From Rhizobium sp. Q54 (GTDB lineage Bacteria > Pseudomonadota > Alphaproteobacteria > Rickettsiales > UBA1997): a stretch of DNA of 42,542 nucleotides. Positions within the stretch are counted from its first letter, which is position 1. Each line of letters starts with the position of its first letter. A program made the position numbers and the translations under genes. The notes beneath the pieces are model-generated. The model did no database searches. It worked only from the letters and a program-made list of their open reading frames with translations, and had not been told where the DNA came from. The DNA is taken from the NCBI GenBank assembly GCA_945875865.1, contig CAMCMF010000010.1, forward strand, positions 1 through 42,542. Direction: 5' to 3'. Below, piece after piece: positions 1-42,542 of this stretch.

Positions 1-239
1 TACGCCAACTAAAAAACGAAAATTAAAACGGTAATTATTTTAAATTTTGTAGCTGTTGTAAAATTTTACAAAACTTCGCTTACGCTCATCACCCTCACCC
101 CAACCCTCTCCCCTCAAGGGAGAGGGAGCTAGACCGAGGTTTGGTTGAGTTTGGATTTTCATGCGTAGGCCTTGCGGGGATCCCCGATATACCGAAAGGT
201 ATCGGTTTCTTGAATCAGTTTCGGTATATTAAAAAATTT
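1..239. repeat. Non-coding leader with R6-like palindrome and partial R1 element
   Basis: No gene is supported here. At about 88-130 there is a GC-richer hairpin (CCCTCTCCCCTCAAGGGAGAGGG core) of the same type as between ccoN and ccoO. At about 151-230 lies a rearranged partial R1 element ending in ATCAGTTTCGGTATATT. Its piece TTTTCATGCGTAG recurs at 12390-12402, next to another R1 copy. An open frame starting with TTG at 141 runs through the repeat into the next gene, but its first 33 codons are repeat sequence and I do not count them as coding. Confidence 0.6.
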
Positions 240-931
240 ATGGACGACATCACTTTAATTTTATCTCTAATATCGCTGGGATTTTTTGGAGGATTTTCGC
301 ATTGCGCCGGCATGTGCGGACCTTTTGTGATTACGCAAGTTTCGCAAAATTTACAAAATACTTCGCTAGAAAATTTCTCCAATTTTCAAAAATTAAAAAG
401 TTACGCATTGCTGCCTTATCAATTAGGACGCATCTCCACCTATTCCCTCATCGGATTTTTTTGCGCGTTTTTTTCTAAAAATTTAGATGAGCTTTTTCAC
501 TTCAGAATTTTCTCCGCCATCCTCCTCTTTCTCGCAGCGCTGTTTTTTTTAGCCTTACTTTTCGAGAGGAAATTATTGCGCTTTAAATTGCCTTTTTTAA
601 AAACCGCGACCTCTTTTTTTCTCAAAAAATTTTCCATTTTTTTTAAAAATCCTCAAGGCATTAAAGGCTATATTCTTGGTTTAATTTTAGGCTTCATTCC
701 ATGCGGATTGCTCTACGGAGCCTTTCTCATCTCAGCAACAATTTCTAATCCGATTTTAGCTGCTTTTGGAATGTTTTGCTTTGGATTAGCAACATTTCCC
801 TCGCTGTTTTTAACAGCTTGCGGTGGACATGTTTTATTAAAATTTTCTGGCTTCAAAATTCTCACGAAAATAGTGATCGCAATTAATGCAATCATGCTTT
901 TTCTAATGGCTTTAAAACTGATTCTTAACTT

Positions 932-935
<4 letters not shown>
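240..935 (+). CDS. UreH/DsbD_2-like membrane protein (sulfite exporter TauE/SafE type), probably for cbb3 oxidase assembly
   Basis: This is a 231-aa polytopic membrane protein with about six hydrophobic segments. Near the N-terminus it has the motif [13 protein letters not shown], which is the conserved cysteine/histidine signature of the UreH-like/DsbD_2 transmembrane family. Members of this family often sit beside cbb3 oxidase operons and are thought to handle copper or cytochrome assembly; the metal role is inferred from family and context. A second conserved-looking segment [12 protein letters not shown] lies near residues 150-161. I start at ATG 240 because the upstream in-frame codons come from a repeat. 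The stop overlaps the ccoN start (ATGA), so the two are translationally coupled. Confidence 0.8.
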
Positions 936-2353
<1,418 letters not shown>

Positions 2354-2361
2354 CTCTCGGT

Positions 2362-2497
2362 CTAATCATCCTCCTCTTGAGGGAGGATCGACGAAGCTTT
2401 AGCTGAGTCGAGGAGGGGTCAGAATTTTACATTTAGATTTCTGACTCCTCCCCGGATCGCTTCGCTCTCCGACCATCCCTCAAGGGGATGGTGATAA
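2362..2497. repeat. R6 palindromic element between ccoN and ccoO
   Basis: About 135 bp reads as one large imperfect inverted repeat. The left arm begins ATCATCCTCCTCTTGAGGG and the right arm ends CCTCAAGGGGATGGTGAT, with GAGGAGGGGTCAG facing CTGACTCCTCC around an AT-rich centre. Smaller hairpins lie within each arm (about 2368-2390 and 2472-2495). It has no coding potential. It could form a strong structure in the cco mRNA and change the relative expression of ccoN and ccoOQP. Confidence 0.7.
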
Positions 2498-2521
2498 GCG
2501 CTGATAATTCCATTTTCCAAA

Positions 2522-3274
2522 ATGTTTAAGCATCACGACAAAATTGAACGTAACTCGATTCTACTTTTAATCCTCACTGTAATCGTAATTTCGATCGGTG
2601 GCCTGGTTGAAATCACGCCGCTTTTTCGCATGGAAACTACTCTGGAAAAAGTTGAAGGCATGCGCCCGCTAACTCCACTCGAATTAGCCGGTGCGCAAAT
2701 TTACAAGCGCGAAGGTTGCTACGGTTGCCATTCCCAACAAGTTCGCGTTTTGCGTGATGAAGTTGAGCGTTATGGCCACTATTCTCTAGCCTCGGAAAGC
2801 ATGTATGATTTTCCGTTTCAATGGGGATCAAAAAGAACAGGACCGGATTTAGCAAGAATCGGAGGAAAATATTCCGACGAATGGCACGTGCGTCACTTGA
2901 TCAATCCGCGCGATGTTGTTCCTGAGTCAATCATGCCTGGTTATAAATTTTTACCCAATCGTGATGCCGGTATTTCCAATATTTATGATGATATGGAAGT
3001 GCTGCGCAAAGTCGGAGTTCCCTACACTGACGAGATGATTCAAAACGCCGTTTCCGACGCCGCGATTCAAGCATCAAACGATCGCGAAAGTGCAGGCCTC
3101 ATCAAACGCTACGGCGAAAAAGTGAATATCCACGATTTCGACGGCAATCCTAATAAAATTTCTGAAATGGACGCCTTGGTTGCATATCTACAAACCCTCG
3201 GCAGTTTTGTTGATTTTGCAAAATTTGAAACTTTGCGCAGCAAAAGTGATAAAAAAACTGGAGATAAAAAATGA
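2522..3274 (+). CDS. ccoO: Cytochrome c oxidase cbb3-type, subunit II (CcoO)
   Basis: This 250-aa mono-heme c subunit passes electrons to CcoN. It has one N-terminal membrane anchor (about residues 13-32), then a periplasmic domain with the heme c motif CYGCH near residue 66. The family-typical stretch RTGPDLARIGGKYSDEWH follows, and PESIMPGYKF carries the likely axial methionine. The length is normal. It follows ccoN after a 168-bp palindromic insert and overlaps the next gene, ccoQ, by 4 bases (ATGA). Confidence 0.97.
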   Translation: MFKHHDKIERNSILLLILTVIVISIGGLVEITPLFRMETTLEKVEGMRPLTPLELAGAQIYKREGCYGCHSQQVRVLRDEVERYGHYSLASESMYDFPFQWGSKRTGPDLARIGGKYSDEWHVRHLINPRDVVPESIMPGYKFLPNRDAGISNIYDDMEVLRKVGVPYTDEMIQNAVSDAAIQASNDRESAGLIKRYGEKVNIHDFDGNPNKISEMDALVAYLQTLGSFVDFAKFETLRSKSDKKTGDKK

Positions 3275-3423
3275 TGGAAATTCTGTTTGATAACGCCGCA
3301 ACAATTGCCACGATTTTTTTCTTTTTAGCTTTTTGTTACATAATTTATTCCGTCTTCAAAAAAGGAACGAACAAAAAATTCGATAAATATTCAAAAATTC
3401 CACTCCAAGACAATGACCGATAA
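3271..3423 (+). CDS. ccoQ: cbb3 oxidase small subunit CcoQ/FixQ
   Basis: A 50-aa protein starting MMEILFDNAATIATIFF has one hydrophobic helix (about residues 10-27) and a charged, lysine-rich cytoplasmic tail ending LQDNDR. Size, single helix and position between ccoO and ccoP match CcoQ, which stabilises the oxidase complex. CcoQ sequences are poorly conserved, so the call leans on context. Its ATG overlaps the ccoO stop by 4 bases, and its end overlaps the ccoP start by 11 bases. Confidence 0.85.
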   Translation: MMEILFDNAATIATIFFFLAFCYIIYSVFKKGTNKKFDKYSKIPLQDNDR

Positions 3424-4276
3424 TAAACAACTCAAACCGATTTTAAAAAAAACTGAAACCACCGGACATGATTGGGACGGCATTTCAGAATATAACATCC
3501 CTGCCCCGCGCTGGTGGTTGATTACTTGGATCATCTGCATCATCTGGGCATTTATTTATTGGTTTTTTTATCCAACTTGGCCAATTCCGGGTGGTAATAC
3601 CAAAGGAATTTTGAACTGGTCAGCGCGCGAACAACTACAAAAATCCCAAGCTGAAATTAATGTGAAGCAAGCAGTTCATATGGAAAAAATTTCTCGCCTA
3701 TCTTTGCAAGAAATTCAGAAAAATCCTGACTTGGTGGAATTTTATTTAAATGGCGGAAAAATCGCTTTCGAAGAAAACTGCGCCGCCTGTCACGGCCGCG
3801 GCGCTCAAGGTGCCAAAGGCTATCCCAATCTCAATGATGATGATTGGTTGTGGGGCGGAAAATTAGAAGATATTTATCAAACCCTTAAATTTGGCATCAG
3901 ATCTAGTCATGACAAAACACGCAGCACTCAAATGCCAGCTTTTGGAATGGATAAGGTTTTAAAAAGTGACGAGATTGAATCTGTCGCAAATTACGTGATG
4001 TCACTTTCGAGCAAAGTTGATTTCGATAAAAAAGGTGAAGAAATTTTCAAAGCCAATTGCGTCGCCTGTCACGGCCTTGGCGGCAAAGGAAATAGAGAAT
4101 TAGGCGCTCCAAATCTATCCGATAAAATCTGGCTTTATGGCAGCAGCAAAGAAGATATTATTTTCACCATTCATTACGCCAGAAACGGTGTAATGCCTTA
4201 TTGGAGCGGCAGACTTGATGATAATACCATCAAACAACTCGCGCTTTATGTTCACTCACTTGGTGGCGGAGAATAA
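3413..4276 (+). CDS. ccoP: Cytochrome c oxidase cbb3-type, subunit III (CcoP), di-heme
   Basis: This 287-aa di-heme c subunit delivers electrons to the cbb3 oxidase. After a cytoplasmic start it has a membrane segment at about residues 33-55 (WWLITWIICIIWAFIYWFF). The FixP-like motif YWFFYPTWP follows, then two cytochrome c domains with CAACHG near residue 122 and CVACHG near 216. Methionines in TQMPAFGM and GVMPYW are likely sixth ligands. The length is normal. It closes the ccoNOQP cluster; the assembly genes ccoG, ccoH, ccoI and ccoS are not in this window. Confidence 0.97.
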   Translation: MTDNKQLKPILKKTETTGHDWDGISEYNIPAPRWWLITWIICIIWAFIYWFFYPTWPIPGGNTKGILNWSAREQLQKSQAEINVKQAVHMEKISRLSLQEIQKNPDLVEFYLNGGKIAFEENCAACHGRGAQGAKGYPNLNDDDWLWGGKLEDIYQTLKFGIRSSHDKTRSTQMPAFGMDKVLKSDEIESVANYVMSLSSKVDFDKKGEEIFKANCVACHGLGGKGNRELGAPNLSDKIWLYGSSKEDIIFTIHYARNGVMPYWSGRLDDNTIKQLALYVHSLGGGE

Positions 4277-4293
4277 TTTTTTAAAACAATCTA

Positions 4294-5199
4294 ATGCCAA
4301 TCGGTTTTGAGTCTGTAAAATCAAGCCTTCTTGGCTCTTACAATAATCAAAAACTTCATCACGCAATTTTGCTTTGCGGAAAAAAAGGGATTGGAAAATC
4401 CAGCTTTGCTAAAGAATTTTGCTTGGAAATTTTGGGCAGCAAAAATCCTACTCATCCCGATATTTTGGTGATTGAAAAAGAAGCAGAAAAACGCGACATC
4501 AATGTCGAAAAAGTGCGCAAAATTGCGGCATTTTTAAATCAAACTTCCTCATCGAATAAAGATAAATTCATTATTATCGATTCCGCTTGCGAGCTTAATA
4601 AATCGGCCGCCAACGCCTTACTGAAAATTCTGGAAGAGCCGCACAAAAATAATTTTCTTATCCTAGTTGCTCACAATTTAAATCGCGTTTTGCCGACTAT
4701 TCGTTCGCGTTGTCAAATGGTGAAAGTTAACGATCTTTCGCTGAGTGATTTTGAAAAAGTTTTGCAGTTACAAAAATTAAAATTTCCTGCTAACGAAATA
4801 AATTTTATTGCTGAAATTTGCGAGAATTCTCCTGCCATTGCAATTAACTGTGGAGCAGATTTATCAAGGTTCTATCAACTTTTCTTGCGCTCTATTCTAA
4901 ATAAAAAAATCAGCGACGAATTATTAAAAAATATTTCTGACAAAAATTTTTCTTTCACAATTTTTGAAAAATCCTGCGAATTTTTTTTCACGCGTTTACT
5001 TAAAATAATTTCCGGCGCCGAAGTAAAATTTTTCTTTGAGGAGGAAAAAGTTTTTATGGATTTAGCACAGAAATTTCCCAAAAAGAAAATTTTTGCGATT
5101 ATGGATGAAGCCATGATTTCACTGCATAAAACGCCAGCTCTTTATCTCGACAAAAAACTTTGTCTGATCAATATTTTTAATCGAATTTCTTATGAATAA
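4294..5199 (+). CDS. holB: DNA polymerase III subunit delta prime
   Basis: This 301-aa AAA+ clamp-loader protein loads the sliding clamp. It shows a Walker A-like loop GKKGIGKSS near residue 28, the family block KSAANALLKILEEP and the SRC motif in TIRSRCQMVKV. The zinc-binding cysteines usually found between the Walker A loop and the ILEEP block are absent: that stretch, starting SKNPTHPDIL, has only one Cys. Delta-prime proteins do not hydrolyse ATP in Escherichia coli, so activity cannot be read from Walker A alone. The start lies 17 bases after ccoP, and the stop overlaps the anmK start by 8 bases. Confidence 0.9.
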   Translation: MPIGFESVKSSLLGSYNNQKLHHAILLCGKKGIGKSSFAKEFCLEILGSKNPTHPDILVIEKEAEKRDINVEKVRKIAAFLNQTSSSNKDKFIIIDSACELNKSAANALLKILEEPHKNNFLILVAHNLNRVLPTIRSRCQMVKVNDLSLSDFEKVLQLQKLKFPANEINFIAEICENSPAIAINCGADLSRFYQLFLRSILNKKISDELLKNISDKNFSFTIFEKSCEFFFTRLLKIISGAEVKFFFEEEKVFMDLAQKFPKKKIFAIMDEAMISLHKTPALYLDKKLCLINIFNRISYE

Positions 5200-6316
5200 A
5201 ATTTACAGAAGTATCGGCTTGATGAGTGGAACTTCGATGGATGGCATTGATTTAGCACTAATTGAATCTGACGGAAAAAAAATAATTGAGCGCAAAAATT
5301 TCGCTTATTTGTCTTACAAAAAAGATTTCAAAGCCCGTCTCGCAAGCCTTATTTACGACGTCCCCACCTTACAGCAAATCAAGGAAGTTGAAAATGAATT
5401 AACCCTACTTCACGCCAAATTGGTTAATGATTTTCTTACAGAAAATAATATCGACAAAAAAACCATTAACATCATCGCCTTTCACGGACACACGATTTCA
5501 CACGTCCCGGAGGCAGGAATCACTTGGCAAATCGGCAATGCCCATTTGCTTTCACGCTTAACTGGAATTGATGTTGTTGCTGATTTTCGTACGCGCGATG
5601 TAGCGCTTGGCGGCCAAGGTGCGCCTCTGGTTCCGATCTATCACTTTTATCTTTTTGCTCAGCAGAAAAAACCAACTGCGATACTAAATATCGGAGGAAT
5701 TTCTAATATCACTTACCTCGCAAGCGAGAATGAAAATGACATGGAAGCTTTCGACATCTGCTTCGGTAATGCTCCACTTGATGATTTGATGAAGAAAAAA
5801 TTCGGTCGCGATTTTGATGCTGGAGGCGAGTTAGCAAGTAGCGGCAAAATTGATTTTCTATTAGCAGATCGCATTTTACAAAATGAAATTTTTCACAAAA
5901 AACCACCCAAATCTTTTGATCGCGATGACTTTGCAGAAATAGTTGCTCCGATTAACAGCATCAAGATCGAAGATGCTCTCGCAACTTTCACTTACATGCA
6001 TGCTCAAGCACTGGCAATTAACCTGGAATTTTTAGGAAAAAAACCGCAAGAAATTTTTGTTTGTGGCGGTGGTAGAAAAAACACTGCACTCATGGAAGAT
6101 ATGCAAAAATATATTTCCGGAATTTCCATCAAAGCAGTAGAAGAAATTGAATTGAATGGCGATGCAATTGAGGCTGAAGCCTTCGCCTTTCTAGCAATTC
6201 GCAGTTTACTTGGATTGCCAATCAGTTTCAAAAACACCACCGGAGTTTGCGCAAAATTACCAAATCACCATTCGGCTTGCGGCGGAACTCTTTTCAAATC
6301 CGACATCATTTCATGA
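5192..6316 (+). CDS. anmK: Anhydro-N-acetylmuramic acid kinase
   Basis: This 374-aa kinase converts anhydroMurNAc, released in peptidoglycan turnover, to MurNAc-6-phosphate by cleaving the anhydro ring and phosphorylating it. The family signature GLMSGTSMDGIDLAL lies at residues 8-22. Typical blocks FHGHTISHVP, DFRTRDVALGGQGAPLVPIYH, LNIGGISN and the ATP-site FVCGGGRKN are present. The length is normal. It indicates that the organism makes and recycles a cell wall. It overlaps holB upstream by 8 bases and the exporter gene downstream by 4. Confidence 0.95.
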   Translation: MNKIYRSIGLMSGTSMDGIDLALIESDGKKIIERKNFAYLSYKKDFKARLASLIYDVPTLQQIKEVENELTLLHAKLVNDFLTENNIDKKTINIIAFHGHTISHVPEAGITWQIGNAHLLSRLTGIDVVADFRTRDVALGGQGAPLVPIYHFYLFAQQKKPTAILNIGGISNITYLASENENDMEAFDICFGNAPLDDLMKKKFGRDFDAGGELASSGKIDFLLADRILQNEIFHKKPPKSFDRDDFAEIVAPINSIKIEDALATFTYMHAQALAINLEFLGKKPQEIFVCGGGRKNTALMEDMQKYISGISIKAVEEIELNGDAIEAEAFAFLAIRSLLGLPISFKNTTGVCAKLPNHHSACGGTLFKSDIIS

Positions 6317-7227
6317 ATTTTTTTTCAGATAAACAGAAAGGCGTGCTTTATGTGATCGCCTCTGGCCTTTGCTACGGCTTGATCGGCTATTTCGGCGTCA
6401 GCATCATGCAAGAAAATCTCTCCGCTTACAATATGCTATTTTGGCGCTTCTTGGTTTCCGCTCTCACTATATTTTTTTTCAGCTTTTGGCAGATGAAGAA
6501 GAAAAATTTTATGCGCAGTAATTTTCTCGAAATAACAAAAATTTTTTTCTTAAGCGCAATTTTTCACGGCAGCTCTTCGGCATTTTATTTTATCTCTTCC
6601 GCCAAGATTGGCACTGGCTTGGCAATGATTCTATTTTTTATCTATCCGCTTATCGTAGTGATTTTGAATCGCATTTTTTATCAAACCAAAATTTCTCGCT
6701 CTTACATTTTTGCTATCACAGCAATTCTTTTTGGCGTCACGCTTTTGGCTGATTTTGGCGGTCTTGATGCAAGTTTTATCGGAATTTTATTTGGAATTTT
6801 AGCGGCAATTTTTTTTGGATTTTATGTTTTTGCTGTACAAAAAACTTCCATCCCTCCCCTCACTCTAGCCTTTGTGGTATCGCTGGGCTGCTGTTTTGCC
6901 TCAGCAATTTTTGCGATAATTGATGGCAGTTTTCAAGCGCCGAAAAATGCTGAACCTTTTTTCAATATTTTGGCAATGGGAGTCATTTCAACCGCTCTTC
7001 CAATTTTATTTTTCTTACGCGGTTTGGAATATATCGATTCCGCAAAAGCATCTTTGCTTGGCGTTTTTGAGCCTTTGGCAGTTTTGTTTTTCGGATGGCT
7101 GCTACTGGGAGAAAAAATCAGCACAATACAACTTATTGGAAGCTTTGTGATTCTAGTTGGGGGAGCGATTGTCTTGATGGAGAAAGGTAAAAAAGATGTG
7201 AAGAGCTCAGCTTCGAGCGTGATGTAG
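6313..7227 (+). CDS. EamA/DMT-superfamily transporter
   Basis: This 304-aa inner-membrane protein has about ten hydrophobic segments arranged as two EamA repeats. The first half runs to about residue 140 and the second ends with GLEYIDSAKASLLGVFEPL and a helix containing GSFVILVGGAIVLM. DMT carriers exchange or export metabolites; the substrate cannot be read here. I start at ATG 6313, which overlaps the anmK stop as ATGA, rather than at an earlier in-frame codon inside anmK. A stem-loop terminator follows. Confidence 0.9.
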   Translation: MNFFSDKQKGVLYVIASGLCYGLIGYFGVSIMQENLSAYNMLFWRFLVSALTIFFFSFWQMKKKNFMRSNFLEITKIFFLSAIFHGSSSAFYFISSAKIGTGLAMILFFIYPLIVVILNRIFYQTKISRSYIFAITAILFGVTLLADFGGLDASFIGILFGILAAIFFGFYVFAVQKTSIPPLTLAFVVSLGCCFASAIFAIIDGSFQAPKNAEPFFNILAMGVISTALPILFFLRGLEYIDSAKASLLGVFEPLAVLFFGWLLLGEKISTIQLIGSFVILVGGAIVLMEKGKKDVKSSASSVM

Positions 7228-7232
7228 GCATA

Positions 7233-7268
7233 AAAAAACTCCCAGAAAATTAATTTCTGAGAGTTTTT
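7233..7268. terminator. Bidirectional Rho-independent-type terminator
   Basis: AAAACTCCCAGAAA and TTTCTGAGAGTTTT form a hairpin with an A-run before and a T-run after. It lies between the convergent exporter gene (plus) and hydrolase gene (minus), so it can end transcripts from both sides. Confidence 0.75.
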
Positions 7269-7274
7269 AAATTT

Positions 7275-8039
7275 TTAAGCTTCGAAAGATGTCAAAGATT
7301 TTACCGGGAAGTGGTTGCGCTCTGGCTTAGCTTCTGCAGCATTTTTTTTCTTACGACGACGACGACGATCGCGTTTAACTTTACGCACTTTTGTTGAATC
7401 AACTACCAAGCGATGCTTGATATATTTATCGACTGTTTCTTCAAATTCTTTTAAGTGATCTTTGAAAAAGTGATCTGCTCCGTTAATCATTTGATAAGAA
7501 ACTTCAGCACCTTCGCGAGCGGAAAGTTTTTCGGCTAATTTTGCTGAATCAGATTCTTTAGTGATTTCATCCTTTCCACCTTGAATCACTAGACCCGATG
7601 ATGTGCAAGGAACGATGAAATTGAAATCATACTTAGTTGCCGGAGGAGCGACCAGAATATAATTTTCAAGCTCCGGTCTTCTCATCACAGTTTGCAAACC
7701 AATCCAAGCACCAAAAGAAAAACCAGAAATCCAAAATTCTGTAGCCTGCATATTTTGATCATGAAGCCAATTTACGATGGCCGTAACATCAAGTAGCTCA
7801 CCAATACCATTATCAAACTTGCCTTGAGATTTTCCAACGCCACGAAAATTTATACGCAAAACTGAAAATCCGTTATTCACAAAAGCACGATAAAGACCGT
7901 AAACAATCTTGTTATTCATGGTTCCGCCGTAAAGAGGATGGGGATGAAGAACTAGAGCGACAGGAGCTTTTGAATCAGCGTTTTGATGATAGCGACCTTC
8001 GATGCGACCAGCGGGACCGTTTATAATTACTTCAGGCAT
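7275..8039 (-). CDS. Alpha/beta hydrolase (COG2945-like)
   Basis: This 254-aa serine hydrolase starts MPEVIINGPAGRIEGRYH. It has the oxyanion block LVLHPHPLYGGTMNNKIV, the nucleophile elbow GFSFGA (Ser), a likely acid in QGGKDEI and the catalytic His in GADHFF. The physiological substrate is unknown. The last 40 or so residues form an unusually basic tail (VKRDRRRRRKKKNAAEA) that could bind RNA, DNA or a membrane surface. I use ATG 8039 rather than an upstream TTG, because the bases before it belong to a heptamer repeat array. No Shine-Dalgarno sequence is visible. Confidence 0.85.
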   Translation of the reverse strand: MPEVIINGPAGRIEGRYHQNADSKAPVALVLHPHPLYGGTMNNKIVYGLYRAFVNNGFSVLRINFRGVGKSQGKFDNGIGELLDVTAIVNWLHDQNMQATEFWISGFSFGAWIGLQTVMRRPELENYILVAPPATKYDFNFIVPCTSSGLVIQGGKDEITKESDSAKLAEKLSAREGAEVSYQMINGADHFFKDHLKEFEETVDKYIKHRLVVDSTKVRKVKRDRRRRRKKKNAAEAKPERNHFPVKSLTSFEA

Positions 8040-8042
8040 ATG

Positions 8043-8128
8043 GATCAATTAACAGTTAACAATTAGCAGTTAGCAAACTCGTCAATTAACAAATGCTTAA
8101 ATTGTTAATTGATAATTGTTGCTGGCTA
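8043..8128. repeat. Heptanucleotide array (CAATTAA units, both orientations)
   Basis: Degenerate 7-base units (CAATTAA, CAGTTAA, CAATTAG, CAGTTAG) are followed by inverted units (TTGTTAA, TTGATAA, TTGTTGC). The array ends 4 bases from the hydrolase start codon. Its last unit supplies the stop codon (TAG) and the last Asn codon of the next gene at 8126. Similar arrays occur at 20413-20483 and 23758-23840. Confidence 0.75.
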
Positions 8129-8323
8129 ATTGACTGCAGCCCATTCCATTGGTCTTCCAGCGGTATCGGTAACCAACTGTGCGGAGCCAGAATATTTTGC
8201 GGCCATGTATTTACCATGTCCTGCATGAGTGCCGTAATAGTAAACTGGCTCGATATCTTTGCCGTTATGTTTCTTTTTTTCAGCGTTTTTAACCCGGTTT
8301 TTCGGGTTGTTCTTAGTGCCCAT
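8126..8323 (-). CDS. Conserved-looking 65-aa protein of unknown function
   Basis: A small basic protein starting MGTKNNPKNRVKNAEKKK, with a core EPVYYYGTHAGHGKYMAAK and the end GRPMEWAAVN. The Gly/His/Tyr-rich core and ordered charge pattern look like a real gene rather than a shadow. I recall similar short proteins in alphaproteobacteria but cannot name a family. I chose ATG 8323; the frame stays open further upstream to 8395, but that part is low in complexity. It lies upstream of the hydrolase gene on the same strand. The function is unknown; a nucleic-acid-binding role is only a guess from the charge. Confidence 0.6.
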   Translation of the reverse strand: MGTKNNPKNRVKNAEKKKHNGKDIEPVYYYGTHAGHGKYMAAKYSGSAQLVTDTAGRPMEWAAVN

Positions 8324-8481
8324 GTTTCTAGAAAATTTTTGATTGGAAAAAAATGGAAGGGGGCGCAAACTAGAAAGCAACCTCACCAAAATCAAGTTTT
8401 ATTTCCTCTAAAATGTGACCGTTACGAATCAAAATTTTCGTCGAATTTTTTGATTTTCAATCAGCCCCAAATTTAAATATC

Positions 8482-9681
8482 ATGCCGAACTTTAACAGAC
8501 TGAAAGACTGCGTCGTTACTAATAAAAACGTGATTCTGCGCGTTGATATCAATGTGCCGATTGTGAATGGAAAAATCGAAGATGACACTCGCATCAAAGC
8601 AGTGATTCCGACGCTGAAATATCTCGCGCAAAACAAAGCGAAGGTAATTGTAATTTCACATTTCGGACGACCGGAAGGTAAGGTTGAAGCTTCGATGTCG
8701 ATTGGACAATTAGTGGCGCGAGTTCAGGAATTGCTTGGTTCGATCAAGGTTAGTTTTGTTGATGATTGTATCGGTGAGAAAGTTCAAAAAGCTGTGTTGG
8801 CCACAAATTATGGCGAAGTAATTATGTTGGAAAATCTGCGCTTCTATAAACAGGAAACCAAAAATGATGCGGAATTTTCACGTGAATTAGCTGCTTTGGG
8901 AAATCTTTACGTCAATGATGCTTTTTCTTGCTCACACCGCGCCCATGCTTCAATCACTGGCATTCCGGCAATTCTAAAATCATGCGCCGGATTTTTGATG
9001 GAATCTGAATTGGATAATCTCACCAATCTTTTAGAAAATGCTAAAAAACCGATGATGGCAGTTGTCGGCGGCGCAAAAGTTTCAACTAAAATTGATCTGT
9101 TAAATTCTTTAGCGACTAAAGCGCAAACCATTGTGGTTGGCGGCGGCATGGCCAATAGTCTTCTTTACGCTTTGGGAAAAAATATCGGTAAATCCTTGTG
9201 CGAAAAAGAGTTGAAAGATACTGCGCTAAAAATCATCGAAACCGCAAAAAATCATGGCTGCAAAATTATTCTTCCTCTCGATGCAATTGTAGTAAAAAAA
9301 TTCGAAGCCGGCGCGGCGCATGAAACTGTAGGAATTGATGATGTAAAAGATGATGACATCATTCTCGATATCGGCTCAGCCTCAATTAAAAATCTTTCTG
9401 AAGAACTAAAAAATCACAAAACTTTACTGTGGAACGGCCCACTCGGCGCTTTTGAAATCAAACCTTTTAACCTTGGAACCGAAGCCTTGGGAAAAGTTGC
9501 CGCCCAACTCACATCTGAAGGAAAATTGCTTTCAATTGCTGGTGGTGGCGATGTGGTTTCTGCTTTGAATACTGCTAATCTTTGTGATCAATTCACTTAC
9601 ATCTCAACTGCCGGCGGAGCATTTTTGGAATGGCTAGAAGGTAAGGAATTACCCGGTGTCCGCGCTTTAAACAGGCTCTAA
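8482..9681 (+). CDS. pgk: Phosphoglycerate kinase
   Basis: This 399-aa cytosolic enzyme transfers phosphate between 1,3-bisphosphoglycerate and ADP in glycolysis or gluconeogenesis. N-domain motifs are VILRVDINVPI and VISHFGRPEG; LENLRFY and SCSHRAHAS follow. The C-domain nucleotide site includes GGAKVSTKIDLLNSL, WNGPLGAFE and the GGGDVVSA loop. The length is normal. The last residues (LNRL) and the stop codon TAA are formed by bases that match the end of repeat family R2, so insertion of the repeat probably remodelled the C-terminus. Confidence 0.97.
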   Translation: MPNFNRLKDCVVTNKNVILRVDINVPIVNGKIEDDTRIKAVIPTLKYLAQNKAKVIVISHFGRPEGKVEASMSIGQLVARVQELLGSIKVSFVDDCIGEKVQKAVLATNYGEVIMLENLRFYKQETKNDAEFSRELAALGNLYVNDAFSCSHRAHASITGIPAILKSCAGFLMESELDNLTNLLENAKKPMMAVVGGAKVSTKIDLLNSLATKAQTIVVGGGMANSLLYALGKNIGKSLCEKELKDTALKIIETAKNHGCKIILPLDAIVVKKFEAGAAHETVGIDDVKDDDIILDIGSASIKNLSEELKNHKTLLWNGPLGAFEIKPFNLGTEALGKVAAQLTSEGKLLSIAGGGDVVSALNTANLCDQFTYISTAGGAFLEWLEGKELPGVRALNRL

Positions 9682-9700
9682 GAGCCTGCTTAATATCTTT
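9669..9700. terminator. Possible terminator at the R2 junction after pgk
   Basis: TAAACAGGCTCT and AGAGCCTGCTTA form a near-perfect short hairpin over the pgk stop, followed at a short distance by CTTTTTT. It arises from back-to-back R2 ends. It looks able to end pgk transcripts, but the T-run does not start directly at the stem. Confidence 0.4.
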
Positions 9701-9844
9701 TTTAATCCCATATTTCGTCCTATTTTTGCTTATTTTTTAGTAAAATTACTCCGAATATACCCGATATGCGTCGTAATTTTACTAAAAAAGCGCTAAAAAT
9801 ATGCCAAAATCTGTGATTAAAAAAGATATTAAACAGGCTCTAAG
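9680..9844. repeat. R2 palindromic element, copy A
   Basis: About 165 bp with long terminal inverted repeats (GAGCCTGCTTAATATC facing GATATTAAACAGGCTC), an inner stem TTTTTTAGTAAAATTA/TAATTTTACTAAAAAA and a small central loop. It is nearly identical to copy B at 13345. It lies exactly between the convergent pgk and SurA-like genes and touches both stop codons. There is no coding capacity, so it is MITE-like. Confidence 0.9.
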
Positions 9845-10826
9845 ATTTCTCGATAAAAGATCTTTTGCGCAAATCCATCAAATAGCCTTTGGCAAGATTT
9901 TGTAGCTTAGCATTGAAGATATGATTTTTTGCGGCATTTAAATCTTGATCGGAAACTTTGCTTTCAGTTTTGGCATCAAGCAATTTGAAAATGTGATAGC
10001 CATCTTCCAATAAAACCGCATCGCTATAGCCATTTTTTAGCAACTTAGATATTGCCGCATAAATTTTTGGATCGATATCAGATTGCGAAACCCAACCGAT
10101 CTCACCGTTATTTTCTGCCGAAATCGCTGAAGAAAATTGCTGCACAATAGTTTTAAAATTTGCACCAGATCTCAACTCATCAACCAACTTAGTAGCAAGC
10201 TGCGCAGCATTTGTGGAGCTATTGATCAAAATCTCGGAGATCAAAAATTTTCTAATGTCGGAATTAAATTTATGCTGCTCGAAAAATTCTTTCACTTCGA
10301 AATCGGTAATTTTTACTTTCGAGCGCAAAATTTCTGACATGATTTTTGACCATAAAATTTCTGCTTCAACTTGCTTCAAATAATTATCGAAAGAGAGATT
10401 TTTTTTGGTAAAAAATAATTTGAACTGCGTGGTATTTTGCTTGCGTTGCAAAGCAATTATTTCGAGAGCATCTCTTATTTCCGTAGGACTGACTTCGAGT
10501 TTTAAATTTTGGGATTCTTGACGAATTAATTCCTCATCGATCATTTTATCCACCACCTGCTGACGCAAAATTTTCTGCTCATTAGCATCCTTAACTCCAA
10601 TTCCAGAACTCGTCAAAACAAAGTGATAACGATCATTCGCTTCAGAAATAGTGATGATTTTATTATTGATTTTAGCGATGACAAAATTTTGAGAAAAAGC
10701 TATCGAGGGGAATAGTAAAAAAACTGCGATTAATTTAGATAAGCACTGTCGCAAATTAAAATTTTCTAAGAAGTTTTTACAAAAAATTCGATGAAAAGTT
10801 TGATTTGCGATAGTGTTCCACATCAT
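9840..10826 (-). CDS. surA: SurA-like periplasmic chaperone / parvulin peptidyl-prolyl isomerase
   Basis: A 328-aa exported protein. A hydrophobic signal segment (about residues 30-45, SKLIAVFLLFPSIAFS) is followed by a SurA-type N-domain (starting FVIAKINNKIITISEAN) and one parvulin domain in the C-terminal half with GEIGWVSQSDI and GYHIFKLLD. SurA helps outer-membrane proteins fold in the periplasm. It has one parvulin domain where E. coli SurA has two. It overlaps the upstream ctpA gene by 4 bases (ATGA). The TAG stop is formed at the edge of repeat R2. The gene symbol is by similarity. Confidence 0.8.
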   Translation of the reverse strand: MMWNTIANQTFHRIFCKNFLENFNLRQCLSKLIAVFLLFPSIAFSQNFVIAKINNKIITISEANDRYHFVLTSSGIGVKDANEQKILRQQVVDKMIDEELIRQESQNLKLEVSPTEIRDALEIIALQRKQNTTQFKLFFTKKNLSFDNYLKQVEAEILWSKIMSEILRSKVKITDFEVKEFFEQHKFNSDIRKFLISEILINSSTNAAQLATKLVDELRSGANFKTIVQQFSSAISAENNGEIGWVSQSDIDPKIYAAISKLLKNGYSDAVLLEDGYHIFKLLDAKTESKVSDQDLNAAKNHIFNAKLQNLAKGYLMDLRKRSFIEKS

Positions 10827-12145
10827 TTAGCTTGAGCTTTGTAGATACCGACTCCGCGAACTAAATCAAGCGCGCGCGCTAGTTGATAATCTTGCCCATA
10901 AACATCAAGATTATCATCACCAAGCTGCTCTTTTTTAGATTCCTCAATGGCCTGCTGCAATTGCACTTCGATATGACCCTTAAGATCAGCTTCTGAATCA
11001 CGATCCGACTTATCCTGTTTTTCGATCTTGGCATTAGTCACCTCGATATTTGGCTCAATGCCGTGAGCTTGAATCGACTTGCCGCTTGGAGTGTAATAAA
11101 GCGAAGTAGTCAAACGCAAAGCCCCACGATTTTTTTCAAGAGGAATTACAGTTTGCACCGAACCTTTGCCGAATGATTTTAATCCCATGATCACAGCGCG
11201 GCCATGGTCTTGTAAAGCGCCGGCAACGATTTCAGAGGCGGAAGCAGAACCTTCATTGATCAATATTACGATTGGTAAATTTGGAATTAATTTTTCGTCA
11301 GATTCATCGCGATATTCCTTGGATTCATTGCTGCGACCTTTGATTGAAACGATCAATTTATCCTTAGCTAAAAATACATCACTAACTTGAATTGCTTGAT
11401 CAAGCAAACCGCCAGGATTATTGCGCAAATCAAGCACTAAACCTTTAAGATTTTTTTCACCGATTTGTGCTTTTAATTTTTTTAACTCGACTTCCAAGCC
11501 AATAGATGCTTGCTCGGAAAAAGTATTAATTTTTATGTAAGCAACATCTTTAAACTTGGCGGATCTGACAGCTTTAACTTTGATGATTTGACGAATAAGA
11601 GATAATTCAATCGGGGCTTTTTCACCTTTGCGCAGAATGGTTATTTTGACTCCAGATCCTGGCTTGCCGCGTAATTTTTTTACCACCTCTTCGATTACTA
11701 ATCCGATAACATTCTGACCATTAACTTTCGTAATATAGTCTCCCGACTTAACGCCAGCGCGTGCTGCTGGAGTTCCTTCAATTGCGGAAATTACTTTCAC
11801 TACCGACATTTCTGTGGTAATTTCAATTCCCACCCCACCAAATTCACCCTTGGTTTGGACGCGAACTTCTTTCAGTGCATCCTCGTTCATGTAGGAAGAA
11901 TGCGGATCAAGAGAAGAAAGAATTCCGCTAGCCGCAGCTTCAGAAAGCTGACGATCAGTTTTTTCATCAACGTAATCTTTTTTAACGCGAGTAATTATCT
12001 CGCTGATAAAATTTGATTGATCTTCCACAACTTTTTTATCATCAAATTTGATCGGCTTGATTTGGATCTGAGAAAAAGACAGCGCAGAAAAAAATCCAAA
12101 AAATACCGAGATAGTAACAATAAGAAAGATTTTGATATTTTTCAT
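10823..12145 (-). CDS. ctpA: Carboxy-terminal processing protease (S41 family)
   Basis: A 440-aa periplasmic serine protease that trims or degrades proteins from their C-termini. It has an N-terminal signal anchor (residues 4-26) and a PDZ domain at about 95-180 (GEFGGVGIEI, GVKSGDYITKVNGQ). The peptidase core contains DLRNNPGG, the nucleophile region NEGSASASEI (Ser near 302) and the general base Lys in KSFGKGSVQ. The length is normal for S41A. It sits directly before the SurA-like gene, which together suggests an envelope protein quality-control unit. Confidence 0.95.
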   Translation of the reverse strand: MKNIKIFLIVTISVFFGFFSALSFSQIQIKPIKFDDKKVVEDQSNFISEIITRVKKDYVDEKTDRQLSEAAASGILSSLDPHSSYMNEDALKEVRVQTKGEFGGVGIEITTEMSVVKVISAIEGTPAARAGVKSGDYITKVNGQNVIGLVIEEVVKKLRGKPGSGVKITILRKGEKAPIELSLIRQIIKVKAVRSAKFKDVAYIKINTFSEQASIGLEVELKKLKAQIGEKNLKGLVLDLRNNPGGLLDQAIQVSDVFLAKDKLIVSIKGRSNESKEYRDESDEKLIPNLPIVILINEGSASASEIVAGALQDHGRAVIMGLKSFGKGSVQTVIPLEKNRGALRLTTSLYYTPSGKSIQAHGIEPNIEVTNAKIEKQDKSDRDSEADLKGHIEVQLQQAIEESKKEQLGDDNLDVYGQDYQLARALDLVRGVGIYKAQAK

Positions 12146-12454
12146 GAGATCTGCCGCAAATGTAGCTAAAAAAAATTCTAAAAAAACTCGGTAGAACCCC
12201 CTTTCCCTTTAGTGGAGAGGGGGTTAACCGAGTTTGTTATTGCCGAAACTGATCAAGAAACCGAACTCAAAAGTAAAGAGTCGGTATATGGGGTTCCCCA
12301 CGACCGTGGGGCGCAGGCCATCCTGCGTAAAAACAAAATCAATATACTAAAATCGTCTTCTTGAAGCTGATTTGGTATATTACGTAATTTTCATGCGTAG
12401 ACCCTGGGAGGGTAATTACACCGAGTAAAATTTATCCGTTATAAGGAAACTATT
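12146..12454. repeat. Repeat-filled intergenic region: hairpin plus R1 copy
   Basis: No gene is seen. A hairpin at 12187-12235 (ACTCGGTAGAACCCCC facing GGGGGTTAACCGAGT) is followed by a full R1 element at 12239-12380 (GCCGAAACTGATCAAG to GATTTGGTATAT). A tail contains TTTTCATGCGTAG, as seen near 160. The hairpin could serve as a structured 3' end or leader for the flanking minus-strand genes. Confidence 0.75.
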
Positions 12455-12850
12455 TTATTGAATTCCGTATTCTTCTTTCAGCTTACCAGTGATTTCAACT
12501 GGCGGCTCTTCTCCATAGGCAGAATATAAAATTTTGCCGTAATTTTCGAGATGAATGATGTCGTCATTCAAAGCCTTCAAGAAAAGTTGAAGTTTTAGAC
12601 GTTCGATTAAAACATAATACCACGCGTTACGCCCGGCATCGATACCCTTAACAAGGTAAATAAGTTCTGCTTGCATTTTTTTCTGAGGATCAATTGGTTT
12701 AGTAGGGAGACTCTTCTGAGTAGCCATCTCAGAAAAGCTTTTTTGGGTCGTTTGTGGCTTGCTGTCTTTCGCTGCCTGAGCAGTAAAAGTTGAGTCTTTT
12801 TTAGCAAATCTATCAGCAAAACTTTGTGTTTTATTTGTGGTATCACTCAT
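12455..12850 (-). CDS. Hypothetical 131-aa protein
   Basis: The first 60 or so residues are Ser/Thr/Lys/Gln-rich and probably disordered (SFADRFAKKDSTFTAQ). The rest is an ordered segment with AGRNAWYYVLIERLKLQLF and HLENYGKILYSAYGEEPP. There is no signal peptide, and I do not recognise a named family. The conserved-looking C-terminal half and the close packing with the lipoprotein gene (3 bases apart, same strand) support a real gene. A link to the lipoprotein's function is plausible but unproven. Confidence 0.7.
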   Translation of the reverse strand: MSDTTNKTQSFADRFAKKDSTFTAQAAKDSKPQTTQKSFSEMATQKSLPTKPIDPQKKMQAELIYLVKGIDAGRNAWYYVLIERLKLQLFLKALNDDIIHLENYGKILYSAYGEEPPVEITGKLKEEYGIQ

Positions 12851-12853
12851 TAG

Positions 12854-13027
12854 TTAACTGTTTTGATTGTGTGAATTTCGAGAATTTTTTAACCACCAAT
12901 CATTGATCGGTTTTTTTGGTCCGCATGGACCATCTTCCGTTGATACGCAAGGACTCTTGATATCTATTACCTTGTTTTGACAAGAAACAACAAAGCAAAG
13001 AATTAAAATTAAAGCTAATCTTTTCAT
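12854..13027 (-). CDS. Small 57-aa lipoprotein, possibly VirB7-like
   Basis: A signal peptide MKRLALILILCFVVSC ends in a lipobox (VVSC), so the mature protein begins with Cys16 and is only 42 residues. The mature part has a compact motif KSPCVSTEDGPCGPKKP followed by INDWW. Small lipoproteins with two further cysteines and a Trp-rich end remind me of the VirB7 subunits of Rickettsiales type IV secretion systems; this is a tentative memory-based match. A VirD4 gene occurs in the same window. It is followed 3 bases later by the 131-aa gene. Confidence 0.7.
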   Translation of the reverse strand: MKRLALILILCFVVSCQNKVIDIKSPCVSTEDGPCGPKKPINDWWLKNSRNSHNQNS

Positions 13028-13056
13028 GAGTATTATTTAACTTGCGAATATATTTT

Positions 13057-13340
13057 TTAGGACTTGCGCGAAACTTTGTCTCGCTTCGATATTTCCATGT
13101 TTAAACCCAGATCCGTCATTAGAAATTCGTCTACTTTGGCTAAAACTTGAAACTGCGCGGTTAAAACAATGTTTTTAAATCCGCACTTACGCTGAGTAAG
13201 TTTACGTTTTAAAAACATTGTTTCGCCCTTCATTTTCAAGCTTTAGCCGAAGTATCCTGAATTTCTAATGAAGGATCTGGGTTGAAAATTTTTTGAAACG
13301 CACGTACATTTATGCGATACTCGCTTTATGTAAGTCCTAA
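13057..13340. repeat. R3 palindromic element (180 bp) inside an outer inverted repeat
   Basis: R3 proper spans 13104-13283, from AACCCAGATCCGTCATTAG to GGATCTGGGTT. It has an inner stem of ACAATGTTTTTAAA facing TTTAAAAACATTGT. A second copy of the same length lies at 31618-31797 in reverse orientation and a truncated one at 29854. The outer 9-base arms TTAGGACTT (13057) and AAGTCCTAA (13332) suggest that it is nested in another element. A 60-aa open frame runs through it, but this is repeat sequence. Confidence 0.85.
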
Positions 13341-13344
13341 TTGT

Positions 13345-13511
13345 CTTAGAGCCTGTTTAATATCTTTTTTAATCCCATATTTCGCCCTATTTTTGCTTAT
13401 TTTTTAGTAAAATTACTCCGAATATACCCGATATGCGTCGTAATTTTACTAAAAAAGCGCTAAAAATATGCCAAAATCTGTAATTAAAAAAGATATTAAA
13501 CAGGCTCTAAG
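13345..13511. repeat. R2 palindromic element, copy B
   Basis: 167 bp, nearly identical to copy A at 9680. The ends CTTAGAGCCTGTTTAATATC and GATATTAAACAGGCTCTAAG are perfect inverted repeats with an outer stem of about 29 bp. It lies just upstream of tyrA, between divergent genes, next to R3. Confidence 0.9.
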
Positions 13512-13597
13512 AAAATTTCATGAAAAAACTATGTGGCTAATAAAATTTAGCAAGTGACTAAAAAACCTATCAAAAAATTGCAACAAACTTTATCAAA

Positions 13598-14644
13598 ATG
13601 AACTTCAAAAAAACTTTAATTATTGGGCTTGGCTTAATTGGCGGATCCTTTGCCAAAGCTCTTAAAAAGCATAAAATCAGCAATCAAATTTTTGCCTGCG
13701 ATCTTAATTCTGAAGTCATAGAATTTGCCAGTAGTGGAGGAATTATCGATGGCGGCTTCGATGATTTGGAATATTTTTCTGATGAAATTTCTAACTTTGA
13801 TTTGATAGTTTTAGCCAGTCCACTTTCCAGTTACGAAGATATTTTTTCTCAACTTGAGGAAAAAATTTCTTCTGCTGCGATTATTATTGATCTTGGCTCA
13901 ATAAAGGATTTAAAAATTAAGAATCTTCCTAAAAATTTTATTCCCTGTCATCCCATCGCCGGCTCACAAAATAGTGGCTTTGAACATTCTTCAGCAGACT
14001 TATTTCAAGATAAAAAATTCGTAATTTGCTCACAAAATCCTGAAGCAAAAAAAATAGTTGAGTTAGTTAAAAAAATCGGTGCTCAAGCAGAATTTCTTGA
14101 TGCAAAAAAGCATGATGAAATTTATGCCTTAGTTTCTCATCTGCCCCAATTTTTATCTTTTTTGACCTCAGAATTTTCGCCGAAAAATATTAAGGATGAA
14201 TTTTTTAAAAATGCCTTCCGACTAGATGATTCAGACCCCGAACTCTGGTCAGAGATTTTTGAGATGAACGAAGAAAATCTTGAAAAATTCTATCTGAAAT
14301 TTTTTGAAAATTTGGAGAAAAATGTCGCCATATCTAATCCACTTGAACATGCTAAATTTCTTACTCTTTCAGTTTGTCATCCGCGCGAAGGTGGGGAAGG
14401 CAAGCTACCGTTTTTTGATGAAAAATTTCTCGAAACTAATTTCGCCGCGATATTTTTTCGTGCTTTAGTTGTTAAATCTTTACTAGAAATTCCCCAAATA
14501 AAAACATTTCAAAACTATACTGGAAGCGGATTTAAAGACTTCACTTCAATTATTGAAATTGTTAATTATGATCAAAAAAAATTAGCAGATTTAATCGAAA
14601 AAAATCGCGCAAAAATTCTTAAAATCTTCAACTCAGTCTCCTAA
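13598..14644 (+). CDS. tyrA: Prephenate/arogenate dehydrogenase
   Basis: A 348-aa NAD(P)-dependent dehydrogenase for tyrosine synthesis. The Rossmann motif GLGLIGGSFAKAL is at residues 11-23. CHPIAGSQNSGFEHS is the family substrate-binding block, and a helical dimerisation domain follows (SHLPQFLSFL, RLDDSDPELWSEIFEMN). Near residues 258-270 the sequence VCHPREGGEGK interrupts the helical domain. Its DNA matches the GTCATCCCCGCGAAGG repeat class seen at 42440, so this is probably a small in-frame repeat insertion. It is followed 3 bases later by ispG. Confidence 0.9.
   Translation: MNFKKTLIIGLGLIGGSFAKALKKHKISNQIFACDLNSEVIEFASSGGIIDGGFDDLEYFSDEISNFDLIVLASPLSSYEDIFSQLEEKISSAAIIIDLGSIKDLKIKNLPKNFIPCHPIAGSQNSGFEHSSADLFQDKKFVICSQNPEAKKIVELVKKIGAQAEFLDAKKHDEIYALVSHLPQFLSFLTSEFSPKNIKDEFFKNAFRLDDSDPELWSEIFEMNEENLEKFYLKFFENLEKNVAISNPLEHAKFLTLSVCHPREGGEGKLPFFDEKFLETNFAAIFFRALVVKSLLEIPQIKTFQNYTGSGFKDFTSIIEIVNYDQKKLADLIEKNRAKILKIFNSVS
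14372..14402 (+). repeat. R5-like repeat fragment inside tyrA
   Basis: GTTTGTCATCCGCGCGAAGG followed by TGGGGAAGG is a diverged copy of one arm of the R5 element at 42440-42468 (GTTTGTCATCCCCGCGAAGG...). It lies in frame in tyrA and is GC-richer than the gene around it. Confidence 0.65.
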
Positions 14645-14647
14645 TCA

Positions 14648-15757
14648 ATGCAAGAGCAGCTCAACGAAATAAGGCCTTACCGCGCTATTCATCGCCGCAA
14701 ATCACGTCAGATTTTTGTCGGCAATATTGCAATTGGTGGCGATGCGCCGGTTTCAGTGCAATCAATGACCAACACTAGAACCACCGATATTCAAGGCACG
14801 ATTCGTCAAGTTAATGAATGTGCGGAATTAGGCGCAGAATTGATGCGTATTTCAATTCCCGATCAAGAATCTTCCGCGGCTTTAAAACAAATTATTCCCC
14901 ATTGCCCGGTTCCAATTATCGCTGATATTCACTTCCATTATCGTCGCGCCATTGAAGCTGCCCAAGCTGGCGCCAAATGTTTGCGCGTCAATCCCGGTAA
15001 TATTGGCTCCGATGAAAAAATACGTGAAGTAATTAAAGCGGCAAAAGATTATGGCTGCGCGATTCGCATCGGCGTCAATGCTGGATCGCTTGAAACTGAC
15101 TTGTTACAAAAATATAAAACTCCAACTCCGGAAGCACTGGTAGAATCGGCGCAGCGCCACATCAAAATTCTCGAAGATAATGACTTTTTTAATCTCAAAA
15201 TCAGCGTCAAAGCTTCCGATATTTTTTTGGCGGTAGCCAGTTATCGCGCCCTCGCCGCAGCTTGCGATTATCCACTACATATTGGCATCACTGAAGCTGG
15301 AGGGTTAACTGCCGGCACGGTAAAATCCGCAATTGGACTGGGAACTTTATTATGGGAAGGCATAGGAGATACAATGCGCGTCTCGCTTTCCGCCGATCCT
15401 AAAGAAGAAGTTAAAGTGGCTTACCAAATTTTAAAATCTCTGGGACTTAGACATCGCGGCGTAAATTTAATTTCCTGTCCATCCTGTGCCAGACAAGCTT
15501 TTGACGTGATAAAAACCGTCGAGGAAGTTGAAAAACGCGTCGAGCACATCAAAACTCCACTGACTATTTCGATTTTAGGCTGCGTAGTAAACGGACTTGG
15601 TGAAGCAGCACACACCCAAATTGGCATCACTGGTGGTGGTGGCGAAAGGCATAATGTCTATATGAATGGCAGACCCGATCACAAAGTTTCAAGCAATGAT
15701 TTAGTTGATCATATCGTAAAATTAATCGAAGAAGAAGCCGCTAAAGCCCCAAAATAA
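14648..15757 (+). CDS. ispG: 4-hydroxy-3-methylbut-2-en-1-yl diphosphate synthase (flavodoxin)
   Basis: A 369-aa iron-sulfur enzyme of the MEP isoprenoid pathway that converts methylerythritol cyclodiphosphate to HMBPP. The TIM-barrel part has [21 protein letters not shown] and LRVNPGNIG. The 4Fe-4S ligands are seen in ISCPSCARQ (near 277 and 280) and [10 protein letters not shown] (near 312). The length is normal. It is packed with tyrA upstream (3 bases) and bioC downstream (stop TAA directly followed by ATG). Confidence 0.97.
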
Positions 15758-16519
15758 ATGAACAAAAAATTAGACAAAAACCTGATCGCTAAAAATTTTT
15801 CGCGTGGCGCAAAAAGCTATGATGAAAATGCCGAGACTCAGCTTGCAGCCGTTAAAAAATTGGTCGCCCTCTCCTGTTCCTTTATCAAAAATAATTCGCA
15901 AATTCTTGATCTTGGTTGTGGCACCAGTTTTATCGCCAAAGAAATTTGTCAGAAGTTTTCTGCAGAAATCACTGAAACCGATATTGCTATCGACATGCTT
16001 AAATCATGGGTTGATCGTCCAAAAAACGTTTCGGCGATTCACTGCGATATCGAAAATTTACCTTTTGAGAAAAACAGTTTCGACATAATTTTCTCTTCTT
16101 TTGCACTACATTGGATTAATGATTTCGAGAAAAATTTTTTACAATTTTCTGCACTTCTAAAAAAGAACGGCATTTTAGCATTTTGTCTTCCCACCGCCGG
16201 TAGCCTTGATGAATTACGCTCTTCTAACATTTTTCAATTCAATAAATTTCCTAATAATGTCATCATAAAATCAGCGCTCGAAAAATGCGGAGCAAAGGAA
16301 ATCAGTTTTCTTTGCGAATCTAAAAACCAAAAATTCGAGAGTGGATATCAAGCGCTTAAATTCATCAAAAAAATCGGCGGTAACTCGAACCAATCCAAAA
16401 AAATCATCAGCAAAACAAGGCTGGAGGAATTTAATAAGTTTTGTTTGAAAAATTTTAGTGACGACAATAAAAACTTCAGCCTCTCTTGGAATATCTCCTA
16501 CTTTATCTATCAAATATGA
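15758..16519 (+). CDS. bioC: BioC-like SAM-dependent methyltransferase
   Basis: A 253-aa class I methyltransferase. The N-terminus (IAKNFSRGAKSYDENAETQ) is the typical BioC opening. The SAM motif ILDLGCGTSFIA is near residue 48 and FDIIFSSFALHWINDFEK is motif IV. BioC methylates malonyl-ACP to start pimelate synthesis for biotin. No other bio genes are in the window, so a different small-acid or quinone-related substrate remains possible. The stop overlaps the TPR gene start by 4 bases. Confidence 0.8.
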   Translation: MNKKLDKNLIAKNFSRGAKSYDENAETQLAAVKKLVALSCSFIKNNSQILDLGCGTSFIAKEICQKFSAEITETDIAIDMLKSWVDRPKNVSAIHCDIENLPFEKNSFDIIFSSFALHWINDFEKNFLQFSALLKKNGILAFCLPTAGSLDELRSSNIFQFNKFPNNVIIKSALEKCGAKEISFLCESKNQKFESGYQALKFIKKIGGNSNQSKKIISKTRLEEFNKFCLKNFSDDNKNFSLSWNISYFIYQI

Positions 16520-16974
16520 TCAGCAAATTTTTCAAAAAAATACTTGGAACGTCAGAACAAAAAAAATCTGATTCACCTTCCACACCATCCCTTGCCAGCA
16601 ACTTACATGATAAAACAGCGAAGCTGGTTAGTTTTTTTGGCGAAAAAATACAAAATGCCCATCAGGAATTTTTTGCCATAAAAGACCGGATAGGAAATCT
16701 TCGTCAGAGCAATTACAAACTGGGTTTGAAACATTTAGAAAATGGCCATATCAAGGATGCAATTTTTCGTTTTCGCTTCATCAATAAATTTTGGCCTGAA
16801 CTTTTGGATGCTCACTATCAGCTCGCTTATTGCTTAACTTTAGATAATAAATCATCGCAAGCAAAAATAGTTTTGAGAGAGCTAATTGCCAATAATCCTG
16901 ATTATGATCGCAAGGCCTTCGATTTGCTGGAGCATATCGAGGAAGGTATGAAACAAAAATCTTTTGATGAGTAG
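16516..16974 (+). CDS. TPR-repeat protein, unknown function
   Basis: A 152-aa soluble protein with a charged, low-complexity N-terminal third. The second half has two TPR-like helices pairs: YKLGLKHLENGHIKDAIFRF and AHYQLAYCLTLDNKSSQA. TPR repeats mediate protein contacts, and the partner is unknown. I start at ATG 16516 (ATGA overlap with bioC). Its end overlaps the mlaA start, which suggests a role with the envelope-lipid genes downstream, but this is inference. Confidence 0.75.
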   Translation: MISKFFKKILGTSEQKKSDSPSTPSLASNLHDKTAKLVSFFGEKIQNAHQEFFAIKDRIGNLRQSNYKLGLKHLENGHIKDAIFRFRFINKFWPELLDAHYQLAYCLTLDNKSSQAKIVLRELIANNPDYDRKAFDLLEHIEEGMKQKSFDE

Positions 16975-17758
16975 AGCGCTATCAACTTTTACACTATCAC
17001 TTTGTCTGATCTTTTCTAGCCAAGCTCTTGCGGCAGAAAAAAAAGTAATAAAATCGGCGATGCTTTATCAAGAGCGGAATCAATTTGATGATGAGAATGA
17101 GTTTGAAAATTATGCTGCAACAGAACAAATAATCTACGATCCTTACGAAAAAATTAATCGCAAAATTTACATCTTTAATGATGCGTTTGATCGCCATTTT
17201 TTCGAGCATGTAGCAAGAGCTTATCGCTATAATATTCCACGAACACTGCGCAAAGGCGTTGGTAATTTTTTAAATAATCTCTCGCTTCCAATCTCAGCTT
17301 TAAACTCATTCGCCCAAGGAAAAGTTGATAATGGCCTCGCCACTTTTTCTAATTTTTTGATCAATAGTACGATTGGTCTGGGCGGAATTTTTAATGTCGC
17401 TTCCGAGAAAGGAATTTTATATAAAAATGAAGATTTTGGTCAGACTCTAGGCCATTATGGAAGAGGTCCCGGAGCTTATTTAATGATACCTTTTTTAGGC
17501 CCTAATTCCACCAGAGATTTTAGCGGATGGGTTGTAGATAAATCGATAAACCCAGTTGGATTTAACCTCTTAGAATTTGGGGGAGATATAGATTCTATCC
17601 CAGGAGAATATCGTTTTGGACTTGGCGTTGTAGGAGCCATTGACAGTAGAGAAAATCTGTTAGAAATAATTGATGATGTGCGGATAGATTCTTTTGATCC
17701 TTACGCCACAATACGCAGCGCTTATTTACAAAAACGTGCGGTCGACGCAAAAAACTAA
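16967..17758 (+). CDS. mlaA: MlaA/VacJ family outer-membrane lipid transport protein
   Basis: A 263-aa protein with a signal peptide (LSLCLIFSSQALA, cut about residue 20) and the MlaA core: DPYEKINRKIYIFND, ISALNSFAQGKVDNG, ATFSNFLINSTIGLGG, DFGQTLGHYGRGPGAYLM and PFLGPNSTRD. MlaA removes misplaced phospholipids from the outer leaflet of the outer membrane. No clear lipobox is visible, whereas E. coli MlaA is a lipoprotein. I start at ATG 16967, not the preceding TTG. It overlaps the TPR gene and is 5 bases from mlaC. Confidence 0.92.
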   Translation: MSRALSTFTLSLCLIFSSQALAAEKKVIKSAMLYQERNQFDDENEFENYAATEQIIYDPYEKINRKIYIFNDAFDRHFFEHVARAYRYNIPRTLRKGVGNFLNNLSLPISALNSFAQGKVDNGLATFSNFLINSTIGLGGIFNVASEKGILYKNEDFGQTLGHYGRGPGAYLMIPFLGPNSTRDFSGWVVDKSINPVGFNLLEFGGDIDSIPGEYRFGLGVVGAIDSRENLLEIIDDVRIDSFDPYATIRSAYLQKRAVDAKN

Positions 17759-17763
17759 ACAAA

Positions 17764-18369
17764 ATGAAAAAATTTATCACCTTGGCAATCGTAATTTTAC
17801 TCTTGCCGTTTCAGGCCTTTGCCAATGAAGAGATGAGTAAAGAGGAAGTAAAAAAGTTTGTAGAAAATATCGGCAATAGCATCGTCGGAATTGCCAATGA
17901 AAAAATTTCTGAAACGAAAAAAAGAGAAAAAATTATCGCAATAGTTGATGCGGCGATCGATGCAGATTGGATCGCGCGCTTCGTGCTCGGGAAAAATTAT
18001 AAAACAGCAAATGATGAGCAAAGAACAAAATTCATCAAACTTTATCATGACTTCATGGTTAATACTTACGGCCCAAAATTTAAAAATTACGACGGCCGTA
18101 AATTCACTGTAAGTGATGTGACGGAACAAAGCAGCTTCGATATTGTCAAAGCGGAGTTTTTACCACGAAATTCTGACATTGCTATTTCAGTAGATTTTCG
18201 CGTTAAAAAACGTAACGGAAAATTAGCGATTTTAGATTTTATCGCCGAAGGAATCAGTTTGATCGAGACCCAAAGATCCGAATTTAATTCCGCAATTGCT
18301 CAAGACGGCATGGATAAGTTTTTGGAAAATTTGAGCGAGAGAGTGAAGAAATTGAAGAGCGCTACTTAA
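17764..18369 (+). CDS. mlaC: MlaC/Ttg2D-family periplasmic phospholipid-binding protein
   Basis: A 201-aa exported protein with the signal peptide MKKFITLAIVILLLPFQAFA. Its mature domain has the Tgt2/MlaC pattern (RFVLGKNYKTANDEQRTKFIKLYHDFMVNTYG, then a beta-rich C-terminal half with LAILDFIAEGISLIETQRSEF). MlaC carries phospholipid between MlaA in the outer membrane and the MlaFEDB ABC complex in the inner membrane. The mlaFED genes are not nearby. Five bases separate it from mlaA, so they are co-transcribed. Confidence 0.9.
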   Translation: MKKFITLAIVILLLPFQAFANEEMSKEEVKKFVENIGNSIVGIANEKISETKKREKIIAIVDAAIDADWIARFVLGKNYKTANDEQRTKFIKLYHDFMVNTYGPKFKNYDGRKFTVSDVTEQSSFDIVKAEFLPRNSDIAISVDFRVKKRNGKLAILDFIAEGISLIETQRSEFNSAIAQDGMDKFLENLSERVKKLKSAT

Positions 18370-18379
18370 AACACCAAAC

Positions 18380-18521
18380 TATACCGAAACTGATTCAAGA
18401 ACCCGAACTCAAAAATAAAGAGTCGGTATATGGGGTTCCCCACGACCGTGGGGCGCAGGCCATCCTGCGTAAAAACAAAATCAATATACTAAATCGGCTT
18501 CTTGAAGCTGATTTGGTATAT
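18380..18521. repeat. R1 palindromic element between mlaC and the 43-aa gene
   Basis: A full 142-bp copy from TATACCGAAACTGATTCAAG to GAAGCTGATTTGGTATAT. The conserved centre is GGGGTTCCCCACGACCGTGGGGCGCAGG. It lies between convergent transcription units. Its right edge contributes the TGA stop of the small minus-strand gene at 18521. Confidence 0.92.
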
Positions 18522-18652
18522 CAAGAATGTTTGGGGAGCTTCCTGCGCAAAAGATTTTTCCGCAAAGCTGCGGATAATTCCTTCTTTTTTTTCTTATTTT
18601 TTTCCTGTTTCTTTTTTACGGCTAGCTCAGAAACCTTTTGCTCAATTGCCAT
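18521..18652 (-). CDS. Small basic 43-aa protein
   Basis: It begins MAIEQKVSELAVKKKQEK, is lysine-rich in the middle and ends ALRKNLLRRKLPKHS. The ending ALRxNLxRRK resembles a family of short alphaproteobacterial proteins I recall but cannot name. It starts 1 base after the msbA stop on the same strand, so it is probably read with msbA. The stop codon lies at the edge of an R1 repeat. Charge suggests RNA or ribosome association, but this is a guess. Confidence 0.6.
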   Translation of the reverse strand: MAIEQKVSELAVKKKQEKNKKKKKELSAALRKNLLRRKLPKHS

Positions 18653-18653
18653 A

Positions 18654-20405
18654 TTAAGAAATTTCAAACTGCTTCAAATATAGCTGCGAATAGAATTTAC
18701 CTTTTTCCAACAACTCAGCGTGAGTTCCTTCTTCCACAACTTTTCCGTTAGAAATTACCACAATTTTATTGGCATGAATCACAGTTGAAAGTCGATGTGC
18801 AATCACGATACTGGTTTTTCCCTTCATCAATTTTGCCAAAGCATCCTTGATTAATTTTTCTGAAATCGGATCAAGAGATGAAGTCGCTTCATCTAAAAGT
18901 AAAATCGGCGCATTGTAGAGAATAGCGCGCGCAATAGCGATACGTTGACGTTGACCTCCGGAGAGACGAATACCATTTTGTCCAACTTGCGTGAGATATT
19001 TTCCCGGAAGTTCAGAAATAAATTCATCAGCTTCCGCCATTTTTGCTGCAGCAATAATTTGCTCTTCTGTTGCATCCTCTTTGCCGTAACGAATATTTTC
19101 CAGAATCGTATCATCAAATAACATTACTTCCTGATTCACCACCGACATTGATGAGCGCAATGATTTTAAAGTTATGTCTCTAATATCGTGACCATCTAAT
19201 TCGATTGAACCAGAATTGGGATCATAAAAACGCAAAATCATATTCATGATGGTAGATTTTCCACCACCGGAATGACCCACTAGCGCGATGGTTTGTCCCG
19301 CAGCAATTTTAATATTCACCTTCTCCAAAACCTTCTTTTCATCAACGTAACTGAAATTCACATTTTTGAATTCGATATCACCTTTGATTTTAGGAAGAGA
19401 AATGGCATTTGGCTTATCAATGACTGTCGATTTTTCATCGAGAATAGTATAAAGACGAGTCGCCGCAGCAAAGCCCATTTGCACTCCAGAATTCATTCCT
19501 GACAGAGATTTTAGGGGGCGATAGGCCATCATCATCGCACCAAAAAATGAGAAAAAAGCACCCGGAGTAGTTTCTCCGGTAATCACTTGATGCCCACCAT
19601 ACCATATCACCGCTGCAACGCCGACACCAGCTAAACTTTCAACGAAGGGAGATGAAACCAGCGCCATGCGCGAGATTTTTTTACCCATTTTGAAAATTGT
19701 TTCGATGATCACTGACATTCTTCTTACTTCAAAATCTTCGCAATGATAGGCCTTTACCAGTTTGGAATATTGTAAAGTGTCATGCATTTGCGAATTAAAC
19801 TTCGCCGCCATTTCTTGATTTCTGTAGGATAGATTGCGCAGCTTGCGACCAAGTTTATAAATCGGATAAGCGGCGAGAGGAAAACCGATGAAGGCCACAA
19901 GAGAAAGTTCAACGCTTTGTTGAAACATCACAAAAATCAACGCACCCAAAGTAAAAAATTGCTTAACGAAACCGTTGAGAAGGGTGCTGATCAATCCAAC
20001 CACTGCGCCGATTTCATTGATGATGCTGGCAGTCATATCGCCGGAAGATTTACTATGCAGCTTAGAAATATCTGACTTGATGAAGTGAGCATAAAGATGA
20101 ATTCTCATGATAGCAGTAATGCGCAAACAAACGAGATTCATGGTTAGAAGTTGGAAATAAGTAGAAAAACCCTTCACCACTGTCACCGCCAAAATCACCA
20201 AAGGGATGTAAAGCAAAGCATTGGTATTTTTATTAACAAACACCGAATCCAAGGCGGGCTTAATCAACCAAGCATGAAATGCTGTGGTTGCAGCAATAAC
20301 CAACATCAAGACAACAGAAACTAGAAAAGTTTTCCAATGTGGAATGACATATTCTTTGATGATACGCTTGGCGAGATAGGAAGTACTTGTGTAGTCGATC
20401 AACAT
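18654..20405 (-). CDS. msbA: MsbA-like ABC transporter (lipid A/phospholipid flippase)
   Basis: A 583-aa half-transporter with six membrane helices fused to an ATPase, acting as a homodimer in the inner membrane. Walker A GHSGGGKST is near residue 373, the signature LSGGQRQR near 479, Walker B ILLLDEATSSLD near 495 and the His switch in IVIAHRLSTV. Family members move lipid A-core or drugs, and multidrug export cannot be excluded. I choose ATG 20405, because an upstream TTG extension translates the heptamer repeat array. It is divergent from argS. Confidence 0.88.
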   Translation of the reverse strand: MLIDYTSTSYLAKRIIKEYVIPHWKTFLVSVVLMLVIAATTAFHAWLIKPALDSVFVNKNTNALLYIPLVILAVTVVKGFSTYFQLLTMNLVCLRITAIMRIHLYAHFIKSDISKLHSKSSGDMTASIINEIGAVVGLISTLLNGFVKQFFTLGALIFVMFQQSVELSLVAFIGFPLAAYPIYKLGRKLRNLSYRNQEMAAKFNSQMHDTLQYSKLVKAYHCEDFEVRRMSVIIETIFKMGKKISRMALVSSPFVESLAGVGVAAVIWYGGHQVITGETTPGAFFSFFGAMMMAYRPLKSLSGMNSGVQMGFAAATRLYTILDEKSTVIDKPNAISLPKIKGDIEFKNVNFSYVDEKKVLEKVNIKIAAGQTIALVGHSGGGKSTIMNMILRFYDPNSGSIELDGHDIRDITLKSLRSSMSVVNQEVMLFDDTILENIRYGKEDATEEQIIAAAKMAEADEFISELPGKYLTQVGQNGIRLSGGQRQRIAIARAILYNAPILLLDEATSSLDPISEKLIKDALAKLMKGKTSIVIAHRLSTVIHANKIVVISNGKVVEEGTHAELLEKGKFYSQLYLKQFEIS

Positions 20406-20412
20406 AAAAAAA

Positions 20413-20483
20413 TTAACAATTAACAATTAGCAATTAACAAAGAGGCATCTGCAAATTGTTAATTGCTAATTGTTAATTGTTAA
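20413..20483. repeat. Perfect inverted heptamer array between msbA and argS
   Basis: Left arm 20413-20440 is four 7-base units (TTAACAA TTAACAA TTAGCAA TTAACAA). Right arm 20456-20483 is its perfect 28-base reverse complement, with the variant unit (TTAGCAA) mirrored, around a 15-base loop. The arms end 7 bases from the msbA ATG and 8 bases from the argS ATG, so the array fills both translation start regions and the shared promoter region. Confidence 0.9.
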
Positions 20484-20491
20484 CTGCTTTC

Positions 20492-22264
20492 ATGCTTAAT
20501 ATTTTTAATCACTTTAAAGAAGTTTTTTCTGTCGCGATAAAAAAAATCGCCGCCGAAAATAATATTCAAATCGAAGAAAAAGATTTAAAGAATTTCACTG
20601 TAGAACCTACCAAAGAAAGATCTCACGGCGATTTAGCTTGCAATGCTGCGATGATTTTAAGCAAAAAATTTTCTGCGATTGAAACGTTGAATAATCCCAG
20701 AAAATTGGCAGAAAAGTTAATCGCCGAACTGCGCGATGAAAATATTTTAAAGTTAGAAATCGCTGGTCCGGGCTTCATCAATATTTCATTAAAACCACAA
20801 ATTTTTTATCAATTAGTAAAGCAAATTGTTGAAGAAAAATTTCAATTTCCAAATCTCGGAAATGGCGTGAAAGTTAATTTAGAATATGCCTCGCCAAACC
20901 CCACTGGCCCTATTCACGTTGGTCATACTCGTGGTGCAATTTATGGCGATGTTTTAGCGAGTTTATTGCAAAAACTTGGCTTCGATGTTTTGAAGGAATA
21001 TTATATTAATGATGCCGGTTCGCAAATTATTACATTGCTGAAATCAAGCTATTTACGCTATCTCCAAGCCTGTGGAAAAAATGTTGAAATGACGGAAGGA
21101 CTTTATCCCGGAGATTATTTAATTGGCGTTGGTATTCGCTTAAAAGAAAAATTCGGCGAAAATTTGATTGATGAAAGTGAAGAAAAAGTTTTACCAAAAA
21201 TTCGCAATTTTGTCGTTGAATCAATGGTCGAAATGATCAAGCGCGACCTACTTGAACTTGGCATCGAACATAATAGTTATTTCTCAGAAAAGGAAAATCT
21301 CCACGACACAAATCGCATCGCCGAAACTATAAAAATTCTTGAAGAACAGGATTTGGTTTATGTCGGAAAACTCGAAGCGCCAAAAACTGAAAAAGGCGTC
21401 GGAGCCAAGGATTTCAAACTTCCCGAAGGCTATGACGATAAAGATCAAACGCTTTTCCGCTCGACAAAATTCGGCGATGATTGCGATCGCGTCGTAAAAA
21501 AATCCGATGGAAGTTTTACTTATTTTGCCGGCGATTTGGCTTACATTCGCAGTAAATTTGAACGCGGTGCCAAAATTTTTATTATGCCTTTGGGCTACGA
21601 CCATGCAGGTTATGTCAAGCGCTTAACCGCCGCAGTTGAGGCTCTTACAAATTCTGGCGCGCAGCTAAAAGTGATTTTATGCCAGATGGTAAAATTTGTA
21701 AAAAATGGCGAACCGTTGAAAATGTCAAAACGCGCTGGAAATTTTATCACCGCAAAAGAAGTGATCGATGAAGTTGGCGCAGATGCTTTACGCTTCATCA
21801 TGCTCACCCGCAAAAACGATGCCCATTTCGATTTCGATTTAGCAAAAGTGATTGAGCAGTCAAAAGACAATCCGATTTTTTATGTGCAATATGCTCATGC
21901 GAGATGCTGTTCGGCGTTGCGGCAATTAACAATTAACAATGATCAATTAACAATTGATGATCTTAAAAGATTGAGCGATGAATCAGAAATTGAACTGATC
22001 AAAAAAATCGCGGCTTTTCCACGGATCATTGAGATGGCAGCGGTAAATTTTGAGCCGCATCGCATCGCTTTTTATCTACAGGAGCTCGCTGCAGAATTTC
22101 ACGCTTTGTGGAATAAGGGCATGGATAATCCAAATTTGAAATTCATCATCAAAGATGATTTGCAAGTTACGAAAGCGCGGCTTTATCTCATTACTGCAGT
22201 TAAAAATATTATCGCCGAAGGATTAAATATTTTTAATATTAAGGCTCTCGAAGAAATGCGATAA
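20492..22264 (+). CDS. argS: Arginyl-tRNA synthetase
   Basis: A 590-aa class I synthetase that charges tRNA-Arg. It has the N-terminal Add-1 domain, the HIGH-type motif in ASPNPTGPIHVGHTRGA (residues ~130-146), the KMSKS-type motif LKMSKRAGNF (near 412) and a C-terminal anticodon-binding domain. Near residues 478-490 the sequence RQLTINNDQLTIDD is encoded by five heptamer repeat units at 21923-21957, an in-frame insertion between the catalytic and anticodon domains. I start at ATG 20492, since the earlier TTG lies in the repeat. Confidence 0.96.
   Translation: MLNIFNHFKEVFSVAIKKIAAENNIQIEEKDLKNFTVEPTKERSHGDLACNAAMILSKKFSAIETLNNPRKLAEKLIAELRDENILKLEIAGPGFINISLKPQIFYQLVKQIVEEKFQFPNLGNGVKVNLEYASPNPTGPIHVGHTRGAIYGDVLASLLQKLGFDVLKEYYINDAGSQIITLLKSSYLRYLQACGKNVEMTEGLYPGDYLIGVGIRLKEKFGENLIDESEEKVLPKIRNFVVESMVEMIKRDLLELGIEHNSYFSEKENLHDTNRIAETIKILEEQDLVYVGKLEAPKTEKGVGAKDFKLPEGYDDKDQTLFRSTKFGDDCDRVVKKSDGSFTYFAGDLAYIRSKFERGAKIFIMPLGYDHAGYVKRLTAAVEALTNSGAQLKVILCQMVKFVKNGEPLKMSKRAGNFITAKEVIDEVGADALRFIMLTRKNDAHFDFDLAKVIEQSKDNPIFYVQYAHARCCSALRQLTINNDQLTIDDLKRLSDESEIELIKKIAAFPRIIEMAAVNFEPHRIAFYLQELAAEFHALWNKGMDNPNLKFIIKDDLQVTKARLYLITAVKNIIAEGLNIFNIKALEEMR
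21923..21957 (+). repeat. Heptamer tandem repeat inside argS
   Basis: Five 7-base units in a row: CAATTAA CAATTAA CAATGAT CAATTAA CAATTGA. The unit is the same as in the intergenic arrays at 8043, 20413 and 23758. The reading frame is preserved. Confidence 0.85.
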
Positions 22265-22279
22265 TTACAAAAAAAAGAT

Positions 22280-23071
22280 ATGGAAGATTTTGGCTATCAA
22301 AGAAATAGCGACTCACAAGGCCCCTTCTCCGATCTGGCTAAACGCACCTTCATGGTGATTGGAGTTATTCTTTCTCTAGCTGCTTTTATTTATATCACGA
22401 TGAGCGCTTATTATTTTGTTTATCAAGATAGCAGCAATGCCGAAGTTAAAACTATCAAATCGCCGGAAGGTCAAATCAAGATTATTGAAGAAGAGCAGAC
22501 TTCAAGTGAAACTGGCGCCGCAATGCAGATCGATCACAAAATTTATGAAGATATTTTTGGCAATAAAAAAAATATTGAGAAGCAGGAAAATACTAAAGTT
22601 CGCAATGCTCCCGAGCCAGCTCTACCGCCGAAAATTATTCCTATTGTTGCAGCTCCAACTCCAAAAATAGCTGCAAAAAAGGAAGAACAAAAAATTATTG
22701 TTTACTCGAAAGATGTAAAACCAACAGCGCAGCCGAAAGATTTACTAACAAAAGCTGATGGCGAAAAACGGGACAACACCGCTCCAGCAGCACCCAAACC
22801 ACAAAATAAAAAATTAGTCGTAAAAGTTCAGGTTGCCGCGATGACCTCACAAGATGCGGCGCAAGAAAATTGGAAAAGATTAAATCGCCTTTATCCCAGC
22901 TTATTTTCTAGCTTAAAATCCTATGTCGAAAAAGTTGATTTAGGAAAGAAGGGAATTTTTTACCGCTTACAAGTCGGAAACTTTTTCAACCAAGTTGAAG
23001 CAGAAGAATTTTGTAATCGCTACGTGACACAGTCACATAAAAGCAGAGCAGATTGTATCGTGGTTGAATAA
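22280..23071 (+). CDS. SPOR-domain membrane protein
   Basis: A 263-aa protein with a short cytoplasmic start, one membrane helix (about residues 23-47), a long Pro/Lys/Ala-rich linker and a C-terminal SPOR domain (about 185-263). The domain includes VQVAAMTSQDAAQENWKRL, FYRLQVGNFFNQVEAEEFC and a cysteine pair. SPOR domains bind denuded glycan strands at the division septum. The arrangement resembles FtsN/DedD-type division proteins, but the specific role is not shown. It follows argS by 15 bases, as SPOR genes often do in alphaproteobacteria. Confidence 0.88.
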   Translation: MEDFGYQRNSDSQGPFSDLAKRTFMVIGVILSLAAFIYITMSAYYFVYQDSSNAEVKTIKSPEGQIKIIEEEQTSSETGAAMQIDHKIYEDIFGNKKNIEKQENTKVRNAPEPALPPKIIPIVAAPTPKIAAKKEEQKIIVYSKDVKPTAQPKDLLTKADGEKRDNTAPAAPKPQNKKLVVKVQVAAMTSQDAAQENWKRLNRLYPSLFSSLKSYVEKVDLGKKGIFYRLQVGNFFNQVEAEEFCNRYVTQSHKSRADCIVVE

Positions 23072-23107
23072 ATCCCCAGAAGAATAATACCATTTCCCAC
23101 TCCTAAT

Positions 23108-23359
23108 TTAGATTTTATGAAATTTTCTGATCTCAGAAATTAGTAATTTATATTCATCCTTGGTTGCAAGTTTTTCTAAAATCCAATCATAAATCAGCAA
23201 ATCATCTTCCTCAATAAAATGGCGATAAATTTCTAATTTTTCGTCGCTAAATTCAGAAAATTTTTCACTAAAAAATCTTCCCAATAAAATATCAGTTTCT
23301 TTGCAACCACGATGATTTGAGCGATATAGAAGCTGTTTAATCAGAAGTTCTTTTTCCAT
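23108..23359 (-). CDS. sdhE: FAD assembly factor SdhE
   Basis: An 83-aa protein with the SdhE signature SNHRGCKETDILLGRFF (RGxxE motif), followed by LEIYRHFIEEDDLLIYDWIL. SdhE helps attach FAD covalently to the succinate dehydrogenase flavoprotein. I choose ATG 23359, which overlaps the HIT gene stop by 1 base (TAATG); the longer frame upstream lies inside that gene. Succinate dehydrogenase genes are not in the window. Confidence 0.88.
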   Translation of the reverse strand: MEKELLIKQLLYRSNHRGCKETDILLGRFFSEKFSEFSDEKLEIYRHFIEEDDLLIYDWILEKLATKDEYKLLISEIRKFHKI

Positions 23360-23757
23360 TATAAAAGTGATTTTATTATTTCGATTACAGCCTTGGCAGC
23401 ATCTTTTGAATAAGGCTTTGTCGGCGCATTTCCCCAAACTGTTTTTGGAAAAGTTGCGTCATCAATTTTGCGGGCGATTACGTGAATATGAAGTTGCTTC
23501 ACCATATTTCCCAATGCTGCAATATTAAGTTTATCTGCGGCAAAATTTTTCTGCAAAATTGCTGCAAGCAAATTTATTTCGTACAAAACTTCAGTTTGTT
23601 CGGCAAAAGAAAGATCGGTTAATTCAAGGATATTTTTTTTTCGCGGCACTAAAACCAGCCAAGTATAATTGGCATCATTCATCAAAAGCAGACGCGAAAT
23701 TTTGAGATCGGCGATGAGAAAGGTATCGGATTTAAGTTTGGAATCTAAGACGAACAT
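23359..23757 (-). CDS. HIT-family hydrolase/transferase, variant triad
   Basis: A 132-aa histidine-triad-like protein. The usual HxHxH motif reads QLHIHVIARKIDD: the first two histidines are present and the third is replaced by isoleucine. Other conserved parts are MNDANYTWLVLVPRKKNI and TVWGNAPTKPY. HIT proteins bind nucleotides and cleave nucleotide conjugates. This subfamily with HxHVIAR is, as I recall, common in alphaproteobacteria, so the change is probably ancestral rather than damage. The ATG at 23757 abuts a heptamer array; divergent from recN. Confidence 0.82.
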   Translation of the reverse strand: MFVLDSKLKSDTFLIADLKISRLLLMNDANYTWLVLVPRKKNILELTDLSFAEQTEVLYEINLLAAILQKNFAADKLNIAALGNMVKQLHIHVIARKIDDATFPKTVWGNAPTKPYSKDAAKAVIEIIKSLL

Positions 23758-23840
23758 GAGCAATTAACATTTAACAATTAAGAATTAACAATTTGCTAAT
23801 CTCCAATTCCTAATTCTTAAATACTAATTGTTAAATGCTA
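23758..23840. repeat. Imperfect inverted heptamer array between HIT gene and recN
   Basis: Units CAATTAA, CATTTAA, CAATTAA, GAATTAA are followed by inverted TTCCTAA, TTCTTAA, ATACTAA, TTGTTAA. The two 38-base arms agree at about 29 positions. The variant TTAAGAA is mirrored in both arms. The array touches the HIT start codon and includes the recN ATG (23835). Confidence 0.8.
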
Positions 23841-25514
23841 AAATCTCTTTCAATAAATAATATCGTTTTGATCGATAAAGCAGAAATAAATTTTGCTGCC
23901 GGCCTTTGTGTATTAAGTGGCGAGACTGGTTCGGGAAAATCGATTTTGCTTGATGCTCTTGGACTTGCGATTGGCTTTCGTTCAAATTTGCGCTTAATTG
24001 GAGTTGATGAAAATAAAGCGCAAGTTGCCGCAGAATTCGACATCGCAAAAAATCCTATCTGCAAAAATTTACTTAAAGAAAATGATTTGCTTGATGCTGA
24101 AAACCCTGATGTTTTAAGGATCCGCCGCATCATCTCTGAAAATTCTACCAGTAAAGTTTTTGCCAATGATATTGCAATTGGCGTAAATCTTTTAGCGCAA
24201 ATCGGTGAAACTTTAGTTGAAATTCACGGACAGCATGACCAACGCGGATTACTTAATGTTGGCTATCACCTAACTATCCTCGATGAATTTTGTGACAATG
24301 AAACTCTCTTAAAAAATCTGCAGAAAATTTATAAAAATCTCCGCGAGATTGAGGAAAAAATTGCGGCTCTAAAAACAAAAAAAGAACAGGCGGAAAGAGA
24401 GAAAGATTATTTGCATCATGTAGTGTTAGAGCTTGAAAATGCTGATGTAAAAACCGGCGAAGAAGATGAATTAAAAACAAAAAAAGATCAATTAATTGGC
24501 AAAGAAAAAATACTAAAATTCCTTTCCGAAATTAAATCACATCTCAGCGAAGCAAATTCACAAATGTTAATTTCGACACGAGTTTTGCTGCGCAATCAAA
24601 ATATCATCAATAATTTTTTGAGTGAAAAATCAGAAGAATTTGAAAATCTAAATCAAAAAATTGACGAAAATTCTTCTGAAATTGATGCAGCAATTTCAAG
24701 TATCGACAGCACTATTCATGAAGTTGCGAATTGCGAAAATAATTTAGAAGAAATTGAAGAGCAACTTTTTTTCATTAAAAGTTTGGCACGAAAATATAAT
24801 GTTCAAATCGCTGAATTTCCCAGAATAATTTCCGACGCCAAGGAAAAATTAAAATTAATTTCTCTTGATGAAGAAAGTGAAGAGAGACTTGAATTAGAAG
24901 GTTTTAAGCTGCATGAGGATTATAAAAAACTTGCCAATGAATTATCGCAAAACAGAAAAAAAGGCGCAGTAATTTTATCAAAAAAAGTTGAAGAAGAATT
25001 AAAATTCCTGAAGATGGAAGGAGCTAAATTCAAAATCGAACTTACGACTTACGACTTACGACTTACGACTCCTTTTGGCTACGAAAAAGCGCGCTTCACC
25101 GCCGCAATCAATAAAAATAGCTTCGACGATATTTCCAAAATCGCTTCCGGCGGCGAACTTTCGCGCTTCATGTTAGCACTAAAAGTTTCGCTTCTAAATG
25201 TGAAATCCTTACCGACAATTATCTTCGACGAAATAGATAGTGGAATCGGCGGAAGCACGGCTGATGCGGTGGGAAAACGCTTAAAAACTCTCGCAGAAAA
25301 TCTGCAAGTTTTAGTCGTAACTCATCAACCACAAATTGCGGCAAAGGGTGATGTGAATTTTAAAATCAGTAAAATTTCTGTCGATAAAAAAACCAAAACC
25401 ACCATCACAAAACTGGCGGGAAAAGCTCGCGAAGAGGAAATCGCCCGAATGCTATCGGGAGAAAAGATCAGTGATGAAGCAATGGCGGCGGCAAGAAGTT
25501 TGATAAATAATTAA
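23835..25514 (+). CDS. recN: DNA repair protein RecN
   Basis: A 559-aa SMC-like ATPase for double-strand-break repair. It has the N-terminal LKSLSINNIVLIDKAEINF, Walker A GETGSGKSILLDAL near residue 34, EIHGQHDQRGL and a long coiled coil (about 150-390). The C-terminal signature is ASGGELSRFMLAL, Walker B LPTIIFDEIDSGIGG and VTHQPQIAAKGD. Near residues 403-412 a 7-base tandem repeat encodes TTYDLRLTT, an in-frame insertion near the end of the coiled coil. The start codon lies within the heptamer array. Confidence 0.96.
   Translation: MLKSLSINNIVLIDKAEINFAAGLCVLSGETGSGKSILLDALGLAIGFRSNLRLIGVDENKAQVAAEFDIAKNPICKNLLKENDLLDAENPDVLRIRRIISENSTSKVFANDIAIGVNLLAQIGETLVEIHGQHDQRGLLNVGYHLTILDEFCDNETLLKNLQKIYKNLREIEEKIAALKTKKEQAEREKDYLHHVVLELENADVKTGEEDELKTKKDQLIGKEKILKFLSEIKSHLSEANSQMLISTRVLLRNQNIINNFLSEKSEEFENLNQKIDENSSEIDAAISSIDSTIHEVANCENNLEEIEEQLFFIKSLARKYNVQIAEFPRIISDAKEKLKLISLDEESEERLELEGFKLHEDYKKLANELSQNRKKGAVILSKKVEEELKFLKMEGAKFKIELTTYDLRLTTPFGYEKARFTAAINKNSFDDISKIASGGELSRFMLALKVSLLNVKSLPTIIFDEIDSGIGGSTADAVGKRLKTLAENLQVLVVTHQPQIAAKGDVNFKISKISVDKKTKTTITKLAGKAREEEIARMLSGEKISDEAMAAARSLINN
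25041..25070 (+). repeat. Heptamer tandem repeat inside recN
   Basis: CTTACGA repeated four times followed by CT, period exactly 7. It is a different unit from the TTAACAA arrays but has the same unit length, and it is in frame in recN. Confidence 0.9.
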
Positions 25515-25820
25515 GACAATGACCTCGAATTTTTTCTAGATTTACTTTGTTGCAACTTGCGAATTTCTTTTTAAAAAAATCCTCATATATACCCAATCAG
25601 CTTCAAGAAACCGATTCGGTATATTAATTTTGTTTTTACGCACGAGGGCCTGCGCCCCACGGTCGTGGAAAACCCCATAACCGACTCTTTATTTTTGAGT
25701 TCGGTTTCTTGAATTGGTTTCGGTATATTTCGATTATTAGTTCGCATTAGGGCGCCTCTAAAAAATTAGGATTTTTTGAGATGCCATTTAGTTTAGTCAC
25801 AGCAACATTTCAAAACATCA
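25515..25820. repeat. Intergenic region with R1 copy and shortened R4
   Basis: No gene is seen. A full R1 element in reverse orientation spans about 25587-25728 (TATACCCAATCAGCTTCAAG to GAATTGGTTTCGGTATAT). A 36-base remnant of R4 at 25750-25785 (GGGCGCCTCTAAAAAATTAG to TTTTTTGAGATGCC) keeps only the two ends and folds as a hairpin. Confidence 0.85.
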
Positions 25821-27653
25821 ATGTCTTCTTCAGCTCAAGATAATCCGCTTTTACGCAATTTTCGTAACTTTGCCATTATCACCTGCTTGATCATTTTTGT
25901 ACTACTTTCTTGCTTCTACATCACTGGAACACTAGTAATCGTCAGCATCACCGGCAATTGGCAAATCATCAAAGCCTTTGCAAATATGCCGATAGATAAG
26001 CAGTTCATCTACATCTATAAAACTTTCACGACTTACTGGAAATTTTATATTACTCACCACGCCGAATTGAAGCCGGGAAGTTACAATAATTTCTCAATGA
26101 AATTATGGGTCACCACCATTTTGCCTTACGCATTATTAGGAACTATCAGCTGGATTTTTCGCGCACCAATAATCGATTGGCGACCATTTAAAAAACCAGA
26201 ATCAGTTCACGGCGATTCGCATTGGGCAACGCCAAGCGAAATTAAAAAAATGGGATTACGCTCTAAAAGTGGCATATTACTTGGAACCTATCAGAAAAAA
26301 TTTCTCATCGCCGATGGCTATCAACATATTTTGCTTTTCGCGCCGACAGGTTCTGGTAAAGGTGTGGGCTTCGTAATTCCCAATCTACTTTTTTGGAAAG
26401 ATTCCGTTATCGTGCATGACATCAAACTTGAAAACTACGAATTCACTTCCGGTTGGAGAAAAAGACATTTCAAACAAAAAGTTTTTTTATGGAATCCGGC
26501 AGATCCCGATGGAATTTCACATTGCTATAATCCGATGGATTGGATTAGCACCAAGCCTGGACAGATGGTCGATGACGTACAAAAAATCTGTAACTTTCTT
26601 TTGCCAGAACAGGAATTTTGGCAAAACGAAGCACGCGCGCTATTGACCGGAATCATGCTTTATCTTCTCGCTGACGATAACAAGCCAGCAACTCTCGGTG
26701 AAGTCGTGAGAACACTGCGCAATGATGACGTAGTTTATAATTTGGCGGTTGTACTCGATACCATGGGCAAAAAAATCCACCCAGTTTCCTACATGAACAT
26801 CGCTTCATATTTACAAAAACCAGATAAGGAACGTGGCTCGGTAACATCAACTGCCAACTCATCTCTCGAACTTTGGTCAAACCCGCTAATCGACACCACA
26901 ACTGCGACTTCTGATTTCAATCTTCACGAATTTAAAGTTACTCCCCACACTTGTTACGTTGGCTTGACACCAGATAACATCTCGCGCCTCAAGCCTTTGA
27001 TGAATATGTTTTATCAACAAGCCGCAGCTTTTTTCACCGCAAAATTGCCACAGCCGCACGAAAAATTCGGCGTTTTAATGATGATGGATGAATTCCCAAC
27101 TCTCGGAAAAATGGAGCAATTTCTCGCTGGTATCGCCTACTTCCGCGGTTATCGCGTGCGCTTGTTTTTGATCATTCAAGATACCGAACAGCTCAAAGGA
27201 ATTTACGAAGAAAGTGGCATGAACTCATTCCTTTCCAACTCAACTTATCGCATCACTTTCGCGGCGAATAACATGGAAACTGCAAATTTAATTTCACAAC
27301 TTTTAGGCAACAAAACCGCGCAGCAAATTTCCTACAACAAACCGAAATATCTCGACTTAAATCCTGGTGCCCGCTCATTGCACGTTTCCGACGTACAACG
27401 CGCCCTACTCCTGCCGCAAGAGGTTATTCAACTTCCGCGCGAAGAACAAATTATCCTGATCGAATCTCAGCCGCCAATCAAGTGCAAAAAAATATTCTAC
27501 TTCAAAGAAAAACTTTTCACATCACGCCTAAAACCAAAAATTACCATACCAAAACAAGAACCTTTCATGCCAGATCATTCATCATTGAAGAGTAAAAAAG
27601 ATGGTGGCGAAGAGAAAAAAGATCCAGGAACTATAGATGGCGAGAAGGCTTAG
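25821..27653 (+). CDS. virD4: Type IV secretion coupling protein VirD4/TraG
   Basis: A 610-aa inner-membrane ATPase that selects substrates for a type IV secretion system. It has N-terminal helices at about residues 13-40 and 90-112. Walker A FAPTGSGKGVGFVIPNLL begins near 172, the family block SVIVHDIKLENYEFTSGWR follows, and Walker B is VLMMMDEFPTLGKM near 418. The tail is charged and probably disordered, as expected for substrate or chaperone binding. The length fits Rickettsiales VirD4. It stands alone: no virB8-virB11 genes flank it, with recN upstream and aroE downstream. Confidence 0.95.
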   Translation: MSSSAQDNPLLRNFRNFAIITCLIIFVLLSCFYITGTLVIVSITGNWQIIKAFANMPIDKQFIYIYKTFTTYWKFYITHHAELKPGSYNNFSMKLWVTTILPYALLGTISWIFRAPIIDWRPFKKPESVHGDSHWATPSEIKKMGLRSKSGILLGTYQKKFLIADGYQHILLFAPTGSGKGVGFVIPNLLFWKDSVIVHDIKLENYEFTSGWRKRHFKQKVFLWNPADPDGISHCYNPMDWISTKPGQMVDDVQKICNFLLPEQEFWQNEARALLTGIMLYLLADDNKPATLGEVVRTLRNDDVVYNLAVVLDTMGKKIHPVSYMNIASYLQKPDKERGSVTSTANSSLELWSNPLIDTTTATSDFNLHEFKVTPHTCYVGLTPDNISRLKPLMNMFYQQAAAFFTAKLPQPHEKFGVLMMMDEFPTLGKMEQFLAGIAYFRGYRVRLFLIIQDTEQLKGIYEESGMNSFLSNSTYRITFAANNMETANLISQLLGNKTAQQISYNKPKYLDLNPGARSLHVSDVQRALLLPQEVIQLPREEQIILIESQPPIKCKKIFYFKEKLFTSRLKPKITIPKQEPFMPDHSSLKSKKDGGEEKKDPGTIDGEKA

Positions 27654-27713
27654 CAGCGCTGGTTAGAGGAGTGATGTGCTTTATAATGCGCGATGTAGCT
27701 CAGATAGTTTTGC

Positions 27714-27887
27714 GCTAACAAAAAACTAATAAACCTGAACACGAAATTCAAAAAAATCCCTTCGGTTTCGTTACTAACTTTTACTTTTTTATTTGGAGTT
27801 GGCGGAGCTTTTTCAGCAGAGAAAATTTCAACAAAATCAGAGATTGGGGGGGGTCGCACCTATTTCATCAACTATAAACCTCTATAA
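27714..27887 (+). pseudogene. Possible remnant of an exported-protein gene (signal peptide without a start codon)
   Basis: An open frame reads ANKKLINLNTKFKKIPS, then a hydrophobic stretch VSLLTFTFLFGVGGAFSA, then EKISTKSEIGGG, before stopping at 27885-27887. This looks like an N-terminal signal peptide with a cleavage site after AFSA. There is no ATG, GTG or TTG start; an AAC AAA AAA run suggests an original M-N-K-K start. The frame ends just inside an inverted-repeat element. It may be a gene cut off by insertion. A chance frame is possible. Confidence 0.35.
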
Positions 27888-27965
27888 AAAAACCAAGCCA
27901 AAACTCACGACACAAAAAAGTAATTGATCCTACTGCTTGTATGGTTGATGAAATAGGCGTGACCC
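27851..27965. repeat. 115-bp element with 22-bp terminal inverted repeats
   Basis: GGGTCGCACCTATTTCATC at the left faces GATGAAATAGGCGTGACCC at the right; about 20 of 22 positions pair. There is no coding potential across it. It resembles a small non-autonomous transposon or a structured RNA end. I see no second copy in the window. Confidence 0.65.
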
Positions 27966-28060
27966 TTAAACCTATGGCTTCGCCGAGTGCGAGTTTGAGA
28001 AGGGAAAATGAAGATGTTACGAGAGTGAAAGAAGTCGGTTTTGAAATGGCTAAACCTTAA
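27941..28060 (+). CDS. Short ORF, 39 aa, doubtful
   Basis: ATG 27941 opens a frame reading MVDEIGVTLKPMASPS, then RRENEDVTRVKEVGFEMAKP and stop. The second half has gene-like codon use and charge pattern, while the first part is the inverted-repeat end. It could be the 3' remnant of a lost gene. No function is suggested. Confidence 0.25.
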   Translation: MVDEIGVTLKPMASPSASLRRENEDVTRVKEVGFEMAKP

Positions 28061-28114
28061 GAATCCATCTTAAAGAATTTTCATTAAAAATTAAATTTTG
28101 AAGATTAGATCATC

Positions 28115-28145
28115 TATACCAAAACTGATTCAAGATACCGAACTA
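28115..28145 (+). repeat. Truncated R1 end upstream of aroE
   Basis: TATACCAAAACTGATTCAAG plus ATACCGAACTA matches the left 30 or so bases of R1 (compare 18380). The rest of the element is absent. It lies 24 bases before the aroE start. Confidence 0.7.
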
Positions 28146-28168
28146 ATCTCAAAATTCTCTCCAAAAAA

Positions 28169-29014
28169 ATGATAAAAGCAGCGGTAATCGGCGATCCAAT
28201 TTCACATTCACTGTCACCAAAAATTCACGGATTTTTTTTAGAAAAATATAAAATTGATGGAACTTACGAAGCGATAAGAATTGAAAAAAATAATTTGCGA
28301 GCAGATGTGCAAAAGCTTGTTGTTCAAGGCTTTGCAGGATTTAATGTTACCATTCCTCACAAGGAAGAAATCTTTAAATTATGCGATTATAAGAGCAAAA
28401 GCGCGCAATTAACTGGCGCGGTTAACACTGTAATTATTACTAAAGATGGAAAGTTTTTTGGTCATAATTCTGACGCGGATGGCTTTCTAAATAATCTAAA
28501 AAATTCGCAGCCTGATTTCGTTTTAAAAAACAAAATAGCTTTTGTGATTGGGGCTGGCGGAGCAGCGAGGGCAATAGTTTACGGACTTATAAAATCTGGG
28601 GTAAAGAAAATTCTTATTACTAATCGCAGTTTTGGGAGAGCAGAAAAACTCATTACGAATTTTACTAATTTCTCCGCAAAAAATTCCTGCGAAATAAAAT
28701 TTTTAAATCTCGAAAATTTTTCCAAGCAACTTGGTGATTGCGATTTACTAGTGAATTCAACCGCTCTGGGCATGGTTGGTCAGGAAAAATTGGAATTGGA
28801 TTTAAAAAATTTAAACAAAGCGGCGATTGTTTATGATATTGTTTATAAACCATTAATTACCGATCTTCTTGCTTTAGCGCAAAAACGCGGCAATAAAATC
28901 ACTAGCGGAATTGGTATGTTAATTCAGCAAGCATTGATCGGCTTCGAAGCTTGGTTTGGAAAAAAACCGGAAGTCGATTCTGAACTTGAAAAAATTCTAA
29001 CTCAAAATTTATGA
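28169..29014 (+). CDS. aroE: Shikimate dehydrogenase
   Basis: A 281-aa NADP-dependent enzyme that reduces 3-dehydroshikimate in the aromatic amino acid pathway. It has GDPISHSLSPKIHGFF at residues 8-23, the catalytic lysine in NVTIPHKEEIF, GHNSDADGF, the nucleotide-binding GAGGAARAI and the end motif GIGMLIQQALIGFEAW. The length is normal. With tyrA it indicates that aromatic amino acids are made. The stop overlaps the next gene by 4 bases (ATGA). Confidence 0.96.
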   Translation: MIKAAVIGDPISHSLSPKIHGFFLEKYKIDGTYEAIRIEKNNLRADVQKLVVQGFAGFNVTIPHKEEIFKLCDYKSKSAQLTGAVNTVIITKDGKFFGHNSDADGFLNNLKNSQPDFVLKNKIAFVIGAGGAARAIVYGLIKSGVKKILITNRSFGRAEKLITNFTNFSAKNSCEIKFLNLENFSKQLGDCDLLVNSTALGMVGQEKLELDLKNLNKAAIVYDIVYKPLITDLLALAQKRGNKITSGIGMLIQQALIGFEAWFGKKPEVDSELEKILTQNL

Positions 29015-29298
29015 ACTTTATCAAATCAATTTTACACTTAATTCGTTACGCAATTCTCACCACATTTCTTTTGACCTTGGTAATATTTATGGTCAGCAAT
29101 CGCGGCATCGCAACCATTAAGCTTTATCCCTTACCTTTCGAAATCGAGACCAGAATTTTTATCGTGATGCTCACATTTTTTTTGCTAGGATTAATTTTCG
29201 GAATTTTGCTTTGTTCAAAAAATATTATGCAAAGAATTTTTGAAAACTTTAAATCACGCCGCAAAATCAAAAAGCTGGAACAGCAAATCAAAAACTAA
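29011..29298 (+). CDS. LapA/DUF1049-like two-helix membrane protein
   Basis: A 95-aa inner-membrane protein with two hydrophobic helices (about residues 10-30 and 47-70), NRGIATIKLYPLPFE between them and a basic C-terminal coiled-coil-like tail (FKSRRKIKKLEQQIKN). The layout and length match LapA-domain proteins, which in E. coli act with LapB in controlling lipopolysaccharide synthesis. It is packed between aroE (4-base overlap) and msrA (1-base overlap). Confidence 0.75.
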   Translation: MNFIKSILHLIRYAILTTFLLTLVIFMVSNRGIATIKLYPLPFEIETRIFIVMLTFFLLGLIFGILLCSKNIMQRIFENFKSRRKIKKLEQQIKN

Positions 29299-29855
29299 TG
29301 CGCATTATACTCTTAACCTTACTCCTTATGTTTAATCTCAATAATGCTTTTGCCGCAAAATATCAAAAAGCCCTTCTCGCCGGAGGTTGTTTTTGGGGTA
29401 TGGAGGAATTGATTCGTGCCGTTGATGGCGTGGTTAAAACTGAAGTGGGTTACAGCGGTGGAACAATAGCAAATCCCACTTATGAAATAATAAAAACTGG
29501 ACTTAGTGGACATGCTGAAAGCATCGAAATTACTTTCGATCCGATGAAAATTTCTTACGAAAAACTTCTGAAATTCTTTTTTACAATTCACAATCCAACC
29601 GAAGAAAATCGCCAGGAAAATGATATTGGCACACAATATCGTTCCGAAATTTTTTATCTAAATGATGAACAAAAAAACACCGCTCTGAAAATTATCGCAC
29701 AAGCAAATCTTTCCGGTGTTTTTAAAAAACCATTAGCAACAAAAGTTACAAAAGCGCAGCAATTTTATCCCGCCGAAGAATATCACCAAAATTATCTGAA
29801 AAAAAATCTTTACGGCTACACTTGTCATCATGTGCGCGAGGAATGGAAGTTTTAA
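29298..29855 (+). CDS. msrA: Peptide methionine sulfoxide reductase MsrA, exported
   Basis: A 185-aa enzyme that repairs methionine-S-sulfoxide in proteins. A signal peptide (MRIILLTLLLMFNLNNAFA) precedes the domain, so it likely works in the periplasm. The catalytic motif GGCFWGMEE has Cys31; GYSGGTIANPTYE, GHAESIEITFDP and GTQYRSEIFY are family blocks. A C-terminal GYTCHH offers a likely resolving Cys. The stop codon TAA is shared with the first bases of a truncated R3 repeat. Confidence 0.95.
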   Translation: MRIILLTLLLMFNLNNAFAAKYQKALLAGGCFWGMEELIRAVDGVVKTEVGYSGGTIANPTYEIIKTGLSGHAESIEITFDPMKISYEKLLKFFFTIHNPTEENRQENDIGTQYRSEIFYLNDEQKNTALKIIAQANLSGVFKKPLATKVTKAQQFYPAEEYHQNYLKKNLYGYTCHHVREEWKF

Positions 29856-29911
29856 CCCAGATCCGTCATTAGAAATTCAGGATAGTTTGGCTAAAGCTTG
29901 AAAATGAAGGG
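29854..29911 (+). repeat. Truncated R3 element after msrA
   Basis: The first 55 or so bases of R3 (AACCCAGATCCGTCATTAG to GAAAATGAAGGGC) are followed directly by R4. The junction lies in GGGC, which is common to both families, so an R4 insertion or recombination removed the rest of R3. Confidence 0.85.
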
Positions 29912-30189
29912 CATCTCTAAAAATTGTCTTTTCTGGTAATTTTAGGTTTTAACAAATTTGCTCGAGAGCACGTATATACCGAATCGACTTCAAGAGGCCG
30001 ATAGGTATATTGATTTTGTTTTTACGCAGGATGGCCCGCGCCCCACAGTCGTGGGGAACCCCATATACCGACTCTTTATTTTTGAGATCGGTTTCTTGAG
30101 TCAGATTCGGCATATCTAATACGCTTACCTTCTCACAAATTTATTAAAACTCAAAATTCCTCGAAAAATCCTAATTTTTAGAGGCGCCC
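29909..30189. repeat. R4 element carrying an R1 insertion
   Basis: R4 ends are GGGCATCTCTAAAAATTGTC (left) and CTAATTTTTAGAGGCGCCC (right). A complete R1 of about 142 bp (29973-30115) splits it. Compared with the uninterrupted R4 at 31812-31964, the R4 sequence GAGCGTATATCTAAT is broken at TATAT, and TATAT/ATAT lies on both sides of R1. This is direct evidence of insertion at a TA-rich site. Confidence 0.88.
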
Positions 30190-30238
30190 ATAACTCACCT
30201 TGATTTCAAATTTTTGCTAAATAACTTCACCCGCTCTG

Positions 30239-30267
30239 TTGACTATCCCACATCTTAGAAGTTGATA
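30239..30267 (+). promoter_or_regulatory. Putative sigma70-type promoter for nusA
   Basis: TTGACT at 30239-30244 and TTGATA at 30262-30267 are 17 bases apart, about 50 bases before the nusA ATG, in the only non-repeat stretch of this intergenic region. The -10 match is moderate. Confidence 0.4.
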
Positions 30268-30316
30268 AGAAAACTCCTCTCTTCTCTTAAAAAATCATTT
30301 AATTTTAACTAAATCT

Positions 30317-31603
30317 ATGGCTAGTAATTTAACTATTATGGGCAACAAGGAGATCTTGTTGGTTGCTGAAAATATTGCGCACGAAAAAAGCATTACCCTG
30401 CAAGAAGTAATCGAGGCCATGGAAGAAGGCATCAAGCTTGCCGCCAAGAAAAAATATGGTAATCACCTTGACATCGATTGCAAAATCGATCGCAAAACTG
30501 GGCAGATGAAACTATTCAATAAATTGGAAGTTGTCGCTAATGATACCGAAGATTTTGATGTGCGAACTCACATCACTTTGAAGCATGCAAAACAAGATAA
30601 TCCCGAAGCTGAACTGGGCTATTTCATGATGCAAGAATTGCCGCCAATGGATCTAAATCGTGTTGTTGCACAAGTTGCTCGTAACGAAATCATCCGTAAA
30701 CTCAAAGAAGCTGAGAAAAATAAAGAATTTAACGAATTCAAAGAACGTGTTGGCGATATCGTCAGCGCTTCAGTGAAAAAAGTTGGTTTGAAAAATATCG
30801 TGATGGAAGTTGATGGCTATGAAGCTGTGATCCATGAAAGCGGCTTGATTCCTAGAGAATCTTTCCGTGTTGGTGATCGTATGCGCTGCTACATCGAAGA
30901 CGTTCGCAAAGAATCTCATGGCGCACAAATTTTCCTTTCTCGTACTCATCCCCAATTTTTGGTGAAACTTTTTGAACAAGAAGTTCCGGAACTTTACGAA
31001 GGCAATATTGAAGTTAAAGCTGTAGCTCGCGATCCAGGATCTCGCGCTAAAATCGCGATTTATTCTCGTCGTGATGATATCGATATCATCGGTTCATTCA
31101 TCGGGATTCGTGGTTCGCGCGTTCAATCAGTAAGCGCAGAATTACGCGGCGAAAAAATCGATATTTTAAAATGGTCTCCAAATATTGCTGAACTAGTTGT
31201 GAGTGGTTTAACTCCGGCAAAAGTCAGCAAAGTTGTAGTCGATGAAGAAAATAATTTGATCGAAGTTGTAGTCGCTGAAGATCAACTCAGTCTTGCAATT
31301 GGCCGCGGTGGACAAAATGTTAAACTGGCGTCAAAACTTGTCGGTTTCAAAATCGACGTAATGACCGAAGAGCAAGAATCAGCGCGTCGCACTACAGAAT
31401 TCAACCAAGCTTCTAAACTATTCATGGAAGCACTTGATGTTGAAGACATGATCGCAAATCTCTTGGCTTCTGAAGGCTTCCTCACCATCGAATCTCTAAT
31501 CGAAACAGAAATTTCTGAAATTGCTGCCATCGAAGGATTTGATGAAGATGTTGCTAATGAAATCAAAAAACGTGCGGAAGAATATATACAAAAAACTGCA
31601 TAA
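30317..31603 (+). CDS. nusA: Transcription elongation/termination factor NusA
   Basis: A 428-aa RNA polymerase-binding factor. The N-domain includes NKEILLVAENIAHEKSI, an S1 domain begins near 135 (GDIVSASVKKVGLKNI), and KH domains follow at about 200-345 (GSFIGIRGSRVQSV, AIGRGGQNVKLASKLVGF). A short C-terminal helix-hairpin-helix (IAAIEGFDEDVANEI) ends it. It is shorter than the 495-aa E. coli protein, which has two C-terminal repeats. The start may instead be ATG 30338 (MGNKEIL), which aligns better with other NusA proteins. The usual rimP upstream is absent. Confidence 0.95.
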   Translation: MASNLTIMGNKEILLVAENIAHEKSITLQEVIEAMEEGIKLAAKKKYGNHLDIDCKIDRKTGQMKLFNKLEVVANDTEDFDVRTHITLKHAKQDNPEAELGYFMMQELPPMDLNRVVAQVARNEIIRKLKEAEKNKEFNEFKERVGDIVSASVKKVGLKNIVMEVDGYEAVIHESGLIPRESFRVGDRMRCYIEDVRKESHGAQIFLSRTHPQFLVKLFEQEVPELYEGNIEVKAVARDPGSRAKIAIYSRRDDIDIIGSFIGIRGSRVQSVSAELRGEKIDILKWSPNIAELVVSGLTPAKVSKVVVDEENNLIEVVVAEDQLSLAIGRGGQNVKLASKLVGFKIDVMTEEQESARRTTEFNQASKLFMEALDVEDMIANLLASEGFLTIESLIETEISEIAAIEGFDEDVANEIKKRAEEYIQKTA

Positions 31604-31617
31604 TTTTGCGGTTTTTA

Positions 31618-31797
31618 AACCCAGATCCGTCATTAGAAATTCAGGATACTTTGGCTAAAGCTTGAAAATGAAGGGCGAAACAATGTTTTTAAAACGTAAG
31701 CTTACTCAGAGTAAGTGCGGATTTAAAAACATTGTTTCAACCGCGCAGTTTCAAGTTTTAGGCAAAGTAGACGAATTTCTAAGGACGGGTCTGGGTT
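31618..31797. repeat. R3 palindromic element between nusA and infB
   Basis: Full 180-bp copy, reverse complement of that at 13104-13283. It runs from AACCCAGATCCGTCATTAG to CGGGTCTGGGTT, with the inner stem ACAATGTTTTTAAA/TTTAAAAACATTGT. It lies 15 bases after the nusA stop. Confidence 0.9.
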
Positions 31798-31811
31798 AAA
31801 GTCGGAATTTA

Positions 31812-31964
31812 GGGCGCCTCTAAAAATTATGATTTTTCAAGGAATTTTGGGTTTTAACAAATTTGCAAGAAGGTTAAGTATATTAGATATACGCTCTCGA
31901 GTTTGCTAAAACCTAAAATTACCGGAAAAGACAATTTTTAGAGACGACCTTTAGAGATGCCCTT
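31812..31964. repeat. R4 palindromic element, uninterrupted copy
   Basis: Begins GGGCGCCTCTAAAAATTATG and ends ACAATTTTTAGAGACGACC plus TTTAGAGATGCCC. The arms pair through GGGTTTTAACAAATTTGC and GCTAAAACCTAAAATTACC. The centre GTATATTAGATATACGCTCTC is the site that is occupied by R1 at 29973. It lies between R3 and the infB start. Confidence 0.88.
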
Positions 31965-31988
31965 TAGTAGAGTTAAACAAAGAAAAAA

Positions 31989-34517
31989 ATGACAGACAAT
32001 AACAGCTCAAATACAATTCGCTCTAAGCTAACTTTGAAGCTTTCTTCATCTGTCGGAGTCACAGCTCAAACTCCGAGCTTGCCTGCTAAACCCGCAATCG
32101 AAAAAAAGGTTGGGAGTTCTTCAATTCAAGTTACAATCAAAGGCCGCAAAAAAGATAATAAAGGCAATGATTCCACGAGTCTCAGCCATAATGAAATGGC
32201 TGACCGAATCAAGGCCGTCTCTAAGTCAGGAAAAGCTCTTAGCGATGACATTAAAACTCACGAAATTCTCAGTAAAATCACCAAGGAATCTCGTAAGGAA
32301 GAAGAAGAGGCAGCAGAAGCGGAAGCGGAAATAGCAGTTAAAGCAGAGCCGTCTCCAGCCCCTGAAGAAGCGCCAATTAGAACTACTACAAATTATAAGT
32401 TAGATGTTTTTGACGTTCGAAATAAAATCAAACAAGCATCAGATATTTCTAATCGCGAAAAAGAAGTGCGCGAAAAATTAGTCGAAGAAAAAAAGAAAGC
32501 TGAACAAGCACGTTTAGAAAAAGAAAAAATCGAAAACGAAAAGAAAAAACACAAAAAACCTTTCGGCGCAGTTACTAAAAATTTCGAAGATGATTCTTTA
32601 AACAAGAAAAAACCCGGCTTCAAAGAAGAAAGAACTAACACTAAGAAACTCACTTACATCATCGACGCTAACGCTAATGATGACAGTGGTTCTGGACGCA
32701 GAAGAAAAAAATCCAAAGGAAAATATCAAGTCGTTGATCCGAATCACAAAGAATATAAAAAAGTTTCTCGCGAAGTTTTATTGCCCGAATTACTTACAGT
32801 CAGCGATTTGGCTGAGCGCATGTCAGAAAAAACTGGAGACGTAGTCAAAAAACTTTTTAGCATGGGAATGGTTGTTACTAGCAATCAAGGAATTGACGCT
32901 GATACCGCTGAAATTATTATCGGTGAATTTGGTCACACTGCAAAACGCGTTTCACATTCCGATGTTGAAAATGTTCTAGTCTCTGATACTGGCGAGCACG
33001 AAGCTATATCTCGCGCCCCAATCGTTACCATCATGGGTCATGTTGATCACGGCAAAACTTCTCTGCTCGATGCTTTACGCCAAACCGACGTAGTTTCCGG
33101 CGAACATGGCGGAATCACGCAACATATCGGCGCTTCCCGCATTCAAACTAAAAGCGGAAAATACATCACTTTCCTTGACACTCCTGGTCATGAAGCCTTC
33201 AGCGAAATGCGCTCTAGAGGTGCAAATGTTACTGACATCGTAGTTTTAGTAGTTGCGGCAGATGATGGCGTTAAAGCACAAACTATTGAAGCGATCAATC
33301 ACGCCAAAGCTGCCGGAGTTCCAATCATCGTCGCAGTTAATAAAATCGACAAGCCTGGAGCTGATCCACTTCGCGTTAAAAATGAATTACTTTCTCACGA
33401 AATCGTTGCTGAAGATCTCGGCGGCGATGTGATGTTTGTTCATGTTTCAGCAAAAGCAAAAACCAATTTGGACAAGCTTGAAGAAGCGATTTTACTACAA
33501 GCGGAAGTTCTTGATCTCAAAGCACCTTGCAGTGGAAAATCTAGTGGCACAGTTTTGGAATCACGTATCGATCCATCACGCGGCGTAGTTGCAACCCTGT
33601 TAATACAAAGCGGAACTCTCGATATTTCTGACATCATTGTGGTCGGAACTTCTTTTGGTCGGGTTAGAAAAATGTCCGACGATAATGGCAATAACGTCAA
33701 ATCAGCAACTCCTTCAATTCCGGTTGAAGTTCTTGGTTTAGACAATGCTCCCAATGCCGGCGATAAATTCGTCGAAGTTGATGAAGAGCGCCAAGCTCGC
33801 GAAATTATTTCTTATCGCGAACGCAAAGAGCGCGAAGATAAAGCACTAAAAAATTCTGTAAAATCTTTCGACGATATTCTAAGAAAATCCGGCAGCGGAA
33901 CTTTGAAATATCTCAATATTTTACTCAAAGGTGATGTTCATGGTTCGGTTGAAGCCATTGTGGGCTCGGTTGCGAAATTAAATAATGATGAAGTAGCGAT
34001 AAAAGTTGTTCACTCCGCAACTGGTGCAATTTCTGAAAGCGACATCTCTCTCGCTGCAGCATCAGGCGCCATAATCATCGGCTTCAATGTTAGAGCCAAT
34101 CCTCTTGCTAAAGAAATGGCCAAAGTCAAAGGCGTTGATATTCGCTATTATTCAATCATTTATAACTTGATTGATGATTTGAAACTTCTGCTTTCTGGAA
34201 TGTTAACTCCAATTCAAAATGAAGAATTTTTGGGTCGCGCTGAAATCAGACAAGTCTTTAAAGTTTCTGGTTCTGGAAAAGTAGCAGGATCTTTTGTCAC
34301 TGATGGAACCATCAAGCGCCAAGCTCGCGCCCGCTTATTGCGCGACAATGTTGTAATTCACGAAGGCACTTTAAGAACACTCAAACGTTTCAAGGATGAT
34401 GTGAAGGAAGTTAAATCCGGATTTGAATGTGGTATCGCTTTCGAAAATTACGAAGACATCAAGGAAAAAGATCTGGTTGAATGTTATGAAGTGGTAGAAC
34501 AAAAAAGATCTCTTTAG
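31989..34517 (+). CDS. infB: Translation initiation factor IF-2
   Basis: An 842-aa GTPase that places initiator tRNA on the 30S ribosome. The first 240 or so residues are charged and helical (EEEEAAEAEAEIAVKAE, KKKAEQARLEKEKIENEKKK). The IF2N domain follows (LPELLTVSDLAERMSEK), then the G domain with GHVDHGKTS near 348, GGITQHIGA, DTPGHEAF, NKIDKPG and SAKAKTN, and the C-terminal domains (LKGDVHGSVEAI). It is separated from nusA by 385 bases of repeats, though the two are usually adjacent. Its TAG stop is at the edge of an R4/R6-like GGGCGCC repeat. Confidence 0.97.
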   Translation: MTDNNSSNTIRSKLTLKLSSSVGVTAQTPSLPAKPAIEKKVGSSSIQVTIKGRKKDNKGNDSTSLSHNEMADRIKAVSKSGKALSDDIKTHEILSKITKESRKEEEEAAEAEAEIAVKAEPSPAPEEAPIRTTTNYKLDVFDVRNKIKQASDISNREKEVREKLVEEKKKAEQARLEKEKIENEKKKHKKPFGAVTKNFEDDSLNKKKPGFKEERTNTKKLTYIIDANANDDSGSGRRRKKSKGKYQVVDPNHKEYKKVSREVLLPELLTVSDLAERMSEKTGDVVKKLFSMGMVVTSNQGIDADTAEIIIGEFGHTAKRVSHSDVENVLVSDTGEHEAISRAPIVTIMGHVDHGKTSLLDALRQTDVVSGEHGGITQHIGASRIQTKSGKYITFLDTPGHEAFSEMRSRGANVTDIVVLVVAADDGVKAQTIEAINHAKAAGVPIIVAVNKIDKPGADPLRVKNELLSHEIVAEDLGGDVMFVHVSAKAKTNLDKLEEAILLQAEVLDLKAPCSGKSSGTVLESRIDPSRGVVATLLIQSGTLDISDIIVVGTSFGRVRKMSDDNGNNVKSATPSIPVEVLGLDNAPNAGDKFVEVDEERQAREIISYRERKEREDKALKNSVKSFDDILRKSGSGTLKYLNILLKGDVHGSVEAIVGSVAKLNNDEVAIKVVHSATGAISESDISLAAASGAIIIGFNVRANPLAKEMAKVKGVDIRYYSIIYNLIDDLKLLLSGMLTPIQNEEFLGRAEIRQVFKVSGSGKVAGSFVTDGTIKRQARARLLRDNVVIHEGTLRTLKRFKDDVKEVKSGFECGIAFENYEDIKEKDLVECYEVVEQKRSL

Positions 34518-34590
34518 GGCGCCGCTAAAACCTCCTTTGAAAAAGGGGGTGGCTAATTGCGAAGCAATTGGTCGGAGGATTTATCTAAAA
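34515..34590. repeat. R4/R6-like palindrome after infB
   Basis: TAGGGCGCCGCTAAAACC begins like R4, then CCTCCTTTGAAAAAGGGGG and GCTAATTGCGAAGCAATTGG form two hairpins, and GGTCGGAGGATTT closes an outer arm against the CCTCC. The TAG is the infB stop. The hairpins may serve as a 3' structure. Confidence 0.6.
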
Positions 34591-34603
34591 TCAAAAACAA
34601 CTT

Positions 34604-35128
34604 ATGAAATATCCTCTCACCTCCCGCATCCTACACTGGCTAATGGCCGCCATCATTCTTTTTCTCCTCGGACTTGGAATTTACATGGTCGATTTCCTAA
34701 GCAAAGAAGCGCCGAATCGTATGGAAATTTATAATCTCCACAAATCGCTGGGAGTAATAATTTTAGTTTTGATCTTCATCCGCATCCTCAATCGCCTTGC
34801 TTTCAAAACTCCGACCTTTCCTAACTCACTTCCAAAAATTGAAAAAATCGCCGCCAATCTGGCGCATTTTGCACTTTATTTTCTGATGATTGCGATGCCA
34901 CTTTCTGGCTATTTAATGTCAAATTCTTTTGGCTATCACGTAAATTTTTTTGGAATTGAATTGCCGATGCTGATGGAAAAAAATCTTGAGTTAGCACCAA
35001 TCATTAGTCAGTCTCACACTATTTTCGGCTATTCCCTAATCGCGATTATCTCACTCCATATTCTTGGCGTTATCAAACATCGTTTCTTCGATAGACCAGA
35101 AAATGATGTTTTGAAAAGAATGATTTAA
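34604..35128 (+). CDS. Cytochrome b561 (CybB-like)
   Basis: A 174-aa inner-membrane di-heme b protein with four helices. The signature histidines are in [28 protein letters not shown] and [13 protein letters not shown]. CybB-type proteins move electrons between quinol and periplasmic acceptors (in E. coli CybB acts as a superoxide:quinone oxidoreductase). The length is normal. It starts 86 bases after infB, across a repeat, and hisF follows by 2 bases. Confidence 0.9.
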
Positions 35129-35130
35129 GC

Positions 35131-35886
35131 ATGCTGAAAAATCGCATTATTCCTTGTCTCGATGTTAAAAACGGCCGCGTTGTAAAAGGCGTGAATTTCG
35201 AAAATCTGATTGATGCTGGTGATCCAGTAGCTCAAGCAAAATTTTATTACGAGGAAGGCGCTGATGAATTATGCTTTCTCGACATCGCAGCCACAGCAGA
35301 AAATCGCAGCACCACTTTGGAGATGGTCAAAAAAATAGCGCAAGTTTGTTTTATTCCTTTCACGGTTGGCGGCGGAATTTCTACTCTCGAAGATTTTTCT
35401 AATCTTTTAAAATGTGGCACCGACAAGGTTTCGATCAATAGCGCCGCGATCAAAACGCCGGAACTAATTACCCAAGCTTCAAAAAAATTCGGCGCACAAG
35501 CTGTTGTGGTTGCGATCGATGCTAAAAAAAATCCCTCAGGAAGTTATGAAATTTTTACTCACGGCGGAAAAAAACCAACTGGCATTGATGCCATAGAATG
35601 GGCAAAAAAAGTTGAAGCTTTAGGTGCCGGAGAAATTCTTTTAACTTCGATGGATCGCGATGGAACTAAAGCTGGTTACGACCTCGAACTCATCCAAAAA
35701 ATAACTTCACAAGTTTCAATTCCCGTCATTGCATCTGGCGGCGTTGGAAATTTAGAACATCTCGCAGAAGGCTTAAACTCTGGCGCCTCCGCTGTTCTCG
35801 CTGCCTCAATTTTTCACTTTAGAAACTACTCAATTAAACAGGCAAAAATATTTTTGGCTGAGAAAAATATTTTAATTAGGAGTTGA
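35131..35886 (+). CDS. hisF: Imidazole glycerol phosphate synthase subunit HisF
   Basis: A 251-aa TIM-barrel cyclase that, with HisH, makes imidazole glycerol phosphate in histidine synthesis and releases AICAR. Catalytic Asp11 ([13 protein letters not shown]) and Asp130 (VVAIDAKK) are at the canonical positions, and the phosphate-binding loops VGGGIST and ASGGVGN are present. The length is normal. It stands alone after cytochrome b561; hisH and other his genes are not in the window, so they must lie elsewhere if the pathway is whole. Confidence 0.96.
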
Positions 35887-35905
35887 TTTAAAAAAAGTTT
35901 TTGAA

Positions 35906-36133
35906 GTGGCAGAATATTTATTTGCCAACATTCCGAATCTTACAGCCTCTATATCCTATCAAATTCTAAAAGAAGCTGATCCTGCCGCTCAAGAAGAATT
36001 TTTTAATAAATTGCAGCCACAATTTAGCGTGAAAGAAGAAGTTAAAACAGAACCAAAACCAGCAGCAAAACCATTAGAAACATCTCAAGTTGTAGCAACA
36101 GAAGCAAAACAACAAACTGCCACTCGTCAATAA
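35906..36133 (+). CDS. Small hypothetical protein, 75 aa
   Basis: Starts with GTG 35906 and reads MAEYLFANIPNLTASISYQI, then a helical part to about residue 45 and a Lys/Glu/Pro/Ala-rich disordered tail. There is no good ribosome-binding site at the spacing needed; the AGGAG inside the hisF end is 24 bases away. It lies 19 bases after hisF and ends 1 base before the convergent XRE gene. I do not recognise it. The ordered first half looks protein-like. Confidence 0.5.
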   Translation: MAEYLFANIPNLTASISYQILKEADPAAQEEFFNKLQPQFSVKEEVKTEPKPAAKPLETSQVVATEAKQQTATRQ

Positions 36134-36134
36134 T

Positions 36135-36563
36135 TTAAGAATAACTATGCTTCACTTTCTTGCGCTTCACCGCAGCAAGGGATGAAGCGATCGCCACCAG
36201 ATTTTTCCGCGCTTGATGATCTTCGATATTTTGAAAAGCGCGAATCAATGGCAGCGATTCTTTTTCAATTTCCACCGATTTTTTCTGCAATTTTTTTTCG
36301 CTCTCAAAATCGTAATTATAATACATGCGATCAGATTTTAGATCGGAAAAAAAATCTGAAAATGGGCGCTGCAAAATTTGGGAAAATTCAAAAAGACGAC
36401 TCGCCGGAATGCGATTTTTTGCCGTCTCATATTTTTGAATCTGCTGAAAAGTGAGGCCGGAAAGCTCTCCCAGTCTGTCTTGGCTGATACCGCAAGTGCG
36501 ACGAATTTGGCGTAATCTTTGCGCTAAATATTCGTCAATGGGTGTGATTTTTTTTATGGGCAT
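36135..36563 (-). CDS. XRE-family helix-turn-helix regulator
   Basis: A 142-aa DNA-binding protein. The HTH (about residues 12-68) reads LAQRLRQIRRTCGISQDRLG, then SGLTFQQIQKYETAKNRIPA, as in Cro/C1-type proteins. The C-terminal half is helical and basic (VAIASSLAAVKRKKVKHSYS). Such short XRE proteins are common in alphaproteobacteria and Rickettsiales; targets are unknown. Its start overlaps the lnt stop by 29 bases, so it is expressed with the envelope genes upstream. Confidence 0.88.
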   Translation of the reverse strand: MPIKKITPIDEYLAQRLRQIRRTCGISQDRLGELSGLTFQQIQKYETAKNRIPASRLFEFSQILQRPFSDFFSDLKSDRMYYNYDFESEKKLQKKSVEIEKESLPLIRAFQNIEDHQARKNLVAIASSLAAVKRKKVKHSYS

Positions 36564-38154
36564 GGCGTCGTTGTAGTGAAACGATTAATATGACTAGGGT
36601 TAAAAAGAATAAAATTAGGAAAGGAAGTTGGCCGTAAGTTGCATAAATTGTGGTCTGACTATTTTTTATTAATTTCATATCGATCATACCTTCTTCATTC
36701 AAACCAAGCTTGGCAACTACACGACCGAAAGGATCAACCAGCGCGCTAATTCCAGTTCCGGCCACGCGAATAAGTGGAATTCCATATTCGATTGCACGCA
36801 TTCTTGCCATATCAAAATGCTGATAGGGACCACTGCTATTGCCAAACCAAGCATCATTGGTTAGATTCACAAAAATATCGGGAAGATGTTTTTTATCAAC
36901 CACTTCGCTGGAAAAAATTGCTTCGTAACAAACCAAGGGACTAAAGGTAAAACTCTCCGCCATCAGAGTTTGCGGGCCCTCGCCTTCGCTGAATCCCTTG
37001 CCTCCGCCGGTAATTGCATCAACCGCCTCGCTAAGATATAAAAATGATAAATAACGATGCAGCGGTACAAACTCGCCAAAGGGAACCAGGTGATGCTTGT
37101 CATAATGCTGGGTAATACCGGCATTACTCACGACGAAAATACTATTCCATACATCGGGAAATTTTTTCTCCTCTAACTCATTGCGCTTCAGGCGCAAACC
37201 GCCAGTGATCAAAATTCCCTTATTTGGCACGGCTTGGCGCATATATTCCAACAAAGCCTCATCATCATTTATTACGTAAGGCACAGAAGTTTCAGACCAA
37301 ATCACCACATCAATATCATCGATATTTTTTTGATTGGTGGCATAAATATGCTTCAAAAAATTATCACGCTTTTGACCATCGGCCCATTTCATCTCTTGTT
37401 TAATATTGGCTTGAATCAGGCGTATCTTGGTATCGGAGTCGGTGATGATTTTTTTATCATCAATATAAAAATAACCGAAAAGAAAATTTACCAAAAAAAA
37501 GCACAGCAAAAAAGCGGCGAAAATTTTATCGCCAACAGAAGATTTTCTTTTCCAAAATAATGTCGGGGAAAGTCCGATCAGAACAGCAAAAAAACTGAGG
37601 CCATAAATTCCAAAAACACTACCAAGCTGCGCAAAATGTGGTTCGAACATCCAAGCATAGCCGAGCAAATTCCACGGAAATCCACTGAAAAGATTAGAGC
37701 GCAAAACTTCTGCAATCACAAAAAGTAAAGAAAAAACCAAAAGTTTTTGGTAGGCAAAATTGATCTGAAATTTTTTAAGCAAAAATTTGTAAGACAGCGC
37801 CAACAGTCCAAAATAGCAGGCAAGAGCTGATGGAATGATAGTGAGAGCGAAAGGAATCAGCCAACCAAATTGTGCCGCATCAATTAAAAGAGAAATCGCA
37901 ATCCAATAAATTCCACAAAGGAAATGACCAAAGCCAAAGAAAAATCCCAACCAAAAAACTTCGCGCTTTTTGCCACGCTCTTCTTCCAGCAAAAAATAAA
38001 AAATTGAGAAAGAGATTGGCAGCGCCAGAAAAAAATAAATCGGTGCAAAAGCAAGGCTGAGAAAGGCTCCCGCTAAAAATGCCATCACTCTTTTCTTTTG
38101 TAAGAAAGTTTTTACCGCCTTTAATTTAGTTCCTAATATATATTTCCAAGTCAT
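36535..38154 (-). CDS. lnt: Apolipoprotein N-acyltransferase
   Basis: A 539-aa inner-membrane enzyme that adds the third acyl chain to lipoproteins. The first 230 or so residues hold several membrane helices. The nitrilase-like periplasmic domain has the catalytic Glu in VIWSETSVPYV, Lys in YDKHHLVPFGEFVP and Cys in FSPLVCYEAIFS. A last helix (FLILFFLTLVILIVS) and a basic His-rich tail close it. The length is normal. The start overlaps the upstream glycosyltransferase stop by 29 bases. Confidence 0.96.
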   Translation of the reverse strand: MTWKYILGTKLKAVKTFLQKKRVMAFLAGAFLSLAFAPIYFFLALPISFSIFYFLLEEERGKKREVFWLGFFFGFGHFLCGIYWIAISLLIDAAQFGWLIPFALTIIPSALACYFGLLALSYKFLLKKFQINFAYQKLLVFSLLFVIAEVLRSNLFSGFPWNLLGYAWMFEPHFAQLGSVFGIYGLSFFAVLIGLSPTLFWKRKSSVGDKIFAAFLLCFFLVNFLFGYFYIDDKKIITDSDTKIRLIQANIKQEMKWADGQKRDNFLKHIYATNQKNIDDIDVVIWSETSVPYVINDDEALLEYMRQAVPNKGILITGGLRLKRNELEEKKFPDVWNSIFVVSNAGITQHYDKHHLVPFGEFVPLHRYLSFLYLSEAVDAITGGGKGFSEGEGPQTLMAESFTFSPLVCYEAIFSSEVVDKKHLPDIFVNLTNDAWFGNSSGPYQHFDMARMRAIEYGIPLIRVAGTGISALVDPFGRVVAKLGLNEEGMIDMKLIKNSQTTIYATYGQLPFLILFFLTLVILIVSLQRRHAHKKNHTH

Positions 38155-40114
38155 ATAAAATCTGGTTTGGTGAAGGTGTAATTATATCAAAAACACTGGG
38201 TTTTTCGCCGGTAATAAAATTGATTTTTTTCAAAGCTTTCACTTTGTGAGTAATCACAACATGATTTTCAAAATGAAAATTCTCTAGAAAAATTTTACGA
38301 AACTGAGGATCGAGAAAATAATATTCCAGAGTTGGGATTAAACAACGATCACTCTTATCTAAAATTTCTGCGCTATTATTGAAAAAAATTATTTTGATTT
38401 TGGGATTTTTTACGGCGTTTTTTACATCATCAAAAAGATAGGAATAAGCAAAAACCTTGTCCGAATCTTTTATCGCAAACATTAATCTACTTCCTGCTAA
38501 GCCTTGATCTGCCTGAATCACCGCCATATGGAATTTTTGTTGATTATCTTTTTGTAAATAATTCAAAGTCGGAAATTGATGTGCAATCCAAATTGAAACC
38601 ATCAAAAATCCTTCCTCCTTTTCTGGAGCATGTTTTTCGCTGTAATGAGTAATTACATCGGAAAGTTTATTGGGAAATGTGTAAGGACTTTCACGGTTAA
38701 AAACCCCGACAATCGATGAAACATAACAATAAAGCAGCGAAGAAATTGAGGCAAAAATTACGAAAATTGCTAAGGCTGAAAATTTTTTGACAGAATTTTG
38801 CTTTTCAAAAATGAATAAAACAAAAAATGAAATCGTTAAATTCACCGCAACATAAGCCCAAGCGCCCATATATTTCAAGCTTGCAAGCGCTATGATTAAT
38901 AGCAGAAAATATGAAAGGAAAAAGAGAAAAATATTTTTTTTAGAAAAATTTTTACGCTGCAAAAATGGAAAAACCGCCGCAACCAACCACCATAAATTAA
39001 TAAATCCTCCGAGTCCTAAAAAGGCTGCAGGCAGAACTTCCAGATCAAAAATCGGCAATAAAATCACAGTTAAAATAATGAAGCGATTATCGCTAAAAAT
39101 ATTTTTTTCCTGCAGAAAAAGATCGAAGATAAATTTTAAAAAACAGATTGTGGCAATAGCATAAAAGACCACGATCTGATCAATAGTGCCAAGGTTTTCT
39201 ACGATGATCAGAATTAAAGAAGCCAAGAAAAATAAAATCAAAATCTTGTCGTCAGGAGTCATTTTACTGCGCGCAAAAAGCAGAAAAATAAAACCGAACT
39301 GCAGCATAATCGCCAAGTTATGCCAGAAATTTTTTAGAAAAACTTGATAGTCATCATAGACACGGTAAGTCTTTGCCCACATTGGTGGAATAAACTCAAA
39401 ATATTCTGGAGTAAATTTAATCATCAAAAACAAAGTCAGCGCACCAAGTAAACCCATCATTAATTTATCTAATTCTACAAAAAACTTGAGAGATTTTTTT
39501 TGCCAGAAGCGATGGATTTCAATCGGAATTAGCAAAATTAAATAATGGGGCTTGATACATGGAATCAATCCCATCAAGCATCCTCGCCAGATTAAATCTT
39601 TTTTACTAGGAAGGGATTTTCTTTCAAAGGAGTAAGAGATGTAAGGATAAAGTAAGAGTAAGAGTAAACTTGTTTTAGTGCCAAACTCGCCAATTTGTAT
39701 CGCATAAGGACGCAAGAAAAATCCTAAGAAATAAGAAATTATGATGAGATTATAATGCGCTTTATTTTTATGAATTCTGCTGCCCTGCAGAATTTTTGCT
39801 GAGCAAAAAATCGATAAAATAGCTAATAGATTTATAACTATTTCTGAAAGAATAATAGGGCTGAGATGTAAGACTTCCGTAAGTCTGAACTGCAAAGCGT
39901 AGAAGTAAAAAGAGATAGGAAAATTACTTTCAAAAAAATTGAAATAATATTTTTTTCCTTCGGCAACTTTTTTTCCTAGATCAAGATAAACTCCGGTATC
40001 AGCACCAATATCAATTCTAGAGCGCAAAAAAATACTGAAGAGAAAAATCAGCGCAGAGCATCCAAATAAAAAGTTACGGCTTTGACAAAATTTTTCAAAT
40101 TTAGTTGCGAACAT
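38126..40114 (-). CDS. GT-C-type membrane glycosyltransferase, paralogue 2
   Basis: A 662-aa polytopic membrane protein, with about 10-12 helices and a hydrophilic C-terminal domain of some 190 residues. The first periplasmic loop reads IDIGADTGVYLDLGKKVAEG and then YYFNFFESNFPISFYF. The acidic loop residues (D at GAD) match the pattern of PMT/ArnT-like enzymes that take sugar from a polyprenyl phosphate. The acceptor is unknown. It is clearly related to the gene directly upstream (similar loop, similar C-terminal LEYYFLDPQFRKIFLENFHF). It overlaps both neighbours. Confidence 0.75.
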   Translation of the reverse strand: MFATKFEKFCQSRNFLFGCSALIFLFSIFLRSRIDIGADTGVYLDLGKKVAEGKKYYFNFFESNFPISFYFYALQFRLTEVLHLSPIILSEIVINLLAILSIFCSAKILQGSRIHKNKAHYNLIIISYFLGFFLRPYAIQIGEFGTKTSLLLLLLYPYISYSFERKSLPSKKDLIWRGCLMGLIPCIKPHYLILLIPIEIHRFWQKKSLKFFVELDKLMMGLLGALTLFLMIKFTPEYFEFIPPMWAKTYRVYDDYQVFLKNFWHNLAIMLQFGFIFLLFARSKMTPDDKILILFFLASLILIIVENLGTIDQIVVFYAIATICFLKFIFDLFLQEKNIFSDNRFIILTVILLPIFDLEVLPAAFLGLGGFINLWWLVAAVFPFLQRKNFSKKNIFLFFLSYFLLLIIALASLKYMGAWAYVAVNLTISFFVLFIFEKQNSVKKFSALAIFVIFASISSLLYCYVSSIVGVFNRESPYTFPNKLSDVITHYSEKHAPEKEEGFLMVSIWIAHQFPTLNYLQKDNQQKFHMAVIQADQGLAGSRLMFAIKDSDKVFAYSYLFDDVKNAVKNPKIKIIFFNNSAEILDKSDRCLIPTLEYYFLDPQFRKIFLENFHFENHVVITHKVKALKKINFITGEKPSVFDIITPSPNQILYDLEIYIRN

Positions 40115-42260
40115 AAACCTCTACATCCCTTCTTACTCTAGCGCTTTGCGACTCTTTTAAAACCTGATCTTCATTGAAAAACTCTACCTGTTTTTCAGAA
40201 ATTTCGACATCGATAATGCGATTTAAAAAATGATAATTGGAAAGAAAAATTTTCCGAAATTCTGCATCACGCAAATAATATTCCAGAAAGGAAATATGAC
40301 ATTGAGCAGAATCATTTTTTATCTCGACAAAAATTAGTTGATTATTCTCCTTTCTCATTTGTTCTTTAAGGCTTGAAAATAAATGCTTGAAACCACGTTG
40401 ATCTTTATTTTCTTTCGTCACCACTATTTGATAAAATAACAATGGCATTTGTAGCGAAGGTAATTGATTTATTTTATTCATGTAAGTTATCGCCGGATAA
40501 GCGCCAAGAATAATTTCAGAAATAATTATCACCTCTCTTTCCTTGTCACTATTAGCTTTAGTGGTTTTTATCATTTCCGAATTTAGATGATTTGGTGATT
40601 TATAATTAAAGGCATTCTGATGAAATTTTAAATTAAAAATCGCCGCTACTTGTAATGAGATAAAATAAGATATGACCAACAGCACTACAACTTTAGAGAA
40701 TAGAGAAAATTTTTTCTGATAAGAATCTAACATCAAAATAAATAGAATTGCTGATAAAATCCAAGCTAGAAAAGCTGTGGAGCGACTGAAGAACAAGGCT
40801 ATAACCGCGATTGCGACAAAAGAAAAACTAAGCCAAGAAATTAAATCATTCGGGGAAAAAAGATTTTTCTGCAGTGAATCTTTATTTTTTCTTAAGGCAT
40901 GAACCAAAGTAAAAACCCACCAGAAAGCACAAATATCAAGAGCTAGAGCAAAAATATTTTTTGGGTCGGAGAGTGGAATTAATAGTAAAAAAAATAACAA
41001 AATTCCCTGGCGACGAAAATCAAAATAACTATCACGCAGCAAGAAAAAACAACTCAACGCGAGAGTTGGTAGAAAAAATGAGTAGATAATAAATCTCTGA
41101 TCGTAGCCGCCAATCATCTCGGAGATAACAATCAAAATTGCAGCTAAATTGAATAGATAAAATTCTTGCAAAAATGGATATTTTTTACTCAAAAAACGAG
41201 TCAAAAATATAAATAGGAATAATGGAAAAATATCTTCTTTTATGATGAGATGGATCGCCGATGAAGCCACTTGGTAGTAAGAAGAAGAAAGAATTGAGAA
41301 ATTTTTTATATAGTCGGGATGAAAGAAAAAAATCAGCCAAAAATAAAAGAATAAAATAGCTAATGTGAGGTAATTTCTTAGACAAAAAGCGCTAAAAATA
41401 TACCCAATCAGCTTCAAGAAGCCGATTCGGTATATTGATTTTGTTTTTACGCAGGATGACCTGCGCCCCACATTGTGGGGAACCCCATATACCGACTCTT
41501 TATTTTTTAGTTCGGTAACTTGAATCAGTTTTGCTATATTACGATTTTTTAGTAACTTCTTAGCTTCAAAAATTATCACCAAAATTCCGTAATTTGGCTT
41601 CAAGCAAAAAATCATTCCTGCCAAAATTCCCATCATGATTTGATCGAATTTTTTTAACTGCGCTTCATTTAGCAAATGATAGGAAAAATAAGGAAAAACT
41701 AATACCAAAAAATAACTAGTCTTAGTCGCGAATTCATTGAATTGTAGCGTAAAAATGCGCAAGAAAAATGCTGCAGTAAAACTTAAAATTATTAAATTAA
41801 AAACTTTGCGATCCTTGAATAATTCTGATCTCAATAAAATTTTATAAGAAAAATAAACCGTTGAAATTCCCGCTAAATTTATAAAAATTTCTGTCGTGAT
41901 AATTGGACTAATCGCCAAGGTTTTTGCGAAGAAAACCGGAATGATCGTCAGCCAAAAAGATAGTGGAAAATTCAGCTCAAAAAAATCATAATAATATCTA
42001 CCTCCAGCCAGCATCTTTTCTGCGATCTCAAGATAGGTTGCCGAATCATGTCCTATATCACGAGCCGAACGAATAAAAATGCTGGTTGCGATGATTATTA
42101 AACAACCAAAAAAAACGCTATTTTTTGTAACAAAAATCTGTCCGCAATAGGAAAGAAAAATCGACATTTTTTTGAGCAAAAATTCTTCAAATTTTTTTCC
42201 TAAAACTAATCTTTTTTCCTCGACATTTTTTTGAATCTCAATGACATTAAATTTTTGCAT
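40101..42260 (-). CDS. GT-C-type membrane glycosyltransferase, paralogue 1, with in-frame R1 insertion
   Basis: A 719-aa polytopic membrane protein related to the next gene: the first loop is RDIGHDSATYLEIAEKMLAG with YYYDFFELNFPLSFW, and the C-terminal end is LEYYLRDAEFRKIFLSNYHF. The family role would be transfer of a sugar from a lipid-phosphate donor; the substrate is unknown. At residues ~241-287, KESVYGVPHNVGRRSSCVKT and the following residues are encoded by a complete R1 repeat (41399-41539). This adds 47 hydrophilic-to-mixed residues between two helices, and the reading frame stays open. Its stop overlaps paralogue 2 by 14 bases. Confidence 0.78.
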   Translation of the reverse strand: MQKFNVIEIQKNVEEKRLVLGKKFEEFLLKKMSIFLSYCGQIFVTKNSVFFGCLIIIATSIFIRSARDIGHDSATYLEIAEKMLAGGRYYYDFFELNFPLSFWLTIIPVFFAKTLAISPIITTEIFINLAGISTVYFSYKILLRSELFKDRKVFNLIILSFTAAFFLRIFTLQFNEFATKTSYFLVLVFPYFSYHLLNEAQLKKFDQIMMGILAGMIFCLKPNYGILVIIFEAKKLLKNRNIAKLIQVTELKNKESVYGVPHNVGRRSSCVKTKSIYRIGFLKLIGYIFSAFCLRNYLTLAILFFYFWLIFFFHPDYIKNFSILSSSYYQVASSAIHLIIKEDIFPLFLFIFLTRFLSKKYPFLQEFYLFNLAAILIVISEMIGGYDQRFIIYSFFLPTLALSCFFLLRDSYFDFRRQGILLFFLLLIPLSDPKNIFALALDICAFWWVFTLVHALRKNKDSLQKNLFSPNDLISWLSFSFVAIAVIALFFSRSTAFLAWILSAILFILMLDSYQKKFSLFSKVVVLLVISYFISLQVAAIFNLKFHQNAFNYKSPNHLNSEMIKTTKANSDKEREVIIISEIILGAYPAITYMNKINQLPSLQMPLLFYQIVVTKENKDQRGFKHLFSSLKEQMRKENNQLIFVEIKNDSAQCHISFLEYYLRDAEFRKIFLSNYHFLNRIIDVEISEKQVEFFNEDQVLKESQSARVRRDVEVYVRN
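41399..41539 (-). repeat. R1 palindromic element inserted in frame in a protein gene
   Basis: From TATACCCAATCAGCTTCAAG to TTGAATCAGTTTTGCTATAT, 141 bp, a multiple of three, with the same GC-rich centre (GCGCCCCACATTGTGGGG) as intergenic copies. It is read without a stop in the gene's frame on the minus strand. Base composition and codons differ clearly from the surrounding gene. Confidence 0.92.
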
Positions 42261-42542
42261 TTATTACAGACTAATTGGTTGAAATATTGGAGTGTGGATG
42301 GAAGATTGAGAGGCTATATCCTCGATATAGGTATCTCTAAAAATTGTCTTTTCTGGTAATCTTAGGTTTTAACAAATTTGCTTGAGGGTACGTATATACC
42401 CATTCGACTTGAACATACCGAACTTCTCATTCTTCCGGTTTGTCATCCCCGCGAAGGCGGGGATCCAGCTCTTCGTAAAGACCTTCTGGATCCCCGCCTT
42501 CGCGGGGATGACAAACTATAGTTCGGTAACTTGAATCAGTTT
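42261..42542. repeat. Nested repeats: R4 left half, R1 ends, R5 in the centre
   Basis: R4 starts near 42328 (GGTATCTCTAAAAATTGTC) and passes at 42390 into R1 (CGTATATACCCATTCGAC). The R1 core is replaced at about 42438-42524 by R5, an inverted repeat of GTTTGTCATCCCCGCGAAGG and CCTTCGCGGGGATGACAAAC. R1 resumes (GTTCGGTAACTTGAATCAG) and runs off the window. No gene is seen. Confidence 0.85.

Follow-up and report, generated by a model that had tools for sequence, protein, structure and literature searches.

In this study, we showed that a 140-bp palindromic repeat, R1, belongs to a large repeat family in the genome of a freshwater member of the order Rickettsiales and lies in frame inside a membrane-protein gene. 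We consider it highly probable that R1 is a non-autonomous, TA-inserting MITE, most likely moved by an IS630/Tc1-type transposase, and that one copy has entered a gene in frame so as to add 46 residues to its product. The window, that is the whole stretch of DNA that was analysed (42,542 nucleotides), is contig C10 of a MAG of 1,507,958 bp in 57 contigs, labelled G000 below; other G and L labels denote further genomes and stretches. An earlier note, made from the window alone, had set the host apart from Rickettsia, naming a cbb3 oxidase. The oxidase genes indeed match COX1 and FixO, and the host is not Rickettsia at genus level, but it shares the order with Rickettsia: it is a non-Rickettsia member of the Rickettsiales.

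The R1 copy in the gene runs from TA to TA within an intact ORF of 719 codons and brings in no stop, so that the repeat is translatable in frame as the earlier note had claimed. That note gave the element 141 bp and the insert 47 residues at about 241-287; its place and its open reading frame were correct, but base 41539 is flank outside the R1 unit (140 bp, 41399-41538), and once one TA is deducted, 138 bp, or 46 codons, are inserted at residues about 243-288. When the 138 bp were excised and one TA was kept, following the TA-duplication model, 673 codons were left, and this version aligned with five homologues with no gap at the insertion site; the join reads KNRNIFSAFCLRNY, where an example homologue has KKRNFLSVFCLRNY. 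The alignment of paralogue and homologues that had been suggested was performed with MAFFT using rows above 250 bits. The 46 residues were missing in 17 of 17 rows other than the insert-bearing P0001, namely in the tandem paralogue, for which the absence had been correctly stated, and in 16 further rows; in a wider 28-row set the stretch was present in P0001 alone. The window protein was matched in 22 of 47 genomes, its own included. Its earlier label as a GT-C glycosyltransferase stays unconfirmed, with nothing above cut-off in Pfam or NCBIfam and an empty PDB search by a 16-row profile. AlphaFold models of both window paralogues had a pLDDT of 36, were unusable and were set aside.

Coordinates of R1, its parts and related features (window positions unless a stretch is named)
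Feature	Position	Strand	Remark
Tandem paralogue	38126..40114	-	without R1 insert
Host gene carrying R1	40101..42260	-	719-codon multi-pass membrane protein
R1 element	41399..41538	+	140 bp; 46 near-full copies aligned in G000
Left end	41399..41434	+	terminal repeat folding as hairpin by itself
Core hairpin 1	41450..41465	+	6-bp stem, covarying among species
Core hairpin 2	41466..41480	+	CCCCAC / GTGGGG, five of six pairs invariant
Right terminal inverted repeat	41517..41538	+	two differences from search consensus in last 20 bases
R1 copy	12238..12379	-	no surrounding ORF >= 60 aa
R1 copy	18379..18520	-	no surrounding ORF >= 60 aa
R1 copy	25588..25728	+	no surrounding ORF >= 60 aa
R1 copy at TA in centre of R3	29975..30115	+	filled site
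R1-type ends around different palindromic cargo	42385..42542	+	contig ends within element
Insert of unrelated palindrome, AGAACCTGTTCAAAATCTC ends	L056:2840-4339 (G013)		49 residues, in frame, same loop

The insert counts 9 K/R against 2 D/E, lacks any hydrophobic segment and is placed between the hydrophobic segments 211-231 and 292-316 of the protein; judged from this charge, the loop that bears it probably faces the cytoplasm. This R1 copy is closed in five of its six frames and open in the one that the gene uses. An open frame also occurred in 39% of resampled sequences, which means that openness by itself does not prove selection. Folded as RNA, the copy reached -48.1 kcal/mol (z = -5.75), and none of 200 shuffles was equally low. 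Such strong hairpins would also suit an insert that is bypassed or removed at the RNA level rather than translated, as with the hairpin byps of some mitochondria, and since the in-gene copies were found via open ORFs, it is in part the search itself that makes them open and divisible by three in length. We regard bypass as very unlikely, because 19 of 25 frames unused by the gene were closed in the five inserts checked and the join in the window gene is exact to the residue; this counter-evidence is partly circular, and bypass was therefore rated higher than at first. That the assembly wrongly joined parts of genes via the repeat is extremely improbable: repeats do end contigs in this assembly, the window contig included, but the two flanks are halves of one gene and no residue is lost or gained on the TA model.

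A search of G000 with the 141-bp query gave at least 52 matches (40 of 81 candidates scored), and when the window and the retrieved stretches were searched again, 58 matches were obtained. Forty-six of them were near-full, that is matched from query base 25 or earlier through base 115 or later, a number that is a lower bound. The near-full copies are 79-100% identical (the 79% copy bears a 20-base insertion), 43 of the 46 measure 140-141 bp and 42 have TA at both ends. Tandem copies, spaced 138-139 bp, have a single TA in common. R3, a different palindromic repeat, has an R1 copy in its middle at 29975-30115, and comparison with uninterrupted R3, for whose centre 13 near-matches were found, revealed a TA duplication in this nested pair of empty and filled sites. 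The terminal inverted repeats are imperfect and about 22-30 bp long by eye; the right-end pattern occurred at 80 places with up to three mismatches versus none in the reversed control. Further elements with R1-type ends carry other palindromes inside, and the G000 places with a terminal repeat and no R1 core, inspected over 330 bases each, held mostly short palindromic cargo or other repeats and in some cases a lone end. Because R1 is short, has many copies and no transposase gene of its own, and shows terminal inverted repeats and TA target duplication, it is by its structure a TA-targeting MITE, a nature that had not been foreseen in the earlier note. The reading frame used by the window gene is open in 35 of the 46 copies; the net length is divisible by three in 22, of which 16 are open.

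As to the mover, mobilisation in trans by an IS630/Tc1-type transposase appears most likely from the sequences compared. In the sister genomes G008 and G019, three elements of about 950 bp contain DDE_3 in two overlapping frames, and one element has a stop within the DDE_3 match; an HTH_Tnp_IS630 match was shown for one of the three, and their ends start TATACCAAA. A MITE with an R1-type core in G016 has a right end that equals an end of a G019 element in 25 of 25 bases, in two different genomes. DDE_3 was present in 6 of 20 genomes of the host's genus (E <= 0.01) and in 8 of 61 genomes of its family (1e-10). Within G000 itself, the family-model search gave no DDE_3 match, part of the G019 transposase used as a query gave no match either, and no cognate autonomous element with R1's own ends was found. 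Over the outer 14 bases, R1 ends share 8 to 12 with the IS630-type ends of G008 and G019, a figure that comes without a chance level, and some other IS630-type elements of the host's family, e.g. L117 and L392, have different ends. The DDE_3 gap in G000, the partial agreement of ends, the differing IS630 ends and a second end type described below were all counted against IS630 mobilisation. In the mechanism that we favour, R1 would go into TA dinucleotides and duplicate them, moved by a transposase of this type supplied in trans. One copy would have entered the loop of the membrane-protein gene in the sole open orientation and phase, and the ribosome would read through it to give a protein with 46 extra, mostly basic residues. 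Selection would purge insertions that break frames and spare those that are tolerated.

A count of R1 copies inside ORFs, as suggested by the earlier note, gave one of the 46 near-full copies of G000 inside a gene by our reading, so that in the host's own genome the in-gene copy would be an exception. The ORF listing had 47 rows, for the 46 near-full copies and one partial copy. Stop-to-stop frames of at least 60 codons surrounded 33 of the 46 copies and frames of at least 200 codons five, among which only the window gene was counted as interrupted: the Pfam match of L089 and that of L100 start downstream of the element, and L093 and L108 were excluded by eye. At least three further copies provide the final codons and stop of ORFs in G000. 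Among these ORFs, Pfam matches one to an acyltransferase and another to a family-2 glycosyltransferase; a third has no Pfam match, and we take it to be tatB-like.

In the sister species, in-frame entry recurs. Among 48 core matches (39 in G018, five in G015, three in G017 and one in G016), 17 lay in a frame of at least 110 codons; seven of these are inside six genes, two are gene ends and eight were dropped by eye as upstream or spurious (L208, L211, L217, L220, L222, L223 twice and L234). The G018 genes with a core are a paralogue of the window gene and those for an Xaa-Pro aminopeptidase, MurD, YbeY (two units) and BioD, and in G017 a family-1/4 glycosyltransferase gene contains a copy; a ZnuA-like gene and the CcmH gene of G018 each end in a core element. 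From 77 further core matches came seven in-frame candidates, of which L342, L367 and L386 were set aside and four are inside genes. These include a transketolase N-subunit gene with a core in both G017 and G012, taken as one event since the two contigs are 99.2% identical over 2.3 kb, as well as an MFS protein gene of G017 and the CCA-adding enzyme gene of G018. An aminotransferase-family gene (BioF-like) of G013 contains an in-frame copy too (L296, truncated at the contig end), and the G017 homologue of the window gene has two tandem units. In total, in-frame copies were found in 12 genes of four species, in G000, G018, G017 (with G012) and G013.

The support for these 12 is uneven among genes. 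The 28-residue insert of the G018 aminopeptidase is missing in 18 of 18 other rows, and the inserts of three window-gene homologues are each limited to one of 28 rows; an N-terminal stretch flagged in L035 in the same comparison was left out. In the CCA-adding enzyme, a stretch of 45 residues corresponds to four in the best solved homologue; this insert presumably sits immediately before the catalytic DxD motif. In the transketolase, 45 unaligned residues stand against 10, and in the MFS protein and the aminotransferase the Pfam match continues on either side of the insert. The MurD insert lies within a loop of variable length, and those of YbeY, BioD and the glycosyltransferase are candidate in-gene copies, proposed from a core match in an open frame. 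All in-gene copies were found via open ORFs, so gene-breaking copies would escape this search. The proposal of the earlier note that R1 inserts in frame in the manner of Rickettsia palindromic elements (RPE) was well supported by this recurrence. A different reading takes R1 as an intergenic repeat that reached a gene once, by a neutral accident, and denies any broader pattern of protein-coding palindromes; the single in-gene copy among 46 in G000 and the two changes in its right end would fit it, but the core elements in frame elsewhere (seven of 48, in six genes, four of 77, L296 and the G017 double unit) make it unlikely.

Within the family of the window protein, three palindromes entered only a few residues apart: R1 in G000, an oppositely oriented R1-type copy in G018 and, in G013, a palindrome unrelated to them. 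Under random placement, three out of four sites would fall within a span of nine residues with a probability of 0.0019, in a test chosen post hoc, and we read the shared site as a tolerant loop. In-frame stretches that are palindromic by eye were also seen in aminopeptidase genes of G005 (L277), G009 (L279) and G006 (L269), and near the N terminus of an aminopeptidase gene of G017 (L262).

The hairpins of the R1 core covary when units from different genomes are aligned. The 96 units compared for hairpin 1 yielded 37 distinct stems, which were 88.7% paired in a count that kept out-of-register rows, while column shuffles had a mean of 68.2% and a maximum of 75.7% in 2000. The test of the core used 27 of 58 distinct core units: 98.5% of cells were paired versus 86.1% in shuffles, 39 cells were altered on both sides versus 9.6, and the covariation score was 0.357 versus 0.111, values that 0 of 500 shuffles reached in each case. 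Two other measures were not outstanding, namely the number of pairs with a double change (5 versus 4.1 in shuffles, 172/500) and the number of pair types (11 versus 9.3, 59/500).

The same core occurs with two types of ends. TATACC-like ends are found in R1, G018, G298, G021 and part of G012, and the second type, TCCTTTATCCCTTCGGGATACGG without TATACC ends, in G019, G002, G017 and one element of G012. At L066:1440-1600 in G021, from another genus of the family, an R1-like element was seen whose first hairpin differs, and G018 has short head-to-tail arrays of core units of about 48 bp (L081, L124 and L146). The pattern of the second hairpin was present in 5 of 47 genomes, the own one included, and GTDB genomes contributed 30 stretches with it, 29 of which come from MAGs titled Rickettsiales, Rickettsia or Alphaproteobacteria; viral contigs gave no match to it. 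The remaining stretch (L147, Phycisphaerae) is an exact match outside the Rickettsiales, perhaps by chance. A covariance model of the core had matches in 15 of 343 genomes of the order, every one in one family (f1) and in 5 of 134 genera; this search used stricter filters with 17 candidates scored per genome, and its copy numbers are lower bounds.

The remark in the earlier note that R1 does not look like a published family is consistent with there being no Rfam match in the window and no core match beyond one family of the order; for RPE it was judged by description. True homology of R1 with the palindromic elements of Rickettsia or Wolbachia would fit the shared order, size and in-frame insertion habit as far as the available excerpts describe them, but the restriction of the core model to one family, in 15 of the 343 genomes, and the empty Rfam search of the window make it decidedly unlikely. 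In a broader joint reading, possible but somewhat less likely than not, one Rickettsiales family would have a transposable palindrome of its own, with a covarying core, exchanged ends and repeated in-frame entry into conserved genes, including the entry into the CCA-adding enzyme and that of three palindromes, one of them unrelated, into one loop; on this reading, the spread of protein-coding palindromes would be explained by IS630-type transposition.

The following comparisons rest on the parts of the cited papers that were accessible. RPE are described as 105-146 bp long and in frame in Rickettsia genes, with the target duplication given as '?' (PMC2229807). They are reported from every sequenced Rickettsia and Wolbachia species (PMC3767692), one lies in a pentose-phosphate gene of a Torix Rickettsia (PMC5656822), and they vary among R. 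felis strains (PMC4316617); in R. conorii, nearly half are in ORFs, from three of ten families (PMC10969869). R1 resembles them as a palindrome of about 100-150 bp that is in frame in protein genes within the Rickettsiales. It differs in its genus, in the visible TA duplication and in having one of 46 copies in genes in its host, compared with nearly half in R. conorii, and the likeness is one of description. By habit, R1 in a gene works like an RPE, whether or not it descends from one. Inserts like the Wolbachia palindromic element are in frame in the recombination genes addA, addB and priA (PMC4224334), an in-frame palindrome again, likened by description, with Wolbachia as its host.

Among MITE-like repeats, RUP of Streptococcus pneumoniae is like R1 in its size of 107 bp, its TA sites and its proposed mover IS630-Spn1, but it is described as lying between genes, with every one of its six frames closed by stops (PMC2229807). 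Correia/NEMIS of Neisseria is likewise short, bears terminal repeats and TA ends and duplicates its target (PMC2229807), but has another host and reported regulatory roles (PMC10969869). ERIC, of 127 bp, has TA ends and open frames, and intragenic copies are mentioned (PMC10969869, PMC2229807), but it belongs to enterobacteria. Both are likened to R1 by description.

A literature search by title and abstract opening found no protein-coding palindromes in other Rickettsiales, which is weak evidence of absence. So far such palindromes are described mainly from Rickettsia and Wolbachia, and the review texts, as far as available, name no mover. The present case adds another Rickettsiales lineage, in which the TA duplication can be seen and a sister element shares its end with an IS630-type element. 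The manner in which such palindromes spread, and the reason why genes tolerate them, thereby become testable, and the genes described here would show in nature how mobile DNA can lengthen conserved proteins by added peptides.

Other repeats were also observed in the window. A second palindromic repeat, R2, lies at 9677-9874 and 13344-13541 (91% identical, inverted arms of 82 and 87 nt), and an interspersed repeat containing CCCAGATCCGTCATTAGAAATTC at 13100-13290, 29847-29912 and 31613-31800. R3 was found at 29914-29974 with 30127-30196 (split by R1), 31819-31951 and 42334-42389; the reverse apparently occurs in L150, where an R1 copy looks split by an R3-like repeat.
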